DNA of 64,000 bases from Chloroflexota bacterium (GTDB taxonomy: Bacteria; Chloroflexota; Dehalococcoidia; Bin125), in NCBI GenBank assembly GCA_009838915.1, contig VXQT01000002.1:62001-126000 (forward strand). Direction: 5' to 3'. Positions 1-64,000 of this stretch are shown here, piece after piece (within the stretch, counting starts at the first letter, position 1; the number at the start of each line of letters is the position of its first letter). Position numbers and translations under genes: made by a program. The notes under the pieces are model-generated. The model was not told the DNA's origin, did no database searches, and worked only from the letters and a program-made list of their open reading frames with translations.

Positions 1-828
1 CGCGGCGAAGGACTCGCAGGTCGCGCGGGTGTAGCTGTCGTACCAGCCGCCTGAGTAGACGGTGGGCGCGTCGGCCGTCTGGCCGATGAAGCGCTCGAAG
101 TTCATCGACGGCAGTTGCCAGAGCCAGTCGTCCCCGCGCGCCTGGGTGAGCAGATCGATGGCCCAGCGCTCATAGTCCTTCGTCTGCGAGAGCGGCGTGT
201 CGCCCTCGCGCCAGGGAAGCTGGTTGAGGTAGCCGCGCAGGTCGACGGCCGCCTGGTCGAGCGCGGCGTAGAGCGCCGGATCGCCAACCGCTTCGGGACT
301 GACGGGAGCATTCCAGAAGGCCCAGGCAAGCCAGCGCAGCTCGAGCGCGCCACCCTGGCGCAGCGACGAAGTGAGCCCGTTGAACGCGCCCTGGTTGACC
401 CACATCGCCGACAGGTGCGGCGGATTCTGTGTCGCCGCCGCCGACTGCACCCAGCCCATGTACGACGTGCCGACCGTGCCGACCCTACCCGTCGACCAGG
501 GCTGATCGGCCAGCCACTCGATCGTGTCGTAGCCGTCTTCGGCCTCGTTCTTGAGCAGATAGAAGTCGCCTTCCGAGGCGAACCTGCCGCGCACGTCCTG
601 CATCACTCGCGCGTATCCGCGACTGGCCCACCATTCGCCGTCGGCGGCGAATCCGAGCTTGTCGTAGGGAGTGCGAGTCAGCAAGGTGGGCCAGGGACCC
701 TCGAGCGCGGCCCCGTCACGGGCAGGCAGATAGACATCGGTCGCGAGCGTGATGCCGTCGCGCATCGCGATGCGCCGATTGCGCTGAATCACCACTTCGT
801 ACTCGGGTGGTGAATGTTGACGACTCAT
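1..828 (-). CDS. CocE/NonD-type serine hydrolase, 3' part beyond the window edge
   Basis: The first 276 residues of an alpha/beta hydrolase of the X-Pro dipeptidyl-peptidase S15 / cocaine esterase family; the gene runs off the left edge. The N-terminal part has the family pattern of a substrate being told it is acting on a site such as RDGITLATDVYLP (about residues 23-35), then RTPYDK, MQDVRGRF and the nucleophile elbow GTSYMG with Ser122. A second family motif, GGWYD, lies near the end of the visible part. Members cleave ester, amide or peptide bonds; the substrate cannot be told here. The ATG sits one base after the stop of the upstream MBL gene, and the Shine-Dalgarno GAGGAG lies inside that gene, so the two are translationally coupled. 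The acid and His of the triad lie outside the window. Confidence 0.85.
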   Translation of the reverse strand, partial: MSRQHSPPEYEVVIQRNRRIAMRDGITLATDVYLPARDGAALEGPWPTLLTRTPYDKLGFAADGEWWASRGYARVMQDVRGRFASEGDFYLLKNEAEDGYDTIEWLADQPWSTGRVGTVGTSYMGWVQSAAATQNPPHLSAMWVNQGAFNGLTSSLRQGGALELRWLAWAFWNAPVSPEAVGDPALYAALDQAAVDLRGYLNQLPWREGDTPLSQTKDYERWAIDLLTQARGDDWLWQLPSMNFERFIGQTADAPTVYSGGWYDSYTRATCESFAA

Positions 829-829
829 C

Positions 830-1483
830 TCACGCTCCTCGGGCCAGCAGCGGGGTCACGGTCGGCGCCGTCGGGATCGACGAGCGCGTGACGTTGATGT
901 GGTTGTCCGCCGGTGGTTCAACGCTCACCCCCATCTCGCGGAGGAACGCCGACAGCGGTTCCAGGCCGGTGTTGACCTCGTCCGCCGCCTCGGGCTGGTA
1001 GAGCATCGGGATCACCAGCGGCGCCGCGATTGCGTTGGCGACATCGGCGGCCGCCTGCGGCGTCAGGTGCGCGCCGCCGCCGCAGGGCAACAGCACGACA
1101 TCGGCGCGGCGGAGTTCTTCCATCGCGTCGCCCTCCGGCACGCCGCGCAGGTCGCCGAGATGGGCGACGATCACTTCGTCAATCGTGATCACGAAGGCCA
1201 CGTTGCGCGCGCCGTCGTCGCCGGGTGTACGAACGCCGGTGGCGAGGACGCGTTTCACCTCGTACTCACCGGGTGCGTCCAGCGGTCTTGCCAGTCCTGT
1301 GGCTTCGAGCGCAACGCCGGCGATCCAGTTGTGCGACGGATCGTTGGCCCGCGACACCGTGACAATGTCGGCGCCCGGTCGATTGAGACGGAATCCGCTT
1401 TCAGGGGCGCAGGGATCCATGACCACGGCGGCCTCGCGCCCGCGCAAGCGGAATGCCGCGTGTCCGTACCAGGCAATATCCAT
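830..1483 (-). CDS. UlaG-like metallo-beta-lactamase-fold protein with a degraded metal site
   Basis: A 217-residue protein of the short UlaG-like branch of the MBL fold: WYGHAAFRL at the start, a GEYEV segment in the middle, and the conserved HLGDL (second metal region). I chose the ATG at 1483; a GTG at 1489 is also possible. The hallmark HxHxDH is not there: the equivalent stretch reads SRANDPSHN, so at least two metal-ligand histidines are missing, and the late MHY-type His is replaced in MLYQPE. It may therefore bind no metal, or bind it differently, and hydrolase activity should not be assumed. It lies between a ketosynthase-like gene (46 bp upstream) and the CocE gene (1 bp downstream) and is probably co-transcribed with both. 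Confidence 0.75.
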   Translation of the reverse strand: MDIAWYGHAAFRLRGREAAVVMDPCAPESGFRLNRPGADIVTVSRANDPSHNWIAGVALEATGLARPLDAPGEYEVKRVLATGVRTPGDDGARNVAFVITIDEVIVAHLGDLRGVPEGDAMEELRRADVVLLPCGGGAHLTPQAAADVANAIAAPLVIPMLYQPEAADEVNTGLEPLSAFLREMGVSVEPPADNHINVTRSSIPTAPTVTPLLARGA

Positions 1484-1534
1484 ACCCACAGCCTACGAAG
1501 CAGGTGAGCTATGCGCTGCTCGGAACGGCCGTCG

Positions 1535-2782
1535 TCAGTTGACCAGCAGTGGCAACTCGTCGCCCGACTCAGCAACATGAGGGAGCAGCACGAGCGCTGC
1601 GTTCTGGCCGTGCGCGCCATAGGCGGCGGTGGCCGCGCCGACGATTCGGTCCTCGATCCGCTCTGGCACGAATCCCAGTTGGCAGGCGATGTCCAGCTCC
1701 CCCAGCGTGGCGTGCGGCGGAATCTTGCGTTGACTGACAATCTGCGCCGCCGCGACGGCCGAGAGCGCGCCCGACGCGCCGACGGTGTAACCCACGTTGG
1801 GCGACACCGTGGCGGCGTACATGTCCAGCGTGCGGCGCCCGAACGCGCGCTCAATGATGTCCGTCTCCCGCTCGTCGCCCGATCGGGAGCCGAGGCCGGC
1901 GGCGACGATCACGTCGATGTCCGAGGGCGAGACTTCACCGCCCAACATCGCCTCGCCGGTGGCGCGGCGTGCGATCTCCACGTCGGTCGGACCGAGTCCG
2001 TCGCCCATTGGACCGGCAGCCATCGCCTCGCCGCCGATCTCGGCGTAGATATGCACGCCGCGCTGGGTGGCGAGCTGGCGGTCCTCCAGCATCAGGGCCG
2101 CGGCTCCTTCGCCGAGGATCATGCCCGCTCGATTCGCGTCGAACGGCCGCTGCGCTCGAAGATCGTCCGTCGGATCGAGCAGTCCCAACGACTCATAGGC
2201 CTGCCAGACCTCGGTTCGGAGCGGCGCTTCGGCGCCGATTGCCAGCGCTGCTCTGACCACGCCGGAGCGGATCAGTTGCGCTGCCAGCACCACCGCAGCG
2301 AGCCCGGATGCGCCGCCCGCCGAGAGCGTGAACACGGGCCCCGCGACGTCGAGACCCAGGGAGGCGCCGGCGAGTCCGGATCCCAGCCTTGCCCATCCGT
2401 CGCCGCCCCCGGGATGCGCAATCCCCGTCACGGCGCCGACGACAAATGCGTTTTGCTGATTGAACTCGATGCGTGCATCGGACTGCGCCTGGATCGCGGC
2501 GTCGAGAGCGAGCTGTGATGCGCGATCCATGCGCGACAACAGCCACGGCGGCGCGCCCGACGGCCCTTCCCACGCATCGGGAATCTGGCCGGCTGCGGCG
2601 GCGCGTGGCGCCGAGAATGCGGTCAACTGCGAGGTGCAGACACGCCCTTCGCACAGCGCCGCCCAGAAGTCGGATGCCTGTAACCCTGCTGCCGTCACCG
2701 CGCCCAGGCCGCTGATCACCACGCGGCGGCGCTCACCGATCTCCTCGGTTCTGACGCCTCTGCCGATGTTCCCGCTGACCAT
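1535..2782 (-). CDS. FabF-like ketosynthase homologue lacking Cys-His-His (chain-length-factor-like)
   Basis: A 415-residue thiolase-fold protein collinear with beta-ketoacyl-ACP synthase II: RRVVISGLGAVTAAG near the N-terminus, DANRAGMILGEGAAAL in the middle (as in active KS) and the C-terminal GQNAALVL. All active-site residues are changed. The TACASG nucleophile loop reads AGGASG (Gly near 157 in place of Cys), NAHGT reads AAGLG (near 296), and KSxxGH reads SPNVGY (Tyr332 in place of His, Lys also lost). Such proteins cannot condense acyl chains on their own; known relatives are chain-length factors that pair with an active KS. A complete FabF is encoded at 38552-39829, which could be the partner, but that is inference. 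The gene diverges from hrcA across the CIRCE region. Confidence 0.85.
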   Translation of the reverse strand: MVSGNIGRGVRTEEIGERRRVVISGLGAVTAAGLQASDFWAALCEGRVCTSQLTAFSAPRAAAAGQIPDAWEGPSGAPPWLLSRMDRASQLALDAAIQAQSDARIEFNQQNAFVVGAVTGIAHPGGGDGWARLGSGLAGASLGLDVAGPVFTLSAGGASGLAAVVLAAQLIRSGVVRAALAIGAEAPLRTEVWQAYESLGLLDPTDDLRAQRPFDANRAGMILGEGAAALMLEDRQLATQRGVHIYAEIGGEAMAAGPMGDGLGPTDVEIARRATGEAMLGGEVSPSDIDVIVAAGLGSRSGDERETDIIERAFGRRTLDMYAATVSPNVGYTVGASGALSAVAAAQIVSQRKIPPHATLGELDIACQLGFVPERIEDRIVGAATAAYGAHGQNAALVLLPHVAESGDELPLLVN

Positions 2783-2848
2783 CTCGTGCCCTCTCGCGAT
2801 ACCGCGCGTGAGGTGTGCTACGACACCTTCAGGCGTGGTTGGATAGCT

Positions 2849-2877
2849 TTGCCGATTGCCGAAAACGCTGTTACGAT
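2849..2877 (+). promoter_or_regulatory. Sigma70-type promoter of the hrcA operon
   Basis: TTGCCG (2849-2854) and TACGAT (2872-2877) are separated by exactly 17 bp. The expected transcription start falls at about 2884, immediately before the CIRCE element, which is the usual position for HrcA control. The same TACGAT -10 box recurs at the rpoB promoter. Confidence 0.75.
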
Positions 2878-2884
2878 GACCGGG

Positions 2885-2911
2885 TTAGCACTCTCCTAGG
2901 TAGAGTGCTAA
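2885..2911. promoter_or_regulatory. CIRCE operator (HrcA binding site)
   Basis: A perfect match to the CIRCE consensus: arm TTAGCACTC (2885-2893), a 9-bp spacer, arm GAGTGCTAA (2903-2911). HrcA binds this inverted repeat and represses at normal temperature. It covers the start of the hrcA-grpE-dnaK transcript. It also lies in the region shared with the divergent ketosynthase-like gene, so that gene could be affected too. Confidence 0.97.
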
Positions 2912-2959
2912 CTCCAGCCTAGCGGAGCCTCAGGACTGAAACCCGGCACACATCGATCC

Positions 2960-4078
2960 ATGTCCTCCCCTATCTCATCTAGCGAACTGTCCCAGCGACG
3001 CGCCGGCATTTTGCAGTTGGTCGTTCAGGACTATATCGAGACCGCCACGCCGGTGGCCTCGCGGCATGTTGTCGAAAAGTACGCACTTCCGGCGTCGCCG
3101 GCGACGATTCGACACGAAATGCACGCGCTGGAAGAGGACGGTTACCTGACTCATCCGCACACGTCCGCCGGCCGCGTGCCGTCGAACCTGGGATACCGGC
3201 ACTTCGTCCAGTCGCTGATGGGCCATGCAGAGCTCGGCCAGGCCGAACAGGCGCAGGTGCGGCACCAGTTCTTCCAGGCGGCGCCTTCGGTCGACGAATG
3301 GGTGGAACTGGCCGCCAACGTGCTTGCCCGATCCCTGGGCTTGCTCGTAATCGTTGCGCCGCCCCACCCCGAGCAATTGCGAGTACGCCAGCTCGAACTG
3401 ATCTCGCTGAACGAACTGCTCGTGCTGATGATCGTCGTCGTCCAGGAGGCGCGCATGATTCGCCAGTTGATGCCGCTGCCTCAGCCGGTCGAAGTGGATG
3501 AGCTTGACGAACTCGCGGCCCGACTGTCCGGGACGTTGCGCGGACAGTCGGCCGATGAAGTTCGCGAGGCTGCGCGGGCCTCACTCGACTCGCCCGACAC
3601 GCATCCGGTCCAGCACTTCGTCCTCGACACCCTGGCTCAGGTCCTCCATCGCGATGCCAGGCGGGCCGGCGTACCGGCAATCGCCGGCCTGGGAGGCATG
3701 GTCTCGCAGCCCGAGTTTCAGCAAGAACCCGAGCGCTCGCTGGAACTGATCGAACTCGTCGATCAGCATGCCGCCGAAGACCTGGTTCCGCCCGAGGTGT
3801 TGGAGGACTCGATGCACGCAGGCGAAATGCACGTCCTGATCGGCGATGACTATCCCAACGAGTTGTTGCAGGACTGCTCGCTAGTGCTGGCGCCGTACGG
3901 CTCGTCGATCGGCGCGGCGCTGCGCGCCGAACAGGCGGTCGCCGGCCCCGAGATCCCCGGATACGTCGGCATCGTCGGCCCCACGCGGATGAACTATCCG
4001 CGCAGCATCGCCGCTGCCCGCTTCTACTCGGGACTGCTGCAGGAGATGATCGACGCGGTGTACGGAGCAGGCCGATGA
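2960..4078 (+). CDS. hrcA: Heat-inducible transcription repressor HrcA
   Basis: A 372-residue HrcA. The N-terminal winged helix (about residues 10-85) carries the family signature HTSAGRVPS followed by GYRHFV. The C-terminal part has the GAF-like dimer core and the typical ending GPTRMNYPRSIAA. HrcA represses class I heat-shock genes by binding CIRCE, and its folding depends on GroEL. A perfect CIRCE lies 49 bp before the start, so it is autoregulated. No strong Shine-Dalgarno is seen before the ATG. The stop overlaps the start of grpE (ATGA), showing tight coupling. Confidence 0.96.
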   Translation: MSSPISSSELSQRRAGILQLVVQDYIETATPVASRHVVEKYALPASPATIRHEMHALEEDGYLTHPHTSAGRVPSNLGYRHFVQSLMGHAELGQAEQAQVRHQFFQAAPSVDEWVELAANVLARSLGLLVIVAPPHPEQLRVRQLELISLNELLVLMIVVVQEARMIRQLMPLPQPVEVDELDELAARLSGTLRGQSADEVREAARASLDSPDTHPVQHFVLDTLAQVLHRDARRAGVPAIAGLGGMVSQPEFQQEPERSLELIELVDQHAAEDLVPPEVLEDSMHAGEMHVLIGDDYPNELLQDCSLVLAPYGSSIGAALRAEQAVAGPEIPGYVGIVGPTRMNYPRSIAAARFYSGLLQEMIDAVYGAGR

Positions 4079-4677
4079 TCGCAGACGAACAGGCCGTCGA
4101 GCAGCACGACGATGTGGTCGAGCCCGGCCTCGAGTCCGAACCAGCCTCCGAGCCGGAGAGCGAGTTTGACGCCTTGCGGCAGGAGTCGGCGCGCAATCTG
4201 GCCGGCTGGCAGCGCGCGCAGGCAGACTACGAAAACCTCAAGCGCCGCAGCGCCCAGGATGTCCGTGACCGGGTGCAGCAATCGCAGCGCGGCATCCTGC
4301 TCGACCTGCTCGACCTGGCCGACGACTTTGAGCGCGCGGAACGCGAAGCGCCCCAAGCGCCCGGTGACGACCCGGACCCCGATGATCCCTGGCGCAAGGG
4401 CGTCGAGCTGATCTCGCAGAAACTGCACGCTTTGCTGCTCAAGCAACAGGTGTCGCGGATCGAAACCGCGAATCACCCTTTCGATCCCGAACTCCACGAA
4501 GCCGTCGGCCAGTTGCCTGGGGGCCATAACGAGATCGTCGCCGTGCTGCGCACGGGCTACACCATCGGCCCGACCAGCAACCCGCGCGTGCTGCGCGCTA
4601 CGCAAGTCATGGTCGGCGACGGCTCGATCGAATCCTCCGAGCCGCAGGACCTCGCTGAAGACCTACCCACCGAATAG
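4075..4677 (+). CDS. grpE: Nucleotide exchange factor GrpE
   Basis: A 200-residue GrpE, the cytosolic exchange factor that releases ADP from DnaK. The acidic N-terminal tail (residues 1-35) is followed by the long helix with [12 protein letters not shown] and the C-terminal beta domain with the family signature [23 protein letters not shown] and [10 protein letters not shown]. It overlaps hrcA by 4 nt and ends 10 nt before dnaK. An acidic linker rich in Asp and Pro (near residues 97-106) sits between the helix parts. Confidence 0.96.
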
Positions 4678-4687
4678 GAGACTTCAT

Positions 4688-6580
4688 ATGCCCGGACGAG
4701 TCATTGGCATCGACCTTGGCACGACCAACTCCGCCGTCGCCGTGATGGAAGGCGGAGAACCGACCGTGATCCCCAACGCCGAAGGCAACCGCACCACGCC
4801 CTCGGTCGTTGCGTTGACCAAGACCGGCGAACGGATCGTCGGCACCGCTGCCAAGCGCCAGGCGGTGACCAACCCCGAGGACACGCTGTTCTCAGTCAAG
4901 CGGCTGATGGGCCGTCGCTTTGATGATCCCAACGTGCAGGGCGCGGTGGGGCGCCTGCCTTACACGGTCGACGCGGCCGAGAATCGCGACGCTCGGGTAA
5001 CCATGGGCGGCAACCCGTACTCGCCGCCCGAGATCGCCGCCATGGTCCTGCAAAAGCTCAAGGCCGACGCTGAAGCCTACCTGGGCGAGACCGTCTCCGA
5101 AGCGGTAATCACGGTGCCCGCCTACTTCGACGACTCGCAGCGCAACGCGACCAAGGACGCAGGCCGGATCGCCGGACTGAACGTGCTGCGAATCATCAAC
5201 GAGCCGACCGCCGCCTCGCTCGCCTACGGGCTGGAGAAGACGGAAGACCACTACATCGCCGTTTACGACCTGGGCGGCGGCACTTTCGACATCTCCATCC
5301 TCGAACTTGGCGAAGGCACCTTCCAGGTCCGCTCTACCAACGGAAACACGTTCCTCGGCGGCGACGACTTCGACCAGCGTCTGATGGACTACCTCGTTGA
5401 CGCCTTCCGCAAGGAGCAAGCGATTGACCTCTCGCAGGACCGCATGGCGCTGCAGCGGCTCAAGGAAGCCGCCGAGCGCGCCAAGGTAGAGCTCTCGACG
5501 ACGCAGTCGACCGAAATCAACTTGCCGTACATCACGGCCGACGCCTCAGGCCCCAAGCACTTCACCCACACACTGACCCGCGCCCAGCTTGAGCAGCTTG
5601 TGCTCGACCTGGTCGACAGCACCCTCGAACCCTGCCGCAACGCGCTCGACGACGCCGGCATCTCGCGCGATCAGGTGGACGAGGTCGTGCTCGTCGGCGG
5701 GCAGACGCGGATGCCCCTGGTTCAGCAGAAAGTCGAGCAGTTCTTCGGCAAAGAGCCGCACCGCGGCGTCAATCCGGACGAGGTCGTCGCGCTCGGCGCG
5801 GCGATCCAGGCCGGTGTGCTGCGCGGCGAGGTCAAGGATGTGCTGCTGCTCGATGTCACCCCGCTGACCCTGGGCATCGAGACCCTGGGCGGCGTCTCGA
5901 CCCCGCTGATCCCGCGCAACACGACGATTCCCACTTCCAAGTCGCAGGTCTTCTCGACCGCCGCCGACAACCAGTCGCAGGTCGAGATTCACGTGCTCCA
6001 GGGCGAGCGCGAGATGGCCGCCGGCAACAAGCCACTGGGCAAGTTCATCCTCGACGGCATCCTGCCCGCTCCGCGCGGCATGCCCCAGATCGAGGTCACC
6101 TTCGACATCGACGCCAACGGCATCCTCAATGTCGGCGCACAGGACAAGGGCACCGGCAAGGAGCAGCGGATCACGATCCAGGGCTCCTCCGGTCTGTCCG
6201 AGGATGAGATCGCCTCGATGCAGCGAGACGCCGAGGAACACGCCGAGGAGGACAAGCGACAGCGCGAACTGGTCGAGGTACGCAACCGCGCCGAGACGAC
6301 CGCCTACGAAGCGGAGAAGATTCTCAGCGATCAGGAAGACAAGCTCGACGAGGAACTGAAAGTCGAGATGCAAGGCAAGATCGAGGCGCTGCGCGGCGCG
6401 CTTGAGTCCGAGGACTCCGCGCCGATTCAGTCAGCCCTCGACGACCTCAATACGACCCTGATGAAGGTCGGCGAGCGGATCTACGGCCAGCAGGAACCCG
6501 CCGGAGCCACCGCCGACGCCGCAGGCGCCGCACCACCGCCCGACGACGACACCGTCGAAGGCGAGTTCCGCGAGGTCTGA
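4688..6580 (+). CDS. dnaK: Molecular chaperone DnaK (Hsp70)
   Basis: A 630-residue Hsp70 of normal length. The ATPase domain starts [10 protein letters not shown], with [17 protein letters not shown], the linker-side GGQTRMP, and the conserved [14 protein letters not shown] leading into the substrate-binding domain. The lid is followed by a short Ala/Gly/Pro-rich tail ending in EFREV. The Shine-Dalgarno AGGAG lies 8 bp before the ATG. Third gene of the CIRCE-controlled operon. dnaJ does not follow directly: a 1.25-kb stretch with small minus-strand genes intervenes, and a strong hairpin follows dnaK. Confidence 0.98.
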
Positions 6581-6591
6581 GGCGGAAACAA

Positions 6592-6621
6592 ACACGCCCC
6601 GCTCCCTTGAGCGGGGCGTGT
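6592..6621. terminator. Hairpin terminator between convergent dnaK and a small membrane gene
   Basis: A perfect 13-bp stem, ACACGCCCCGCTC (6592-6604) with GAGCGGGGCGTGT (6609-6621), around a 4-nt loop. On the plus strand no T-run follows. On the minus strand the stem is followed by TTGTTTCC, so it looks like a better Rho-independent terminator for the minus-strand gene at 6646. It may act in both directions. Confidence 0.8.
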
Positions 6622-6645
6622 CACAGGGACTGTTCGCTTGCGCAA

Positions 6646-6882
6646 TCAGCGCTTCGGCCGCCAGATGTGCGGCTGCCATAGTCCCGAGAGCCACAACAGA
6701 CCTGCCCCAACAGGCAGCGTGGCGAAGTAGGTGCCAACGAACTCAAGCGCGGAGTAGTCTGCGAAGGCGACAAGCAATCCTGGGACGATCACCGCGCCCA
6801 AGCAAAGCCCGAGAGACCACGACTTCGAGCACGCTCGCAGAATGTCAACTAGTGAATGGGACATGTGACGAGCTTTTCCCAT
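6646..6882 (-). CDS. Small membrane protein with two predicted membrane segments
   Basis: A 78-residue protein (72 if it starts at the second ATG, MSHSLV). After a short N-terminal helix with Arg and Lys it has two hydrophobic segments, about residues 22-40 and 48-69, and a basic tail (WRPKR). No family recognised. It is the last gene of a three-gene minus-strand mini-island that lies between dnaK and dnaJ. A similar two-segment protein ends the second mini-island (27092-27271). Base composition is visibly less GC-rich than in the flanking chaperone genes. A role as accessory or immunity-type membrane partner of the secreted proteins is only a guess. Confidence 0.6.
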   Translation of the reverse strand: MGKARHMSHSLVDILRACSKSWSLGLCLGAVIVPGLLVAFADYSALEFVGTYFATLPVGAGLLWLSGLWQPHIWRPKR

Positions 6883-6911
6883 GCTGGCAGTGCGTCACGG
6901 CTAGCAAGAGT

Positions 6912-7283
6912 CTAGCAACTCCCAGGTGAATTCACACATGTTTCGCCGTATGACTCATAGGCGTCAGCAACGAAACTGACAGCGTCCTGGACGATTGCGG
7001 CCGTTGTACTCGGATTGGTGACCGCGGCCACGATCAGGCCGCTGACCACCCCGGCAATAATCGCCACAACCAATGGCCCGATCTCGGGATTGCGATCGAG
7101 AAGGGTTCCCTGAACGCGACCGAACTCAACGGCGGGTTGCTCGTCGAGTTCGGCAACGGTTTCCACCGGTGAGTCCGAGTTGGACATCGCGCTGGCTGCG
7201 CACGGAAACGCAGCAACTGCCGTGAGCAACAGCAGAACTGTTATGGCCAGTACCAGCCTGTTCGATCCTTGTAGTGCGAGCAT
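6912..7283 (-). CDS. Small exported protein with signal peptide and one membrane segment
   Basis: A 123-residue protein. Residues 1-32 form a signal peptide (hydrophobic core LAITVLLLLTAVAAF, cleavage likely after ASA). A polar region is followed by a Gly/Ala/Val-rich segment (about 69-90) that could span the membrane, and a C-terminus with two cysteines (116 and 123, the last residue). No family recognised. It starts 2 nt after the stop of the upstream gene, and its AGGAGG Shine-Dalgarno lies inside that gene, which shows a real coupled operon. Second gene of the dnaK-dnaJ mini-island. Confidence 0.65.
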   Translation of the reverse strand: MLALQGSNRLVLAITVLLLLTAVAAFPCAASAMSNSDSPVETVAELDEQPAVEFGRVQGTLLDRNPEIGPLVVAIIAGVVSGLIVAAVTNPSTTAAIVQDAVSFVADAYESYGETCVNSPGSC

Positions 7284-7285
7284 TC

Positions 7286-7672
7286 TCAGTTTCCTCCTAT
7301 CGAGGCTTCTGTCGCGTCAAGTCCCGCTCTTGGAGGCCTGTCAGCAGGGCAGTGGTGAGCGACCTGGTGAAGCATCGCTGCAACCATCGAGATCACGTGA
7401 GGATCGCTTGTCTGGTGCAACACAACGCTGATGAGTCCATCTGTGATTTGCCTTGCCAGCGCTGCGCAGCGCCAGTCCGGGTACAGCTGAACAACTCCTC
7501 CGTCGTTGTGCGGACCAGGATCCTCGTTCGCGCACTGCAGAATCGGCGCCTCGCAGAACGGGGGGTAGGTGTCGGCTGAGACCGTGGCGACCGCGACGAG
7601 TGCCGCCGCCAGCGCGAAGCAGATTGCGACTCCGCGAACCGCGTGCGGCTGGTCTCGGCCAGGTATGCTCAT
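7286..7672 (-). CDS. Small secreted cysteine-containing protein
   Basis: A 128-residue protein with a clear signal peptide (charged start with Arg, then a core around residues 15-30, cleavage likely near VSA-DT at 33). The mature part holds four cysteines (40, 47, 69, 108), the first two spaced as FCEAPILQC. No family recognised. It opens the minus-strand mini-island. The 70 bp upstream share ordered sequence blocks with the region upstream of the gene at 27378-27821, which also encodes a secreted protein with four cysteines. The start ATG has GAAAGG about 8 bp upstream. Confidence 0.65.
   Translation of the reverse strand: MSIPGRDQPHAVRGVAICFALAAALVAVATVSADTYPPFCEAPILQCANEDPGPHNDGGVVQLYPDWRCAALARQITDGLISVVLHQTSDPHVISMVAAMLHQVAHHCPADRPPRAGLDATEASIGGN
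7293..7298 (-). promoter_or_regulatory. Ribosome binding site inside the upstream gene
   Basis: AGGAGG on the minus strand, 9 bp before the ATG at 7283. It lies within the last codons of the 7286-7672 gene and so decides the start of the 6912-7283 gene and couples the two. Confidence 0.8.
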
Positions 7673-7710
7673 GGAGCGCCCCTTTCATTAGCTCTGCAAT
7701 GGCAACTGCG

Positions 7711-7739
7711 AAGTCAGGCAAAGGGCGCCCTCGTGTCAA
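7711..7739 (-). promoter_or_regulatory. Likely promoter of the first mini-island
   Basis: On the minus strand TTGACA (7734-7739) is followed after 17 bp by TGACTT (7711-7716), a weak -10. The spacer contains the palindrome AGGGCGCCCT (7722-7731). The blocks GTTGAC, GCCT, CTTC, GTTGC, GAGCTA and GAAAGG between here and the ATG recur in the same order and nearly the same spacing upstream of the second mini-island (27886-27957). Confidence 0.5.
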
Positions 7740-7832
7740 CACTTGGTGGTTCGTTATGACAACTCAAACGCTGTGCTGCTGTGATCCGGCCGACGCAGAC
7801 TGTTAAGTCGGGCGAGAGATACCCTGTTCGCA

Positions 7833-8957
7833 ATGGCTCAATCCGACGACTTCTATGAGATTCTCGGCCTCTCGCGGGAGGCTTCGCAGGACGACATCCG
7901 GCGTTCGTTCCGTAAGTTGGCGATGGAGCATCACCCCGACCGCGTGACCGACCCGGCGGAGAAGGAGGCCTCGGAGGCCAAGTTCAAGCGGATCGCCGCG
8001 GCCTACGAGGTGCTCTCCGATCCGGAGAAGCGGACCAAGTACGACCAGTACGGCTCGGCCGGCGCGTTCGCCCAGGGCACAGGCTTCGAGGGCTTCGACT
8101 TCGGCGGCTTCGGCGACATCTTCGACGCCTTCTTCGGCGGACGCCGCGCCGCCGGACCGATTCGCGGCGGCGACCTGCGCATCCAGATCGAGCTCGACTT
8201 CGAGGAAGCGGTCTTTGGCTGCGAGGAAGAGATCCGCGCGTCGCGGCTTGAGCATTGCACGATCTGCGGTGGCTCGGGCGGTGAACCCGGTACCCAGCGT
8301 GTCGCTTGCGATCTCTGCGGTGGCTCGGGTGAGGTGCGTCGCACGCAGAGCAGCGTCTTCGGCCGCTTCGTCAACGTCGCACCCTGCGAACCCTGCGAGG
8401 GTGAGGGCACCGTAATCGAGCATCCCTGCACTGCTTGCGGAGGAATCGGTCGAGAGCAGCGGAACCGACGACTCAAAGTCAAGATCCCCGCTGGCGTCAC
8501 AGACGGCGCGCAGATGCGGCTCTCGGGTGAGGGCGACGCCGGCTTGCGCGGTGGACCGGCCGGCAACCTCTACGTCGATATCCACGTCCGCGCCCACGAG
8601 ACGTTCATCCGCGACGGCAACGATCTGATCCTGCCGCTGCACCTGAACATCGCCCAGGCGACATTGGGCGCAGAGGTCCACATCCCCGGCATCGACGGTC
8701 ACGCCCAGCCGCTCAATGTGCCGGCAGGCACCCAGCACGGTCACGAGTTCCGTCTGCGTGGACAAGGGGTGCCGCACCTCCGGGGCCGCGGCCGCGGCGA
8801 CCTGCGCGTCCACGTCGTGGTCGAGATTCCGAGCAAGCTGAGCGGCAAGCAGCGCGAGTTGTTCGAACAGTTGGCGGAGGTACTCGACGTGCCGACTTCT
8901 GTCGGCGGAGACGACAACGGCGTCTTCTCGCGTATTCGTGGAGCCTTCAACAATTAG
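7833..8957 (+). CDS. dnaJ: Chaperone DnaJ (Hsp40)
   Basis: A 374-residue type I J-protein that stimulates the DnaK ATPase and hands over substrates. The J domain has HPD in MEHHPDR (about residues 33-36). A Gly/Phe-rich linker with GFEGFDFGGFGD follows, then the zinc domain with four CxxCxGxG-type repeats (CTICGGSG, CDLCGGSG, CEPCEGEG, CTACGGIG) and the C-terminal substrate domains. Unlike the common order it does not directly follow dnaK. No CIRCE is seen upstream, so its control may differ from hrcA-grpE-dnaK. Its end overlaps prmA by 20 nt. Confidence 0.97.
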   Translation: MAQSDDFYEILGLSREASQDDIRRSFRKLAMEHHPDRVTDPAEKEASEAKFKRIAAAYEVLSDPEKRTKYDQYGSAGAFAQGTGFEGFDFGGFGDIFDAFFGGRRAAGPIRGGDLRIQIELDFEEAVFGCEEEIRASRLEHCTICGGSGGEPGTQRVACDLCGGSGEVRRTQSSVFGRFVNVAPCEPCEGEGTVIEHPCTACGGIGREQRNRRLKVKIPAGVTDGAQMRLSGEGDAGLRGGPAGNLYVDIHVRAHETFIRDGNDLILPLHLNIAQATLGAEVHIPGIDGHAQPLNVPAGTQHGHEFRLRGQGVPHLRGRGRGDLRVHVVVEIPSKLSGKQRELFEQLAEVLDVPTSVGGDDNGVFSRIRGAFNN

Positions 8958-9864
8958 CCGCTCGTCGACACTGGTCAGAGCCGCGATCGCTGTGGATGGG
9001 ACGCAGGCCGAACTCGCCGTCGCCGCGTGGGAGCTGGCGGGCGTATACAACTCGAGCGTTGAGTACCTGCTCGAAGAGACGACCGAAGAACCCTGGCCGG
9101 GGCACGACAACCGCACCGAACGCGCTGAAGTCGCCGCCTATCTTCCCGCGCAACAGTGGCATCAACTCGAGCCTGCGGCGCGAGACGCGGCAGCCGATCT
9201 GCTCGGTTCCGAGCCCTTGTTCAGTGTCAAACGGCTTCCGGATCGCGACTGGCGCACCGCCTGGCACGACCACTTCGATATTGTCCGCGTCCCCGGTCCG
9301 ACGACGATCGTCATCCGTCCTCCGCACAAGCCGCATAAGGCGGATGCGGACGAACTTGTCATCGATCTTGTGCCCGGCCTGGCGTTCGGCACCGGACAGC
9401 ATCAGTCCACCAGGCTCTGCCTGCGCTTGCTGTCTGAGCAGATCCGAGGCGGCGAACGGGTACTCGATGTTGGTACGGGCAGCGGCATCCTCGCCGTTGC
9501 GGCGGTGAAGCTCGGCGCGGCAGCGGCCACCGCGACGGACATCGATCCGCTTGCGGTCGACGCCGCCCGCCAGACGGCTCGCCGCAACGGGCTCGCTGGC
9601 CGTATCGACGTGCGCGAGGCGTCGATTCCCGATGGTGAGCGCTATGACCTCGTGATCGCCAACCTGACCGCAGACTTGCTACAGCTTCTCGCCGCCGCTC
9701 TGGCGGCTGCCCTTGGATCGGGCGGCCGGCTGATCGTCAGCGGACTGATTGAGCCGCGGCTGGGCGAGGTCCGCGAGTCCCTTGAAGGGGTCGGATTGGA
9801 GTTGCTGGCCGTCGAGCCCGAGGACGACTGGCGGGGCATGTTGTTCAGTAAGTCGCGGCCGTAG
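8938..9864 (+). CDS. prmA: Ribosomal protein L11 methyltransferase PrmA
   Basis: A 308-residue SAM-dependent methyltransferase that trimethylates ribosomal protein L11. The N-terminal substrate-recognition domain is followed by FGTGQHQSTR, the SAM motif DVGTGSGILAVAA and the motif IV region VIANLTADLL. A GTG start overlapping dnaJ by 20 nt gives the family length. The order dnaJ-prmA-rsmE is common in Gram-positive-type operons, which supports the call. Confidence 0.93.
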   Translation: MEPSTISRSSTLVRAAIAVDGTQAELAVAAWELAGVYNSSVEYLLEETTEEPWPGHDNRTERAEVAAYLPAQQWHQLEPAARDAAADLLGSEPLFSVKRLPDRDWRTAWHDHFDIVRVPGPTTIVIRPPHKPHKADADELVIDLVPGLAFGTGQHQSTRLCLRLLSEQIRGGERVLDVGTGSGILAVAAVKLGAAAATATDIDPLAVDAARQTARRNGLAGRIDVREASIPDGERYDLVIANLTADLLQLLAAALAAALGSGGRLIVSGLIEPRLGEVRESLEGVGLELLAVEPEDDWRGMLFSKSRP

Positions 9865-9878
9865 GCCGGCGGAATGCA

Positions 9879-10658
9879 TCACCAGGCCGCAGACGCGCCG
9901 CCGTCGATGTTGATCGCGCAACCCGAAATGAAGCTGGCTGCATCGGAGGCGAGGAAGACGAGCATGTTGGCCGCCTCCTCCGACGCGCCAATCCGCTTGA
10001 CCGGGATGCCCTGACCGACCGATTCGAGGAACTCTTCGTAGGTCGCGTCGGGCATGCGCTGCTGGTGGAAGCCGCGCCACTGGGCCGATTCGACCGAGCC
10101 GATGCAGGCCGCGTTGACGAGGATCTGGTCTGCTGCGACCTCCTTGCTCAGCGCCTTGGTCATCGCCAGTCCCGCCGCCCGCGATGCCGCGGTCGGCATC
10201 GACCCCGCTCCCGGCGTCTTCGAGCCGATGTTGAGCAGATTGATGATCCGCCCGCCGCCCCGCTCGCGCATCAGCGGGATGCAGAGCTTGGCCAGCCGGA
10301 TCGCTCCGTAGAGCTTGAGATCGAGGTCGACGGCCCAGGTCTCAATGTCGTGCGATTCAATCCGACCGGAAGACGACTGACCTGCGTTGTTGATCAGGAT
10401 GTCAACGCCGCCGTATTGATCGACCGCGGTGTTGACCAGCCGCGCGCAGTCGTCGTCGGAGGTGACGTCCATCGACAGCGCGACGCACTCGCCGCCGGCC
10501 GCCTCGACCTCGGACCGGGCTTCATCCAGCGGCTCCTGCCGCCGCGCGCCGATCACGACCTGCGCGCCTTCCCGAGCCAGGACGACCGCCGTCGCCCGAC
10601 CGATGCCTTCCGATCCGCCCGTCACGATCGCCACTTTGCCCTTGAGTCCGAGGTCCAT
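9879..10658 (-). CDS. SDR-family oxidoreductase with altered catalytic Tyr and Lys
   Basis: A 259-residue Rossmann protein of the short-chain dehydrogenase family. The cofactor motif TGGSEGIG (13-20) and NNAGQSS (90-96) are intact and the C-terminal IDGGASAAW is typical. The YxxxK active site is replaced by TAASR: Thr156 and Arg160 stand where Tyr and Lys should be. It may be an SDR subgroup with other chemistry or a non-enzymatic homologue. It lies on the opposite strand between prmA and rsmE, separating two genes that are usually adjacent. The annotation as 3-oxoacyl-ACP reductase would be unsafe. Confidence 0.85.
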   Translation of the reverse strand: MDLGLKGKVAIVTGGSEGIGRATAVVLAREGAQVVIGARRQEPLDEARSEVEAAGGECVALSMDVTSDDDCARLVNTAVDQYGGVDILINNAGQSSSGRIESHDIETWAVDLDLKLYGAIRLAKLCIPLMRERGGGRIINLLNIGSKTPGAGSMPTAASRAAGLAMTKALSKEVAADQILVNAACIGSVESAQWRGFHQQRMPDATYEEFLESVGQGIPVKRIGASEEAANMLVFLASDAASFISGCAINIDGGASAAW

Positions 10659-10740
10659 GATTCGACAGCCAATCTGGTTCGATTCCTGTATGTTTCGTGT
10701 CCCAGCGGAGTCTAACGTCGGGAAGGGGCGGGGCAGCGGA

Positions 10741-11544
10741 ATGACGCAGCACGACGAAGGCGCGATTGCCGACGACAGCCGCCGTGCGGGCCTGGTGCCG
10801 CGCTACTTCCTCGATGAGTCCGCCCAGGTCGAGGACGACACCATCGTCATCAGCGGCGGCAAGGCCAACCGTCTCAAGCGAGTGATGCGCATCCGCCGCG
10901 ATGATCCGCTCGAACTGGTCCATCCGCCGAGTGATCGCCTCTATCGGGCCGTCGTCCAGCGGGTGACTCGCGACGAAGTGATCTGCAGCGTCGTGGAGTG
11001 TCGTCCGCGGCGTGTGCTGCCGCCGCCGCGGATTGTGCTCTCAGCCTCGCTGATTCGGCCCCAGCGCTATGACTTCATGATCGAGAAGGCGACCGAGCTC
11101 GGCGTTGACGAGATCCGACCGGTCTGGTCGCAGCGCGCGCTGATCAAGGGCGACGCGACGCAGCGGCTGCATCGCTGGCGGCGGCTGGCAACCGAGGCCG
11201 CCGAGCAGTGTCGCCGCGAGTATCGTCCGACGATCTATCCGCCGATCCAGGTGGCCGAGCTGATCCAGGAGGAGCCGTTGCCCCATGCGCTTCGCCTGCT
11301 GGCCTCCGCGCTCGAACCCGACCAGCGAATCGCGCCGATCCTTCAGCAGCGGCGCAATCGCGGTCAGCCGCCGCCCGATCTCGTGCACCTGCTGGTCGGA
11401 CCTGAGGGCGGCTACACACCCGAGGAAGCTGCACTCGCGCGCGAGCACGGCTGGCTCCCGATCTCCCTGGGCAATCGCCCGCTGCGCGCCGAGACCGCCG
11501 CCATCGTCGCCGTAGCGCTCACCCAGGAGGCGGCCCGGCCCTAG
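10741..11544 (+). CDS. rsmE: 16S rRNA (uracil-1498-N3)-methyltransferase RsmE
   Basis: A 267-residue SPOUT methyltransferase that methylates U1498 of 16S rRNA. The N-terminal PUA-like domain starts at PRYFLDESA; the SPOUT core carries EKATELGVDEIRPVWSQRA, then the knot LVGPEGGYTPEE and the end LGNRPLRAETAA. I chose the ATG at 10741; an ATG at 10690 would add 17 residues without family support. The stop codon overlaps the convergent M23 gene in the shared tetranucleotide CTAG. Confidence 0.94.
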   Translation: MTQHDEGAIADDSRRAGLVPRYFLDESAQVEDDTIVISGGKANRLKRVMRIRRDDPLELVHPPSDRLYRAVVQRVTRDEVICSVVECRPRRVLPPPRIVLSASLIRPQRYDFMIEKATELGVDEIRPVWSQRALIKGDATQRLHRWRRLATEAAEQCRREYRPTIYPPIQVAELIQEEPLPHALRLLASALEPDQRIAPILQQRRNRGQPPPDLVHLLVGPEGGYTPEEAALAREHGWLPISLGNRPLRAETAAIVAVALTQEAARP

Positions 11545-12671
11545 CTGCGCGCAAGGTTGGTCGACTGGAGTGCGCCGGCCGGGTTGAGGTCTTGGAACGG
11601 GTCCGGGAACTCCAGCAGCCGGATCCAGGGCAGCGGATTGACGGTCACGCCGCGCACCACGACTTCCCAGTGCAAGTGCGGCCCGGTCGCCAGCCCGGTG
11701 GCGCCCATCCGCGCTATCAACGCGCCTTGCTCCACGACCGTGCCGGGAGTCCGCAACACCTCGGACAGGTGATAGTAGCCGGTAAAGACACCTGCGCCGT
11801 GATCGACGATGATGCCGTTCCCACGCCGACGCGTACGGCCCGCCCAGCTGACGACTCCGCTGTTGGCCGCCCGAATCGCCGAGCCGGTCTCGCCGCCGAA
11901 GTCGATGCCCGTGTGGTACTCGCTGATTGGTCCACCGTTGAAGGAGCGCTGTTCGCCATAGAGCGCCGTGATCTGTCCATCCGAGGGCGGGTCGAAGACG
12001 CCCAGCCAGTGCAGCTGTTGCGATTGACCGACCTGGTGCGGATGGCGCGCTTCCTCGTCGGCGCGACGCACCGTCGGGTCCAGCAGCGCCGCGTTGGGAC
12101 CGTCTATCCGGATGTCGTCCACGGTCCAGTCGAACGCGACGACTTCGATCACCGTCTCTTGCCAGAGGAGTTGTTCCCCGTCCGGGCCCCAGACCCCGAT
12201 GCCCAACGCACGTGGTCCGACCTGGGCGTTGGCGTCGATGCCGAAGAAGCCTACAAAGCGGTTCTCGCGGTGCAACAGCGAAAGTGATTGTCCTTGCCAC
12301 CACAGGGAAGCGGACACCGCGCCCGGCGCTTCGACCACGACCAGCACCGTTTCACCCTGGGCGACCGAGCTGGGCAGAATGTAGACAAGCGGCTCCGGCA
12401 GCTCCTCTGAAGACACAGTCTCTTGCCGCTCCGAAACGATCGCCTGCTGGGAACTTGACTGGTCTGCAGGCTGAACGGCCGCTTGCTCATCGACCTCAGC
12501 GGAAGGCGCCGTGGCCGCCGGTCGACTCTCAGCGAAGGGATCGAAGTCGTCACCGCCGCAGGCGCTGAGCAGCACGCCGGCTCCGGCTCCCACGAAGGCG
12601 CGCAACACGGTGCGGCGGCTGAGCCGAAGCGGACCGGTCACCAAGCGCTCAGGATGAGGAGAATCGAGCAT
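11541..12671 (-). CDS. M23-family peptidase, TAT-type lipoprotein
   Basis: A 376-residue exported protein. The N-terminus has a twin-arginine motif (SRRTVLRAF) followed by a lipobox (LLSAC), so it is likely exported folded and anchored to the membrane outer face. After an Ala/Gln/Glu-rich linker and a beta-rich domain comes the LytM/M23 zinc peptidase domain: H and D of HTGIDFG (about residue 250) and HxH of PHLHWEV (about residue 330). Such enzymes cut peptidoglycan cross-links or act in cell-surface remodelling. The gene is monocistronic, with a good promoter directly upstream. Confidence 0.9.
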
Positions 12672-12685
12672 CTGGACGATTCCAC

Positions 12686-12714
12686 TTTACATCCATCAGT
12701 TACGCTCTTGGCAA
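12686..12714 (-). promoter_or_regulatory. Promoter of the M23 peptidase gene
   Basis: On the minus strand TTGCCA (12709-12714) and TGTAAA (12686-12691) are 17 bp apart. The start of transcription would be about 8 bp before the annotated ATG at 12671, so the mRNA may be nearly leaderless. Confidence 0.55.
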
Positions 12715-12812
12715 GTGCGTCGGGCGTCAGATGCCCGCTGTTGCTGCAACAACTGGCGGCGACCGGTCCGTCCAACGATCACGGCGGCGGACTGCGAGCG
12801 GAGAGTTTCGCG

Positions 12813-13763
<951 letters not shown>

Positions 13764-13822
13764 CCTGCCTATCCTGCGTCGGAGCCGGAGTTTCGTAGGC
13801 GGCTTGCAGATCGGAACTGACC

Positions 13823-15256
13823 GTGCGCGGCCTCGGCGCAGCCTTCGCCAGACCCTTCCGTCGCGCCTGGCGCGCGACCTTTGGCACCCGACGCTCGCTG
13901 AGCATCGTCGTTACGCTGACGATCGTCGCCTTCGCAGTCGGATTCGCCTCCAACTACTGGTTGCCGCAACGGCTGGGCTACACACTGCTCTTCGGTCTTT
14001 GCCTGGCTGCGCTCTGGACCTGGTCGTCCGGGCAGGGCGTCCGAGTACGCATGTCCCGTTCGCGTGACCGGGTCCAGGCCGGCGAATCGATCATCGAGCG
14101 CTTCGAAGTGATCAACGACTCCATGATTCCCAAACTCTGGCTCGAAGTGGCTGAGGAATCTGACTTGCCCGGACATACCGCGCAATTCGTCACGTCGCTC
14201 TCCCGCTCCAGCCATCGCAACTGGCGGGTCCAGACCACCTGTCACCGACGCGGGGTCTACAACCTGGGACCAATCACGGTGCGCAGCTCCGACCCGTTCG
14301 ACATCTTCAGCCGCGAACTGCGCTTCGGACATCGACGCGGCCTGGTCGTCTATCCGCGCGCGCTGGAACTGCCGCGCTACTCCGCGCCGCCGGCCAATCT
14401 GCCCGGCGAGGGACGCTTCCGACGGCGGACGCACTACGTCACGCCGAATGCCTCGGGCATCCGCGACTACGAGGCCGGCGACTCGGTCAACCGCATCCAC
14501 TGGAAGAGCAGCCTGCGTACCGGGTCGCTCAAGGTGAAGACATTCGAACTCGACCCCGCCTCGCATCTCTGGGTCGTGCTCGATCTCTCCAGCCAGGACC
14601 ACGTTGGCTCCGGCGACGACGCCACCATCGAGACCGCCGTGACCGTCGCCGCATCGGTGGTTCGCCTGTTCATCAATCAGAGCCGCTCGGTCGGGCTGAT
14701 GATGTTCGGTGAGCGACTGGATGTGATTGAGCCCGATCGCGGCTCACAGCACTTCGGCCGCATCCTTGAGTCGCTGGCCGTCGCGCAACCGATCGGCTCG
14801 GTACCGGTTGCATCAATCCTGTACCAGCAGTCGCGCCGATGGGGTCGCCACACCACCGTGATCGTCGTCACCGCGTCAACCGATCCTCGCTGGCAAGGCG
14901 CCATTCGCACGCTGACTCAGCGCGGCGTCAAGGTTGCGGTCGCCCTGCTCGATCTCGAGTCGTGGGGCGGCCGCGCCGGCGCCGCGGGTACCGCGGCCGA
15001 ACTGCGCGCGCTCGGCGTCCAGGTCAACGTCGTGCGACAGGGCGAGTACATCCCCGCCGTCATGGTCGGGCAGATCCCCGGCGGGCCACTGATGAGCGGC
15101 CCAGCGGCCTCCGCCGATCCCGCCGGCGGTACAGGCAATGGCGCCGCCACTTCGCAGCCGGCGGCGCAAATGGCGCTCGAAGATGTGGCGGAAGTGTCCC
15201 GGCCTGAGGCTATTGACGGTTCGGAGTCGGTCGACGAACAGGCAGCGGTGCAATGA
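13823..15256 (+). CDS. DUF58 / VWA-like membrane protein
   Basis: A 477-residue protein with a GTG start. Two hydrophobic segments lie near residues 32-75. The DUF58 signature DYEAGDSVNRIHWKSSLRTG sits around residue 215 and is followed by a VWA-like fold beginning LWVVLDLSS. A Pro/Ala/Gly-rich tail ends the protein. DUF58 proteins are encoded with MoxR ATPases and are thought to be their clients. The last codon overlaps the start of the downstream transglutaminase-like gene (ATGA). Confidence 0.9.
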   Translation: MRGLGAAFARPFRRAWRATFGTRRSLSIVVTLTIVAFAVGFASNYWLPQRLGYTLLFGLCLAALWTWSSGQGVRVRMSRSRDRVQAGESIIERFEVINDSMIPKLWLEVAEESDLPGHTAQFVTSLSRSSHRNWRVQTTCHRRGVYNLGPITVRSSDPFDIFSRELRFGHRRGLVVYPRALELPRYSAPPANLPGEGRFRRRTHYVTPNASGIRDYEAGDSVNRIHWKSSLRTGSLKVKTFELDPASHLWVVLDLSSQDHVGSGDDATIETAVTVAASVVRLFINQSRSVGLMMFGERLDVIEPDRGSQHFGRILESLAVAQPIGSVPVASILYQQSRRWGRHTTVIVVTASTDPRWQGAIRTLTQRGVKVAVALLDLESWGGRAGAAGTAAELRALGVQVNVVRQGEYIPAVMVGQIPGGPLMSGPAASADPAGGTGNGAATSQPAAQMALEDVAEVSRPEAIDGSESVDEQAAVQ

Positions 15257-18108
15257 ACCGCGAGCCGCATTCCCCAGCTCCGGAACAACCCTCGACGCTC
15301 GCCGCCGAAGCCGAGCGCAGCTTTTTCGCGAGGCGATCTTCGCAAGAAACGGTGGTGGTCTCGGGTGAGACTCGAGTCTTCTCGCCGATACAGCGGGCAC
15401 TGGAAGCCACGATCACGTTTGGCATCCTGATCCTCGTTGCGCTCTCCACGGCCAACAGCATCTACATCGCGAACTGGGTCGAGGATATGCCCGACCTGCG
15501 CGTCACTGCGACGGCGGGCGTGCTACTCGCCCTGGTCCTGGGACGCGCACGGCGCATCCGCATGATCGGCGCCATGCTGATCGGATTCGTGGTCGGCGGA
15601 CTGATCGTCATGGCCCAGATCACGCAGCTCGAAACCCTGGGCGGTCAGCCGCTGTTCTGGGATCGATTCACCGACTTCGGCTTCCGCTTCCAGGACTGGT
15701 TCAACCAGGCATTCAGTTCCGGCCTGACCACCGACAACCTGCCATTCGTGTTCTTCACCGATGTCTTTGTGTTCATTGCTTCCTTCCTCGGCGCGTACGC
15801 CGTGGCGCGCTGGCGCAATCCCTGGGTGGCGATGATCCTGCTCGGCGCGTTGCTCGCCGTCAACGTCTCCTATCTCTCCGACAGACAGTGGAATCTGTCC
15901 TACGGCTTCTTCCTGACCGGCGCGATGCTGCTGCTGATGCGCGCCTCGCTGCTGCGCCGCATGGATCGCTGGCGCAGCCAGGGGTCCGCCTACCCCGACT
16001 GGATCTCGCTCTCGTTTCTCGGTGCGACGATGCTTGCCGTCGTGCTGCTCCTGACGCTGTCCCGCGTGATTCCCCGCCCCGACGAATCGCAGGCGCTGGA
16101 AGACGCCTGGGCGGCGATCGCCGAGCCGTTCGAAGGGCTTAACGACGACTTCCGCCGCCTGTTTAGCGGCATCGACTCGCGACGCGGCGTCCCGGTCCAC
16201 TCGTTCGACGACTTCCTCGTCATGCAGGGCGACATCGATCCCGGCGACGCGATCATCATGCGCGCCGCCGCGACCGAACCGGGACTGCTGCGCGGCGCGG
16301 TCTACGACGAGTACACCGGCCGCGGCTGGCGGCAGTCTCCGTCCACATCCAGGACTGTGCGAGAACTGGAGCCGATCAGCGGGACCGAGCCAACGGACGA
16401 TACGTCAATCGCGAATGAAGCCACCGTTGTGACCTCCGACTACCTCGACCGACGCCCGGTCGCGGCGCAAATCTCCGTTGAGCGTTCGCCGGCGGTGCTG
16501 TTCTCGTTCGGCGCGCCGGTGCTTGCGAACAAGGACACGCGCGTCGACACGCTGGCATCAGTCGACTTCGAGGTTGACTTCTCCGACGCTGCGCGCTTCG
16601 CCGGTACCGACCTGGAACCCGCGCTGGACGCCATCGCCGATCGGATAGCTGCCGGGAATGCCGATCCCGACGACGACATTGACGCGCCGTCGGCAGATGA
16701 GGTCGCGACCTATGTGCCGGTCCAGTACTCGCTGATCGACGTCGACGTGGACTCCACCAGTGGCCTGCCCGTCGGGCTGATGTTGCGTTCCAATCCAGAA
16801 GAGACCGATGTGCTGTCGCTGCGGCCGCTCCAGCGGCGGGTCCGAGCCGGCTTCACCTATCAGATCACCGGCACGGTGTCGGGCGCGAACGAGCAAGCGC
16901 TGGCCACTGCGGGAGACGACTATCCGCTCTGGGTGACCGAGACGTTCCTGCAACTGCCGGAGTACGAGGAAGAAGAACGGGCCAATCTCGACCGCCTGCT
17001 GAGCACCATCGCCGGCAGTTTCGCCCTGGCACCCGATCCGGAACGCAGCGACGGCGGTTACAACCCGTATTCAATCGCCGCGGCCGTCGAGACGTACTTG
17101 CGCTCGGCCCCAGCAGTCGACGAGGACGGGCGCATCGTCCGCGACGACGATGGCGAACCGGTGCCGCTGTATCCCTTGACCACCGAGATCGAGCTGCCGC
17201 CTGCCAAATCGGACGCCGTCTACTGGTTCCTGTTCGAGAACCTGGAGGACGGCCTGCCAATCGGCGGCTACTACGACTATCACGCCTCGTCGATGGTCGT
17301 CCTCCTGCGGGTTGCCGGCGTCCCGGCCCGGATCGCCACCGGATTCGTCCTGAGCGCCAACAACTATGACGATCGCACGCAAAACTACATCGTGCGCGGA
17401 CATGATTCCTACGCCTGGGTCGAGGTCTACTTCCCCAACTACGGCTGGGTCGATTTCGATCCGACGCCGAGCACCTCCGCCGACGAAACACTCGCCTCGA
17501 TCGCCGGTGGGGCGGCTGGCGCGCGCCGGATCGCGGCGCAGCGGCTCACGACTCCCCGCTTCGACTTGCGTCCCGGTACCGGCGGCGACCCACTGTCCGA
17601 CCTCGATCTGACGGAGATCCTTCAGTACCTCGCCGACGGCACGATTCCGGGCGAGGACGCCCTGCTGGCGGAGGGCGCCAGCCGCTGGTACTGGCAGGGG
17701 CCGACAATCGCGGCCTCGATCCTCGTTGCCGTGTTGCTGCTTTTGAGAATCGGCTGGTGGCTGTCGCTGCGCGGGCTGGAGCCGACGGCACGGCTCTGGG
17801 TCTCTGCTTCGCGGCTCGCGCGCTGGATTGGCGTGCGCGCTGATCCGTCCACCACGCCCCAGGAACACGCTCGTGCAATCGACAGTCGACTTGGACTGGG
17901 CGACCTGGCGGTCGAGCTGGCTAGTCAATACACCGCCACGCGATTTGGCCGCAAATCGCTGAGCGACGAACAACAGGCCGAAGTCATCAACAACTGGAAG
18001 CGTCTGCGATCGTCCATGATCCGTTGCGCGCTGCGGCTACCCGTGCGTCCACTATCGTCAACCGATGAGGAGCTCGACTCCGCAGCACCGGCGCCGGCCG
18101 GCGACTGA
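15253..18108 (+). CDS. Large membrane protein with transglutaminase-like domain, catalytic Cys and His replaced
   Basis: A 951-residue protein. About seven membrane segments occupy residues 55-270, a long outer region follows, the transglutaminase-like core is at about 660-740, and a last membrane helix at about 818-838 leads to a cytosolic tail. The core keeps the family frame (HASSMVVLLRVAGVPAR, then WVEVYFPNYGWVDFDPTPS with the Asp). However the catalytic Cys position in GYYDYHAS is Tyr and the His position in DSYAWVEV is Tyr. Each could arise from one base change. It is thus probably a non-catalytic member, perhaps a structural partner of the MoxR/DUF58 pair. Ends 24 bp from the convergent Bat-type operon. 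Confidence 0.88.
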   Translation: MNREPHSPAPEQPSTLAAEAERSFFARRSSQETVVVSGETRVFSPIQRALEATITFGILILVALSTANSIYIANWVEDMPDLRVTATAGVLLALVLGRARRIRMIGAMLIGFVVGGLIVMAQITQLETLGGQPLFWDRFTDFGFRFQDWFNQAFSSGLTTDNLPFVFFTDVFVFIASFLGAYAVARWRNPWVAMILLGALLAVNVSYLSDRQWNLSYGFFLTGAMLLLMRASLLRRMDRWRSQGSAYPDWISLSFLGATMLAVVLLLTLSRVIPRPDESQALEDAWAAIAEPFEGLNDDFRRLFSGIDSRRGVPVHSFDDFLVMQGDIDPGDAIIMRAAATEPGLLRGAVYDEYTGRGWRQSPSTSRTVRELEPISGTEPTDDTSIANEATVVTSDYLDRRPVAAQISVERSPAVLFSFGAPVLANKDTRVDTLASVDFEVDFSDAARFAGTDLEPALDAIADRIAAGNADPDDDIDAPSADEVATYVPVQYSLIDVDVDSTSGLPVGLMLRSNPEETDVLSLRPLQRRVRAGFTYQITGTVSGANEQALATAGDDYPLWVTETFLQLPEYEEEERANLDRLLSTIAGSFALAPDPERSDGGYNPYSIAAAVETYLRSAPAVDEDGRIVRDDDGEPVPLYPLTTEIELPPAKSDAVYWFLFENLEDGLPIGGYYDYHASSMVVLLRVAGVPARIATGFVLSANNYDDRTQNYIVRGHDSYAWVEVYFPNYGWVDFDPTPSTSADETLASIAGGAAGARRIAAQRLTTPRFDLRPGTGGDPLSDLDLTEILQYLADGTIPGEDALLAEGASRWYWQGPTIAASILVAVLLLLRIGWWLSLRGLEPTARLWVSASRLARWIGVRADPSTTPQEHARAIDSRLGLGDLAVELASQYTATRFGRKSLSDEQQAEVINNWKRLRSSMIRCALRLPVRPLSSTDEELDSAAPAPAGD

Positions 18109-18132
18109 GTTCTTGAGCACTGAGCTGCGCTG

Positions 18133-20016
18133 TTACCAATCAAGCAGTTGTTCACCCAGGTCAAGCCGCCCGGCGGCGAGCGGCTCGCCGGGCACCGCGC
18201 GCAGCGCGTCGAGCACCGCCAGCGCCTGGTCGAGGCTGGCATTCTCCAGCGGCAACTCGTCCAGCGCAGTATCTAGCTCTTGCAGGGCTTGCTCGCGCCG
18301 CTCGAGCAGCGTGCCCTCTTCGGAGAAGCTGGGCGTTGTCGGCCGCACGCCCCCGCCCTGTCCCGGCAACGGAGCCTCGGACGCCTCTCCCGGCGAACCA
18401 GTTCCCGGGTCGGGACTCTGCTCAGCAGATGCCGCCGGCTCGGCCTGCGCTTGCTGCCCAGAGTCCGAACTCACTGGCTCGCCTGCCTGTTCTTCGCTGC
18501 CGGATTGATCCGAAGAGTCTGAGTCCGAGTCCTGCTCAAGCGATTGCAGGATGCCCGTCACCAGCTCAAGGTTGATCTTGGCGTCAAGCATGGTTGGCGC
18601 CTCACGCAGAGCCTCGATGAACGCGGCACGAGCGCCGAGTAATTCGTTGCCGGCCCAGCGGTGATTGCCCACGTGGAACCAGGCGATCGCGCGAAGGTCG
18701 GCTTCGTCTGCACGCAGCGCCGAGAGCGTCTCCGTCTCTGCGCTCTCGAACTCCCCCAACCGGTGCAACGCCCGTCCTGCGTTGAGGTGCAGCCGTGGAT
18801 GGACGCCTGCTTCCGTGCGGCGGGCAAGCCTCTGTGCTTCGCGCCACTGCTCGAGCGCCCCGCGATAGTCGCCTGACTCATAGCGATCTACGCCTTTGCG
18901 ATTCGTTTGCTCGACGCTCGTTCCGCTGCAGGCGCCGGCGAACATCACCAGGCCGATCAAGGCCCCCAGCGAAACCAGGACGCGGCCGCGGCCAAGCGTC
19001 CACCCGAACACCCGGGCGCCGGCGGCCAGCAACAACGCCAGGACGGCGGCTCCGGCAAACCACTGAAACTGGTCGGCCAGGCTCGACTCCACCACGACGA
19101 CCTCGCGCACCCGGTCGATGGCCGCCAGGTCGGAGTTCATGCTCGAAATCGCGCCTGGCGAATCCAGCTCCACGAAGCGTCCTCCGCCTGCTTCGGCCAC
19201 CTCACGCAGACGCTTGTCGTCGAGCCTGGTCACTACCGGTGAACCGCTACGCGGATCGATCTTCAGCGTCGTCGATCGGCGCAGCGGAATGTTGGCGCCT
19301 TGCCGCGAACCGACGCCAACGGTGAAGACCTGGATCCCGAGGTCTCGCGCCGCCTGCGCGGCCGCAATGGCGTCCAATCCGACGGGTTGGTTGAGCAGCT
19401 CCTCGCCGTCGCTGACGACGGCGATGGCGCCCGAGGCCGGCTCCTCGGAGTCGGCGCCTGCCGCGCGCACGATCGTCTCCGTGGCCAGCGCAATCGCCGA
19501 GCCGATGTCGGAGCCGGGACGGACCAACGCCTCACCGGGCTGCAACGCCGCCAGGACTTCCAGCGCCGCCTCGTGGTCGCGGGTCAGGGGAAAGCGAAGA
19601 AACGCATCGCCGGAGAAGACCACGAGCCCGATCCGATCGCCCCGTCGGCCATCGATCAGGCGGTGAATCTCGGCCAGCGCCGCGGTGAACCGGCTGACCG
19701 GCTGGCCCAACTCTTCGCCAACGTCCTCCGCCGCCATGCTGAGCGAGACATCCAGGGCGACCACGAGCGCAAAGTCGGGACGCTCCAGCGTCTGCGCGCC
19801 CGGACTCCACATCGGCCGAGCCGCCGCCACGCTAATCAGCGCAAGCGCGAGCAACAACAGCAGACGCGAGACTTCCAGTCCACGCCTGTGTCCCTCGACC
19901 GCTGAGCCGACGGCGGTCCGGTGCAATCGGCGGGTCCGCCAGAGCCACCACCAGGCCGCGACAGCGGTCGGGACCAGGGCGAGCAGGGCCAGCATCGCGG
20001 GTGCTCCGAGCGCCAT
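18133..20016 (-). CDS. BatB-BatC fusion: VWA domain membrane protein with TPR part
   Basis: A 627-residue protein. The N-terminal half is BatB-like: membrane helices near residues 5-25 and 45-65, then a VWA domain whose metal site starts DVSLSM (Asp about 88), then a helix near 317-337. A second hydrophobic stretch ends in FAGAC (Cys about 363), which looks like the lipobox of a formerly separate BatC lipoprotein. TPR repeats (about 370-510) and a Ser/Asp/Glu-rich tail follow. I chose the ATG at 20016, which shares one base with the stop of the upstream BatA gene (TGATG). Bat proteins act with MoxR/DUF58 partners in the envelope; the exact job is unknown. Confidence 0.88.
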   Translation of the reverse strand: MALGAPAMLALLALVPTAVAAWWWLWRTRRLHRTAVGSAVEGHRRGLEVSRLLLLLALALISVAAARPMWSPGAQTLERPDFALVVALDVSLSMAAEDVGEELGQPVSRFTAALAEIHRLIDGRRGDRIGLVVFSGDAFLRFPLTRDHEAALEVLAALQPGEALVRPGSDIGSAIALATETIVRAAGADSEEPASGAIAVVSDGEELLNQPVGLDAIAAAQAARDLGIQVFTVGVGSRQGANIPLRRSTTLKIDPRSGSPVVTRLDDKRLREVAEAGGGRFVELDSPGAISSMNSDLAAIDRVREVVVVESSLADQFQWFAGAAVLALLLAAGARVFGWTLGRGRVLVSLGALIGLVMFAGACSGTSVEQTNRKGVDRYESGDYRGALEQWREAQRLARRTEAGVHPRLHLNAGRALHRLGEFESAETETLSALRADEADLRAIAWFHVGNHRWAGNELLGARAAFIEALREAPTMLDAKINLELVTGILQSLEQDSDSDSSDQSGSEEQAGEPVSSDSGQQAQAEPAASAEQSPDPGTGSPGEASEAPLPGQGGGVRPTTPSFSEEGTLLERREQALQELDTALDELPLENASLDQALAVLDALRAVPGEPLAAGRLDLGEQLLDW

Positions 20017-20981
20017 CAGGGCAGCCTTCGCCAGCGCGTCGAGCGCAGCGCGAGTTCGAGCACGATCATCAATCCGGCCGCCAGCAGCAGCCACGGGCCC
20101 AGCTCGCGGGTCGTCAGAAACCGTTCTTCCCCAACCCGCTCCCGTTCCAGGTCCGAGATTGACTGGTAGGCGTCGGACAGTTCGCGAGCGTCTGTCGCGC
20201 GGAAGTACACACCGCCGGTCTCATCGGCCATGTAGACCAGGGTCAGTTCGTTGAGTGCCACTCCGACCTGCCGCACCTGGGTCGGCAACCCGATGGTGTA
20301 CAGGCGCACGCCTACGGCCCGCGCCACTGCCGCCGCCTGGTTTGGCGTGATATCCGGCACGTTGTTCTCTCCGTCCGTCAACACCACGACGATTCGCGAG
20401 GCCGCATCCGAGCCGCGTAACAGGTCGATCGCCTCCATCGTGGCCACGCCCAGCGCTGTTCCGTCGGGTATCAACCCGCTGCGGACCGAGACTGCGATCA
20501 TCTCGTCGATCGCATCGAGGTCGAGCGTCAATGGACTCAACACCAGCGGCCGGCGTTGGAACATGACCAGACCAATCCGGTCCGCTCCGCTGGCCTTGCG
20601 CTCGGCGACGAAGTCCCGTGCGACGCGGCGGGCGGCTTCCATGCGCGACTCGGCGCCCGAGATGCGCGAGAACGCCATCGAGGTTGAAGCGTCGATCACG
20701 AGCACGATGTCGATGCCTTCGGACGGCCGCACCGCCTCGACGGTCGTCGCCTGCGGCCGCGCGACGGCGACGATGATCAGGATCAGCGCGACCGCCCGCA
20801 ACACGCCAAGGAAGGGCAGCGTGCGCAGTTGGCGGCTGTCCTCCCCCGCAACCGGCGGCGCGCCAAAGAGCTGCGGCAAGAGATAGCTGGGGCGCGGCAG
20901 CCGCACCTCGCGCCGCAACAGCCAGGTATACGGAATCAGCAACAGCAGCAGGGCGAGCAGCGCGGGGTCATCCAGTCTCAT
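20016..20981 (-). CDS. BatA-like VWA domain membrane protein
   Basis: A 321-residue protein. Membrane helices near residues 7-22 and 56-75 precede a VWA domain with the MIDAS motif DASTSM (Asp97) and a Thr/Asp site in VVVLTDGENN; a last helix near 295-312 ends in a basic tail. It belongs to the Bat (aerotolerance) family found with MoxR. Translation is coupled on both sides: the start overlaps the stop of the upstream gene (ATGA), the stop overlaps the start of the BatB/C fusion (TGATG). Confidence 0.92.
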   Translation of the reverse strand: MRLDDPALLALLLLLIPYTWLLRREVRLPRPSYLLPQLFGAPPVAGEDSRQLRTLPFLGVLRAVALILIIVAVARPQATTVEAVRPSEGIDIVLVIDASTSMAFSRISGAESRMEAARRVARDFVAERKASGADRIGLVMFQRRPLVLSPLTLDLDAIDEMIAVSVRSGLIPDGTALGVATMEAIDLLRGSDAASRIVVVLTDGENNVPDITPNQAAAVARAVGVRLYTIGLPTQVRQVGVALNELTLVYMADETGGVYFRATDARELSDAYQSISDLERERVGEERFLTTRELGPWLLLAAGLMIVLELALRSTRWRRLP

Positions 20982-21853
20982 GACGACGCGTCGTCCTCCC
21001 AGATCGCATCGGCGAGCTGCCGGTAGCGGCGCAATCGTTCGGGCGTCGGTTGCTCACCGCCGAACTGGACTCGATCACATGCCTCCAGCAGCCGCGTGAC
21101 GCGCAGCACCACGACGCCCGGCGCCCCGGCGGCCGACAATGCGGGGCCGATCTCCGAGGCCGTCAGTGCGCTTGCCGGGAGCGACCAGTCGGCGCTCAAC
21201 CGTCTGCGCACCGAGGCCGCGAGCTGTCGGCATTGCTCGGCCGGGTCCCGCGATTCATCCATTGCCAACGCCACCGGTGCCGGCATGACGGCCGCGGTCG
21301 GTTCCGGCGACGCCGTGGCGGGCGCGCGTCGTCTCCAACGGCGCGCCGTTCTCGCGACGACAAAGCCAATACCGACGCCGAGGATGGCGACGATCCAGGG
21401 CGTAAACGTGCGCCGCTCGCCCTCAAGCAAATCAGGAGCGGTGTTCGGTCGGGGCTGGGAGTCCTCTGTCAGAACCGAGGCCACGCTGATCAGCAACGGA
21501 CTGACGGCAAACTCGCGGACGATTCCATTGACTCCGCGAATCGGGATGGGCGGCAGTTCCACCTGGAAATCGCCCGTCGCGAACGACCGAGTCTGGAAGA
21601 CTACCAACGTGCGGGTCTCATCGATCACTGTGATCACCGGCGCGGCAGGTTCCATGCCGCCCATATCGACCAGCGTCTGTGCCAGGACCACATGCTCGCC
21701 CGGTTCGTGCGCGATCGTGACCCGCACCTCCAGCGGATCGCCCACCGTCAGCCCGGCGAACGGCTCGACCTCGACATCCACACTCGGTTCCTGGGCAAGC
21801 ACCGCAACACAGCTCAGCCAGAGCGCGGCAAACACGGTCAACAATCGGATCAT
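20978..21853 (-). CDS. BatD-like / DUF4381-like exported membrane protein
   Basis: A 291-residue protein. A signal peptide (residues 1-20, ending VLAQ) leads to a beta-rich extracytoplasmic domain of about 115 residues, one membrane helix near 137-158 (IVAILGVGIGFVVA) and a cytosolic Arg/Ala-rich domain. Position and layout match the BatD or DUF4381 member of MoxR operons; sequence motifs are few, so the family name is partly from context. The ATG at 21853 overlaps the DUF58 stop (ATGA), deciding the start against an upstream open frame. Confidence 0.78.
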   Translation of the reverse strand: MIRLLTVFAALWLSCVAVLAQEPSVDVEVEPFAGLTVGDPLEVRVTIAHEPGEHVVLAQTLVDMGGMEPAAPVITVIDETRTLVVFQTRSFATGDFQVELPPIPIRGVNGIVREFAVSPLLISVASVLTEDSQPRPNTAPDLLEGERRTFTPWIVAILGVGIGFVVARTARRWRRRAPATASPEPTAAVMPAPVALAMDESRDPAEQCRQLAASVRRRLSADWSLPASALTASEIGPALSAAGAPGVVVLRVTRLLEACDRVQFGGEQPTPERLRRYRQLADAIWEDDASS

Positions 21854-22821
21854 TGCCGGCTCCGGCGCTGGTGGAAGAGGCCAATCAGCGTGGGCATCCA
21901 ATCGTCGCCTGTGCCGATCAACACCGCGTCGCAGCCGCAGTGGCGGATGCGCTGCAGCATCCCGTGCTGCTCGGCGCGCAGCGCGAGCTCCTGGCGCTGC
22001 GCGGTCGGAAGATCGGCCAGCAACGTGTCGCCGCGTTCCGAGCCTCCCCACTGCACCAACCCCGCGGCGTTGGCGGCGGCCAGACCGACCTCTCGCCGAT
22101 CTCGCAAGCAGATCGCGACGACATCGTGGCGGCGGGCGAGCTGCGCCAGCGCCGGCTCCCAGACATGATCGGGATGCGTCGCCACGAAGTCGGAGATCAC
22201 GATCACCACGCCCCGCTTGCGCATCACTCGCCCGATGTAGCGCAGCGCCCTTGCCAGCTCCGTGCGTCCGCCGATCGGTTGGCTGAGCAGATCGCGGAGC
22301 ATCCGCAGCACGTGGCTCGACCCCTTGGCCGGGGCAACGGACATCACGACGTCGGTATTGAAGGCGGCCATGCCGACCAGATCGTTGGCCGCCGCGGCCG
22401 CCATGCCCAACACTCCGGCAATCTCAATCGCGCGATCGCGGACAGAAGCTCCGCTCGCCGCGTACGCCATCGATCCCGAGACATCGACCAGGAACATGAT
22501 CGTCTGTTCGCGCTCCTCCACGTAGCGCCGCACCACCGGTGTGCGCAGGCGTGCGGTCGCCTTCCAGTCGATCGCTCGGACATCGTCGCCCGGACTGTAC
22601 GGTCGCAGCTCGGCGAATTCGAGCCCGCGGCCGCGGAACGCGGTGCGGTACTGGCCGGCCATCGCCTCGCGCAGCGCGCGGCGGGCGCGAATCTCGATCC
22701 GCCGCACCTCCCGACGCACGTCGTCCAGCGACGGAGCCACCGCGCTGGCCTCCGCCGCCGGCGGAGCGAGCCAGTCTCGGACTCGCTGAGCGCGAGAACG
22801 GGGACGTCGCTGAGAGGCCAT
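21850..22821 (-). CDS. DUF58 domain protein (cytosolic form)
   Basis: A 323-residue DUF58 protein without membrane segments. The signature RPYSPGDDVRAIDWKATAR lies near residue 75 and is followed by a VWA-like domain starting FLVDVSGSM with an intact MIDAS. The start at 22821 lies just after the stop of the upstream MoxR gene (22844). Members are assumed clients or adaptors of MoxR. The paralogue in the facing cluster (13823-15256) is membrane-bound, which separates the two systems. Confidence 0.92.
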   Translation of the reverse strand: MASQRRPRSRAQRVRDWLAPPAAEASAVAPSLDDVRREVRRIEIRARRALREAMAGQYRTAFRGRGLEFAELRPYSPGDDVRAIDWKATARLRTPVVRRYVEEREQTIMFLVDVSGSMAYAASGASVRDRAIEIAGVLGMAAAAANDLVGMAAFNTDVVMSVAPAKGSSHVLRMLRDLLSQPIGGRTELARALRYIGRVMRKRGVVIVISDFVATHPDHVWEPALAQLARRHDVVAICLRDRREVGLAAANAAGLVQWGGSERGDTLLADLPTAQRQELALRAEQHGMLQRIRHCGCDAVLIGTGDDWMPTLIGLFHQRRSRQ

Positions 22822-22843
22822 TGCCAGACCAGTCCAGCCCGAG

Positions 22844-23896
22844 TCAGGGCAACGGCAGCGCCGACAGCAGCTGCGCGACGACATCGTCGGCGGTCACCTC
22901 GTCCGCCTCCGCTTCGTAGGTCAGGACGATCCGGTGCCGAAGCGCATCCAGTGCGATCGCCTTGACGTCGTCGGGAGTCGCGTAGTCGCGACTCGAGAGC
23001 CAGGCCAGCGCCCGCGCGCCCATCGCCAGCGCCGTCGTCGCGCGCGGCGAGGCGCCGTACTCGACATACGCGGACAGTTCGCGCACCAGCCGCCCCGGCG
23101 CACGCGTCGCGCGGACGAGCTGCACCACGTAGTCGCGCAAACGCGGTTCGACGCGCACCTGCGAGACCGCCGATCGCGCCTCGAGCACATCGCTCAACCG
23201 CAACACGGGCGCGACCTCGGGCGCGTCGCCGACCAGCGTGCGATCCAGCACCTCCCGCTCTTCCAGTTCGCCCGGATAGCTGACCCGCACGTTGAGCATG
23301 AATCGATCGAGCTGCGCTTCGGGCAGCGGATACGTGCCTTCCTGCTCAATCGGATTCTGGGTCGCCAGGACAAGGAACGGCGACGGCAGCGGAAACGTCT
23401 GCCCGCCGATCGATACATGCCGTTCCTGCATCGCCTCGAGCAATGCCGACTGCACCTTGGCCGGCGCGCGGTTGATCTCATCGGCCAGCAGCACATTGGT
23501 AAAGATCGGACCCTGCCGCACCTCAAAGCGCGATTCCGCCGCGTTGTAGATCTCCGACCCGGTCAGATCGGCCGGCAACAGGTCGGGCGTGAACTGCAGG
23601 CGGGTGTACGACGCATCGAGGCTGCTGGCCAGGGTCGACACGGTCAACGACTTGGCCAGGCCGGGTACGCCTTCGACGAGGCAGTGACCGTCGCAGAGCA
23701 GCGCGACCAACAGCCGCGTGACCAGGCCTTCCTGGCCGACGATCACGCGGCCGATCTCGGTGCGCAGTTCGGCCAGCGGCGAGTCCGTCGGCAACTCCGG
23801 CATCGGCAGCGGCTCAGGCTCCGGCAACGCCTGCGCCGGGGAGGGAGCCGGGCGCTCCGCTCTCGTGGTCCCGTCGCCTCTCGCCCACTGCGACAC
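22844..23896 (-). CDS. MoxR-family AAA+ ATPase
   Basis: A 350-residue MoxR-type ATPase. An N-terminal Pro/Glu-rich extension (about 1-40) precedes IGRVIVGQE, Walker A EGVPGLAKS (about 75-83), Walker [22 protein letters not shown] and [12 protein letters not shown]. It opens an operon MoxR-DUF58-BatD-BatA-BatB/C on the minus strand. The Walker A Leu-Ala form is typical of the MoxR-proper subgroup, while the 12813 paralogue has GTGKT, so the two clusters use different MoxR branches. Confidence 0.94.
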   Translation of the reverse strand: MSQWARGDGTTRAERPAPSPAQALPEPEPLPMPELPTDSPLAELRTEIGRVIVGQEGLVTRLLVALLCDGHCLVEGVPGLAKSLTVSTLASSLDASYTRLQFTPDLLPADLTGSEIYNAAESRFEVRQGPIFTNVLLADEINRAPAKVQSALLEAMQERHVSIGGQTFPLPSPFLVLATQNPIEQEGTYPLPEAQLDRFMLNVRVSYPGELEEREVLDRTLVGDAPEVAPVLRLSDVLEARSAVSQVRVEPRLRDYVVQLVRATRAPGRLVRELSAYVEYGASPRATTALAMGARALAWLSSRDYATPDDVKAIALDALRHRIVLTYEAEADEVTADDVVAQLLSALPLP

Positions 23897-24032
23897 GTCG
23901 TCCCCAATCTCCCTGCGGTCTCGGCGTCCCGACGCTCAGTCTATCCACGAACGCCTACCATTCACGGACAGCGAACGGACAACGCTCCGACGACGGGCAG
24001 TTGGGCCGGCAGGCCGGGAATGGAGGAGGCTC

Positions 24033-25007
24033 ATGCGCTTCGGCGTCACCGTGGGCAACATGAACGGATTCAACGACGAGTCGGGTCCCAACGCCTGCAT
24101 CGATGTCGCGCAGGCGGCCGAGGACCTGGGCTTCGACTCGGTCTGGACCAACGACCACATCGTCGTACCCACCCAGATCGAGTCCCGCTATCCCTACAAC
24201 GATCTTGGCGAGTTCCCCGCGCCGGCCACGATCCAGTGTTTCGACCCATTGGTCGTGATGTGCGCGGTGGCCGAGGCGACGCGGTCGGTCGAGATCGGCT
24301 GCTCGGTGCTGGTCATCCCCTATCGGCATCCGGCGGTGGTGGCGAAGATGCTGGCCGCCGCCGACCAGGTCTCCGGCGGACGAATCGTGCTCGGCGCCGG
24401 CGTCGGCTGGATGCGCGAGGAGTTTGAGGCGCTGGGATTGCCGGAGATCCACTACCGGCGTCGGGGCGCGGTAACCAACGAGTACCTGCGCGCGATGCGC
24501 GAGATCTGGACCAACCCCGGCCCCTGCTCGTTCCACGGCGACTTCGTCGAGTTCCACAACGTGGGCGCCTACCCCAAGCCGGTGCAGCGCGAAGACGGCG
24601 GCACGATCCCAATCGTGATCGGCGGCAACGGGATCAACGCCTGGCGCAGGGCCTCGCGCTACGGCGACGGCTTCCACGCCGCCTTCCAGACGGTCGAAGA
24701 CATGGAGATCGAAGTGGACGGCGTGCGCCAGGCCTGCGAACGCGACCGCCGTGATCCCGACGAGCTCGAGATCCAGTTGCTGCAAAACATGCGCCCGTCC
24801 GAGTCGGCTCTGGACGAGGATGAGCGTCCGCTGCTGCACGGCTCGCCCGAGCAGATCGCCTCCGACCTGCTCGCCTTCGGCCGGGTCGGTGTCGAGCACC
24901 TGATCGCGACGCCGATGATGGTCAGCCCCACCGGCGACACGACCGTCGAGCGTGTCCTGAACAGCATGCAGTTCGTCTCGGACGAGATCCTGCCGGCGTT
25001 TGCCTAG
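24033..25007 (+). CDS. LLM-class (F420-type) oxidoreductase
   Basis: A 324-residue TIM-barrel protein of the luciferase-like monooxygenase family, of the subgroup usually assigned to coenzyme F420. Motifs: MRFGVTVGN at the start, DSVWTNDHIVVP, VLVIPYRHP, GAGVGWMREEFEALG and IVIGGNG. The GGAGGAGG Shine-Dalgarno at 24022-24029 fixes the ATG. It is followed 15 nt later by a paralogue with the same length. The substrate is unknown; members hydroxylate or oxidise small organic compounds. Confidence 0.92.
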   Translation: MRFGVTVGNMNGFNDESGPNACIDVAQAAEDLGFDSVWTNDHIVVPTQIESRYPYNDLGEFPAPATIQCFDPLVVMCAVAEATRSVEIGCSVLVIPYRHPAVVAKMLAAADQVSGGRIVLGAGVGWMREEFEALGLPEIHYRRRGAVTNEYLRAMREIWTNPGPCSFHGDFVEFHNVGAYPKPVQREDGGTIPIVIGGNGINAWRRASRYGDGFHAAFQTVEDMEIEVDGVRQACERDRRDPDELEIQLLQNMRPSESALDEDERPLLHGSPEQIASDLLAFGRVGVEHLIATPMMVSPTGDTTVERVLNSMQFVSDEILPAFA

Positions 25008-25022
25008 TCGAGGAGCATCATG

Positions 25023-26000
25023 ATGAAGTTCGGAATCCCGATCGGCAACTTCGGCACTGCCGGCAAGTTCGGCGGAATCAACGATGTGATCGATATCGCC
25101 GAGCGCGCGGAACTGCTCGGCTATGACTCGGTCTGGGTGCATGACCACATCTTCATGCCTGCGACGATCAAGTCCCGCTATCCCTACAACGACTCCGGCG
25201 TGGCCGGATTCGCTTACCACCAGGACATCATGGACCCGCTGGCGGTGATGTCGGCGGTGGCGATCCGCACCTCGGAGATCCAGATCGGCACCTCGGTGCT
25301 GATCATTCCCTACCGCGACCCGCTCTACCAGGCGCAGGCGATCGCGACCATTGATCAGCTATCGGAGGGTCGGGTGCTGCTCGGCATCGGCGTCGGCTGG
25401 ATGGAGGAGGAGTTTGCGGCGCTGGGACTGGAGGGCGAGCCCTTCACCCGCCGCGGCGCGATGACCGACGAGTGGATGTCGATCGCGATCAGCGCCTGGA
25501 CCCACGGCGTCAACCGCGAACCGATCTCGCACGAAGGCCATTTCCGCCAGTTCGACGATCTCGGCGGGATGTCCGCCTGCCACCAACAGCCGCACGTGCC
25601 GATCTGGGTCGGCGGCAAGGGGCGGATCGCCGCCCGCCGCGTGGCCCGTTACGGCAGCGGCTACCACACGATCACTTCGACCCCCGATCAGATCCGCGAC
25701 GAGCTCGCGATCGTCGAGGAAGAGATGGACCAGGCCGGACGCGAGATGGAGGAGCTGGAGGTGTCGATGCTCGGACCGCTCGTGCTGCTCGACGGCGACA
25801 CCGAAGCAGTGCGCGGCTTCCCCGCCGTGGTCGGCGGCTCCCGCGACGAGATAGTCGATGCGCTCGGCCGGTACGAGGAAGCCGGCCTCGACCACGCCCT
25901 CACCATCCCCGCCTACCGCACCCCCAACTGGGACGTGCCTCCCGACCAACAGATGCAGGCCATGGCCGAGTTGGCGGAGATCGTGGAGGAGATCCGATGA
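25023..26000 (+). CDS. LLM-class (F420-type) oxidoreductase, paralogue of the previous gene
   Basis: A 325-residue luciferase-like monooxygenase. Shared with its neighbour: MKFGIPIGN, GYDSVWVHDHIF, KSRYPYND, VLIIPYRDP and GIGVGWMEEEFAALGL. Two ATGs lie side by side (25020 and 25023); the spacing to GAGGAG favours the second. It probably arose by tandem duplication, followed by divergence. The downstream BKACE gene begins 49 nt later and may belong to the same operon. Confidence 0.92.
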   Translation: MKFGIPIGNFGTAGKFGGINDVIDIAERAELLGYDSVWVHDHIFMPATIKSRYPYNDSGVAGFAYHQDIMDPLAVMSAVAIRTSEIQIGTSVLIIPYRDPLYQAQAIATIDQLSEGRVLLGIGVGWMEEEFAALGLEGEPFTRRGAMTDEWMSIAISAWTHGVNREPISHEGHFRQFDDLGGMSACHQQPHVPIWVGGKGRIAARRVARYGSGYHTITSTPDQIRDELAIVEEEMDQAGREMEELEVSMLGPLVLLDGDTEAVRGFPAVVGGSRDEIVDALGRYEEAGLDHALTIPAYRTPNWDVPPDQQMQAMAELAEIVEEIR

Positions 26001-26048
26001 GCCGTGTACACCAGGTCCACTCCGGCTGAACAGAACAGGAGCTGAGCC

Positions 26049-26966
26049 ATGTCCAAGCCAGTCGTGATTGAATCTGCGATCAATGGCGGGACGCCGAAGT
26101 CCCGCAATCCCAATTCGCCCCGATCGGTGGAGGAAATCGCCGCCGACGCCGTTCGCGCCGTCGATGCCGGGGCGGCCATCGTCCACAATCACAACGATGA
26201 CCAGGTCATCGTGCCGGGCGGCCGGACCACGGCCGGCTGGCACAATCCGCAGCCCTACATCGACGCCTGGCGCGAGGTGCTGTCGCAACGTCCCGACACG
26301 ATTCTCTATCCGACGATGGGCTCGGGCGGCCCCGACTCCGAGATTGCCGTGCGCTACTCGCACCTGCCGGCGCTGAACGAGGCGGGTGTGCTAGGACAGG
26401 GCCTGATTGACCCGGGCTGCGTCGGACTCGGTCCCGCCGACGAGCACGGGCTGCCGGCGCCGACTGACAACGTCTACATCAACACCTACCGCGACGCCCG
26501 CTACATGTTCGAGACCTGCCAGCGCATGGGCCGCGGCGCATCGATCTCGATCTTCGAGCCGGGCTTCCTCCGCGTCGTGCTGGCCTATCACGCGCAGGGG
26601 CTGGTGCCGCAGGGTTCGCTGGTCAAGCTCTATTTCGGCGGCATGGAACGCGGACCGCTGGGCTTCGGCATGTTTCCCACCGAGCCGTGTCTGAACGCTT
26701 ATCTCTCGATGCTCGAAGGCACCGGACTCGAGTGGTCGGTCGCGATCCTCGGCGGCGACTGCATCGGCTCCGGCTTTGCTCGCCTTGCTCTGGAAAAGGG
26801 CGGACACCTGCGCGTCGGCCTCGAGGATTTCTATCAGGGCGACCGCACGCCGACCAACACCGAGCTGGTGGAAGAGGCCGTCAGCCTCTGCGACGAGGTC
26901 GGCCGCCCGGTGGCCTCGCCGTCGGAGGCGCGCACGCTGCTCGGTCTGCCACCCTCAAAGGCATGA
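26049..26966 (+). CDS. BKACE-family beta-keto acid cleavage enzyme (DUF849)
   Basis: A 305-residue TIM-barrel enzyme of the family of 3-keto-5-aminohexanoate cleavage enzyme. Zn ligands His46 and His48 are in VHNHND; further family marks are IFEPGF, KLYFGG and GGHLRVGLED. Known members condense a beta-keto acid with acetyl-CoA to give acetoacetate and a CoA ester, so they feed unusual amino- or keto-acids into CoA metabolism. CAGGAG precedes the ATG. With the two LLM oxidoreductases it suggests a small catabolic module. The specific keto acid cannot be read from sequence. Confidence 0.92.
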   Translation: MSKPVVIESAINGGTPKSRNPNSPRSVEEIAADAVRAVDAGAAIVHNHNDDQVIVPGGRTTAGWHNPQPYIDAWREVLSQRPDTILYPTMGSGGPDSEIAVRYSHLPALNEAGVLGQGLIDPGCVGLGPADEHGLPAPTDNVYINTYRDARYMFETCQRMGRGASISIFEPGFLRVVLAYHAQGLVPQGSLVKLYFGGMERGPLGFGMFPTEPCLNAYLSMLEGTGLEWSVAILGGDCIGSGFARLALEKGGHLRVGLEDFYQGDRTPTNTELVEEAVSLCDEVGRPVASPSEARTLLGLPPSKA

Positions 26967-27091
26967 GAACTGCGGACTCTGCGGCTGGCGGTACCTGTGT
27001 CAGCTTTTCAGAAGAAGATGGAGCAGATGCAGTCATCAGCTGGAAACCGCAAGAGCCGACTTTTTCTCTGGCCATTGCCGAATTGATGCGG

Positions 27092-27271
27092 TTAGTGTCG
27101 CAGCCGGTTTCGTTGCAAGAAGAGTATCAGCGGCAAGAACATGAGCCCGATCACGAGAGCTGACACGACACTCATCTCGAACCAAACGCATGCGATAACA
27201 AGCATTGCGGCCAAGACGGCGAAGTTCAGCAGTAGCCTCCACAGCGCCTGTCGAATGTGTAGTCTCTCCAC
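27092..27271 (-). CDS. Very small membrane protein with two membrane segments
   Basis: A 59-residue ORF starting with GTG, with the Shine-Dalgarno TAGGAG 4 nt upstream. The protein has a basic amphipathic start (ERLHIRQALWR), two hydrophobic stretches (about 14-30 and 34-52) and a basic end (QRNRLRH). No family recognised. It lies 106 bp downstream of a secreted-protein gene, with a hairpin between them. It resembles in layout the 78-residue protein that closes the first mini-island (6646-6882): basic start, two segments, an LP pair in the second segment, basic end. Confidence 0.5.
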   Translation of the reverse strand: MERLHIRQALWRLLLNFAVLAAMLVIACVWFEMSVVSALVIGLMFLPLILFLQRNRLRH

Positions 27272-27275
27272 AAAG

Positions 27276-27281
27276 CTCCTA
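27276..27281 (-). promoter_or_regulatory. Ribosome binding site for the 59-residue membrane protein
   Basis: TAGGAG on the minus strand, 4 nt before GTG at 27271. It supports an ORF that is otherwise too short to call with ease. Confidence 0.6.
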
Positions 27282-27330
27282 CTTCCGCTCAGGCGAGCCT
27301 TAGGCCGATCCGCTCACTTTTCAGGTAGGT

Positions 27331-27358
27331 CGGAGGCGAGGCCGTAGCCCCGCCTCCG
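27331..27358. terminator. Hairpin downstream of the secreted-protein gene
   Basis: Arms CGGAGGCGAGGC (27331-27342) and GCCCCGCCTCCG (27347-27358), 11 of 12 pairs, with a 4-nt loop. It starts 20 bp beyond the stop of the 27378-27821 gene. No T-run follows on either strand. It may stop or attenuate transcription into the small gene at 27092-27271. Confidence 0.55.
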
Positions 27359-27377
27359 AACGCCAGCCCTTCCGGAC

Positions 27378-27821
27378 TCAGGGGCACGTTCGAGAGTTCA
27401 GGATCTGGCCTGCCACTCGGCAAGAGTAATCGATCTTGTCAGGAACGGAGGCGATTCCCTCTACGATCTCCTCAACTGGTTCGATTACCTCCTCTTCAAC
27501 GAACGTTTCGATTGCGTCATCAACGCCCGCTTGATCCAGGACGACATTGGTCACCACGCCGACACCGGGTCCGAGATACGGTGCGATTGGCGCAGCCGGG
27601 GTCAACGCTGTAACCGCAGTTACTGCGGCTCCGACTCCAGTGGATGCGACCCCGATCGCGACATCAGCGGTAATCTCCGCCGTTTTCTCGGGGGCCAGAT
27701 CCAACTCAGGTGGCGGAGGTGGGGGAGGAACGCAGATCGAAGACGGACAGATGGTGACTGAGATGGCGCTTGCAGTGTCTGCGCCTACGCCCAACGCGAT
27801 CACGGCTACGATGGCAAACAT
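27378..27821 (-). CDS. Secreted four-cysteine protein, possible frame break at the start
   Basis: A 147-residue ORF from the only in-frame ATG. It begins directly in a signal-peptide core (FAIVAVIALGVGADTASA). The mature part has ICPSSIC, seven prolines, an Ala/Val/Gly-rich middle (about 50-98), an acidic stretch and a C-terminal Cys pair (134, 146). No family recognised. The best-placed start, ATG 27888 with AAGGAG upstream, is in another frame. In the signal-peptide frame the preceding codons read RVQRHRVLSSLG, a normal basic N-region. A single indel between about 27850 and 27880 would join the two. Either the gene is damaged, or the base call is wrong, or it starts internally. Confidence 0.55.
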   Translation of the reverse strand: MFAIVAVIALGVGADTASAISVTICPSSICVPPPPPPPELDLAPEKTAEITADVAIGVASTGVGAAVTAVTALTPAAPIAPYLGPGVGVVTNVVLDQAGVDDAIETFVEEEVIEPVEEIVEGIASVPDKIDYSCRVAGQILNSRTCP

Positions 27822-27926
27822 GCCGAGGCTTGATAGGACTCGATGCCTCTGTACCCGTACTGCACGAGTGTGAGATATTGTCTGTCATGCGGGGCTCCTT
27901 TCGCCTAGCTCACTGGTGCAACAGGG

Positions 27927-27956
27927 AAGCGAGGCGCGGGGAGCCTTCTCAGTCAA
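27927..27956 (-). promoter_or_regulatory. Likely promoter of the second mini-island
   Basis: On the minus strand TTGACT (27951-27956) is followed after 18 bp by TCGCTT (27927-27932). The order GTTGAC, GCCT, CTTC, GTTGC, GAGCTA, GAAAGG, ATG spans 72 bp here and 71 bp in the first mini-island, suggesting common origin and shared control. Confidence 0.5.
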
Positions 27957-28000
27957 CGGATTCGTAAGCGCTGACATAACGAGGTAAGACGGAGAGAGCC

Positions 28001-28504
28001 ATGTACGAGATGAGCACCGACACCCTGCGGGACATGCTCGAACAGCCGACGATTGCAACCCTCGCGACCGTGCGGCGCGACGGCAGCCCCTACACGATCC
28101 CGCTCTGGTACCTGTGGGAGGGCGACGTGCCGGACGACGTCGACCCGACGCGGAATCCGCCGACCGGCCATGCCTGGTTCCTGGGCGGCGAGACGAGCAC
28201 CTGGGTTCGGCACCTGCAGCAGGATCCGCGCATGTCACTCTGCATCGATGTCGAAGGACCGCCGGCCCGACATGTCGGCATCGACGGGACAGTGGAGGTG
28301 CTGACCGCCGAGGACGCCGACCCGTGGCCAATCATGCGACGGCTGGTGGAGAAGTACGTCGGCCGCGGCGACCCGGCCAACGAGCAGGCGGTTGAGCAGT
28401 ACATGGAGTCGACACGGTCGATGACTCCGATGCTCTTCAAGGTGACGCCGACCCGCTGGCGCGCAATCGATCTGTCGCAGTTCGAGCCGGGGCAGGACGT
28501 GTAG
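28001..28504 (+). CDS. PNPOx/F420-type flavin-binding split-barrel protein
   Basis: A 167-residue protein of the pyridoxamine 5'-phosphate oxidase-like split barrel. Key marks: LATVRRDGSPYTIPLWYLWEG near the start, GHAWFLG, DPRMSLCIDVEGPP, and the shared EKYVGRGDPAN. Members use FMN or F420; the family includes F420-dependent reductases, and the LLM genes nearby fit an F420 user. GAGAGAG precedes the ATG. Possible starts at 28001 or 28010. The next gene is a paralogue. Confidence 0.85.
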   Translation: MYEMSTDTLRDMLEQPTIATLATVRRDGSPYTIPLWYLWEGDVPDDVDPTRNPPTGHAWFLGGETSTWVRHLQQDPRMSLCIDVEGPPARHVGIDGTVEVLTAEDADPWPIMRRLVEKYVGRGDPANEQAVEQYMESTRSMTPMLFKVTPTRWRAIDLSQFEPGQDV

Positions 28505-28560
28505 GTCGAGCGACTGACGGGGGAGCGCTTACCCTGCGTAAACGCGGGAAGGAGCGTGAT

Positions 28561-29097
28561 ATGCCCCGGATGCAAGCGGATGCGTGGCGGGAGTTCATGG
28601 AGCAGCCGCACAGCGGCGTGCTGGCGACGCTCAGGCAGGACGGGCGGCCCTATACGATCCCGCTCTGGTTCCTCTGGGAGGGCGAAATTGACGACGACGC
28701 GCACCCGCTGCGCAATCCGCCGCGCGGACACCTCTGGCTCACCGGCACGCTGAGCCGGGTCTGGTGCCGGCAACTGATGAACGATCCGCGCATGTCCTAC
28801 TGCATCGAGAACTCGGGTCCGCCCGCGCAGCACGTGGAGACCGACGGCATGGCGGAGGCAATGACCCTGCCCGACTTCGACATCTGGCCGATCTCCCGCA
28901 AGCTGGCCGAGAAGTACGTCGGTCGCGGCGATCCGGCCAACGACGACGCGGTCGACGCCTTCTTCGCCAACATGCAGACCGAGCCGCGAATGCTGTTCCG
29001 CGTGACGCCGCAGGTCTGGCGGGCGATTGACCTGACGGTCTATCGAGGCAAGCGAGCCGATCGGGAGTTCCAGGCGCAGCAGAGCTCCGCGGAGTAG
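28561..29097 (+). CDS. PNPOx/F420-type split-barrel protein, tandem paralogue
   Basis: A 178-residue paralogue of the gene at 28001. It shares DGRPYTIPLWFLWEG, NPPRGHLWLTG, DPRMSYCIENSGPPA, HVETDG, EKYVGRGDPAN and a TPQVWRAIDL end. Compared with its neighbour it has a longer, charged C-terminus. GGAG lies 7 nt before the ATG. The pair is a local duplication and may work as a heterodimer, since split-barrel enzymes are dimers with the cofactor at the interface; that is inference. Confidence 0.85.
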   Translation: MPRMQADAWREFMEQPHSGVLATLRQDGRPYTIPLWFLWEGEIDDDAHPLRNPPRGHLWLTGTLSRVWCRQLMNDPRMSYCIENSGPPAQHVETDGMAEAMTLPDFDIWPISRKLAEKYVGRGDPANDDAVDAFFANMQTEPRMLFRVTPQVWRAIDLTVYRGKRADREFQAQQSSAE

Positions 29098-29108
29098 CGG
29101 GCATCGAG

Positions 29109-30413
29109 GTGAGCCTGCGAATCGGGCCTCGCGAAGGCGGCGCCAGCGGCGGACTGTTGCAGAACACCGGCTTCCGCCGCGTCTGGGCGGCCGGCGCGAT
29201 CACCGGCATGGTGCGCTGGCTCGACATGCTGGTGCTCACCCTGTTCGCCCGCGACCTCACAGAAGCGGCCGGCTTCGTCGCGCTCGCCTTTCTCATCCGC
29301 ATGCTGCCGCGTCTGCTGTTCGGTATGTTCGTCGGCGCGATCGCCGACCGCTTCGACCGCAAGAAGATCTGGATCGGCGCGCTGTTGATCCTCTCGGTCA
29401 TGTACTTCGTTCTGACCGCGTACGTGATGCTGATTGGGATCGACTTCTGGACGCTGCTGGTCTTCATCTTCATCGCCGGCATCGTCTGGTCGGTTGAGTT
29501 CCCCACGCGGCGCGCGATGATCGCCGACGTGGTCGCCCCGCACCAGGTAGGTCGCGCGGTCGGGCTCGATTGGTCGACCGACTCGATCGTGCGCATTCCC
29601 GGCCCGTTGATCGGCGCCGGACTGCTGCAGGAACTGGGCGCCGAGTGGGCCTACCTGTTCACCGCCTGCGCGTTCATCGCCTCGGCCGCCATCGCCTCGA
29701 CGCTCGGCTACCGCAAACCGCTGCGCAGCGGCGGCGCAGAGGGCTTCGGCGAGGTCGCCCGCGAGACCTGGCGCGACATTCGCGACGGCTTCAGCTACAT
29801 CCGACGCAGTGAACTGCTGCTTGGCACGCTGATGGTCACGCTCGCCTTCAACCTGCTCTTCCCCGCCTACAACGCGGCCCTGCCCGACATCGGCCAGGAG
29901 CTGTTGGGGGTCGACAAGCTGCGCATCGGCGTGCTTGAGGCGCTCGTTGGCGCGGGATCGTTCGTCAGCGCGCTGGCAATCGCGGGTTGGAGCAGTTGGG
30001 GACAGTCGGGACGCATCTACTACGCGGGCACGGCGTGGTTCCTTTGCTGCGTCACCGGGATGGTCCTGTCGCCCTGGTATGAGTTGTCGATGCTGATCTC
30101 GTTCTGCATGGGCTTCGGCTTCTCCGCCTTCGCGATCATGCAGACCTCCCTGCTGGTCACGCGCACTCCGGCCGAGATGCGCGGCCGCGTGATGGGCGTG
30201 CTCTCGATGGTGATCGGTATGGGCCCGGTGACCGGTCTGCAGGTCTTCTTCATGTTCGAGTGGTTCGGCATCCAGGGCGGCGTGATCTCGGTCGTGATCG
30301 AGGCCGCTGCATTCATGCTCCTCGCGATCCTGATCTGGCCGGTGGTCATCCGCCGCCTGGCCGGCTCGGATCCCCGCACCGCCGCGACCTTTGCGCCACA
30401 GCGGGTGCGCTGA
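29109..30413 (+). CDS. MFS transporter, likely exporter
   Basis: A 434-residue major-facilitator protein with about twelve hydrophobic segments. The cytoplasmic loop DRFDRKKIW (about residue 80) after segment 2 is the typical motif A variant. It resembles the DHA3 / enterobactin-exporter type (MFS_3). GTG start 11 nt after the stop of the upstream PNPOx-like gene, so the three genes 28001-30413 could be one unit. The substrate is unknown. Confidence 0.9.
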   Translation: MSLRIGPREGGASGGLLQNTGFRRVWAAGAITGMVRWLDMLVLTLFARDLTEAAGFVALAFLIRMLPRLLFGMFVGAIADRFDRKKIWIGALLILSVMYFVLTAYVMLIGIDFWTLLVFIFIAGIVWSVEFPTRRAMIADVVAPHQVGRAVGLDWSTDSIVRIPGPLIGAGLLQELGAEWAYLFTACAFIASAAIASTLGYRKPLRSGGAEGFGEVARETWRDIRDGFSYIRRSELLLGTLMVTLAFNLLFPAYNAALPDIGQELLGVDKLRIGVLEALVGAGSFVSALAIAGWSSWGQSGRIYYAGTAWFLCCVTGMVLSPWYELSMLISFCMGFGFSAFAIMQTSLLVTRTPAEMRGRVMGVLSMVIGMGPVTGLQVFFMFEWFGIQGGVISVVIEAAAFMLLAILIWPVVIRRLAGSDPRTAATFAPQRVR

Positions 30414-30452
30414 AGCGGAGTTGACTAGGCTGAGTCGGGACGGAGGCGCACG

Positions 30453-30788
30453 ATGAGCACCATGCGCCGGCGGCGGCAGTTCAAGGCGGAGTTGTGGACC
30501 ACGCGCGGGTCGTTGCTGACCGAGTGCTTCGCGATCATCGACATCGAGACGACCCGCGTCGGCGACGTGCGCGAGCGAAGCTGGCGCGGCAAGCTCTCCT
30601 CACTCTCCAACCCAGAGCACTCGCTCGGCGGCGTCTACCAGTTGCGCCCTCGGGGAGAGTCGGGCGAGGGCAGCCGAATCGACATTGTCGACGGTTTCGA
30701 AGAGCGGCTGGGCGTTACCTCGGATGAGTACAGCTTTATCGGTTCCGGCGATCCGCCCCATGCGGGAGAGCGCAAGCGTCGGCGCTGA
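30453..30788 (+). CDS. Small protein of unknown function
   Basis: A 111-residue soluble protein, basic at both ends (MRRRRQ start, ERKRRR end), with a beta-rich middle containing FAIIDIETTRVGDV and GGVYQLRP. No family recognised. ACGGAGG precedes the ATG by 6 nt, and codon use resembles the neighbours, so it looks real. It sits between an MFS exporter and proA; context gives no clear hint of function. Confidence 0.65.
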   Translation: MSTMRRRRQFKAELWTTRGSLLTECFAIIDIETTRVGDVRERSWRGKLSSLSNPEHSLGGVYQLRPRGESGEGSRIDIVDGFEERLGVTSDEYSFIGSGDPPHAGERKRRR

Positions 30789-30844
30789 GGCTGATTGACG
30801 ATTACGCTCAGTGGCAGACTCGACAACGAACAGGACCGAACGAT

Positions 30845-32140
30845 ATGGCGACGGCACAGGCGGTGGACGCATCGGCCGAGTTGCGGCGGCAGGCGGAGGC
30901 GGCTCGGGCGGCGGCGCCGGCGCTGGGGCTCGCCTCGCGCGAGCAGAAGGACGCAGTCCTGCATCGCGCCGCCGCGTTGCTGCGCGAGCGTTCGGCGCAG
31001 ATCGTCGCGGCCAACGCCGAAGACGTCACCGAGGCCAGCGGTCACCTGAGCGACGCGATGATCGACCGGCTCACGCTGAGTCCGGAGCGGGTCGAGGCGC
31101 TGGCCGTATCGCTGGAAGAGCTGGCACTGCTCGACGATCCGGTTGGCGAGACAATCGATCGTACGACTACCGATGACGGACTGGAGATTGAGCGCGTTCG
31201 CGTCCCGCTGGGCGTGATTGCGTCCGTCTACGAGTCGCGGCCCAACGTGACCATCGACATCGGCGCGATCTGTCTCAAGTCGGGCAACGCTGCCGTGTTG
31301 CGCGGCGGACGCGAGGCGCTGCGCTCCAACCGCATCCTCGCCGAGGTGCTCCGCGATGCCCTGGGCGACAACGACCTGCCGGCCGACGCTGTCCAGCTCG
31401 TGCGCTCGACCGACCGCAACCTGGTCGGCGAACTGCTGGCGATGAACGATCTGATCGACCTGATGGTCCCGCGCGGCGGGCAGGCGTTGATCAACCGGGT
31501 CCGCAACCAGGCGACCATGGCGGTCGTCGCCGGCGGTGTCGGCATCTGCCACACCTACATCGACGCCGCCGCCGACCTGGAGATGGCGCTCTCCGTCGTC
31601 GACAACGCCAAGCGCCGCCGGGTGAGCATCTGCAACGCGCTCGACGTGATGCTGGTTCACGAAGCAATCGCGCCGCAGTTCCTGTCGGAACTGGGTCGGC
31701 GCTGGGCAGGTGACGGCCCAACGCCGGTCGAGCTGCGCGCCGATCCGCGCGCGGCCGAACTACTGGCCGGCAGCCGGGCCCGCTTCTCTCCTGCCGGGCC
31801 CGATGACTTCGACACCGAGTTCCTTTCGCTGACGGCCGCAGTCGGTGTGGTCGACGATGCCGAGGCGGCGCTGGCGCACATCGCCGAGCACGGCAGCGGG
31901 CACTCCGAGGCGGTGATCACCTCGGACGAGGCGCTGGGACGGCGATTCCTGCGCGAAGTCGACGCGGCGGCCGTCTACGTCAACGCCTCAACCCAGTTCA
32001 CTGACGGTGGCCAGTTCGGACTTGGCGCGGAGGTCGGCATCTCGACCGGCAAGTTGCACGCCCGCGGGCCGATGGGTCTGCGCGAGCTGACCTCCTACAA
32101 GTGGGTAATCCGCGGCGACGGACACATCCGGCCCGTCTGA
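30845..32140 (+). CDS. proA: Glutamate-5-semialdehyde dehydrogenase (gamma-glutamyl phosphate reductase)
   Basis: A 431-residue ProA, second enzyme of proline synthesis: NADPH-dependent reduction of gamma-glutamyl phosphate. Marks: VPLGVIASVYESRPNVT (about 120-135), LKSGNAAVLRGG, LVPRGG in MVPRGGQALI, the catalytic Cys in SICNALDV (about 262) and the end GPMGLRELTSYKW. proB is not next to it. Catalysis occurs in the cytosol. Confidence 0.96.
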   Translation: MATAQAVDASAELRRQAEAARAAAPALGLASREQKDAVLHRAAALLRERSAQIVAANAEDVTEASGHLSDAMIDRLTLSPERVEALAVSLEELALLDDPVGETIDRTTTDDGLEIERVRVPLGVIASVYESRPNVTIDIGAICLKSGNAAVLRGGREALRSNRILAEVLRDALGDNDLPADAVQLVRSTDRNLVGELLAMNDLIDLMVPRGGQALINRVRNQATMAVVAGGVGICHTYIDAAADLEMALSVVDNAKRRRVSICNALDVMLVHEAIAPQFLSELGRRWAGDGPTPVELRADPRAAELLAGSRARFSPAGPDDFDTEFLSLTAAVGVVDDAEAALAHIAEHGSGHSEAVITSDEALGRRFLREVDAAAVYVNASTQFTDGGQFGLGAEVGISTGKLHARGPMGLRELTSYKWVIRGDGHIRPV

Positions 32141-32165
32141 AGCGCGACATTGAAGAGACCGAACG

Positions 32166-33155
32166 ATGCCTGAGAGACCCCTGCCAACCAAAGCTGGCGC
32201 CGTGATGCGGCAGGCGGCGACCGCATTCGTCAACAGCCTCAACGCCGAACAGCGCCTGAAGACGATCTACGACTACATGGATGGCGAGCGCATCTTCTGG
32301 TACTACCCGCCGACCAATCGACACGGGCTGCCGCTGCGCGACATGTCGCAGGACCAGCGAGAGATGGCATTGGCATTGATGCGCGCAGGACTGAGCGATC
32401 GCGCCTTCGATCAGGCGGTCGGCATCATCGATCTGGAAGTCATCCTCGGCGAGATCGAGCGCGCGGCCGGGCGCAAGACGTTCAAGCGCGACCCCGACCT
32501 CTACTACTGGACGATCTTCGGCGACCCAACGGACGACGAGACGCCCTGGGGCTGGCGCGTCGAGGGGCACCACATCTCGCTCAACTACTCGCTCTGGGCC
32601 GACGGCCTGCTCTCGCTGACGCCGTTTTTTTTCGGCACGAATCCGGCCGAGGTCAGGCAAGGGCCCCAGGCGGGTCTGCGCATCCTCGATCGGCGCGAGG
32701 ACCTCGCCTTCGACCTGGTGTCCTCGCTCGATGCCGAGCAGGCCGAGCGAGCGGTCATCTACCCGGAAGCGCCCTGGGACATCCTCACGTTCAATGCTTC
32801 CCGAGCCGTAATGCCCGCCTATGAGGGGCTGGCCGCGTCGGAGATGGACGACGATCAGTGGGCGGTTCTGGATCGGCTGGTCAACGTATATGTCGACCAG
32901 GCTCCAGCGGAGTTGGCCGACGAGCGTCGCGTTCGCATCGCGTCTTCGGGACGCGAGGGTATGCACTTCGCCTGGGCCGGACCAGTCCAGAGTGGCGAGC
33001 CGCACTACTATCGGATTCACGGCGGCAGCTTCCTGGTCGAGTTCGACAACCGCCAGAACGGCGCCAACCACATCCACTCGGTCTGGCGCGATGTCGATAA
33101 CGACTTCGCCAACGATGTTCTGGGCGAGCACCTCATCCTCTACCACGTGCTCTGA
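32166..33155 (+). CDS. DUF3500 family protein
   Basis: A 329-residue protein matching the DUF3500 pattern: FWYYPP and RHGLPLRDMSQDQRE early, DLYYWTIFGDP, then WGWRVEGHHISLN, FFFGTNPAEV and a late HYYRIHGGSFLVEFDN. Function is not established for the family; the conserved His residues in EGHH and HIHSVWRD would suit a metal or substrate site. It has no signal peptide, whereas many homologues do. Starts 26 nt after proA. Confidence 0.85.
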   Translation: MPERPLPTKAGAVMRQAATAFVNSLNAEQRLKTIYDYMDGERIFWYYPPTNRHGLPLRDMSQDQREMALALMRAGLSDRAFDQAVGIIDLEVILGEIERAAGRKTFKRDPDLYYWTIFGDPTDDETPWGWRVEGHHISLNYSLWADGLLSLTPFFFGTNPAEVRQGPQAGLRILDRREDLAFDLVSSLDAEQAERAVIYPEAPWDILTFNASRAVMPAYEGLAASEMDDDQWAVLDRLVNVYVDQAPAELADERRVRIASSGREGMHFAWAGPVQSGEPHYYRIHGGSFLVEFDNRQNGANHIHSVWRDVDNDFANDVLGEHLILYHVL

Positions 33156-33184
33156 GATTCGAGAGAGGCCAAGGCGCTGAGTCC

Positions 33185-33475
33185 ATGTTCCACTACGAAC
33201 GCGAGAGTCGAACGGCGTACTCGGAGTGTTATGTGATCGAGAACGAAGCCGGTTCGCGCGGGCGCATCGATCTGCACTTCGCGCCGCCGCTTGTGTACGC
33301 CACGCTCTGCGTGCCGGAGTCGTGGGCGGAAGAGGACATCCAGGACGTGATCGCCGACGCCGACGATCGCTGGGCGCTGACCGCCGATCCGTTGCGTGAG
33401 GACCTGATCGTGACCGTCTGGCGCGGCCAGGAGGTGGGCGTCTATTCGCAGGAAGATGGAGGCGCAGATGTCTGA
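33185..33475 (+). CDS. Small protein of unknown function
   Basis: A 96-residue protein with a beta-rich start (ECYVIENEAGSRGRIDLHF) and an acidic helix (EEDIQDVIADADDRW). No family recognised. It overlaps the next ORF by 8 nt and follows the DUF3500 gene by 29 nt, so the three genes probably share an mRNA. Confidence 0.65.
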   Translation: MFHYERESRTAYSECYVIENEAGSRGRIDLHFAPPLVYATLCVPESWAEEDIQDVIADADDRWALTADPLREDLIVTVWRGQEVGVYSQEDGGADV

Positions 33476-33896
33476 CGAGGCACTCGAGGTCCAGGACGCT
33501 GAAGAAGAGGCCGAAGCGGCAGATGCGCTGCAGTTGCTGTTCGAGGGGCACGTCGATGTGATGCTGCCGCCCGAAGAGATCGAAGAGTTTCACGACTTCA
33601 TCCGCGAAGAGGCGCTGATGCGCCGCCGCTTCGCGGTCTCCTTCCGACTCGAATGCCGTTGTCTCGCCTGGATCGGCTACACGCTGGCCAACATCGTCAC
33701 GCATGAGGACGGGATCGAGTTCAAAGCCAACCCGATGCAGACTTACGTTCCCGATCACGAACCGGATGTCGAGCATCCCGAGGGAGCGACCGAGGACCCG
33801 CCGGAACAGTTCCTCGACTGGCCGATCTGGCCGCTCGAGATCTACCAGGACGAACTCGAAGAGGATGAGCTCGAGGAAGAAGAGGCTGAGGAGTGA
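33468..33896 (+). CDS. Acidic protein of unknown function
   Basis: A 142-residue, strongly acidic protein ending in a Glu/Asp tail. The middle holds RRRFAVSFRLECRCLAWIGYTL. I chose ATG 33468 because GGAGG lies 6 nt before it; ATG 33456 is also open. No family recognised. The stop overlaps the GTG of the HAD gene (GTGA), so the two are coupled. Confidence 0.65.
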   Translation: MSDEALEVQDAEEEAEAADALQLLFEGHVDVMLPPEEIEEFHDFIREEALMRRRFAVSFRLECRCLAWIGYTLANIVTHEDGIEFKANPMQTYVPDHEPDVEHPEGATEDPPEQFLDWPIWPLEIYQDELEEDELEEEEAEE

Positions 33897-34615
33897 GCGC
33901 CGCCAATGGACGCTTTGCCGCCGTGTTCTTCGACCTCGACGGCACCCTGGTCAGCGAACGGACAGGCGTCCGCGAGGCACGCACCTCCGTCGGCGCCCGG
34001 CTGATCGAACTTGGCATCTACCGCAAGCCCGCTTCTGCCTTCGCCGACACCATCGAGATGGTGATCGGCGGAATCATGGAAGACAACGATTGGCAGTGGC
34101 CGCTCTGGCTGCACGCCGAGGAGTGGATGAAACGCAGCCTGGCAGTCGAAGAGATCGAGGTCAGCGAGGACGAGTTTGCGGAGTTGAACCGCGTCTACCG
34201 CGACGAGCGCAGCGACCGGGCAGAGGCAATCCACGGTTGGCCGGAGGCCCTCGCGGCGGCGCGCGGCCACGGTCCTGTCGGATTGATTACAAACTTCAAC
34301 GACGGCCCGATGCAGCGCCAGAAGATCCGCGGGGCAGGACTCGACGGACAGTTCGACGGCGTCTACATCTCCGGCGAAGTCGGCGTCTGGAAGCCGGAAC
34401 CGGGCATCTTCCTGCATGCCGCAGAGGACCTGGGCGTCGATCCTCGTGAGTGCGTGCACATCGGCAACAACATTCAGTCCGATATCGAAGGGGCGCTGTC
34501 TGCGGGGATGACGGCCGTGCTGGTCGAAGAGGACGACCGGCCGCGTCCCGACGGCCTCAACGGCGAGGTCGCCTGGTGCGAAGACCTGCTCGAGGTCGCG
34601 AGCTGGCTGTCCTGA
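33893..34615 (+). CDS. HAD-superfamily hydrolase
   Basis: A 240-residue HAD phosphatase-like protein. Motif I FFDLDGTLV (nucleophile Asp14, general acid Asp16), motif II ITNF, motif III KPEPGIF and motif IV HIGNNIQSDIEGA are in order. A helical cap (about 18-100) makes it a C1-cap member, as in phosphoglycolate phosphatase or haloacid dehalogenase types. The substrate is not predictable. GTG start overlaps the preceding stop. Confidence 0.92.
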   Translation: MSAANGRFAAVFFDLDGTLVSERTGVREARTSVGARLIELGIYRKPASAFADTIEMVIGGIMEDNDWQWPLWLHAEEWMKRSLAVEEIEVSEDEFAELNRVYRDERSDRAEAIHGWPEALAAARGHGPVGLITNFNDGPMQRQKIRGAGLDGQFDGVYISGEVGVWKPEPGIFLHAAEDLGVDPRECVHIGNNIQSDIEGALSAGMTAVLVEEDDRPRPDGLNGEVAWCEDLLEVASWLS

Positions 34616-34646
34616 TCGCGTCTGCAGACTGTTGCCGAGCCGACCG

Positions 34647-35639
34647 CTACTTCCTCGCGATGGCCCGCTTCGCGGCCGCGACCACCGACTCCGCCGTCAG
34701 TCCGTACTCCTCAAGTAGCGCCGTCCAGGTCCCCGACTGACCGAATCGGTCCTCGATTCCGACCTGCTCCATCGGCACCGGGCAATGCCGCGCCAGCGTG
34801 CGCGCCACGGCCGAACCGAGGCCGCCGATCACGTTGTGCTCCTCCGCGCAGACGATTGCGCCCGTCTCCTCGGCGGCCTGGATCACCTCCGCCTCGTCGA
34901 GTGGTTTGATCGTGGCCATGTTGAGGACTCGAGCGCCGATGCCTGCCTGCGCGAGCAAGTCGGCCGCCCGAATCGTGGGTTCCAGCATCAGCCCGCAGGC
35001 AATCAGCGTGACATCGTCTTCCAGGTGGATCACCTCGGCTCGCCCAAGCTCGAAGCTGCGCTGGTGTTTCGGCTCCACGCTTGGGTCCAACAGATGCACA
35101 ATGGGCAGCTTCGGCCGACCCAGGCGGATGTACCAGGGTTCGTCGTCCTCGGCGGCGCGGCGGATCGCCTGATCGGCTTCGACCGCGTCCGAGGGCACGA
35201 CCACGTTCATGCCTGGCAGCGAGGTCATCAGCGCGAGGTCTTCGATCGCCTGAGCCGAGGCGCCGTCCTCGCCGACCGAGATGCCGCCGTGCGAGGCGAC
35301 GAGTTTGACGTTCATCCGCTGCTGCGCGATCTGGACGCGGATCTGGTCGAAGCAGTGGCCGGGCATGAACACGGCAAACGAGGCCGCGTAGACGGTCTTG
35401 CCGGTCGAGGCCAGTCCCGCCGCAATGCTGATCATGTTTTGCTCCGCCGCGCCGACTGTGAACCAGCGGTCGGGATGCGACGCGGCCAACTTGTTCCCGC
35501 CGGTCGAGGCGGAGAGGTCGGCGTCCAGGGCGACGATGTCGTAGCCGGCGTCGGCCAGCTTGACCAGCGCCGGACCGTAGGCTTCGCGCGTTGCGGCAGG
35601 GGGAGGCTCCGGGACCGCAGACCAACCGCTGGCAGTCAT
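34647..35639 (-). CDS. Transketolase, C-terminal subunit
   Basis: A 330-residue pyrimidine-binding plus C-terminal domain half of a split transketolase. Marks: DADLSAST, FTVGAAEQNMISIAAG with the catalytic Glu, VASHGGISVGEDGASAQAIED, and the C-terminal AEEHNVIGGLG. The ATG at 35639 overlaps the stop of the N-terminal subunit gene (ATGA). The two halves make one enzyme moving two-carbon units in the pentose phosphate pathway. Split transketolases are common in archaea and several bacterial lineages. Confidence 0.92.
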   Translation of the reverse strand: MTASGWSAVPEPPPAATREAYGPALVKLADAGYDIVALDADLSASTGGNKLAASHPDRWFTVGAAEQNMISIAAGLASTGKTVYAASFAVFMPGHCFDQIRVQIAQQRMNVKLVASHGGISVGEDGASAQAIEDLALMTSLPGMNVVVPSDAVEADQAIRRAAEDDEPWYIRLGRPKLPIVHLLDPSVEPKHQRSFELGRAEVIHLEDDVTLIACGLMLEPTIRAADLLAQAGIGARVLNMATIKPLDEAEVIQAAEETGAIVCAEEHNVIGGLGSAVARTLARHCPVPMEQVGIEDRFGQSGTWTALLEEYGLTAESVVAAAKRAIARK

Positions 35640-36496
35640 GTCAACCCTCCGTCGATCTCCTCCAGCGCCTGGCTGAGTTGTTCGTCCGAGGGTCCCTTGC
35701 CGTGCCAACCGGCCGGATTCTCGGCCATGAATGAGACCCCGCGACCCTTGACGGTTTCGCAAATCATGACCTGCGGCGCGTCGGTGCGCGCGCGAGCGAG
35801 CAGCAATGCGTCGCGAACCGCTTCGACATCGTGGCCGTTGACGTACTGCACACCCCAGCCAAAGGCAGCCCACTTGTCGCCGACCGGATCGATACGCATG
35901 ATCTCGTCACCGGGGCCGTCGTTCTGGAAGTGGTTGCGGTCAACGATCGCGGTGATTCGATGCAGGCCGAAGTGCGAGGCCGACATGATCGCCTCCCAGT
36001 TCTGGCCCTCGTTCAGTTCACCGTCGCCGACCACGACGAAGATCTGTCCTTCGTCCTCGGCCAGGCCGTCGAGTTGATGCCCCAGCGCGACGCCGACGGC
36101 AAAGGACAGACCCATGCCCAATGCACCGCCCGACATCTCGACACCCGGAGGTTTGTTGCGCACCACATGCCCCTGCAGTTCGGTGCCCAGCGAGCGGAAC
36201 GTAGGAATCAGATCGGTGCTGAAATAGCCGGCCTCGGCCAGCGTGGCATAGACGACTGGCGTCGCGTGACCCTTGCTCAGGATCACGCGGTCTCGGCGGT
36301 CCCACTGGGGGTCGGCTGGATCGTGACGCGCCACGCCTCCGAAGTACAGCGCCGCAAAGATCTCGGTCGCCGAGAGCGATCCGCCGGGATGCCCCGACTG
36401 GGCGGCATGCGTCATTTCGACGATGTGCCGGCGAATGCGTTTGCATACCTCTAACAGTGCTTCGGTCTCGGCGGCGGTCGAGGCGGAGGTGGTCAT
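35636..36496 (-). CDS. Transketolase, N-terminal subunit
   Basis: A 286-residue thiamine-diphosphate-binding half. Marks: QSGHPGGSLSATEI, SKGHATPVVYATLA, and the ThDP/Mg motif GDGELNEGQNWEA with the later NRNH. It is transcribed with the C-terminal half and faces away from the thpR gene. Together with the FBPase and aldolase genes 5 kb downstream it indicates sugar-phosphate interconversion. Confidence 0.93.
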   Translation of the reverse strand: MTTSASTAAETEALLEVCKRIRRHIVEMTHAAQSGHPGGSLSATEIFAALYFGGVARHDPADPQWDRRDRVILSKGHATPVVYATLAEAGYFSTDLIPTFRSLGTELQGHVVRNKPPGVEMSGGALGMGLSFAVGVALGHQLDGLAEDEGQIFVVVGDGELNEGQNWEAIMSASHFGLHRITAIVDRNHFQNDGPGDEIMRIDPVGDKWAAFGWGVQYVNGHDVEAVRDALLLARARTDAPQVMICETVKGRGVSFMAENPAGWHGKGPSDEQLSQALEEIDGGLT

Positions 36497-36603
36497 GGGG
36501 TCATTTCAAGCGGAGAATCTCGCTGCGCTCACATGCTAGGGCTCAATCCAGGTATCAGATAGCGGAATGTCCGACACTGCTTCACAGCGGAAGGACGAAG
36601 CGC

Positions 36604-37170
36604 ATGCGGTTGTTTGTCGAGGCGGTCCTGGATGACGAAGCGCTCGAGGCTGCCTGGTCGGCGGGACAGGCATTGCGAGCCGAGCCGCAGACTCCGTCCC
36701 ACTCGATTCGCTGGGTCCGTCGCGAGGCGTTCCACCTGACCCTGCGCTTCCTGGGCGAGGTCGACGAGTCGAGCACCTCTGAGATCGCTTCGGCGCTCGC
36801 CGAGCTGTCTAACCTCGGCCCGATGCCGCTGCAGATCGGAGAGTGGGGGACGTTCGGCGGCCGATTTCCCCGCGTTGTCTGGCTCGGCCTGGCGGACGAC
36901 GCGGGTCTGCTGCCTCGCTTGCGCGAGCGTCTCGATGCAGCTCTGGCGGAGACGGATCTCGAGCCTGATCCGGCGCCGTTTCGTCCCCATCTGACACTCG
37001 GTCGGGTCCGCCGGCAAGCGACACGCGATGAGCTGGCCGCGCTCCGCCGCGCGATTGCCAATCGGCCGCCGCTCCAGGTATCGACAACTGTCCGCGCGGT
37101 CGCGCTGGTGGAATCCACATTGACTCCTGGCAGTCCGAGATACCGCCAATTGGCGCGCGTGGAGTTGTAG
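36604..37170 (+). CDS. thpR: RNA 2',3'-cyclic phosphodiesterase (2H phosphoesterase)
   Basis: A 188-residue 2H-family protein. The two HxTx motifs are FHLTLRFLG (about 42-50) and FRPHLTLGRV (about 124-133), which set the paired catalytic histidines. The start MRLFVEAV matches the MRLFxA pattern of ThpR/LigT. Members hydrolyse RNA 2',3'-cyclic phosphates. I took the ATG at 36604; upstream frame is open but without similarity. Confidence 0.92.
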   Translation: MRLFVEAVLDDEALEAAWSAGQALRAEPQTPSHSIRWVRREAFHLTLRFLGEVDESSTSEIASALAELSNLGPMPLQIGEWGTFGGRFPRVVWLGLADDAGLLPRLRERLDAALAETDLEPDPAPFRPHLTLGRVRRQATRDELAALRRAIANRPPLQVSTTVRAVALVESTLTPGSPRYRQLARVEL

Positions 37171-37229
37171 GCTGGGAGTCCAACACCATGGCGCAGGACG
37201 CGGTACGGGTAATCGTGAGGGAGTAGGCG

Positions 37230-37490
37230 ATGCAGAGCAGCCTGATCTCGAAGATTGAGAAGGCGCGGATCTACGCGGAGCAGCCGGAGCGCTTCAATGT
37301 GCTTTCGCTGCGGATCGAGGTACGCGGCGATTCTTCGACGCATACGGCCGAGTTCGGCCCGGATGGCTGGACCTGCGACTGTTTCTTCTTCCAGGACGCG
37401 GGTACTTGCTCGCACACCATGGCGCTCGAGCGGATGCTCGACCAGATGCTCCCAGAGGCCTACCGTCCGGCCTTCTCCATTGCGACGTAA
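37230..37490 (+). CDS. Minimal SWIM-type zinc-finger protein
   Basis: An 86-residue protein with CDCFFFQDAGTCSHTMAL (about 50-67), that is CxCx7CxH, the SWIM zinc-binding pattern. The N-terminal half has a beta-rich stretch (FNVLSLRIEVRGD). SWIM domains bind DNA or proteins, and usually sit in larger proteins such as SWI2/SNF2 or MuDR types, so a stand-alone copy is unusual but known. GGGAG lies 7 nt before the ATG. The role is open. Confidence 0.8.
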   Translation: MQSSLISKIEKARIYAEQPERFNVLSLRIEVRGDSSTHTAEFGPDGWTCDCFFFQDAGTCSHTMALERMLDQMLPEAYRPAFSIAT

Positions 37491-37523
37491 CAGGCACGCA
37501 GCACGCTAGACCAGTTCGCGAGG

Positions 37524-38537
37524 CTAGCGTCCGGCGTTCCAGCGCTGGGCTCGAAGTGAGAACACGTCAGGATTTGCCGACCACTCGGCGTAGCCGATGC
37601 GGCCGCCATTGGTCAGCCAGTTGATCCGCTCGTTGAGTAACTCCAGAAGTTCAGTGTCCTCGACGGCTACGGCGAACCCGGCGCGTTCAACCTGCGGATC
37701 AAAGGCGGTCACGGCGAACGCGCCGCCGCTGTCGCGTGCCGCGTCGGTGTTGCCAATCTCGCCCCGAGCGAAGGCATCGATGCGCCCGTCGGCAGGGGCA
37801 TCGAGATAGAGTTCTTCGTCCTCGCCCAGATGCACGATTCGGGGCAGATCGCCGGGCGGCACGATGCCTGTGCGCTGCTCGAACTCGGCCGACGGGTCGG
37901 CAGCGGTGATCCGGAACACGTCGCTGCCGTCGGCCGTCACCGTCCCCTGTGGCGTCTCGACCTGCGTGCCCGCCAGCAGCACGCCGTGCTTGTCGGCAAT
38001 GCCGATCAGTTGCAGCAGCCGGGCCTCGCCGGTCGTACCGGCGACCGCGCCGACGACATCGTGCGCGCCGAGGTCGTCGTGTGTGTGAATGCGGGAGGCG
38101 TCGGCGGCGCGGACCAGCAGCGTCTGGCGGAAGCCGATGTGTCCGTCGGTGAAGGCGACCACGGGCCGGCCTTCGTCGCGCGTGCGCGAGTCGAGGATCG
38201 TGATCCCCCCGCCGGTGAGGTCAAACTGCTCGCTCGCGGGTGCGAGCCAGATGTCGGGCCACTCGGCGATCGGCACGCGCCTGAAGTGGAGGCCGGTGTC
38301 CGCCATCGACTCCAGTGCGGTCAGCAGATCCGCCTCGTAGCCGAGGTGGACGAGGTCCGGGTCGGTCAGGTCGGCGTGTGAGCCGTAACTGACGGGCTCG
38401 AAATGCGCGAAGAATCCGTATGTGAGCACGCGCTCTGCCCTTCGTTCGGACGGATCTCCGCTGCAGCCTGTCTCCCACGCGCCGGCGGCCGCGACGAGCA
38501 TCACGCATGCAACCAGCGCGGCGGCGGGCCGTGTCAA
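37524..38537 (-). CDS. Family 3 extracellular solute-binding protein, orphan
   Basis: A 337-residue exported protein with a signal peptide (core LVACVMLVAAAGAW) and a possible lipid anchor at Cys25 (ETGC, an imperfect lipobox). The mature part follows the SBP_bac_3 plan: GYEADLLTAL, DLTGGGITIL, FRQTLLVRAAD, GAVAGTTGEARLL, and a late NERINWL. Such proteins bind amino acids or similar ligands for an ABC transporter, but no permease or ATPase gene is near. Could also be a sensor or catalytic homologue such as cyclohexadienyl dehydratase. Confidence 0.85.
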   Translation of the reverse strand: MTRPAAALVACVMLVAAAGAWETGCSGDPSERRAERVLTYGFFAHFEPVSYGSHADLTDPDLVHLGYEADLLTALESMADTGLHFRRVPIAEWPDIWLAPASEQFDLTGGGITILDSRTRDEGRPVVAFTDGHIGFRQTLLVRAADASRIHTHDDLGAHDVVGAVAGTTGEARLLQLIGIADKHGVLLAGTQVETPQGTVTADGSDVFRITAADPSAEFEQRTGIVPPGDLPRIVHLGEDEELYLDAPADGRIDAFARGEIGNTDAARDSGGAFAVTAFDPQVERAGFAVAVEDTELLELLNERINWLTNGGRIGYAEWSANPDVFSLRAQRWNAGR

Positions 38538-38551
38538 CTGAGGGCCAACCG

Positions 38552-39829
38552 CTAGGAGTTAGGCAAGCGGCGGAAGACCAGGCATGCATTCTGCCCGCCG
38601 AAGCCGAACGAGTTCTTGAGTACCGCGCTCACTTCAGCGCTACGCGCCTTGTTGGGTACGTAGTCGAGATCGCAATCCGGGTCGGGCGTCGAATAGTTGA
38701 TCGTTGGGTGGATGCGACCGTCCGTGATCGATTTGATTGCCGCAATCGACTCCAGACCGCCCGCGCCGCCGAAGATGTGACCGATCATCGACTTGGTCGA
38801 CGAGATTGGAATGCTGCGCGCCGACTCACCCAGCGCCGCCTTGATCGCGCGCGTCTCCGAGGCATCGTTGAGCGGCGTCGATGTGCCGTGCGCATTGATG
38901 TAGTCGATCTCCTCCGGCGCGACTGCTGCGTCTTCCATCGCCCATTGGATCGCACGAATCGGTCCTGCCCCGTCTGCGTCGGGCATTACCAGGTGATGCG
39001 CGTCGGCTGACGAACCGAAACCGGCAAGTTCGACCTGCACGTCTATCCCCCGCCGACGCGCCGACTCTTCCGATTCGAGCACGATGATCCCCGCGCCCTC
39101 GCCGGGCACGAAGCCGTCGCGATCGGCGTCGAACGGACGCGAAGCCTCGGTCGGGTGCTCATTCTGCGTGGACAGCGCCCGCATCACGGCGAATCCGCCC
39201 AGGCCGAGCTGGCAGAAGCCCGCCTCGGTGCCGCCCGAGATCACGATGTCGGCTTGCCTATTGCGGATCACGTTGGCGGCGTCGCCCAGCGCTTGGGTGC
39301 CGGCCGCACAGGCGGTGACCACGGTCGTGTTGTAGCCCAGCAGACCGAACTGCATCGCAATGTTGGCGGCCGCCATGTTGGGCAGCACTTTGGGCAGGAA
39401 CAGCGGATCGAGCCGCATCCCGCCGCGTTCGAACAGCGTGCTTGCCGTCGCCTGGATCTCCGGATACCCGCCTGCGCCGTTGCCCAGCACCACACCGATC
39501 CGGCTGCGGTCCATCGAGTCCAGATCGAGCTGCGCATCCTCGATCGCCTCGCGAGCCGCTGCGACCGCGAACTGCGTAAACCGCGCCATCCTGCGCGCCG
39601 ACTTGCGATCGATGAAGTCGCGAGGCTCGAAGTCGCGGATCTCTCCGCCGATCGTGCAGCTGAACCCAGAGATGTCGAAGTTCTCAATCGGCTTGATCGC
39701 ACTCTCGCCCGCCAGCAGCTTGTCCCACATCAACCCGACTCCGGGTCCGTATGGAGAGACTGCGCCCAGGCCGCTGACGACCACGCGCGGTCGGTCGGCT
39801 CCACCGGCGGCAGCGGTCGCGTCGGTCAT
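38552..39829 (-). CDS. fabF: Beta-ketoacyl-ACP synthase II
   Basis: A 425-residue condensing enzyme of fatty-acid elongation. All active-site parts are present: RVVVSGLGAVSPYG at the start, TACAAGTQALG with the nucleophile Cys, NAHGTSTPLND and KSMIGHIFGGAGG with both His and the Lys, and GFGGQNACLVF at the end. The start overlaps the folC stop (ATGA). Contrast the KS homologue at 1535-2782, which lacks all of these. The two might pair. Confidence 0.95.
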   Translation of the reverse strand: MTDATAAAGGADRPRVVVSGLGAVSPYGPGVGLMWDKLLAGESAIKPIENFDISGFSCTIGGEIRDFEPRDFIDRKSARRMARFTQFAVAAAREAIEDAQLDLDSMDRSRIGVVLGNGAGGYPEIQATASTLFERGGMRLDPLFLPKVLPNMAAANIAMQFGLLGYNTTVVTACAAGTQALGDAANVIRNRQADIVISGGTEAGFCQLGLGGFAVMRALSTQNEHPTEASRPFDADRDGFVPGEGAGIIVLESEESARRRGIDVQVELAGFGSSADAHHLVMPDADGAGPIRAIQWAMEDAAVAPEEIDYINAHGTSTPLNDASETRAIKAALGESARSIPISSTKSMIGHIFGGAGGLESIAAIKSITDGRIHPTINYSTPDPDCDLDYVPNKARSAEVSAVLKNSFGFGGQNACLVFRRLPNS

Positions 39830-41298
39830 ACGGTCGGGTCCTCGGCTCGGCGAGCAACGGCGGCTTCAGGCGGATCGCTGAGCAGCCGACGCGCATCGGC
39901 GGCGAGAGAGAGCGAACCCAGTACCAGGATCAGATCGCTCGCCTGCGCAAGCTGGCCGGCGGCTTCGAGTGCTAACTGCGGATCCGCGTGCGCGCTCAGC
40001 GCGCCCTTCCACTCCGAATCGTCAAATGCGTCGGCGACCTGCTGCGGAGACCGGGCGCGCGGATGGTTCGATGTCGTCGTGTAGACGTGGACGCTTCGGG
40101 ATTGGATCAGTCGCGCCATGTCGAGCAACGCCTTGTCTCCCAAGACGCCGAAGACCACGTGCAGTTGCCGGTGCGGGAAGTACTCCCGACAGGCGTCCAG
40201 CGCCCGCTGGATCGATTCCGCGTTGTGCGCCCCGTCGAGCACGACCCTGGGCGGCCCGCCGGGATCGTTCGCGGCAAGCGCCTCGGGCAGCTCGAACGAC
40301 TCGAGCCGCGCCGGCCAGCGGACGGTCGCCAATCCCTTGTGCAGCGCCTCCGACGGAACCGCCACGCTGCCCGATGCGACCAGCGCGTCGATCGTCGCAA
40401 TCGCGGTCAGCGCGTTGTCGATCTGATGTCGTCCAAGCAGCGGCAGCAGGTGCATGGCCTGGGGCTGCTCGCCCGGTCGCGGCTGCAGTCGCCGCAAGCG
40501 GAACCATTGACCCCACGGCTCGACCCCCGCCGGTTCGGACTCGTACGCCTCGCCTACGTTGACCAGCGGTACGGGCACGTCGTCGGCCGCGTTTAGCACC
40601 ACGTCGGTCGCCTCGCGGTAGCGCTGCGGAGCCAGGATCACCGAGCGGCAGCCTGCGCTGATGATGCCCGCCTTCTCGGCGGCAATCTGAGTGATCTTGT
40701 CACCCAGGATGTCAGTGTGTTCGTAAGAGAGCGACGTGATTACCGCCGCATCGGTGCTCGAGAACACGTTCGTGCTGTCCAGCCGCCCGCCGAGTCCCAC
40801 TTCCACGATCTGGACATCGACATCGTGGGCGTGAAATGCGTGGAAGCTCAGCGCCGTCAGTATCTCGAATGTGCTGATGTGCCCCGCATCGTCGGCGAGT
40901 TCAGCCTCGATCACGTGTCGTATCTGCTCGGCCAGGCGGGCGAACTCCTGCTCCGAGAGCGGTTCGCCCAGGATGCGGATGCGCTCGGCAAAGTCATGCA
41001 AATGCGGGCTGGTGAACAGGCCGGTCCGGAATCCGGCCGCCCGCAAGATCGACTCGAGCATCGCCGCGGTCGAGCCTTTGCCTTTGCTGCCCGCCACGTG
41101 GATCGTTGTTCGGCCATGCTGCGGATTGCCCAGACGCCGAAGGATCGAGCGGATCCGATCCAGTGCGAAATCGCCTTTCGCACGCCGCGGCCCTGATCCC
41201 CGCTCGAAGTCTGCAAAGGACATCAGCCAGTCAACGGCCTGGACGTGGCTGCCAATCGGCTCGCCGATCAGTGGATCAGATCCTGTGGTCGACCCCAT
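39826..41298 (-). CDS. folC: Folylpolyglutamate synthase / dihydrofolate synthase
   Basis: A 490-residue Mur-ligase-family enzyme that adds glutamate to folates. Marks: VDWLMSFADFERG, the P-loop HVAGSKGKGSTAAML, GLFTSPHLHDFAERIRI, VEVGLGGRLDSTNVF and LDGAHNAESI. ATG 41298 has GGGAG 8 nt upstream; the open frame beyond is not homologous. On the minus strand it is the first gene of a pair with fabF. It diverges from fbp across 192 bp. Confidence 0.93.
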   Translation of the reverse strand: MGSTTGSDPLIGEPIGSHVQAVDWLMSFADFERGSGPRRAKGDFALDRIRSILRRLGNPQHGRTTIHVAGSKGKGSTAAMLESILRAAGFRTGLFTSPHLHDFAERIRILGEPLSEQEFARLAEQIRHVIEAELADDAGHISTFEILTALSFHAFHAHDVDVQIVEVGLGGRLDSTNVFSSTDAAVITSLSYEHTDILGDKITQIAAEKAGIISAGCRSVILAPQRYREATDVVLNAADDVPVPLVNVGEAYESEPAGVEPWGQWFRLRRLQPRPGEQPQAMHLLPLLGRHQIDNALTAIATIDALVASGSVAVPSEALHKGLATVRWPARLESFELPEALAANDPGGPPRVVLDGAHNAESIQRALDACREYFPHRQLHVVFGVLGDKALLDMARLIQSRSVHVYTTTSNHPRARSPQQVADAFDDSEWKGALSAHADPQLALEAAGQLAQASDLILVLGSLSLAADARRLLSDPPEAAVARRAEDPTV

Positions 41299-41490
41299 CT
41301 GCCTGTCTCCCGCGCTGCGTCCACTCCTGTGCATGTCGTTGGCTTCATCGTACGCCACTGGTTCAGGTCCGACTTGATCAGTCAGTGCCATGCTGCGACG
41401 ATCCGCCACAGAGACGCGCCGCCGAGACGCGCCGTCGTGCCTATCCTCAGGATGGGCACCGAACCGTACAGTCAGTCGGGCGGAATGGTC

Positions 41491-42468
41491 ATGTCGAACG
41501 CTGGCAGCACACTCAAGACCCTGGCAGATGTAGTGCGCGAGACCGCCCCGGCCGAGATGGTCGCGGACGGATTGCTCACGGTCGTCGGCGCTATCGCCGC
41601 CGGCGCAACGCGCGTGGACGGACTCACGCGCCGCGCCGCGCTGGCCGGCGTCCTCGGCGACACGGGCGAGACCAACGTCCAGGGTGAGATCGTGCAGGTC
41701 CTCGACGCCGCCGGCACCGACGCCTTCGTCAACTCGCTGCGCGATTGCGGCGCGGTCGCCGCCCTCGCCTGCGAAGAGCTCGAGGAGGCGGTCTTCGTCT
41801 CCGATGCCGCCGATCATCCCTACCTCGTGTTGTTCGATCCAGTTGACGGCTCATCCAACATCGACGTCGCCGTCACAATCGGTTCGATCTTCGCCATCTA
41901 CCGCCGCACAGACGACGCGGCGGTGACCGACGCGTCGCTGCTACGTCCCGGACGCGAGCAGTGTGCGGCGGTGTACGTCGTCTATGGCTCTTCGACCGTG
42001 CTCGTCGTCGCGACTGAGGGTCGCGTGGACGGCTTCACGCTCGATCCAGCCTCGGGCGAGTTTCTGCACTCGCACGACCAGATTCGCATCCCGGCCAAGT
42101 GCGCCGCCTACTCGGTCAACGAGGGCAACCAGGGCAACTGGCATCCGGAGATGCAGGCCGCCGTCGCCGAGCTGCGTAGTGACTTCGGCCTACGTTATGT
42201 TGGCTCGCTGGTTGCCGACTTCCACCGCGATCTGCTCAAGGGCGGCATCTTCCTGTATCCAGGTGACGTCAAGTCTCCGGCCGGCAAGCTGCGGCTCGGC
42301 TACGAAGCGAACCCGCTTTGTTATGTTGCCGAACAGGCCGGTGGCGCCGGCTCCACCGGCAACGAGCGCATCCTCGATGTCCAGCCCGAAATCCTGCACC
42401 AGCGCACTCCGCTGATCGTCGGCAATGCCGATGTCGTTCAACGCGTGGTCGCCAGACTCGCTGAATAA
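41491..42468 (+). CDS. fbp: Fructose-1,6-bisphosphatase class I
   Basis: A 325-residue sugar phosphatase. The metal site DPVDGSSNID (about 116-125), the IGSIFAIYRR strand, the SVNEGN segment and a YVGSLVADFHRDLLKGGIFL run identify class I FBPase, which makes fructose 6-phosphate in gluconeogenesis. ATG 41491 was chosen; 41485 is equally possible. A weak TTGATC/GACGAT pair lies about 80-110 bp upstream. It leads a run fbp-fba-rdgB-moaA-moaC with close spacing. Confidence 0.93.
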   Translation: MSNAGSTLKTLADVVRETAPAEMVADGLLTVVGAIAAGATRVDGLTRRAALAGVLGDTGETNVQGEIVQVLDAAGTDAFVNSLRDCGAVAALACEELEEAVFVSDAADHPYLVLFDPVDGSSNIDVAVTIGSIFAIYRRTDDAAVTDASLLRPGREQCAAVYVVYGSSTVLVVATEGRVDGFTLDPASGEFLHSHDQIRIPAKCAAYSVNEGNQGNWHPEMQAAVAELRSDFGLRYVGSLVADFHRDLLKGGIFLYPGDVKSPAGKLRLGYEANPLCYVAEQAGGAGSTGNERILDVQPEILHQRTPLIVGNADVVQRVVARLAE

Positions 42469-42523
42469 CTCCCGTACACGGTCCACAGAGCTTCCGCAGC
42501 GCATCATCCGAGAGGCAGTTCCC

Positions 42524-43534
42524 ATGAGCAATCCACTGCACGAAACCGCGCGCGCCCTGGTCGCCCCGGGACGCGGCATCCTCGCGGCCGACGAGTCGGC
42601 GCCGACGATCAAGCGCCGCTTCGACACGATCGGTCTGGAATCGAACGAGACCAATCGGCGCGACTGGCGTCAGCTCCTGTTCACCTCGGAGGGCATCGGC
42701 GACTGGATCTCCGGCGTCATCCTGTTTGAAGAGACGCTCGCCCAGGACGCCTCCGACGGCCGTTCGTTGGTCGAGGTGCTGACTTCGAATGGCGTGATTC
42801 CCGGCGTCAAGGTCGACAAGGGTGCAAAGGACCTCGCCGGATCGCCGGCGGAGAAAGTCACCGAAGGCCTCGACGGCATGCGTGAGCGACTCGAGGTGTA
42901 CCGCGAACAGGGCGCTCGATTCACCAAGTGGCGCGCCGTGATTGACATCGCCGAGGATCGCCCGACCGATTACTGTCTCGACGTGAATGCGCACGCGCTG
43001 GCCCGCTTCGCCGCGCTCTCGCAGGAGGCCGGTCTGGTGCCGATCGTCGAGCCCGAGGTGCTGATGGACGGCGAACACCACATCGCTGCCTGCGCCGATG
43101 CCACCGAGCGCGCACTGCGGGCGACCTACGCAGCGCTCGCGGTCCAGAATGTCGACCTCGAGGGCACCCTGCTCAAGCCCAACATGGTCCTCTCCGGCAA
43201 AAGCGCAGCGGACCGCGCGCCCGCAGAGGTCGTCGCCACTGAGACGCTGCGCGTCTTCGCCAACACCGTGCCCTCGTCCGTGCCCGGCTGCGTCTTCCTC
43301 TCCGGTGGCCAGTCCGACGAAGAAGCGACGGTCAACCTCAACGCCATCAACCAGGCCGCCGCCGGTTCGTCGTTGGCGTCCTGGGAGCTGAGCTTCTCCT
43401 ATGGCCGCGGGCTGCAGGCCACGCCGCTGTCGGTCTGGGGCGGCAAGCCCGAGAACGTTGCCGCTGCGCAGGCGGCGTTCCAGGAGCGTGCCCGTCTCAC
43501 CTCTGCCGCCCGCAAGGGTGAGTACGTCGGCTAG
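42524..43534 (+). CDS. Fructose-bisphosphate aldolase class I
   Basis: A 336-residue class I (Schiff-base) aldolase of the animal/plant-like type. Marks: GRGILAADESAPTIKRRF, GVKVDKG, ARFTKWRAV, VPIVEPEVLMDGEH, and the Schiff-base lysine in TLLKPNMVL; C-terminal WELSFSYGRGLQ. It cleaves or forms fructose 1,6-bisphosphate without metal. With fbp it forms a gluconeogenic pair. Class I aldolases of this type are patchily distributed in bacteria. Confidence 0.94.
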   Translation: MSNPLHETARALVAPGRGILAADESAPTIKRRFDTIGLESNETNRRDWRQLLFTSEGIGDWISGVILFEETLAQDASDGRSLVEVLTSNGVIPGVKVDKGAKDLAGSPAEKVTEGLDGMRERLEVYREQGARFTKWRAVIDIAEDRPTDYCLDVNAHALARFAALSQEAGLVPIVEPEVLMDGEHHIAACADATERALRATYAALAVQNVDLEGTLLKPNMVLSGKSAADRAPAEVVATETLRVFANTVPSSVPGCVFLSGGQSDEEATVNLNAINQAAAGSSLASWELSFSYGRGLQATPLSVWGGKPENVAAAQAAFQERARLTSAARKGEYVG

Positions 43535-44163
43535 TGGCGCACCAACTTCTGATCGCCACGGGCAATCCAGGCAAGCTGCGCGAGTTTCGCGAACTGTTCG
43601 ACGCGCACGTCGATTCCAAATGGGAACTGGTCGCGCCGGTCGAGGTCGGCCTGAAGGACTTCACCGTCGTCGAAGACGGCGAGACGTACGCCGAGAACGC
43701 GGGCCGCAAGGCGCGCTCATATTCAAACGCAGCCGGGTTGCCCGCACTGGCCGACGATTCCGGTCTGGAAGTCGACGCGCTCGACGGCGCGCCCGGTCTC
43801 TACAGCGCTCGATATGCTGGAGAGGCAGCGGATGATGCCGCCAATCGCGCCAAGCTCTTACAGGCATTGGCCAACATCCCAACCGAGCGGCGGGCGGCGC
43901 GCTTCCGTTGCCTGATCGCCCTCGCCTTCCCCTACACGACCAACGTGCGGCTCGGCGAGGGCGTGGTGGAAGGATCGATCGCCATGCACGAGCGCGGCGA
44001 CCTCGGCTTCGGTTACGATCCGGTCTTCGCCCTCCCCGATGGTCGGCGCATGGCGGAGCTTGACCTGGCGGAGAAAAATCGCATCTCGCACCGCGCCCAG
44101 GCTCTGGCCAATGCCGCCTGGGCGCTCGACGCCATGGCCCAGACATTGGACCGCTCGTCGTGA
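43534..44163 (+). CDS. rdgB: Non-canonical purine NTP pyrophosphatase (RdgB/HAM1)
   Basis: A 209-residue enzyme that hydrolyses XTP, ITP and dITP to keep them out of nucleic acids. Marks: LLIATGNPGKLREF (about 5-18), ALADDSGLEVDALDGAPG, ERGDLGFGYDPVF and AELDLAEKNRISHRAQA. The GTG start shares its first base with the aldolase stop (TAGTG). Confidence 0.94.
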   Translation: MAHQLLIATGNPGKLREFRELFDAHVDSKWELVAPVEVGLKDFTVVEDGETYAENAGRKARSYSNAAGLPALADDSGLEVDALDGAPGLYSARYAGEAADDAANRAKLLQALANIPTERRAARFRCLIALAFPYTTNVRLGEGVVEGSIAMHERGDLGFGYDPVFALPDGRRMAELDLAEKNRISHRAQALANAAWALDAMAQTLDRSS

Positions 44164-45191
44164 GTACGCCCACCGACCCCCCGATCGATCGCCTCGGTCG
44201 CCGCTTTGCCGACCTGCGCGTCTCGGTTACCGACCGTTGCAACTTCCGCTGCCCCTACTGCATGCCGAAGGAGATCTTCGGACCGGGCTACGAGTTCCTG
44301 CCCCGCTCGGCGATCCTCAGCTTCGAGGAGATCGCCCGCATCGTTGCCGTCTTTGGCCGGCTGGGATTGCGCAAGCTGCGCCTGACCGGCGGTGAACCCA
44401 CCGTCCGGGCCGAGCTGCCGACCCTCGTCGCGATGTTGCGCGAGACGTTGCCCGAAGTCGATATCGCGCTCACCACCAACGGCTCGCGTCTGGCGGCGAT
44501 GGCCCGCGATCTGCGCGCGGCTGGACTCGACCGCGTCACCGTCAGCCTCGACTCGATTGATCCTGAAATCTGCAGAGAGATGAACGGCGTCGACTTCCCT
44601 CACGAACGAGTGCTCGACGGCATCGCCGCCGCCGCCGCGGCAGGGCTGGGACCAATCAAGATCAACGCGGTGGTCAAGCGCGGCGTCAATGACGAGGGCA
44701 TCGTCGACATGGCCCGCCACTTCCGCGGCACGGGCCACATCGTCCGCTTCATCGAGTACATGGATGTCGGCGCGACCAACGGCTGGAAGCTGGACGAGGT
44801 CGTGCCGGCTCGCGATATCATCCAACGGCTGTCACAGGTAGAGGGACTGGAACCCGTCCAGGCCGCCTACGCGGGAGAAGTCGCCAGGCGCTGGCGCTGG
44901 ACCGACGGCTCGGGCGAGATCGGGGTGATCACCTCGGTCACCGAACCATTCTGCGGCGATTGCACCCGCGCCCGGCTCTCGGCCGAAGGCTCGCTCTACA
45001 CCTGCCTGTTCGCCTCGGTCGGTCACGATCTGCGCGAACCGCTTCGCGCCGGAGCCACCGACGACGAGCTGTACGAGCGAATCGCCGGGATCTGGACCGT
45101 CCGCGAGGACCGCTACTCCGAGTTGCGCGCGGCGATGACCGACGACCTGCCGCGCCTGGGCCGAGTGGAGATGTCGCACATTGGCGGCTGA
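44160..45191 (+). CDS. moaA: GTP 3',8-cyclase MoaA
   Basis: A 343-residue radical SAM enzyme, first step of molybdenum cofactor synthesis. N-terminal cluster CNFRCPYC (Cys27, 31, 34), then [11 protein letters not shown]. The C-terminal cluster lies in [14 protein letters not shown] with a third Cys in LYTCLF. The protein ends in GG as active MoaA does. GTG start overlaps rdgB by 4 nt. Confidence 0.96.
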
Positions 45192-45684
45192 ACAGTCTTC
45201 CGACAGCCCGCAAGAACTGAGCCACCTCGACACCGAGGGCCGCGCGCGCATGGTCGATGTCGGCGCCAAGGACGTCAGCGAGCGCCGCGCCGTCGCCGAG
45301 GGCCGTGTCCTGATGCAGCCTGAGACGCTCGACCTGATCCGCGACTCGGCCGTCAAGAAGGGCGACGTGCTGACGACCGCCGAGATCGCCGGGGTGATGG
45401 CCGCCAAGCGGACCCACGAGCTGATCCCGCTCTGCCATCCGCTGATGCTGAACTCGGTGCGGGTCGAACTCAGCCTGGTCGACGAGCCGCCCTCGGTCGC
45501 GATCCGCGCCGAGGTCCGCTGCTCGGGCAAGACCGGCGTCGAAATGGAAGCGCTGACCGCCGTCTCCGTCGCTGCGCTCACCGTCTATGACATGGCCAAG
45601 GCTGTCGATCGCGGCATGCGCATCGACGACGTCAGGCTGCGCGAAAAAGACGGCGGCCGCTCCGGCTCGGTACGCCTCGACTAG
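45181..45684 (+). CDS. moaC: Cyclic pyranopterin monophosphate synthase MoaC
   Basis: A 167-residue MoaC, which works after MoaA to make cPMP. Marks: [31 protein letters not shown] and [20 protein letters not shown] with the catalytic Lys in KAVDRG. TTG start, overlapping moaA by 11 nt. The stop is shared with the convergent TPR gene as CTAG. Other moa and moe genes are not in the window. Confidence 0.96.
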
Positions 45685-46748
45685 CTCCCCGCGCCGACCA
45701 GCGACTCGAATGCCTGGTTGCCGCGCAGGCCGTCGAAGTGATCGTCGGTCCTCGCCGCTTCGGCGTAGCGCGGGTTGAGCTGGGTCGCCTGGCGCAGCGC
45801 CGCAACGGCGTCGTCGGCCTGGCCGAGCTTCGCCGCCGCAGAGGCCAGCCCGTAGTGCGCGCCGGGCTGATCCGGCTCCAGCCGCACCGCCGACTGGAAC
45901 GAGTCCAGCGCTTCCTGCGCGCGGTCTTCGTAGAGCAGCGTCAGACCCAGGTTGGTGTGCGCCGCACCGTCGTCGGGCCGCAGACGCAGCGCGTGACGGA
46001 AGTCGCCCTCGGCTGTGTCGAAGTCGCGTCCGAACAGCCGCAACAGCCCGCGATTGACGTAGATGTCCGGATCGTCCGGCGCCAGCTCGATCGCCCGCTC
46101 GTAGTCGTTGGCGGCTTCTTCGGTCCGGTCGAGCCGGACCAACGCGTTGGCCCGGTTGTAGTAGGCGGCGGCGGAGTTGGCGTCCAGGTCGATCGCCCGC
46201 GCGTACTGGTTCACGGCGGCGTCGTAGTTGCCGGCGCCGAAGTAGGCGTTGCCCTCGTCCAGATGCGAGGCGGCGCTGCGATCGGCGGGGATCGCCGGCG
46301 CCGCGTCCGCGGCCGGCGGCGGCTCGCTCGGCATGGCCGCTGCGGCCGGAGCCGGCTCGGGCGCGGCTGGGGGCGCCGCCGGTTGCGTCGCTGCCGGCGG
46401 CGTCGGCGCAGGCGGTGGCGGCGGCGCCGCGGCCGGCTGAGGCGGGGTCGGAGGCGCCGACGGCGCCCGCAGCGCGGATGGCGGGGTTGCCGGTCGGTTC
46501 GGCGTGGGGGACGGTGCGCTCGCTGCGAGGCCCGACGGCTCGCTGCCGCTCGCCTGCGCGATCTGCCGCGCCATGAGTTCGGCTTGCTCGCGGCGCGCGC
46601 GCTCGTTGCGCAGCTGCAGCTCAAGATGGTCGATCCGCTCCTCCGTCAGCTCGCGTTCGAGACGCTGCTGCGACTGCAACGCACGATAAATCCAAAGGAT
46701 TGCGGCCCAGGGCAAGAGGACGCGCAGTACGGTGGCGATGAATTGCAA
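45681..46748 (-). CDS. Membrane-anchored TPR protein
   Basis: A 355-residue protein. A TTG start preceded by GAGGAG leads to an N-terminal membrane anchor (about residues 3-22), a coiled-coil region ([20 protein letters not shown], about 28-60), a long Pro/Ala-rich linker (about 70-165) and six or so TPR repeats (about 170-355). TPR parts bind proteins; no enzymatic domain is seen. Probably a scaffold on the membrane. Upstream open frame to 46910 is unlikely coding. Confidence 0.78.
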
Positions 46749-46755
46749 GGCGGTT

Positions 46756-46761
46756 CTCCTC
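46756..46761 (-). promoter_or_regulatory. Ribosome binding site for a TTG start
   Basis: GAGGAG on the minus strand, 7 nt before TTG at 46748. It decides the start of the TPR gene, which has no useful ATG nearby. Confidence 0.7.
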
Positions 46762-46872
46762 AGCTCGGCGCGACCGCTGCTCCGGCGGAGCGCGCTTCCG
46801 GCATCAAGCGGGTTCTGGGTCCCGCACTTCGAAGTCTGCAGCTCCAGCGCCAAAACGTCTGTGGTTTCAGCA

Positions 46873-47304
46873 TTACGACGTCTGCTGTTCCAGCAGGTCG
46901 CTGACCGCATCGAGGCCGTTGACGGCCAGCGTCAATCGATCCTGCGCGGACAGCGCCTCCAGTTCCGCAAGCGTCTCGTCGCGCATCGATACCGGGTCCG
47001 TCGCACCCAGGATCGCCGCAGGTCCGTCGTCGTCGAACGAGAGCTGCAGCTCGCGCAGCGCGCCTTCTTCGGTCACGATCACGCAGCCGATGTTCTTGTC
47101 GCGCACGCCGTCCGGCTCAACTTCGACGCCCATCGTGAAAAACGCGCCGGGGAAGGGAGGGAACGGCCGCAGCTCCAGCGCCGCCTCGCGCAGCAGCGCT
47201 TCGACCTGCTCGGCCGCCGCCGACAGTGCTTCGTCTGCCAGTCGCTTGCGCATCTGCGTGCGCACGGTCCGCTGGGTCGCCGACGCTGAATCGGGATCGG
47301 ACAT
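46873..47304 (-). CDS. Protein of unknown function
   Basis: A 143-residue soluble protein. An Arg-rich helix region (RTVRTQMRKRLADEAL) is followed by an alpha/beta part with PFPGAFFTMGVEVEPDGV and NIGCVIVTEEG, and by an acidic C-terminal helix. No family recognised. It may be co-transcribed with the TPR gene 124 bp downstream. An 18-bp palindrome lies 33 bp upstream of its start. Confidence 0.65.
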   Translation of the reverse strand: MSDPDSASATQRTVRTQMRKRLADEALSAAAEQVEALLREAALELRPFPPFPGAFFTMGVEVEPDGVRDKNIGCVIVTEEGALRELQLSFDDDGPAAILGATDPVSMRDETLAELEALSAQDRLTLAVNGLDAVSDLLEQQTS

Positions 47305-47337
47305 GTTGCTCGCTCGTCCGGTCGGTGCGGCTCAATC

Positions 47338-47355
47338 ATTTCAGCTCGCTGAAAT
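47338..47355. promoter_or_regulatory. 18-bp palindrome in a divergent intergenic region (possible operator)
   Basis: ATTTCAGC (47338-47345), 2-bp spacer, GCTGAAAT (47348-47355), perfect arms. It lies between two divergent genes (starts at 47304 and 47490). A minus-strand TATACT at 47359-47364 lies 3 bp away, so a repressor or activator bound here could control transcription of the 46873-47304 gene. The protein that binds it is unknown. Confidence 0.55.
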
Positions 47356-47489
47356 ATGAGTATACGCAGCGTCCGGCTCAGGGGCCGTCAGCCAGGCGAC
47401 TCCGCCCGTGCGCGCGAGCCTCAGTCGGACAAGTGGCTACGATAATCGAGGGACGGGCGCACGATGAGGTCGACGCATTGGACACATGG

Positions 47490-49868
47490 ATGACCCACGC
47501 GACACCCGAAGACGGGCATGTTCCAGGCCAGATATGGAGTTCGCAGCTCCGAGTCGTGGCAGGCCGCGCGGTTGATGACGCGCCCCAGGTGGGCTTCGCC
47601 GAACAGGTCGACCAGGTCGGCCGCGTCGTCCGACTCTCGATCCTGGCCGAGCCAGCCTCAGACGGCGCCGACGCGTTCATGGATCAGTTTGTGCGGCGGA
47701 TTGGCGAACTGTTCGACCCGGCCGCCCGCTCGCTGACCGGCGCGCTCAGGATCGCCGTGGACACAGCGCACGAAGAACTGCGCAGCTGGAACCGGCAACG
47801 GTTGCCCCAGGAACACGCGATGTACGGACTCTCGTGCCTGATCCAGCGTGCCGATCAGTCCGCCGTGCTCGGCCAGTGCGGCCCGTCGGCGGCGCTGCTC
47901 GCCGGCTCCGCCGGGCCGGCCGATCTGCGGCGATTGAGCTTTCACGCCCACACCTCCGCCGCCTCCATCCAGGGCGAGGACCCGGTCGCGTCGCCGATCG
48001 GCGCCGACGCCCCGCTCTCGCTGGAGTTCGCCGCCGCCCCCGACGCCGGTCCCGGCTGGGCGCTACTGGTCACCTCGAACGCCGCTTCGCTGTTCGAGCC
48101 CGAAACGCGCGTCGCACTGAGCCGCCTCTCGGTCGAGCAGACGTTGCCTCACCTGTACCCGATTATCCTGCACTTACGCGACGCCGCCGCGCTCGCCGTG
48201 GGCTCGGCCGCGCCGATCAGCCCGACCAACCGGCCGAGCTCGGCCGGTTCGTCCAGGCCGAGCGATGAGGCGGAGCACGCTACCACGCCAGAACCCGAGG
48301 CGGCCGCCGATCTGGATCCCGCGGTCGAGGCGCAGCCGCCTGCCCGGCCGACCCCAACCGATCACGTATACAGCGGCGAACGCGCGCAAGACCCAGCCGA
48401 CCGAGCGCAGACAGGGGCGCCGCGCCTGTCCCAGCCTCGGCCCGTCGCACCCGCGGCGCTGCGCTTCGATCCGGCGCCGTTCGCCGAACTCGAAGCCGTC
48501 GGCTGGCCGGTCAATCCCTTTGCCATAGCCAATGTCCAACGTCTGGAAGGCGTGCTCCCCCGCATCGTGCTGCCGCCTGGACCGCTCCGCCAGCCGATTC
48601 TGGATCTGCGACGCGCCCTGCCCTCGCTGGGCGAGGACCGGGGCGAACCGAGTCTCCAGCGGCCCGAGATCCGCCCGTCCGCGCCGATCTCGCGGGGCGC
48701 CTCGGCACGACGTGTCGCAGTTGCCCTGACGGCCATGATCGCGCTGCTGGTTGGCGTCGCTGCCGTTCTCCTCGGGCCGTCGCTCTGGCGCTCCGACGAC
48801 GACCAGTTCCGTTCGCACGTCGAACGCGCCCGCAACGGGCTCGCCGCCTCCGAGTTGTCCGTCACGACCGAGGGCGCGCGGCTCGCCTTGCAGGACGCCC
48901 GCCTGGAAGTGGAAGCAGCGCTCGATCTCAACCCGCTCGCGCCTGAAGCGCTACAACTGCGCGAGGAGATCGAGGCCGTGCTCGGTGAACTCATCCTCGT
49001 CCAGTCCGCCGGCGAGCTGAGCACGCTCGTCGATCTCTCAGGATTCGGTCCCGCGATTGCGCTTGGGCCGGTACGCGCTGGCGGCGGCCGCAGCTTCGTC
49101 CTCGACGACGCGGGCGGCCGTGTGTTTGCCATTGGCAGCGAGGGAACCGCGCAGGTGATTTTTCTGGAAGGAGAGTCACTCGGGCTCGGCAGCCGGTTGC
49201 TCGCCGGTCGACCGATCTCCATCGCCTGGCAGCCCCGCCAGCCCAACGCCGTCGACGGCCTGCCGGCGAGCGACGGACTCTGGATTCTCGACTCGAACGC
49301 GCGGCTCTTCCGCTGGACTGAATCGGGTGTGCTGCTCGTGCCTATCCCGCAGCTCGACCGGCTCGGTTCAGTGGATGCCATCGCGGCGACTGCCGGGAGC
49401 GTCTTCCTGCTCGATCAGTCCGGCGGCGCCGTCTGGCGCTTCGCGGTCGCACGCGACGAGCTGGGTGAGCCGGCCCGCGCCGTGGGACGCACCGACCTGC
49501 TCAATGCGTCCGAGTTTCAGGCCAGCGTGAACGCCGAGGGCATCGTCGAGTTCCTGGTCGCTTCGAGTGACGGTCGCCTGCGCCGCTTCCGCGGCAACGA
49601 TGAGCTGCCGCTCGCACTCGACCTGCAGCGTGGACTGCTCGCGCCGGCCTCCATCTCGCTCGGCTCCGAGTCGGGACTGATCTACGTCGTCGACCGCGGC
49701 CGCGGCCGGATCGTGGCGGTTGGCGCCGAGGGCTCGGTGATCAGCCAGGTGCAGTCGCCGGAAATCGCCGAGCTGCGCGGCGCATGGGTCGACGAGTCCA
49801 GCGGGCAGATTATCTACGTCCTGCCCGACACGCTGCTCGTCGGCCGCCTGCCCTCCGGCCAGGAGTGA
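47490..49868 (+). CDS. Membrane protein with PP2C-like cytosolic domain and beta-propeller outer domain
   Basis: A 792-residue protein. The N-terminal 240 residues look like a PP2C-type fold (AMYGLSCLIQ, AVLGQCGPSAALLAG), but the metal-binding Asp residues are not recognisable. A Pro/Glu-rich linker follows, then one membrane helix (about 407-428), a coiled stretch, and an outer domain of repeated blades (about 480-790; for instance GGGRSFVLDD, GLWILDSNARLF, GAVWRFAV, GLIYVVDRGRGRI). ATG 47490 was chosen; TTG 47478, with GAGG upstream, would add four residues. A sensor or scaffold coupling outside to inside is likely; no activity can be assigned. Confidence 0.7.
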   Translation: MTHATPEDGHVPGQIWSSQLRVVAGRAVDDAPQVGFAEQVDQVGRVVRLSILAEPASDGADAFMDQFVRRIGELFDPAARSLTGALRIAVDTAHEELRSWNRQRLPQEHAMYGLSCLIQRADQSAVLGQCGPSAALLAGSAGPADLRRLSFHAHTSAASIQGEDPVASPIGADAPLSLEFAAAPDAGPGWALLVTSNAASLFEPETRVALSRLSVEQTLPHLYPIILHLRDAAALAVGSAAPISPTNRPSSAGSSRPSDEAEHATTPEPEAAADLDPAVEAQPPARPTPTDHVYSGERAQDPADRAQTGAPRLSQPRPVAPAALRFDPAPFAELEAVGWPVNPFAIANVQRLEGVLPRIVLPPGPLRQPILDLRRALPSLGEDRGEPSLQRPEIRPSAPISRGASARRVAVALTAMIALLVGVAAVLLGPSLWRSDDDQFRSHVERARNGLAASELSVTTEGARLALQDARLEVEAALDLNPLAPEALQLREEIEAVLGELILVQSAGELSTLVDLSGFGPAIALGPVRAGGGRSFVLDDAGGRVFAIGSEGTAQVIFLEGESLGLGSRLLAGRPISIAWQPRQPNAVDGLPASDGLWILDSNARLFRWTESGVLLVPIPQLDRLGSVDAIAATAGSVFLLDQSGGAVWRFAVARDELGEPARAVGRTDLLNASEFQASVNAEGIVEFLVASSDGRLRRFRGNDELPLALDLQRGLLAPASISLGSESGLIYVVDRGRGRIVAVGAEGSVISQVQSPEIAELRGAWVDESSGQIIYVLPDTLLVGRLPSGQE

Positions 49869-49961
49869 CCGCCTCTGCGCCGACCCTGAGTGGCGCGATA
49901 GGCTGACCCCTGCCGACCTCTGCTGATCTGCGCGCTGCAATGTCTTGAAACGAGGAACCGG

Positions 49962-51002
49962 ATGAGCTTTCGCGTGTTGGCCCTCGAATCATCCTGCGAT
50001 GAGTTCGCCGGAGCCGTGATCGAGGACGGAATCGAGGTGCTCGCCTCGGTCGTCGCCTCGCAAGCCGAGATCCACGCCCGCTACGGCGGTGTCGTCCCCG
50101 AGGTCGCCGGCCGCGAACACCTGCGCAACCTCGCCCCGGTCATGCAGGCCACGCTGGAATCGGCCGGCCTCGACTGGGACGACCTCGACGCGATCGCGGT
50201 CACTCAGGGCCCCGGGCTCGGCGGCTCACTGTTGGTTGGTGTCAACGCCGCCAAGGCCGCCGCCTGGGCGCGTGGACTGCCGCTGATCCCCGTCCACCAC
50301 ATCGCCGGACATCTCTACGCCAACTGGCTGCGCCCCGCCCGCGACGAATGGGACGACGCGCCGCCGCCCTTCCCGCTCGTCGCGCTGGTCGTCTCCGGTG
50401 GACACACCGAACTCTTCTGGATGCAGGACCACGAGCGCGTCGAGCGGATCGGCCAGACCCGCGACGACGCGGCCGGCGAAGCCTTCGACAAGGTCGGCCG
50501 CCTGCTGGGCCTGCCCTTTCCCGGCGGACCCGAAATCGAGCGGGCCGCCGGGCGAGCCTCACCGGAGCGCATCGCCGCGCTCGATCCGCTGCCCCGCGCC
50601 TGGCTGCCCGGCACGCACGATTTCTCCTTCTCCGGTCTCAAGACCGCGGTGCTCAACCGCGTTCGTCGAGCCGAGGCTGCCGGGCAAGAGATCGACGTGC
50701 CCGCGATGGCCGCGCGGTTCCAGGAGTCAGTCACCGATGTGCTGGCAGAGAAGACCGCCCTCGCCGCCGAGTCGCTTGGCGCCGCCTGCGTCGTCGTGGC
50801 CGGCGGCGTCGCTGCCAACAGCGCGTTGCGGGAAGCCCTGCGTAGTCGCTGCGCCGTGCCGGTCCGAGTGCCCCCGCCCAGGCTCTGCACCGACAACGCC
50901 GCCATGATCGGCGCCGCCGCCTGTTATCGCCAGACCCGCGCGCCGCTCGACATCGACGTCTTTTCCACCTCCGGTGCCGAGGTGTTCTCGGCCGACAGCT
51001 AA
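49962..51002 (+). CDS. tsaD: tRNA N6-threonylcarbamoyladenosine synthase subunit TsaD
   Basis: A 346-residue TsaD (Kae1/Qri7 family), which with TsaB and TsaE forms t6A at A37 of ANN-decoding tRNAs. Marks: ALESSCDEFAGAV, VVPEVAGREH, GPGLGGSLLVG, HHIAGHLYANW with the two metal His, LVVSGGHTELF, FPGGPEIERAAG, FSFSGLKTAVL and CTDNAAMIGAA. GAGGAACCGG precedes the ATG. TsaB and TsaE are not adjacent. Confidence 0.96.
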   Translation: MSFRVLALESSCDEFAGAVIEDGIEVLASVVASQAEIHARYGGVVPEVAGREHLRNLAPVMQATLESAGLDWDDLDAIAVTQGPGLGGSLLVGVNAAKAAAWARGLPLIPVHHIAGHLYANWLRPARDEWDDAPPPFPLVALVVSGGHTELFWMQDHERVERIGQTRDDAAGEAFDKVGRLLGLPFPGGPEIERAAGRASPERIAALDPLPRAWLPGTHDFSFSGLKTAVLNRVRRAEAAGQEIDVPAMAARFQESVTDVLAEKTALAAESLGAACVVVAGGVAANSALREALRSRCAVPVRVPPPRLCTDNAAMIGAAACYRQTRAPLDIDVFSTSGAEVFSADS

Positions 51003-51036
51003 TCGGCTCGGTTCGTTCGAGGCGCCTGAGCCGTCG

Positions 51037-52218
51037 TTACGGCCCACGCCCACCGCCCCTCCTCCGCGCGAGAACGCCGATCGGGCAGATGGCGCAGGCC
51101 CATTGGCGACAGCGCGTCTGTTCCAGTTCGAGCAGCGCCTGCGTCTCGGGATGCCGCCAGCGCAGCTCCCCGCCCATTCGCTCGCGCAGTTCATCCGTGC
51201 GTCGGTAGCGAACCCCGGGCAGCTCGAGCCAGCGCTCCCAGGCGCCGGTCAAGGGATAGACCGCGTCGGCCAGGAGTTGCGTCGCCCGCCCGGCGCCCAG
51301 CAAGCCTTCGATCCGCAGTTCGTCCACCGCCGCAGCGCGGGGCAATCCGGCCAGCCGCTCGAACGAGGCCTGCGGGGCCGCGCCTCCCGTGCTCCAACGT
51401 CCGATCAGCGTCTCCAGCGCACGGGCCAGACCGTCGGCCGAGCCCATCGCACCGCGCCCGCGCCGCCACCCGTCCGGGGCCGTTCGCAGCCGCTCCAAAT
51501 GCACTTCCGCCCACGACTCTCGTCCGGCGAGCGCCGTGCGCGCCGCGGCGAGAGCGCGGTCGGCGTTGTGCGGCTGCCCCAGCGCCCGCGCCGTAGCCAG
51601 CACCGCCCGTCGGTCACCCGCTTCGCCCGGGCCCTCGGACGGCTCCAGCGCTCCCAGCTCGCGCCGCTTGCGTTGGAACCGCCGCGCGGCGATCCGCCGC
51701 AGCCGCGCCTCAACTGCGAGTCTGCCCGACCGCGCAACAATCGACTCGCAGGGCAGCCGTCTCGCCGCCTCACCCTCGCTGCCTGTTTCCAAGTCCGGCA
51801 GCGGCACGGCCGAGGGCACGCGAGGGTCGCCCCCCTCGTCCCCGCGGCTCGGTCCGGTCTGTTCGACGACGTGCAGCAGAATGTCGGCGTAGGCCGCGTC
51901 CTCCGCATGTCCATGCTGCAGCCAGGCGCTGGGCCGCAGGTGCAGCTCGACATCGCCGCGCCGCGCGCGGCCTCCTGCGTCAAGTATCTGCGCGCCGTGG
52001 AAGTCCGGCCCCGGACCATGATTCCAGCGGCCCGGGGCGATCACCCGGACCGGTGCGCCGTGGGCCGCGGCTCCGCGCACGCGGTCCGGGTAGAGAAACG
52101 GGGTGGGCCAACGCGACTCGGCCCAGCGCCGCTGCAGCGCCTGTTCGCCGCGCTCCGCCGCTGGGCCGCGCGGCCCCGGCTCCAAGTCACTGCTCCACTC
52201 AGCCTCAGGTCTGCCCAT
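51037..52218 (-). CDS. DUF2851 family protein
   Basis: A 393-residue protein matching DUF2851: RVIAPGRWNHGPGPDFHGAQ, then RRGDVELHLRPSAWLQHGH and YADILLHVV, and the C-terminal CPIGVLARR. The function of the family is unknown; the His-rich pattern resembles a nuclease or metal-binding fold but this is not shown. Overlaps the upstream XRE gene by 14 nt. Confidence 0.85.
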   Translation of the reverse strand: MGRPEAEWSSDLEPGPRGPAAERGEQALQRRWAESRWPTPFLYPDRVRGAAAHGAPVRVIAPGRWNHGPGPDFHGAQILDAGGRARRGDVELHLRPSAWLQHGHAEDAAYADILLHVVEQTGPSRGDEGGDPRVPSAVPLPDLETGSEGEAARRLPCESIVARSGRLAVEARLRRIAARRFQRKRRELGALEPSEGPGEAGDRRAVLATARALGQPHNADRALAAARTALAGRESWAEVHLERLRTAPDGWRRGRGAMGSADGLARALETLIGRWSTGGAAPQASFERLAGLPRAAAVDELRIEGLLGAGRATQLLADAVYPLTGAWERWLELPGVRYRRTDELRERMGGELRWRHPETQALLELEQTRCRQWACAICPIGVLARRRGGGRGP

Positions 52219-52504
52219 CGCCCTCGTCCTCGTCCTCGCCCTCGTTCAGGTCCTCGTCCAGGTCCGACGCAGGGTCACCCGGCTGGAACGGAAACGCCAC
52301 ATCCTCGGCGACTCGGGTCAGCAGCCGCGCCGCCGTGCCGCGCGGCACGTAGGCGCCTCGTTCCCACTCCGAAACGGTCTGTTGGCGGGCGTTCAGCTCC
52401 TCGGCCAGCGCTTGCTGGCTCAGTCCCGCATGGCGCCGCAGCTGTCGAATCGTCTCGGCGTCCCAGGTCTCGTCACGGCGCTGCCGGTCCTCGCTGACAT
52501 CCAC
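52205..52504 (-). CDS. XRE-family helix-turn-helix regulator
   Basis: A 99-residue protein from GTG 52504 (113 from ATG 52546). The HTH covers about residues 15-65: IRQLRRHAGLSQQALAEELN followed by RQQTVSEWERG, a typical XRE recognition helix. An acidic tail ends it (DLDEDLNEGEDEDE). A perfect 8+4+8 palindrome at 52525-52544 lies directly upstream of the GTG start, or overlaps the ATG start, so autorepression is likely. It overlaps the DUF2851 gene, which it may control. Confidence 0.85.
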   Translation of the reverse strand: MDVSEDRQRRDETWDAETIRQLRRHAGLSQQALAEELNARQQTVSEWERGAYVPRGTAARLLTRVAEDVAFPFQPGDPASDLDEDLNEGEDEDEGDGQT

Positions 52505-52524
52505 TGCACATTTCCCCGCTCTCG

Positions 52525-52544
52525 GATACACGGTAGCGTGTATC
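52525..52544. promoter_or_regulatory. Palindromic operator at the XRE regulator gene
   Basis: GATACACG (52525-52532), 4-bp spacer, CGTGTATC (52537-52544), perfect arms. Its place, 20-40 bp before the GTG start of an XRE regulator, is typical for a self-operator. It lies 79 bp from the divergent rpoB promoter. Confidence 0.65.
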
Positions 52545-52622
52545 ATTGCCCGTCACAAGCCCCCACTTGGCTCGTGCGGCTGAAATCTCGCCGGGATTTG
52601 GCAGCATTCCGTCGGATCGACA

Positions 52623-52651
52623 TTGACGCAGCCGATGCCCGCGCATACGAT
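52623..52651 (+). promoter_or_regulatory. Sigma70-type promoter of rpoBC
   Basis: TTGACG (52623-52628), 17-bp spacer, TACGAT (52646-52651). The expected start of transcription is near 52658. The same -10 box as at hrcA. rpoBC thus has its own promoter rather than reading from rplJL. Confidence 0.75.
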
Positions 52652-52940
52652 GGGGTTTCAACCTATGCCCCAGAACGTCACGGCACCTGCAAGTTGCGCG
52701 CTGGCCCGGCTTCGGCGGTCTTCCGACACGCGTCGCCGGCCGAACCTTCGGCGCGCGCCTGCGGCGCATTCAGGCTAGCGGCGCTCGGCTCTACTGCCGC
52801 TGCCGCCGCCGCGCCCCGATGCGCCGCCGTTGACGTGCTGGCATGCCGACTCGCTCCTGCGCCACGCACCAGGGGCGGCACGCGCACACTTCCCGGTCCG
52901 CGCACAGGCGCGGCCGGCAGGCCACCAAGGAGGATCGCTG
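52652..52940 (+). other. Long rpoB 5' leader
   Basis: About 280 nt between the likely transcription start and the rpoB ATG. Very GC-rich, with short self-complementary stretches such as GGCGCGCGCC. No convincing ORF or known riboswitch was seen. AAGGAGG at 52927-52933 is the ribosome binding site. It could carry an attenuation or autoregulatory structure, as rpoB leaders often do; nothing here proves it. Confidence 0.5.
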
Positions 52941-55900
52941 ATGGTTCTGGCGCCGATCGAAGACCAGTCCGGACTCGTCCCGCTCTCAACCTCCGACGCC
53001 GAGATCGTCGACTACTCGCGTCTCCCCGAGACCTACCCGCTGCCCAATCTGATCAAGCTGCTGCGCGACTCCTACGACTGGTTCCTCGAGGAGGGGCTCA
53101 AGGAGCTGCTTCAGGAAATGTCGCCGATCGAGGACTTCACCGGCAATCGCATGCAGCTCTACTTCATGCACGACGGTGAGGACGACGGTACGCCGGGCTA
53201 CGAGTACCTCCCGCCCGAGGAGACGCCGCTCGACTGCCGCCAGAAGGACAAGACCTACCAGGGCGAACTGCGGGTCAAGGTCGGCCTGACCTCGAAGAAG
53301 ACCGGCGAGAGCAAGCAGCAGTGGCTCTACTTCGGCCACCTGCCGCACATGACCGAGACCGGCACCTTCATCATCAACGGCGCTGAGCGCGTCGTCGTCT
53401 CCCAGCTCGTGCGGTCGCCCGGCGTCTACTTCGGCGCCTCGGTCGATTCGGCCTCGGGACGCACCCTCTGCTCGGCCAAGCTGATCCCCTCGCGCGGCGC
53501 CTGGCTCGAGTTCGAATCCTCGAACCGCGACGTGCTCACCGTCAAGGTCGACCGCAAGCGCAAGATCCACGTGACCACGCTGCTGCGCGCGCTCGACGAC
53601 TCCACCGATCCCGCCTTCTACGAAAACGGGGACGTCGAACAGGGCAAAAAACTCGAGCACCTGCTGGGTACCGATGAGCGTATCCGCCGGATGCTCGACG
53701 GCATCGACCTGGACGACTCCCAGCACCAGTTCCTCGAGACCACCCTGGAGAAGGAGACGGCCAGCGTCGGACCCGATCAGCGCAACAAGGAATGGGCGAT
53801 GATCGAGGTCTACAAGCGACTGCGGCCGGGCGACCCGCCCACGCTCGACGCCGCCCGCGCCATGCTCGAAGGTCAGTTTTTCAATCCCCGCCGCTATGAC
53901 CTCGGCCGCGTCGGCCGCTACAAGGTCAACAACCGGTTGCGCGCCACGCACGCCCAGCTCGACCCCCGCTGCGAGCAGCTCGGCTTCGACGCTGACCGTG
54001 GCGCCGGCGACGACGCACGCGAGCAGGCCCTCTGGATGCGCGACTTGCTCGCCATCGTCTTCACTCAGGTCGCGATCAACAACGGCATCCAGAGCGACGA
54101 CGACATCGACCACCTCGGCAACCGCCGCATCCGCGCCGTCGGCGAGCAGCTCCAGAATCAGTTCCGCATCGGCATGGTTCGCATGGAGCGCGTGATCCGC
54201 GAACGGATGACGATCATCGATCCCGACCAGGCAGCGCCCTCGGCCCTGGTCAACATCCGACCCGTCCAGGCCGCGGTCAAGGAGTTCTTCGGCGGACACC
54301 AGCTCTCGCAATTCATGGACCAGACCAATCCCCTCGCCGAGCTGACCCACAAGCGACGCCTCTCGGCTCTCGGGCCGGGCGGCCTGAGCCGCGACCGGGC
54401 CGGTTTCGACGTGCGCGACGTGCACTACTCGCACTACGGCCGCATCTGTCCGATTGAGACCCCCGAAGGCCCCAACATCGGCCTGATCGGTTCGCTCGCC
54501 ACCTACGGCGTGCTCAATGACTACGGCTTCATCAAGACCCCCTACCGGCGGGTCGTCCAGGAGCTGGCCCCGGATCATCCCGACCTGATCGGCCGCGTTC
54601 TGGCCGAGCCGGTCGAGGGCGAGGGCGGCGCACTGATCGCCGACGAGGGCGACGAGCTGACCGCCGAGCTGGCCGAGCGGATCGCCGCCGCCAACGACGC
54701 GCCGCTGCGCATCCTGCCCTATGTCTCCGACGATGTGGTCGAACTGACCGCCGACGACGAGGCCGACGCCGTCATCGCCCAGGCCAATGCCCGGCTCGAC
54801 GCACGCGGCTACTTCCTCGACGACCGCGTCGAGGGCCGCCTCGGCCGGCGGTTCGAGGAGTTTGCGCGCGAGGACATCCAGTACATGGATGTCTCGCCGC
54901 GGCAGATCGTCTCGGTCGCCGCCTCGCTGATTCCGTTCCTCGAACACGACGACGCCAACCGCGCCCTGATGGGCGCCAACATGCAGCGCCAGGCCGTGCC
55001 CCTGGTTCGGCCCGAGGCCCCACTAGTCGGCACCGGCATGGAGCGCAACGCCGCCCAGGATTCGGGTCAGGTCGAACTGGCGTACGCCGACGGCGAGGTT
55101 CGCCACGTGACCGCCGAGGCCATCATCGTCCACTACGACGAACCGATCGACGGCGAACACCTGCATACACACCGGCTGGTCAAGTTTCTGCGCTCCAACC
55201 AGGGCACCTGCATCAACCAGCGCGCGATCGTCTCCAGCGGCGACCGCGTCACTACCGGACAACCGCTGGCCGACTCCTCGTCCACCGACCAGGGCCGTCT
55301 CGCCCTGGGACAGAACATCCTCGCCGCGTTCATGTCCTGGGAGGGCTACAACTTCGAAGACGCCGTGATTGTCTCCGAGCGCCTGGTGCAGAACCACAAG
55401 TTCACCTCGATCCACATGTCCAAGCATGAGGTCGGCGCTCGCGAAACCAAACTCGGCAACGAGGAAATCACCCGCGACATCCCCAACGTCGCCGACGAAT
55501 CGCTCGCCCACCTCGATGCCGAGGGCATCGTCCGGATCGGCGCCGAGGTCAGGCCCGGCGACATTCTGGTCGGCAAGATCACGCCCAAAGGCGAGACCGA
55601 GCTGACCGCCGAAGAAAAGCTGCTGCGCGCCATCTTCGGCGAGAAGGCGCGCGAGGTGAAGGACACCTCGCTGCGCGTCTCGCATGGCGTGCGCGGCGTC
55701 GTCGTTGACGTACGCGTCTTCAACCGCGATGAGGAAGACGAGCTGCCGGCCGGCATGCAGAAGCTGGTCCGCGTCACGATCGCCGAACGGCGCAAGCTCC
55801 AGGTCGGCGACAAAATGGCCGGACGCCACGGCAATAAGGGTGTGATCTCCACCATCCTGCCAGTCGAGGACATGCCCCATCTCGAGGACGGCACCCCGAT

Positions 55901-56901
55901 CGATGTCGTGCTCTCGCCGATTGGCGTGCCCTCGCGTATGAACCTCGGCCAGATTCTCGAGACCCAGCTTGGCTGGGCCGCCAGGGAACTCGGTTTCCGC
56001 GCCATCACCCCGGTGTTCGACGGCGCGTCCGAGGAAGAGCTACAGGACGCCCTCGCCCGAGCCTGGATCGTACGCGAGGCGCACAGCGCCCGAGCGGCGC
56101 AGAACGGGGCCGACGGCGGCGAGGACACTCCGGGACAGGCCGCAGAAGCCTCGGTGCTCGGCGCCGGCATCGACGTGCGTACATCGGAGTGGCTGGCCCA
56201 GCGAGGCTACGACTCCGAGACCATCCGCGTCGCCTTCGACCGCCAGGATCGAGACACTACCGGCGCGGCGAGCCGCATCGCCCTGGCCGAGTGGCTGATC
56301 CAGCGGGGCGAGTCTCGCGCCGCGCGCAACTGGAGCGAGGCCACCCTGGCCGAACACGCCACCCGAATCGAGCGCGAGCAGCGCGTCTCGCGGCCCGTGT
56401 TCGGCAAGCAGCGCCTGGTCGACGGTCGCTCCGGCGAGTTGATCGACCAGCCCGTCACTGTCGGTTTCATCTACCTGCTCAAGCTCTCGCACATGGTCGA
56501 GGACAAGATCCACGCCCGCTCCACCGGCCCCTACTCGCTAATCACCCAGCAACCGCTGGGCGGCAAGGCGCAGTTTGGCGGCCAGCGCTTCGGCGAAATG
56601 GAAGTCTGGGCGCTCGAAGCCTATGGCGCGGCCAACATCTTGCAGGAGCTGTTGACCGTCAAATCGGACGACATCGTCGGACGTGTCAAGGCCTACGAAG
56701 CGATCGTCAAGGGCGATCCCGTCGTTGACGCGGCCATGCCTGAGTCGTTCCGCGTGCTGCTGCGCGAACTGCAGAGCCTCGGCCTGCACGTCGAAGTGCG
56801 CAACCAGGAAGACGAAGCCATGGTGCTTGAAGTGCCCAGCCGCGACGACATGCCGCAGCTCGGTGTGAACCTGTCCGGATTCGAAGGAGAGGATGTGACC
56901 G

Positions 56902-56909
<8 letters not shown>
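52941..56909 (+). CDS. rpoB: DNA-directed RNA polymerase subunit beta
   Basis: A 1322-residue RpoB. The rifampicin region (about residues 449-515) has [28 protein letters not shown] and [17 protein letters not shown], with the usual sensitive residues. Late motifs [32 protein letters not shown] and [15 protein letters not shown] are intact. Between DGASEEEL (about 1027) and [12 protein letters not shown] (about 1155) it has about 100 more residues than in Bacillus. Start fixed by AAGGAGG. It overlaps rpoC by 8 nt. No rplJL upstream. Confidence 0.98.
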
Positions 56910-61341
<4,432 letters not shown>

Positions 61342-61367
61342 GTCGGAGATACGGCGACTGCTTGAGC

Positions 61368-61398
61368 AGGGGCGCTCTCGCCGCGCGGGAGCGCCCCT
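61368..61398 (+). terminator. Hairpin terminator after rpoC
   Basis: Arms AGGGGCGCTC (61368-61377) and GAGCGCCCCT (61389-61398), perfect 10-bp stem, 11-nt loop. No T-run follows, as with the dnaK hairpin. Confidence 0.7.
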
Positions 61399-61461
61399 CT
61401 CGCAATTCAACGAACTGGCCCGCGCGCAAATCACGTCAGGGCGCAGCGAAACGACACATCC

Positions 61462-62504
61462 ATGACCTCCGTCAGCGACTACCGCCTCTACCCCGCTATT
61501 CAGGCCCAGCCCTCCGAGTGCGCCAAAGTGTTGAGCAGCGCCCAGCCGTTCGACCGCGCGGCTCAAACGCTCTCGGAAGCAACTCGAGTCTGGACCGTCG
61601 GCATCGGGACCTCCTTCAACGCCGCCAACGCCGCGGCCTGGATGCTGCGCGCCGCCGGACTCGAAGCGCGACCGCTGACCAGCTTCGAGTTCGCCGCCTG
61701 GCCTGCCGTCTCCGACGGCGACGCCGTGCTGCTCTTCGCCCACACCGGACGCAAGACCTGGAGCGGTAACTCCCTGGCGCTCTGCATCGAGCGCGGCATC
61801 CCGGTCGTCCTGGTCACCAAGATCGAGACCGGATTCGACCTCGAGTCCTTCCCCGACCACATAACTGTCCTGCACACCACGACCCAGGACCCGTCCTCGA
61901 TGTACACCGTCTCGCACACCACCGCGATGACGGCCGCTGCGCGGATCGCCGACCTCGTCTCGCCAGGCTCGATTGGCGACACGTCCGAGATCCCCTCGGC
62001 ATTAGCGTCGGCGCTCGCGCTGGAGGAAGAGATTGCGGAGCTAGCCGCCGAGTGGTCGGATGGCGCGCTGATCGCGCTGGGCGCAGGTCCAATGCTTGCC
62101 GCAGCCGAGGAGGCGCACATCAAGATCGCCGAGGCCTCGCGCCGCCAAATCCGCCATCAGGAACCGGAGTCCTTCCTCCACGGACCCGTGATTCAGCTAC
62201 TCGACAGCAACCGCGTCACGACCTTCGCCGCCAACGACGGCTCGGCCGAGCGTTCACGCGCCATCACGCAACTGACGATGGACATGGGCTGCTCGGCCGC
62301 CTGGGTCGCGCCCCGCAGCGTTGCGGCGCCCGAGTCCGCTCGCCACCTCGTGCTCGCCGAGCTGTCGCCCGAGCTGCTCGGCATCCCTGCCGTCGTCCCC
62401 GGCCAACTCCTCGCCGCCCACCTCGCCGCCAACGACGACGTCAACGCCGACGACTTCCGCACCGACGTCCCCGAGTTCCTTGCTGCCCTGTCAAAGCTGT
62501 CGCT

Positions 62505-62508
<4 letters not shown>
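61462..62508 (+). CDS. SIS-domain protein (GlmS C-terminal-like)
   Basis: A 348-residue protein with two SIS domains, of the aldose-ketose isomerase / AgaS-FrlB-like type. Marks: VWTVGIGTSFNAANAAAW, SFEFAAWPA, LLFAHTGRKTWSGNSLAL and VVLVTK in the first domain, LIALGAGPMLAAAEEAHIKIAEASRR and EPESFLHGPV in the second. The glutaminase domain of GlmS is absent. It may deglycate or isomerise an amino sugar phosphate; the substrate is unknown. Its stop overlaps the convergent valS stop (TTAA). Confidence 0.85.

Positions 62509-64000
<1,492 letters not shown>

Follow-up and report, generated by a model that had tools for sequence, protein, structure and literature searches.

Between dnaK and dnaJ of a Chloroflexota genome lies a 1252-nt insert that is likely one occupant of a small, insulated accessory-gene slot, filled repeatedly within one Chloroflexota genus. 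The insert was found in the window, a 64-kb stretch of DNA on contig C33 (genome size 2.87 Mb), and contains three open reading frames (ORFs), P0001, P0002 and P0003, all on the minus strand. In four further congeners the gap between dnaK and dnaJ is taken up by cargo unrelated to this insert, which in three of them is a fused toxin–antitoxin-like gene; this adds to what a previous sequence-only reading of this DNA had described.

The dnaK–dnaJ junction in the window and in related genomes

The genes around the insert run in the order ketoacyl synthase (minus strand), hrcA, grpE, dnaK, insert, dnaJ, prmA, SDR (minus strand) and RNA methyltransferase. The sequence-only reading had proposed that an island of small genes splits dnaK from dnaJ. 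This is borne out by the 1252 nt separating the dnaK stop (6580) from the dnaJ ATG (7833), by the minus-strand ORFs in this interval and by Pfam confirmation of both flanks. The features of the region, in window coordinates, are:

4688–6580, plus strand: dnaK, left flank (PF00012, E 7.9e-263)
6592–6621, no strand assigned: perfect, G+C-rich hairpin (fold −31.9 / −32.9 kcal/mol, z −4.4 / −4.7)
6646–6882, minus strand: P0003, 78 aa, doubtful gene with one clear hydrophobic segment
6912–7283, minus strand: P0002, 123 aa, putative signal peptide, transmembrane segment, Cys 116 and Cys 123 in the tail
7286–7672, minus strand: P0001, 128 aa, putative signal peptide, four Cys in the mature part
7820–7825, plus strand: TACCCT, −10-like box of dnaJ, beginning 13 nt 5′ of the ATG, leaderless-like
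7833–8957, plus strand: dnaJ, right flank (PF01556, PF00226, PF00684)

The junction was compared in 15 genomes of the genus, including the window genome (G000), and in five more from other genera of the family; the contig of one congener (G011) is broken at the junction, so 14 genus genomes were assessable. A DnaJ scan yielded the named congeners, which are metagenome-derived Chloroflexota genomes that carry the label Dehalococcoidia or Chloroflexi, among them bin125, IRC2, RHO and PNGco bins. Apart from bin125, these bins derive from sponges and corals, and the group corresponds to Bin125 of GTDB. PMC5649159 gives the sponge Aplysina aerophoba as the source of bin125.

Within the genus, the linker between the two genes measures 84–98 nt in 8 of the 14 genomes, 166 nt in one (G002) and 638–1255 nt in five (638 nt in G010, 981 nt in G001, 1007 nt in G006, 1244 nt in G004 and 1255 nt in the window, with the stop codon counted), and in the five genomes from other genera it measures 57–123 nt. 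Adjacency of dnaK and dnaJ (<130 nt), which had been assumed to be the normal state, was therefore found in 8/14 genus and 5/5 other family genomes, and the insert-free junction that was to be sought in relatives is present in the eight compact linkers of the genus. Such a distribution, in which the junction is empty in some relatives and holds unrelated cargo in others (8 compact, 1 intermediate and 5 filled), corresponds to the pattern by which an accessory-gene hotspot is recognized. As in integration hotspots with interchangeable accessory genes, a fixed core-gene junction is variably empty or filled; the differences are that the cargo spans only 0.6–1.25 kb, that no integrase or tRNA site was seen and that the site lies inside a chaperone operon. 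When the gap sequences were read, no integrase, direct repeat, transposon end or tRNA was apparent. Literature searches listed no paper that deals with a dnaK–dnaJ insertion slot.

The slot is notable but not unique in the window. In the block from the ketoacyl synthase to the transglutaminase gene, the dnaK–dnaJ gap is the sole one exceeding 600 nt in any genome. Over the whole window, a crude set of 52 genes compared with 12 relatives, several of them partial, revealed five other gaps that in one genome or more are longer than 600 nt (ahead of the ketoacyl synthase gene and near 26.0, 28.5, 34.6 and 45.7 kb), some of which reflect genes missed by the gene finder, and the slot is thus one of several variable linkers. 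Gaps within window positions 26000–28600 differ by 1–4 kb among relatives, which likely marks another variable region. At 33893–34647 the gap is 31 nt here and 666–675 nt in five of seven relatives; a conserved gene has probably been lost here or was missed by the crude gene finder. G001 has a second filled linker (L051, ∼2166–3125), this one separating the lactamase-B-like gene from the ketoacyl synthase gene; it contains a 164-aa ORF with LIDTGADRTLIAP, which we take to be a retropepsin-like motif, and a 96-aa ORF alongside.

Cargo of the filled linkers

The five filled linkers hold at least three unrelated types of cargo. In G010 the cargo is an ORF of 140 aa that has three hydrophobic segments; in G001 and G006 it is a gene in which Pfam recognizes fused NTP_transf_2 and HepT-like domains (2/2 proteins scanned); and in G004 it is a 79%-identical relative of this fusion gene together with a 108-aa membrane ORF. 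Comparison of the gaps by blastn gave no match between any two of the three cargoes (window, G010 and fusion group). The main cargo ORFs are antisense to dnaK–dnaJ in all five filled linkers, a count that leans on our choice of the longest plausible ORF per stretch as the main one, and the uniform orientation represents at most three to five events.

In a tree of seven concatenated proteins, the window genome groups with G011 (support 100), followed by G010 (69) and G008 (78), and G004 groups with G006 (100), while the placement of G001 and G002 is weak (32–35). The filled genomes do not form one clade in this tree, in which the deep supports are weak. The window genome and its neighbour G010 have unrelated cargo, and the junction of G008 is empty. 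Taken together, the tree and the cargo types indicate that at least three types of cargo entered the junction, and the fusion gene shared by G001, G004 and G006 might go back to a single old insertion.

The fusion proteins (gaps L018, L021 and L020 of G001, G004 and G006) all retain the GSX10DXD and RX4HXY motifs. Full-length matches to them at E 1e-10 were found in only these three of 20 genomes of the order, always in the dnaK–dnaJ slot; at the same threshold, the two halves were found as neighbouring matches at other loci in G019 and G007, and the HepT part alone was matched in G011 and G008. The window genome has no fusion gene above E 1e-10, either in the slot or elsewhere. With both domains and both motifs, the cargo of the relatives resembles the MntA–HepT (MNT–HEPN, type VII) system as described in PMC7641770, but it is one fused chain and not two genes. 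Occasional fusions of HEPN-M to MNT are reported in PMC3710099, which also states that catalytic residues are typically absent from HEPN domains in fusions; in the cargo described here the catalytic motifs are kept. In G006, GTCATTCCAGCTTGTCTGGAATCCCGCCCG-type repeat units adjoin the MntA–HepT-like gene (positions 1–210 of gap L020).

Since, apart from the window, four slots are filled and three of these contain the fused nucleotidyltransferase–HEPN gene with both motifs, the insert of the window could be an analogous defence or addiction cassette of an unrecognized family. Sponge symbionts are also reported to be enriched in toxin–antitoxin and restriction systems (PMC5649159). However, P0001–P0003 gave no match at E 10 to a described system in PADLOC-DB, export would be unusual for intracellular toxin–antitoxin pairs, and an argument from location alone is weak. 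We consider this explanation unlikely, and favour an accessory-gene slot whose occupants differ between genomes.

Coding potential and ancestry of the insert ORFs

P0001 and P0002 are probably real genes, given their strong ribosome sites, signal-peptide-like starts, best codon frame of six and spacing of 2 nt. P0001 is preceded by the ribosome site GAAAGGGG at ∼7679–7686, and the site of P0002, AGGAGG (∼7293–7298), lies within the 3′ end of P0001. The corresponding duplex energies are −11.9 and −12.5 kcal/mol, beyond the 5% tail of random 20-mers (−10.1 kcal/mol). In codon log-odds the proposed frame ranks first of the six for both P0001 (z 3.2) and P0002 (z 3.6). P0003 starts 29 nt downstream of P0002 and has no ribosome site (duplex energy −3.8 or −4.2 kcal/mol), and its codon score (z 2.7) is exceeded by those of reverse-strand frames. 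These two properties make it doubtful as a gene, and it is the weakest coding candidate of the three ORFs. Of the three coupled genes that had been proposed, the coupling of P0001 to P0002 holds and that of P0003 does not.

The composition of the ORFs differs from that of 13 neighbouring genes, both in GC content (0.58–0.63 versus 0.65–0.70), as had been noticed in the sequence-only reading, and in GC3 (0.63–0.69 versus 0.77–0.88). The codon z-scores of the same 13 known genes are 9.5–21.1, far above those of P0001 and P0002. With weak codon scores and low GC3, P0001 and P0002 resemble recently acquired or young genes. The same weak scores (z 2.7–3.6 versus at least 9.5 in known genes), the lack of a homologue of P0001 and P0002 in any search and the outcome of mononucleotide shuffles, 66 of 2000 of which gave at least three non-overlapping ORFs of at least 78 aa on one strand, would also be expected if P0001 and P0002 were not genes but chance open frames within a drifting 1.2-kb spacer. 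An ORF cover of at least 990 nt was reached in 10 of 2000 such shuffles. We regard chance frames as improbable, as best-of-six frames, two strong ribosome sites, two putative signal peptides with fitting cleavage sites and 2-nt coupling are jointly unlikely by chance.

Signal peptides were called from hydropathy plus a cleavage motif and not with a dedicated predictor. P0001 has a putative signal peptide with a V-S-A cleavage site before residue 34 and five Cys residues, one in the signal peptide (Cys 18) and four in the mature part (40, 47, 69 and 108), in line with the signal peptide and four Cys attributed to it previously. P0002, which had been described as having a signal peptide, a membrane segment and a C-terminal Cys, indeed has a putative signal peptide (A-S-A cleavage site before residue 33), a transmembrane segment at ∼71–89 and Cys residues at positions 28, 116 and 123, the last being the C-terminal one. 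Of the two membrane segments attributed to P0003, one exceeds the hydropathy cut-off and the other falls short (at most 1.35). Single-sequence AlphaFold models, of which two were obtained, including one of P0001, were poor (pLDDT 50.7 and 56.4). The low-confidence model of P0001 has helices at 67–87 and 91–107 with Cys 69 and Cys 108 at their flanks, so a disulfide between these two residues could close a helical hairpin.

The statement that none of the three proteins has a recognizable family was upheld: P0001–P0003 gave no match over the cut-off in Pfam, NCBIfam and PHROG. There were also no matches to plasmid and phage records (P0001 and P0002) or to phage records (P0003), and no relative was found in scans of genome contigs and viral contigs (P0001) or viral contigs (P0002). 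Against PDB sequences, the best match of P0001 was at E 0.62 and P0002 had none, and Rfam gave no match over 2700–8000. A resemblance to DUF732 suspected in the tail of P0001 was dropped, as the profile searches listed no such match.

When 20 genomes of the order were searched, neither P0001 nor P0003 was found outside its own genome. P0002 gave two weak matches in the 15 genus genomes (33–36% identity, E 1e-4), which lie within frames of 448–460 aa and were taken as low-complexity matches, and it matched no other genome among 400 of the phylum (own included). In the same 400 genomes, P0001 matched seven others. Six of these come from one genus and cover 43 residues at ∼47–49% identity; at the three of these six loci that were translated (L065, L066 and L068) the matches lie in one shared frame, which by eye we take to encode a sigma-factor-like protein. 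The seventh (L070) has 37% identity in an 839-aa frame. All seven were counted as chance: P0001 is an exported protein, and a value of 3e-5 for each genome comes to ∼0.013 when 400 are searched. At the DNA level, the insert matched, in 20 genomes, only 106 nt directly 5′ of dnaJ in G011 and a chance-level stretch of 46 nt in G005. By sequence, P0001–P0003 thus look like species-restricted acquired orphans.

The sequence-only reading had guessed at a bacteriocin/immunity or signalling function, for which we found no support. In the bacteriocin case, P0001 would be Sec-exported, with P0002 and P0003 as membrane immunity or receptor partners, and a signal peptide, a small Cys-containing mature protein, membrane partners in one unit and a species-restricted distribution would fit. 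Still, no bacteriocin or immunity family was matched in Pfam, NCBIfam and PHROGs, and there is no relative in which diversifying selection could be seen. The ten Pfam-scanned neighbours (lactamase-B-like, ketoacyl synthase, HrcA, GrpE, DnaJ, PrmA, SDR, RNA methyltransferase, M23 peptidase and MoxR-type AAA) include no dedicated transporter, peptidase or modification enzyme, although Sec export would need none. We judge a bacteriocin to be quite improbable. A functional role of the insert within the chaperone operon, which only the position of the insert would suggest, is hardly tenable, as it is contradicted by the comparative data: the genes of the insert are missing from the other 14 genus genomes, antisense and exported.

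Borders of the slot and a possible mode of use

At the dnaJ end, a TANNNT hexamer is present within the last 60 nt 5′ of dnaJ in all 15 genus genomes. It starts 12–13 nt before the ATG in the window, G010, G004, G006, G002 and G011, 40–48 nt before it in all eight compact linkers and 59 nt before it in G001; the frequency of such a box at 12–13 nt in shuffled 62-mers is 0.012. TANNNT ∼12 bp upstream is a mark of leaderless genes according to PMC3160421, and dnaJ of the window and of the five other genomes shares this spacing, a likeness known here from sequence alone. The leaderless-like box occurs in four of the five filled linkers and, over the 14 assessable genomes, in 5/6 enlarged versus 0/8 compact linkers (Fisher p 0.003 with kinship ignored, so that the link between box and filling is at best two coincident changes). 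Inspection by eye of other family genomes gave TACCCT ∼43 nt 5′ of dnaJ in G015 and TACGAT ∼14 nt 5′ of it in G018 and G019.

At the dnaK end, the hairpin at 6592–6621 lies just past the dnaK stop, with TTGTTT coming after it on the minus strand. From its sequence it reads as a terminator of the minus-strand cassette, with a possible second role in ending dnaK transcripts; it was not among the calls of a consensus scanner. A related hairpin (82% over 28 nt, E 0.003) occurs in the 166-nt linker of G002, which has no cargo, so the hairpin of the window need not have arrived with the cargo. The possibility that it is an imported dispersed element was rejected, as it is single-copy in the window genome.

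In the slot as we picture it, dnaJ would have its own promoter and no need of readthrough from dnaK, and inserts may be tolerated at the junction because of this independence. The cargo would lie antisense, diverging from the dnaJ promoter at one end and, in the window genome, closed by the hairpin terminator at the dnaK end. P0001 would be a soluble, Sec-exported orphan and P0002 a membrane-anchored, Sec-exported one translated in concert with it. Because the slot holds a toxin–antitoxin-like gene in three relatives, the pair might, by analogy, confer a conditional, strain-specific envelope trait, for example in competition or defence, a possibility that we put forward with considerable doubt. 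It is improbable that the linker is a swappable docking site for antisense conflict cargo in which a leaderless switch of dnaJ uncouples DnaJ from DnaK and P0001–P0002 form a new exported conflict family.

P0001–P0003 remain orphans without a family. In summary, a heat-shock operon appears to tolerate repeated insertion at one junction, for which the promoter of dnaJ would be a simple and testable reason, and the slot likely marks a place where an uncultured symbiont genus keeps interchangeable genes.
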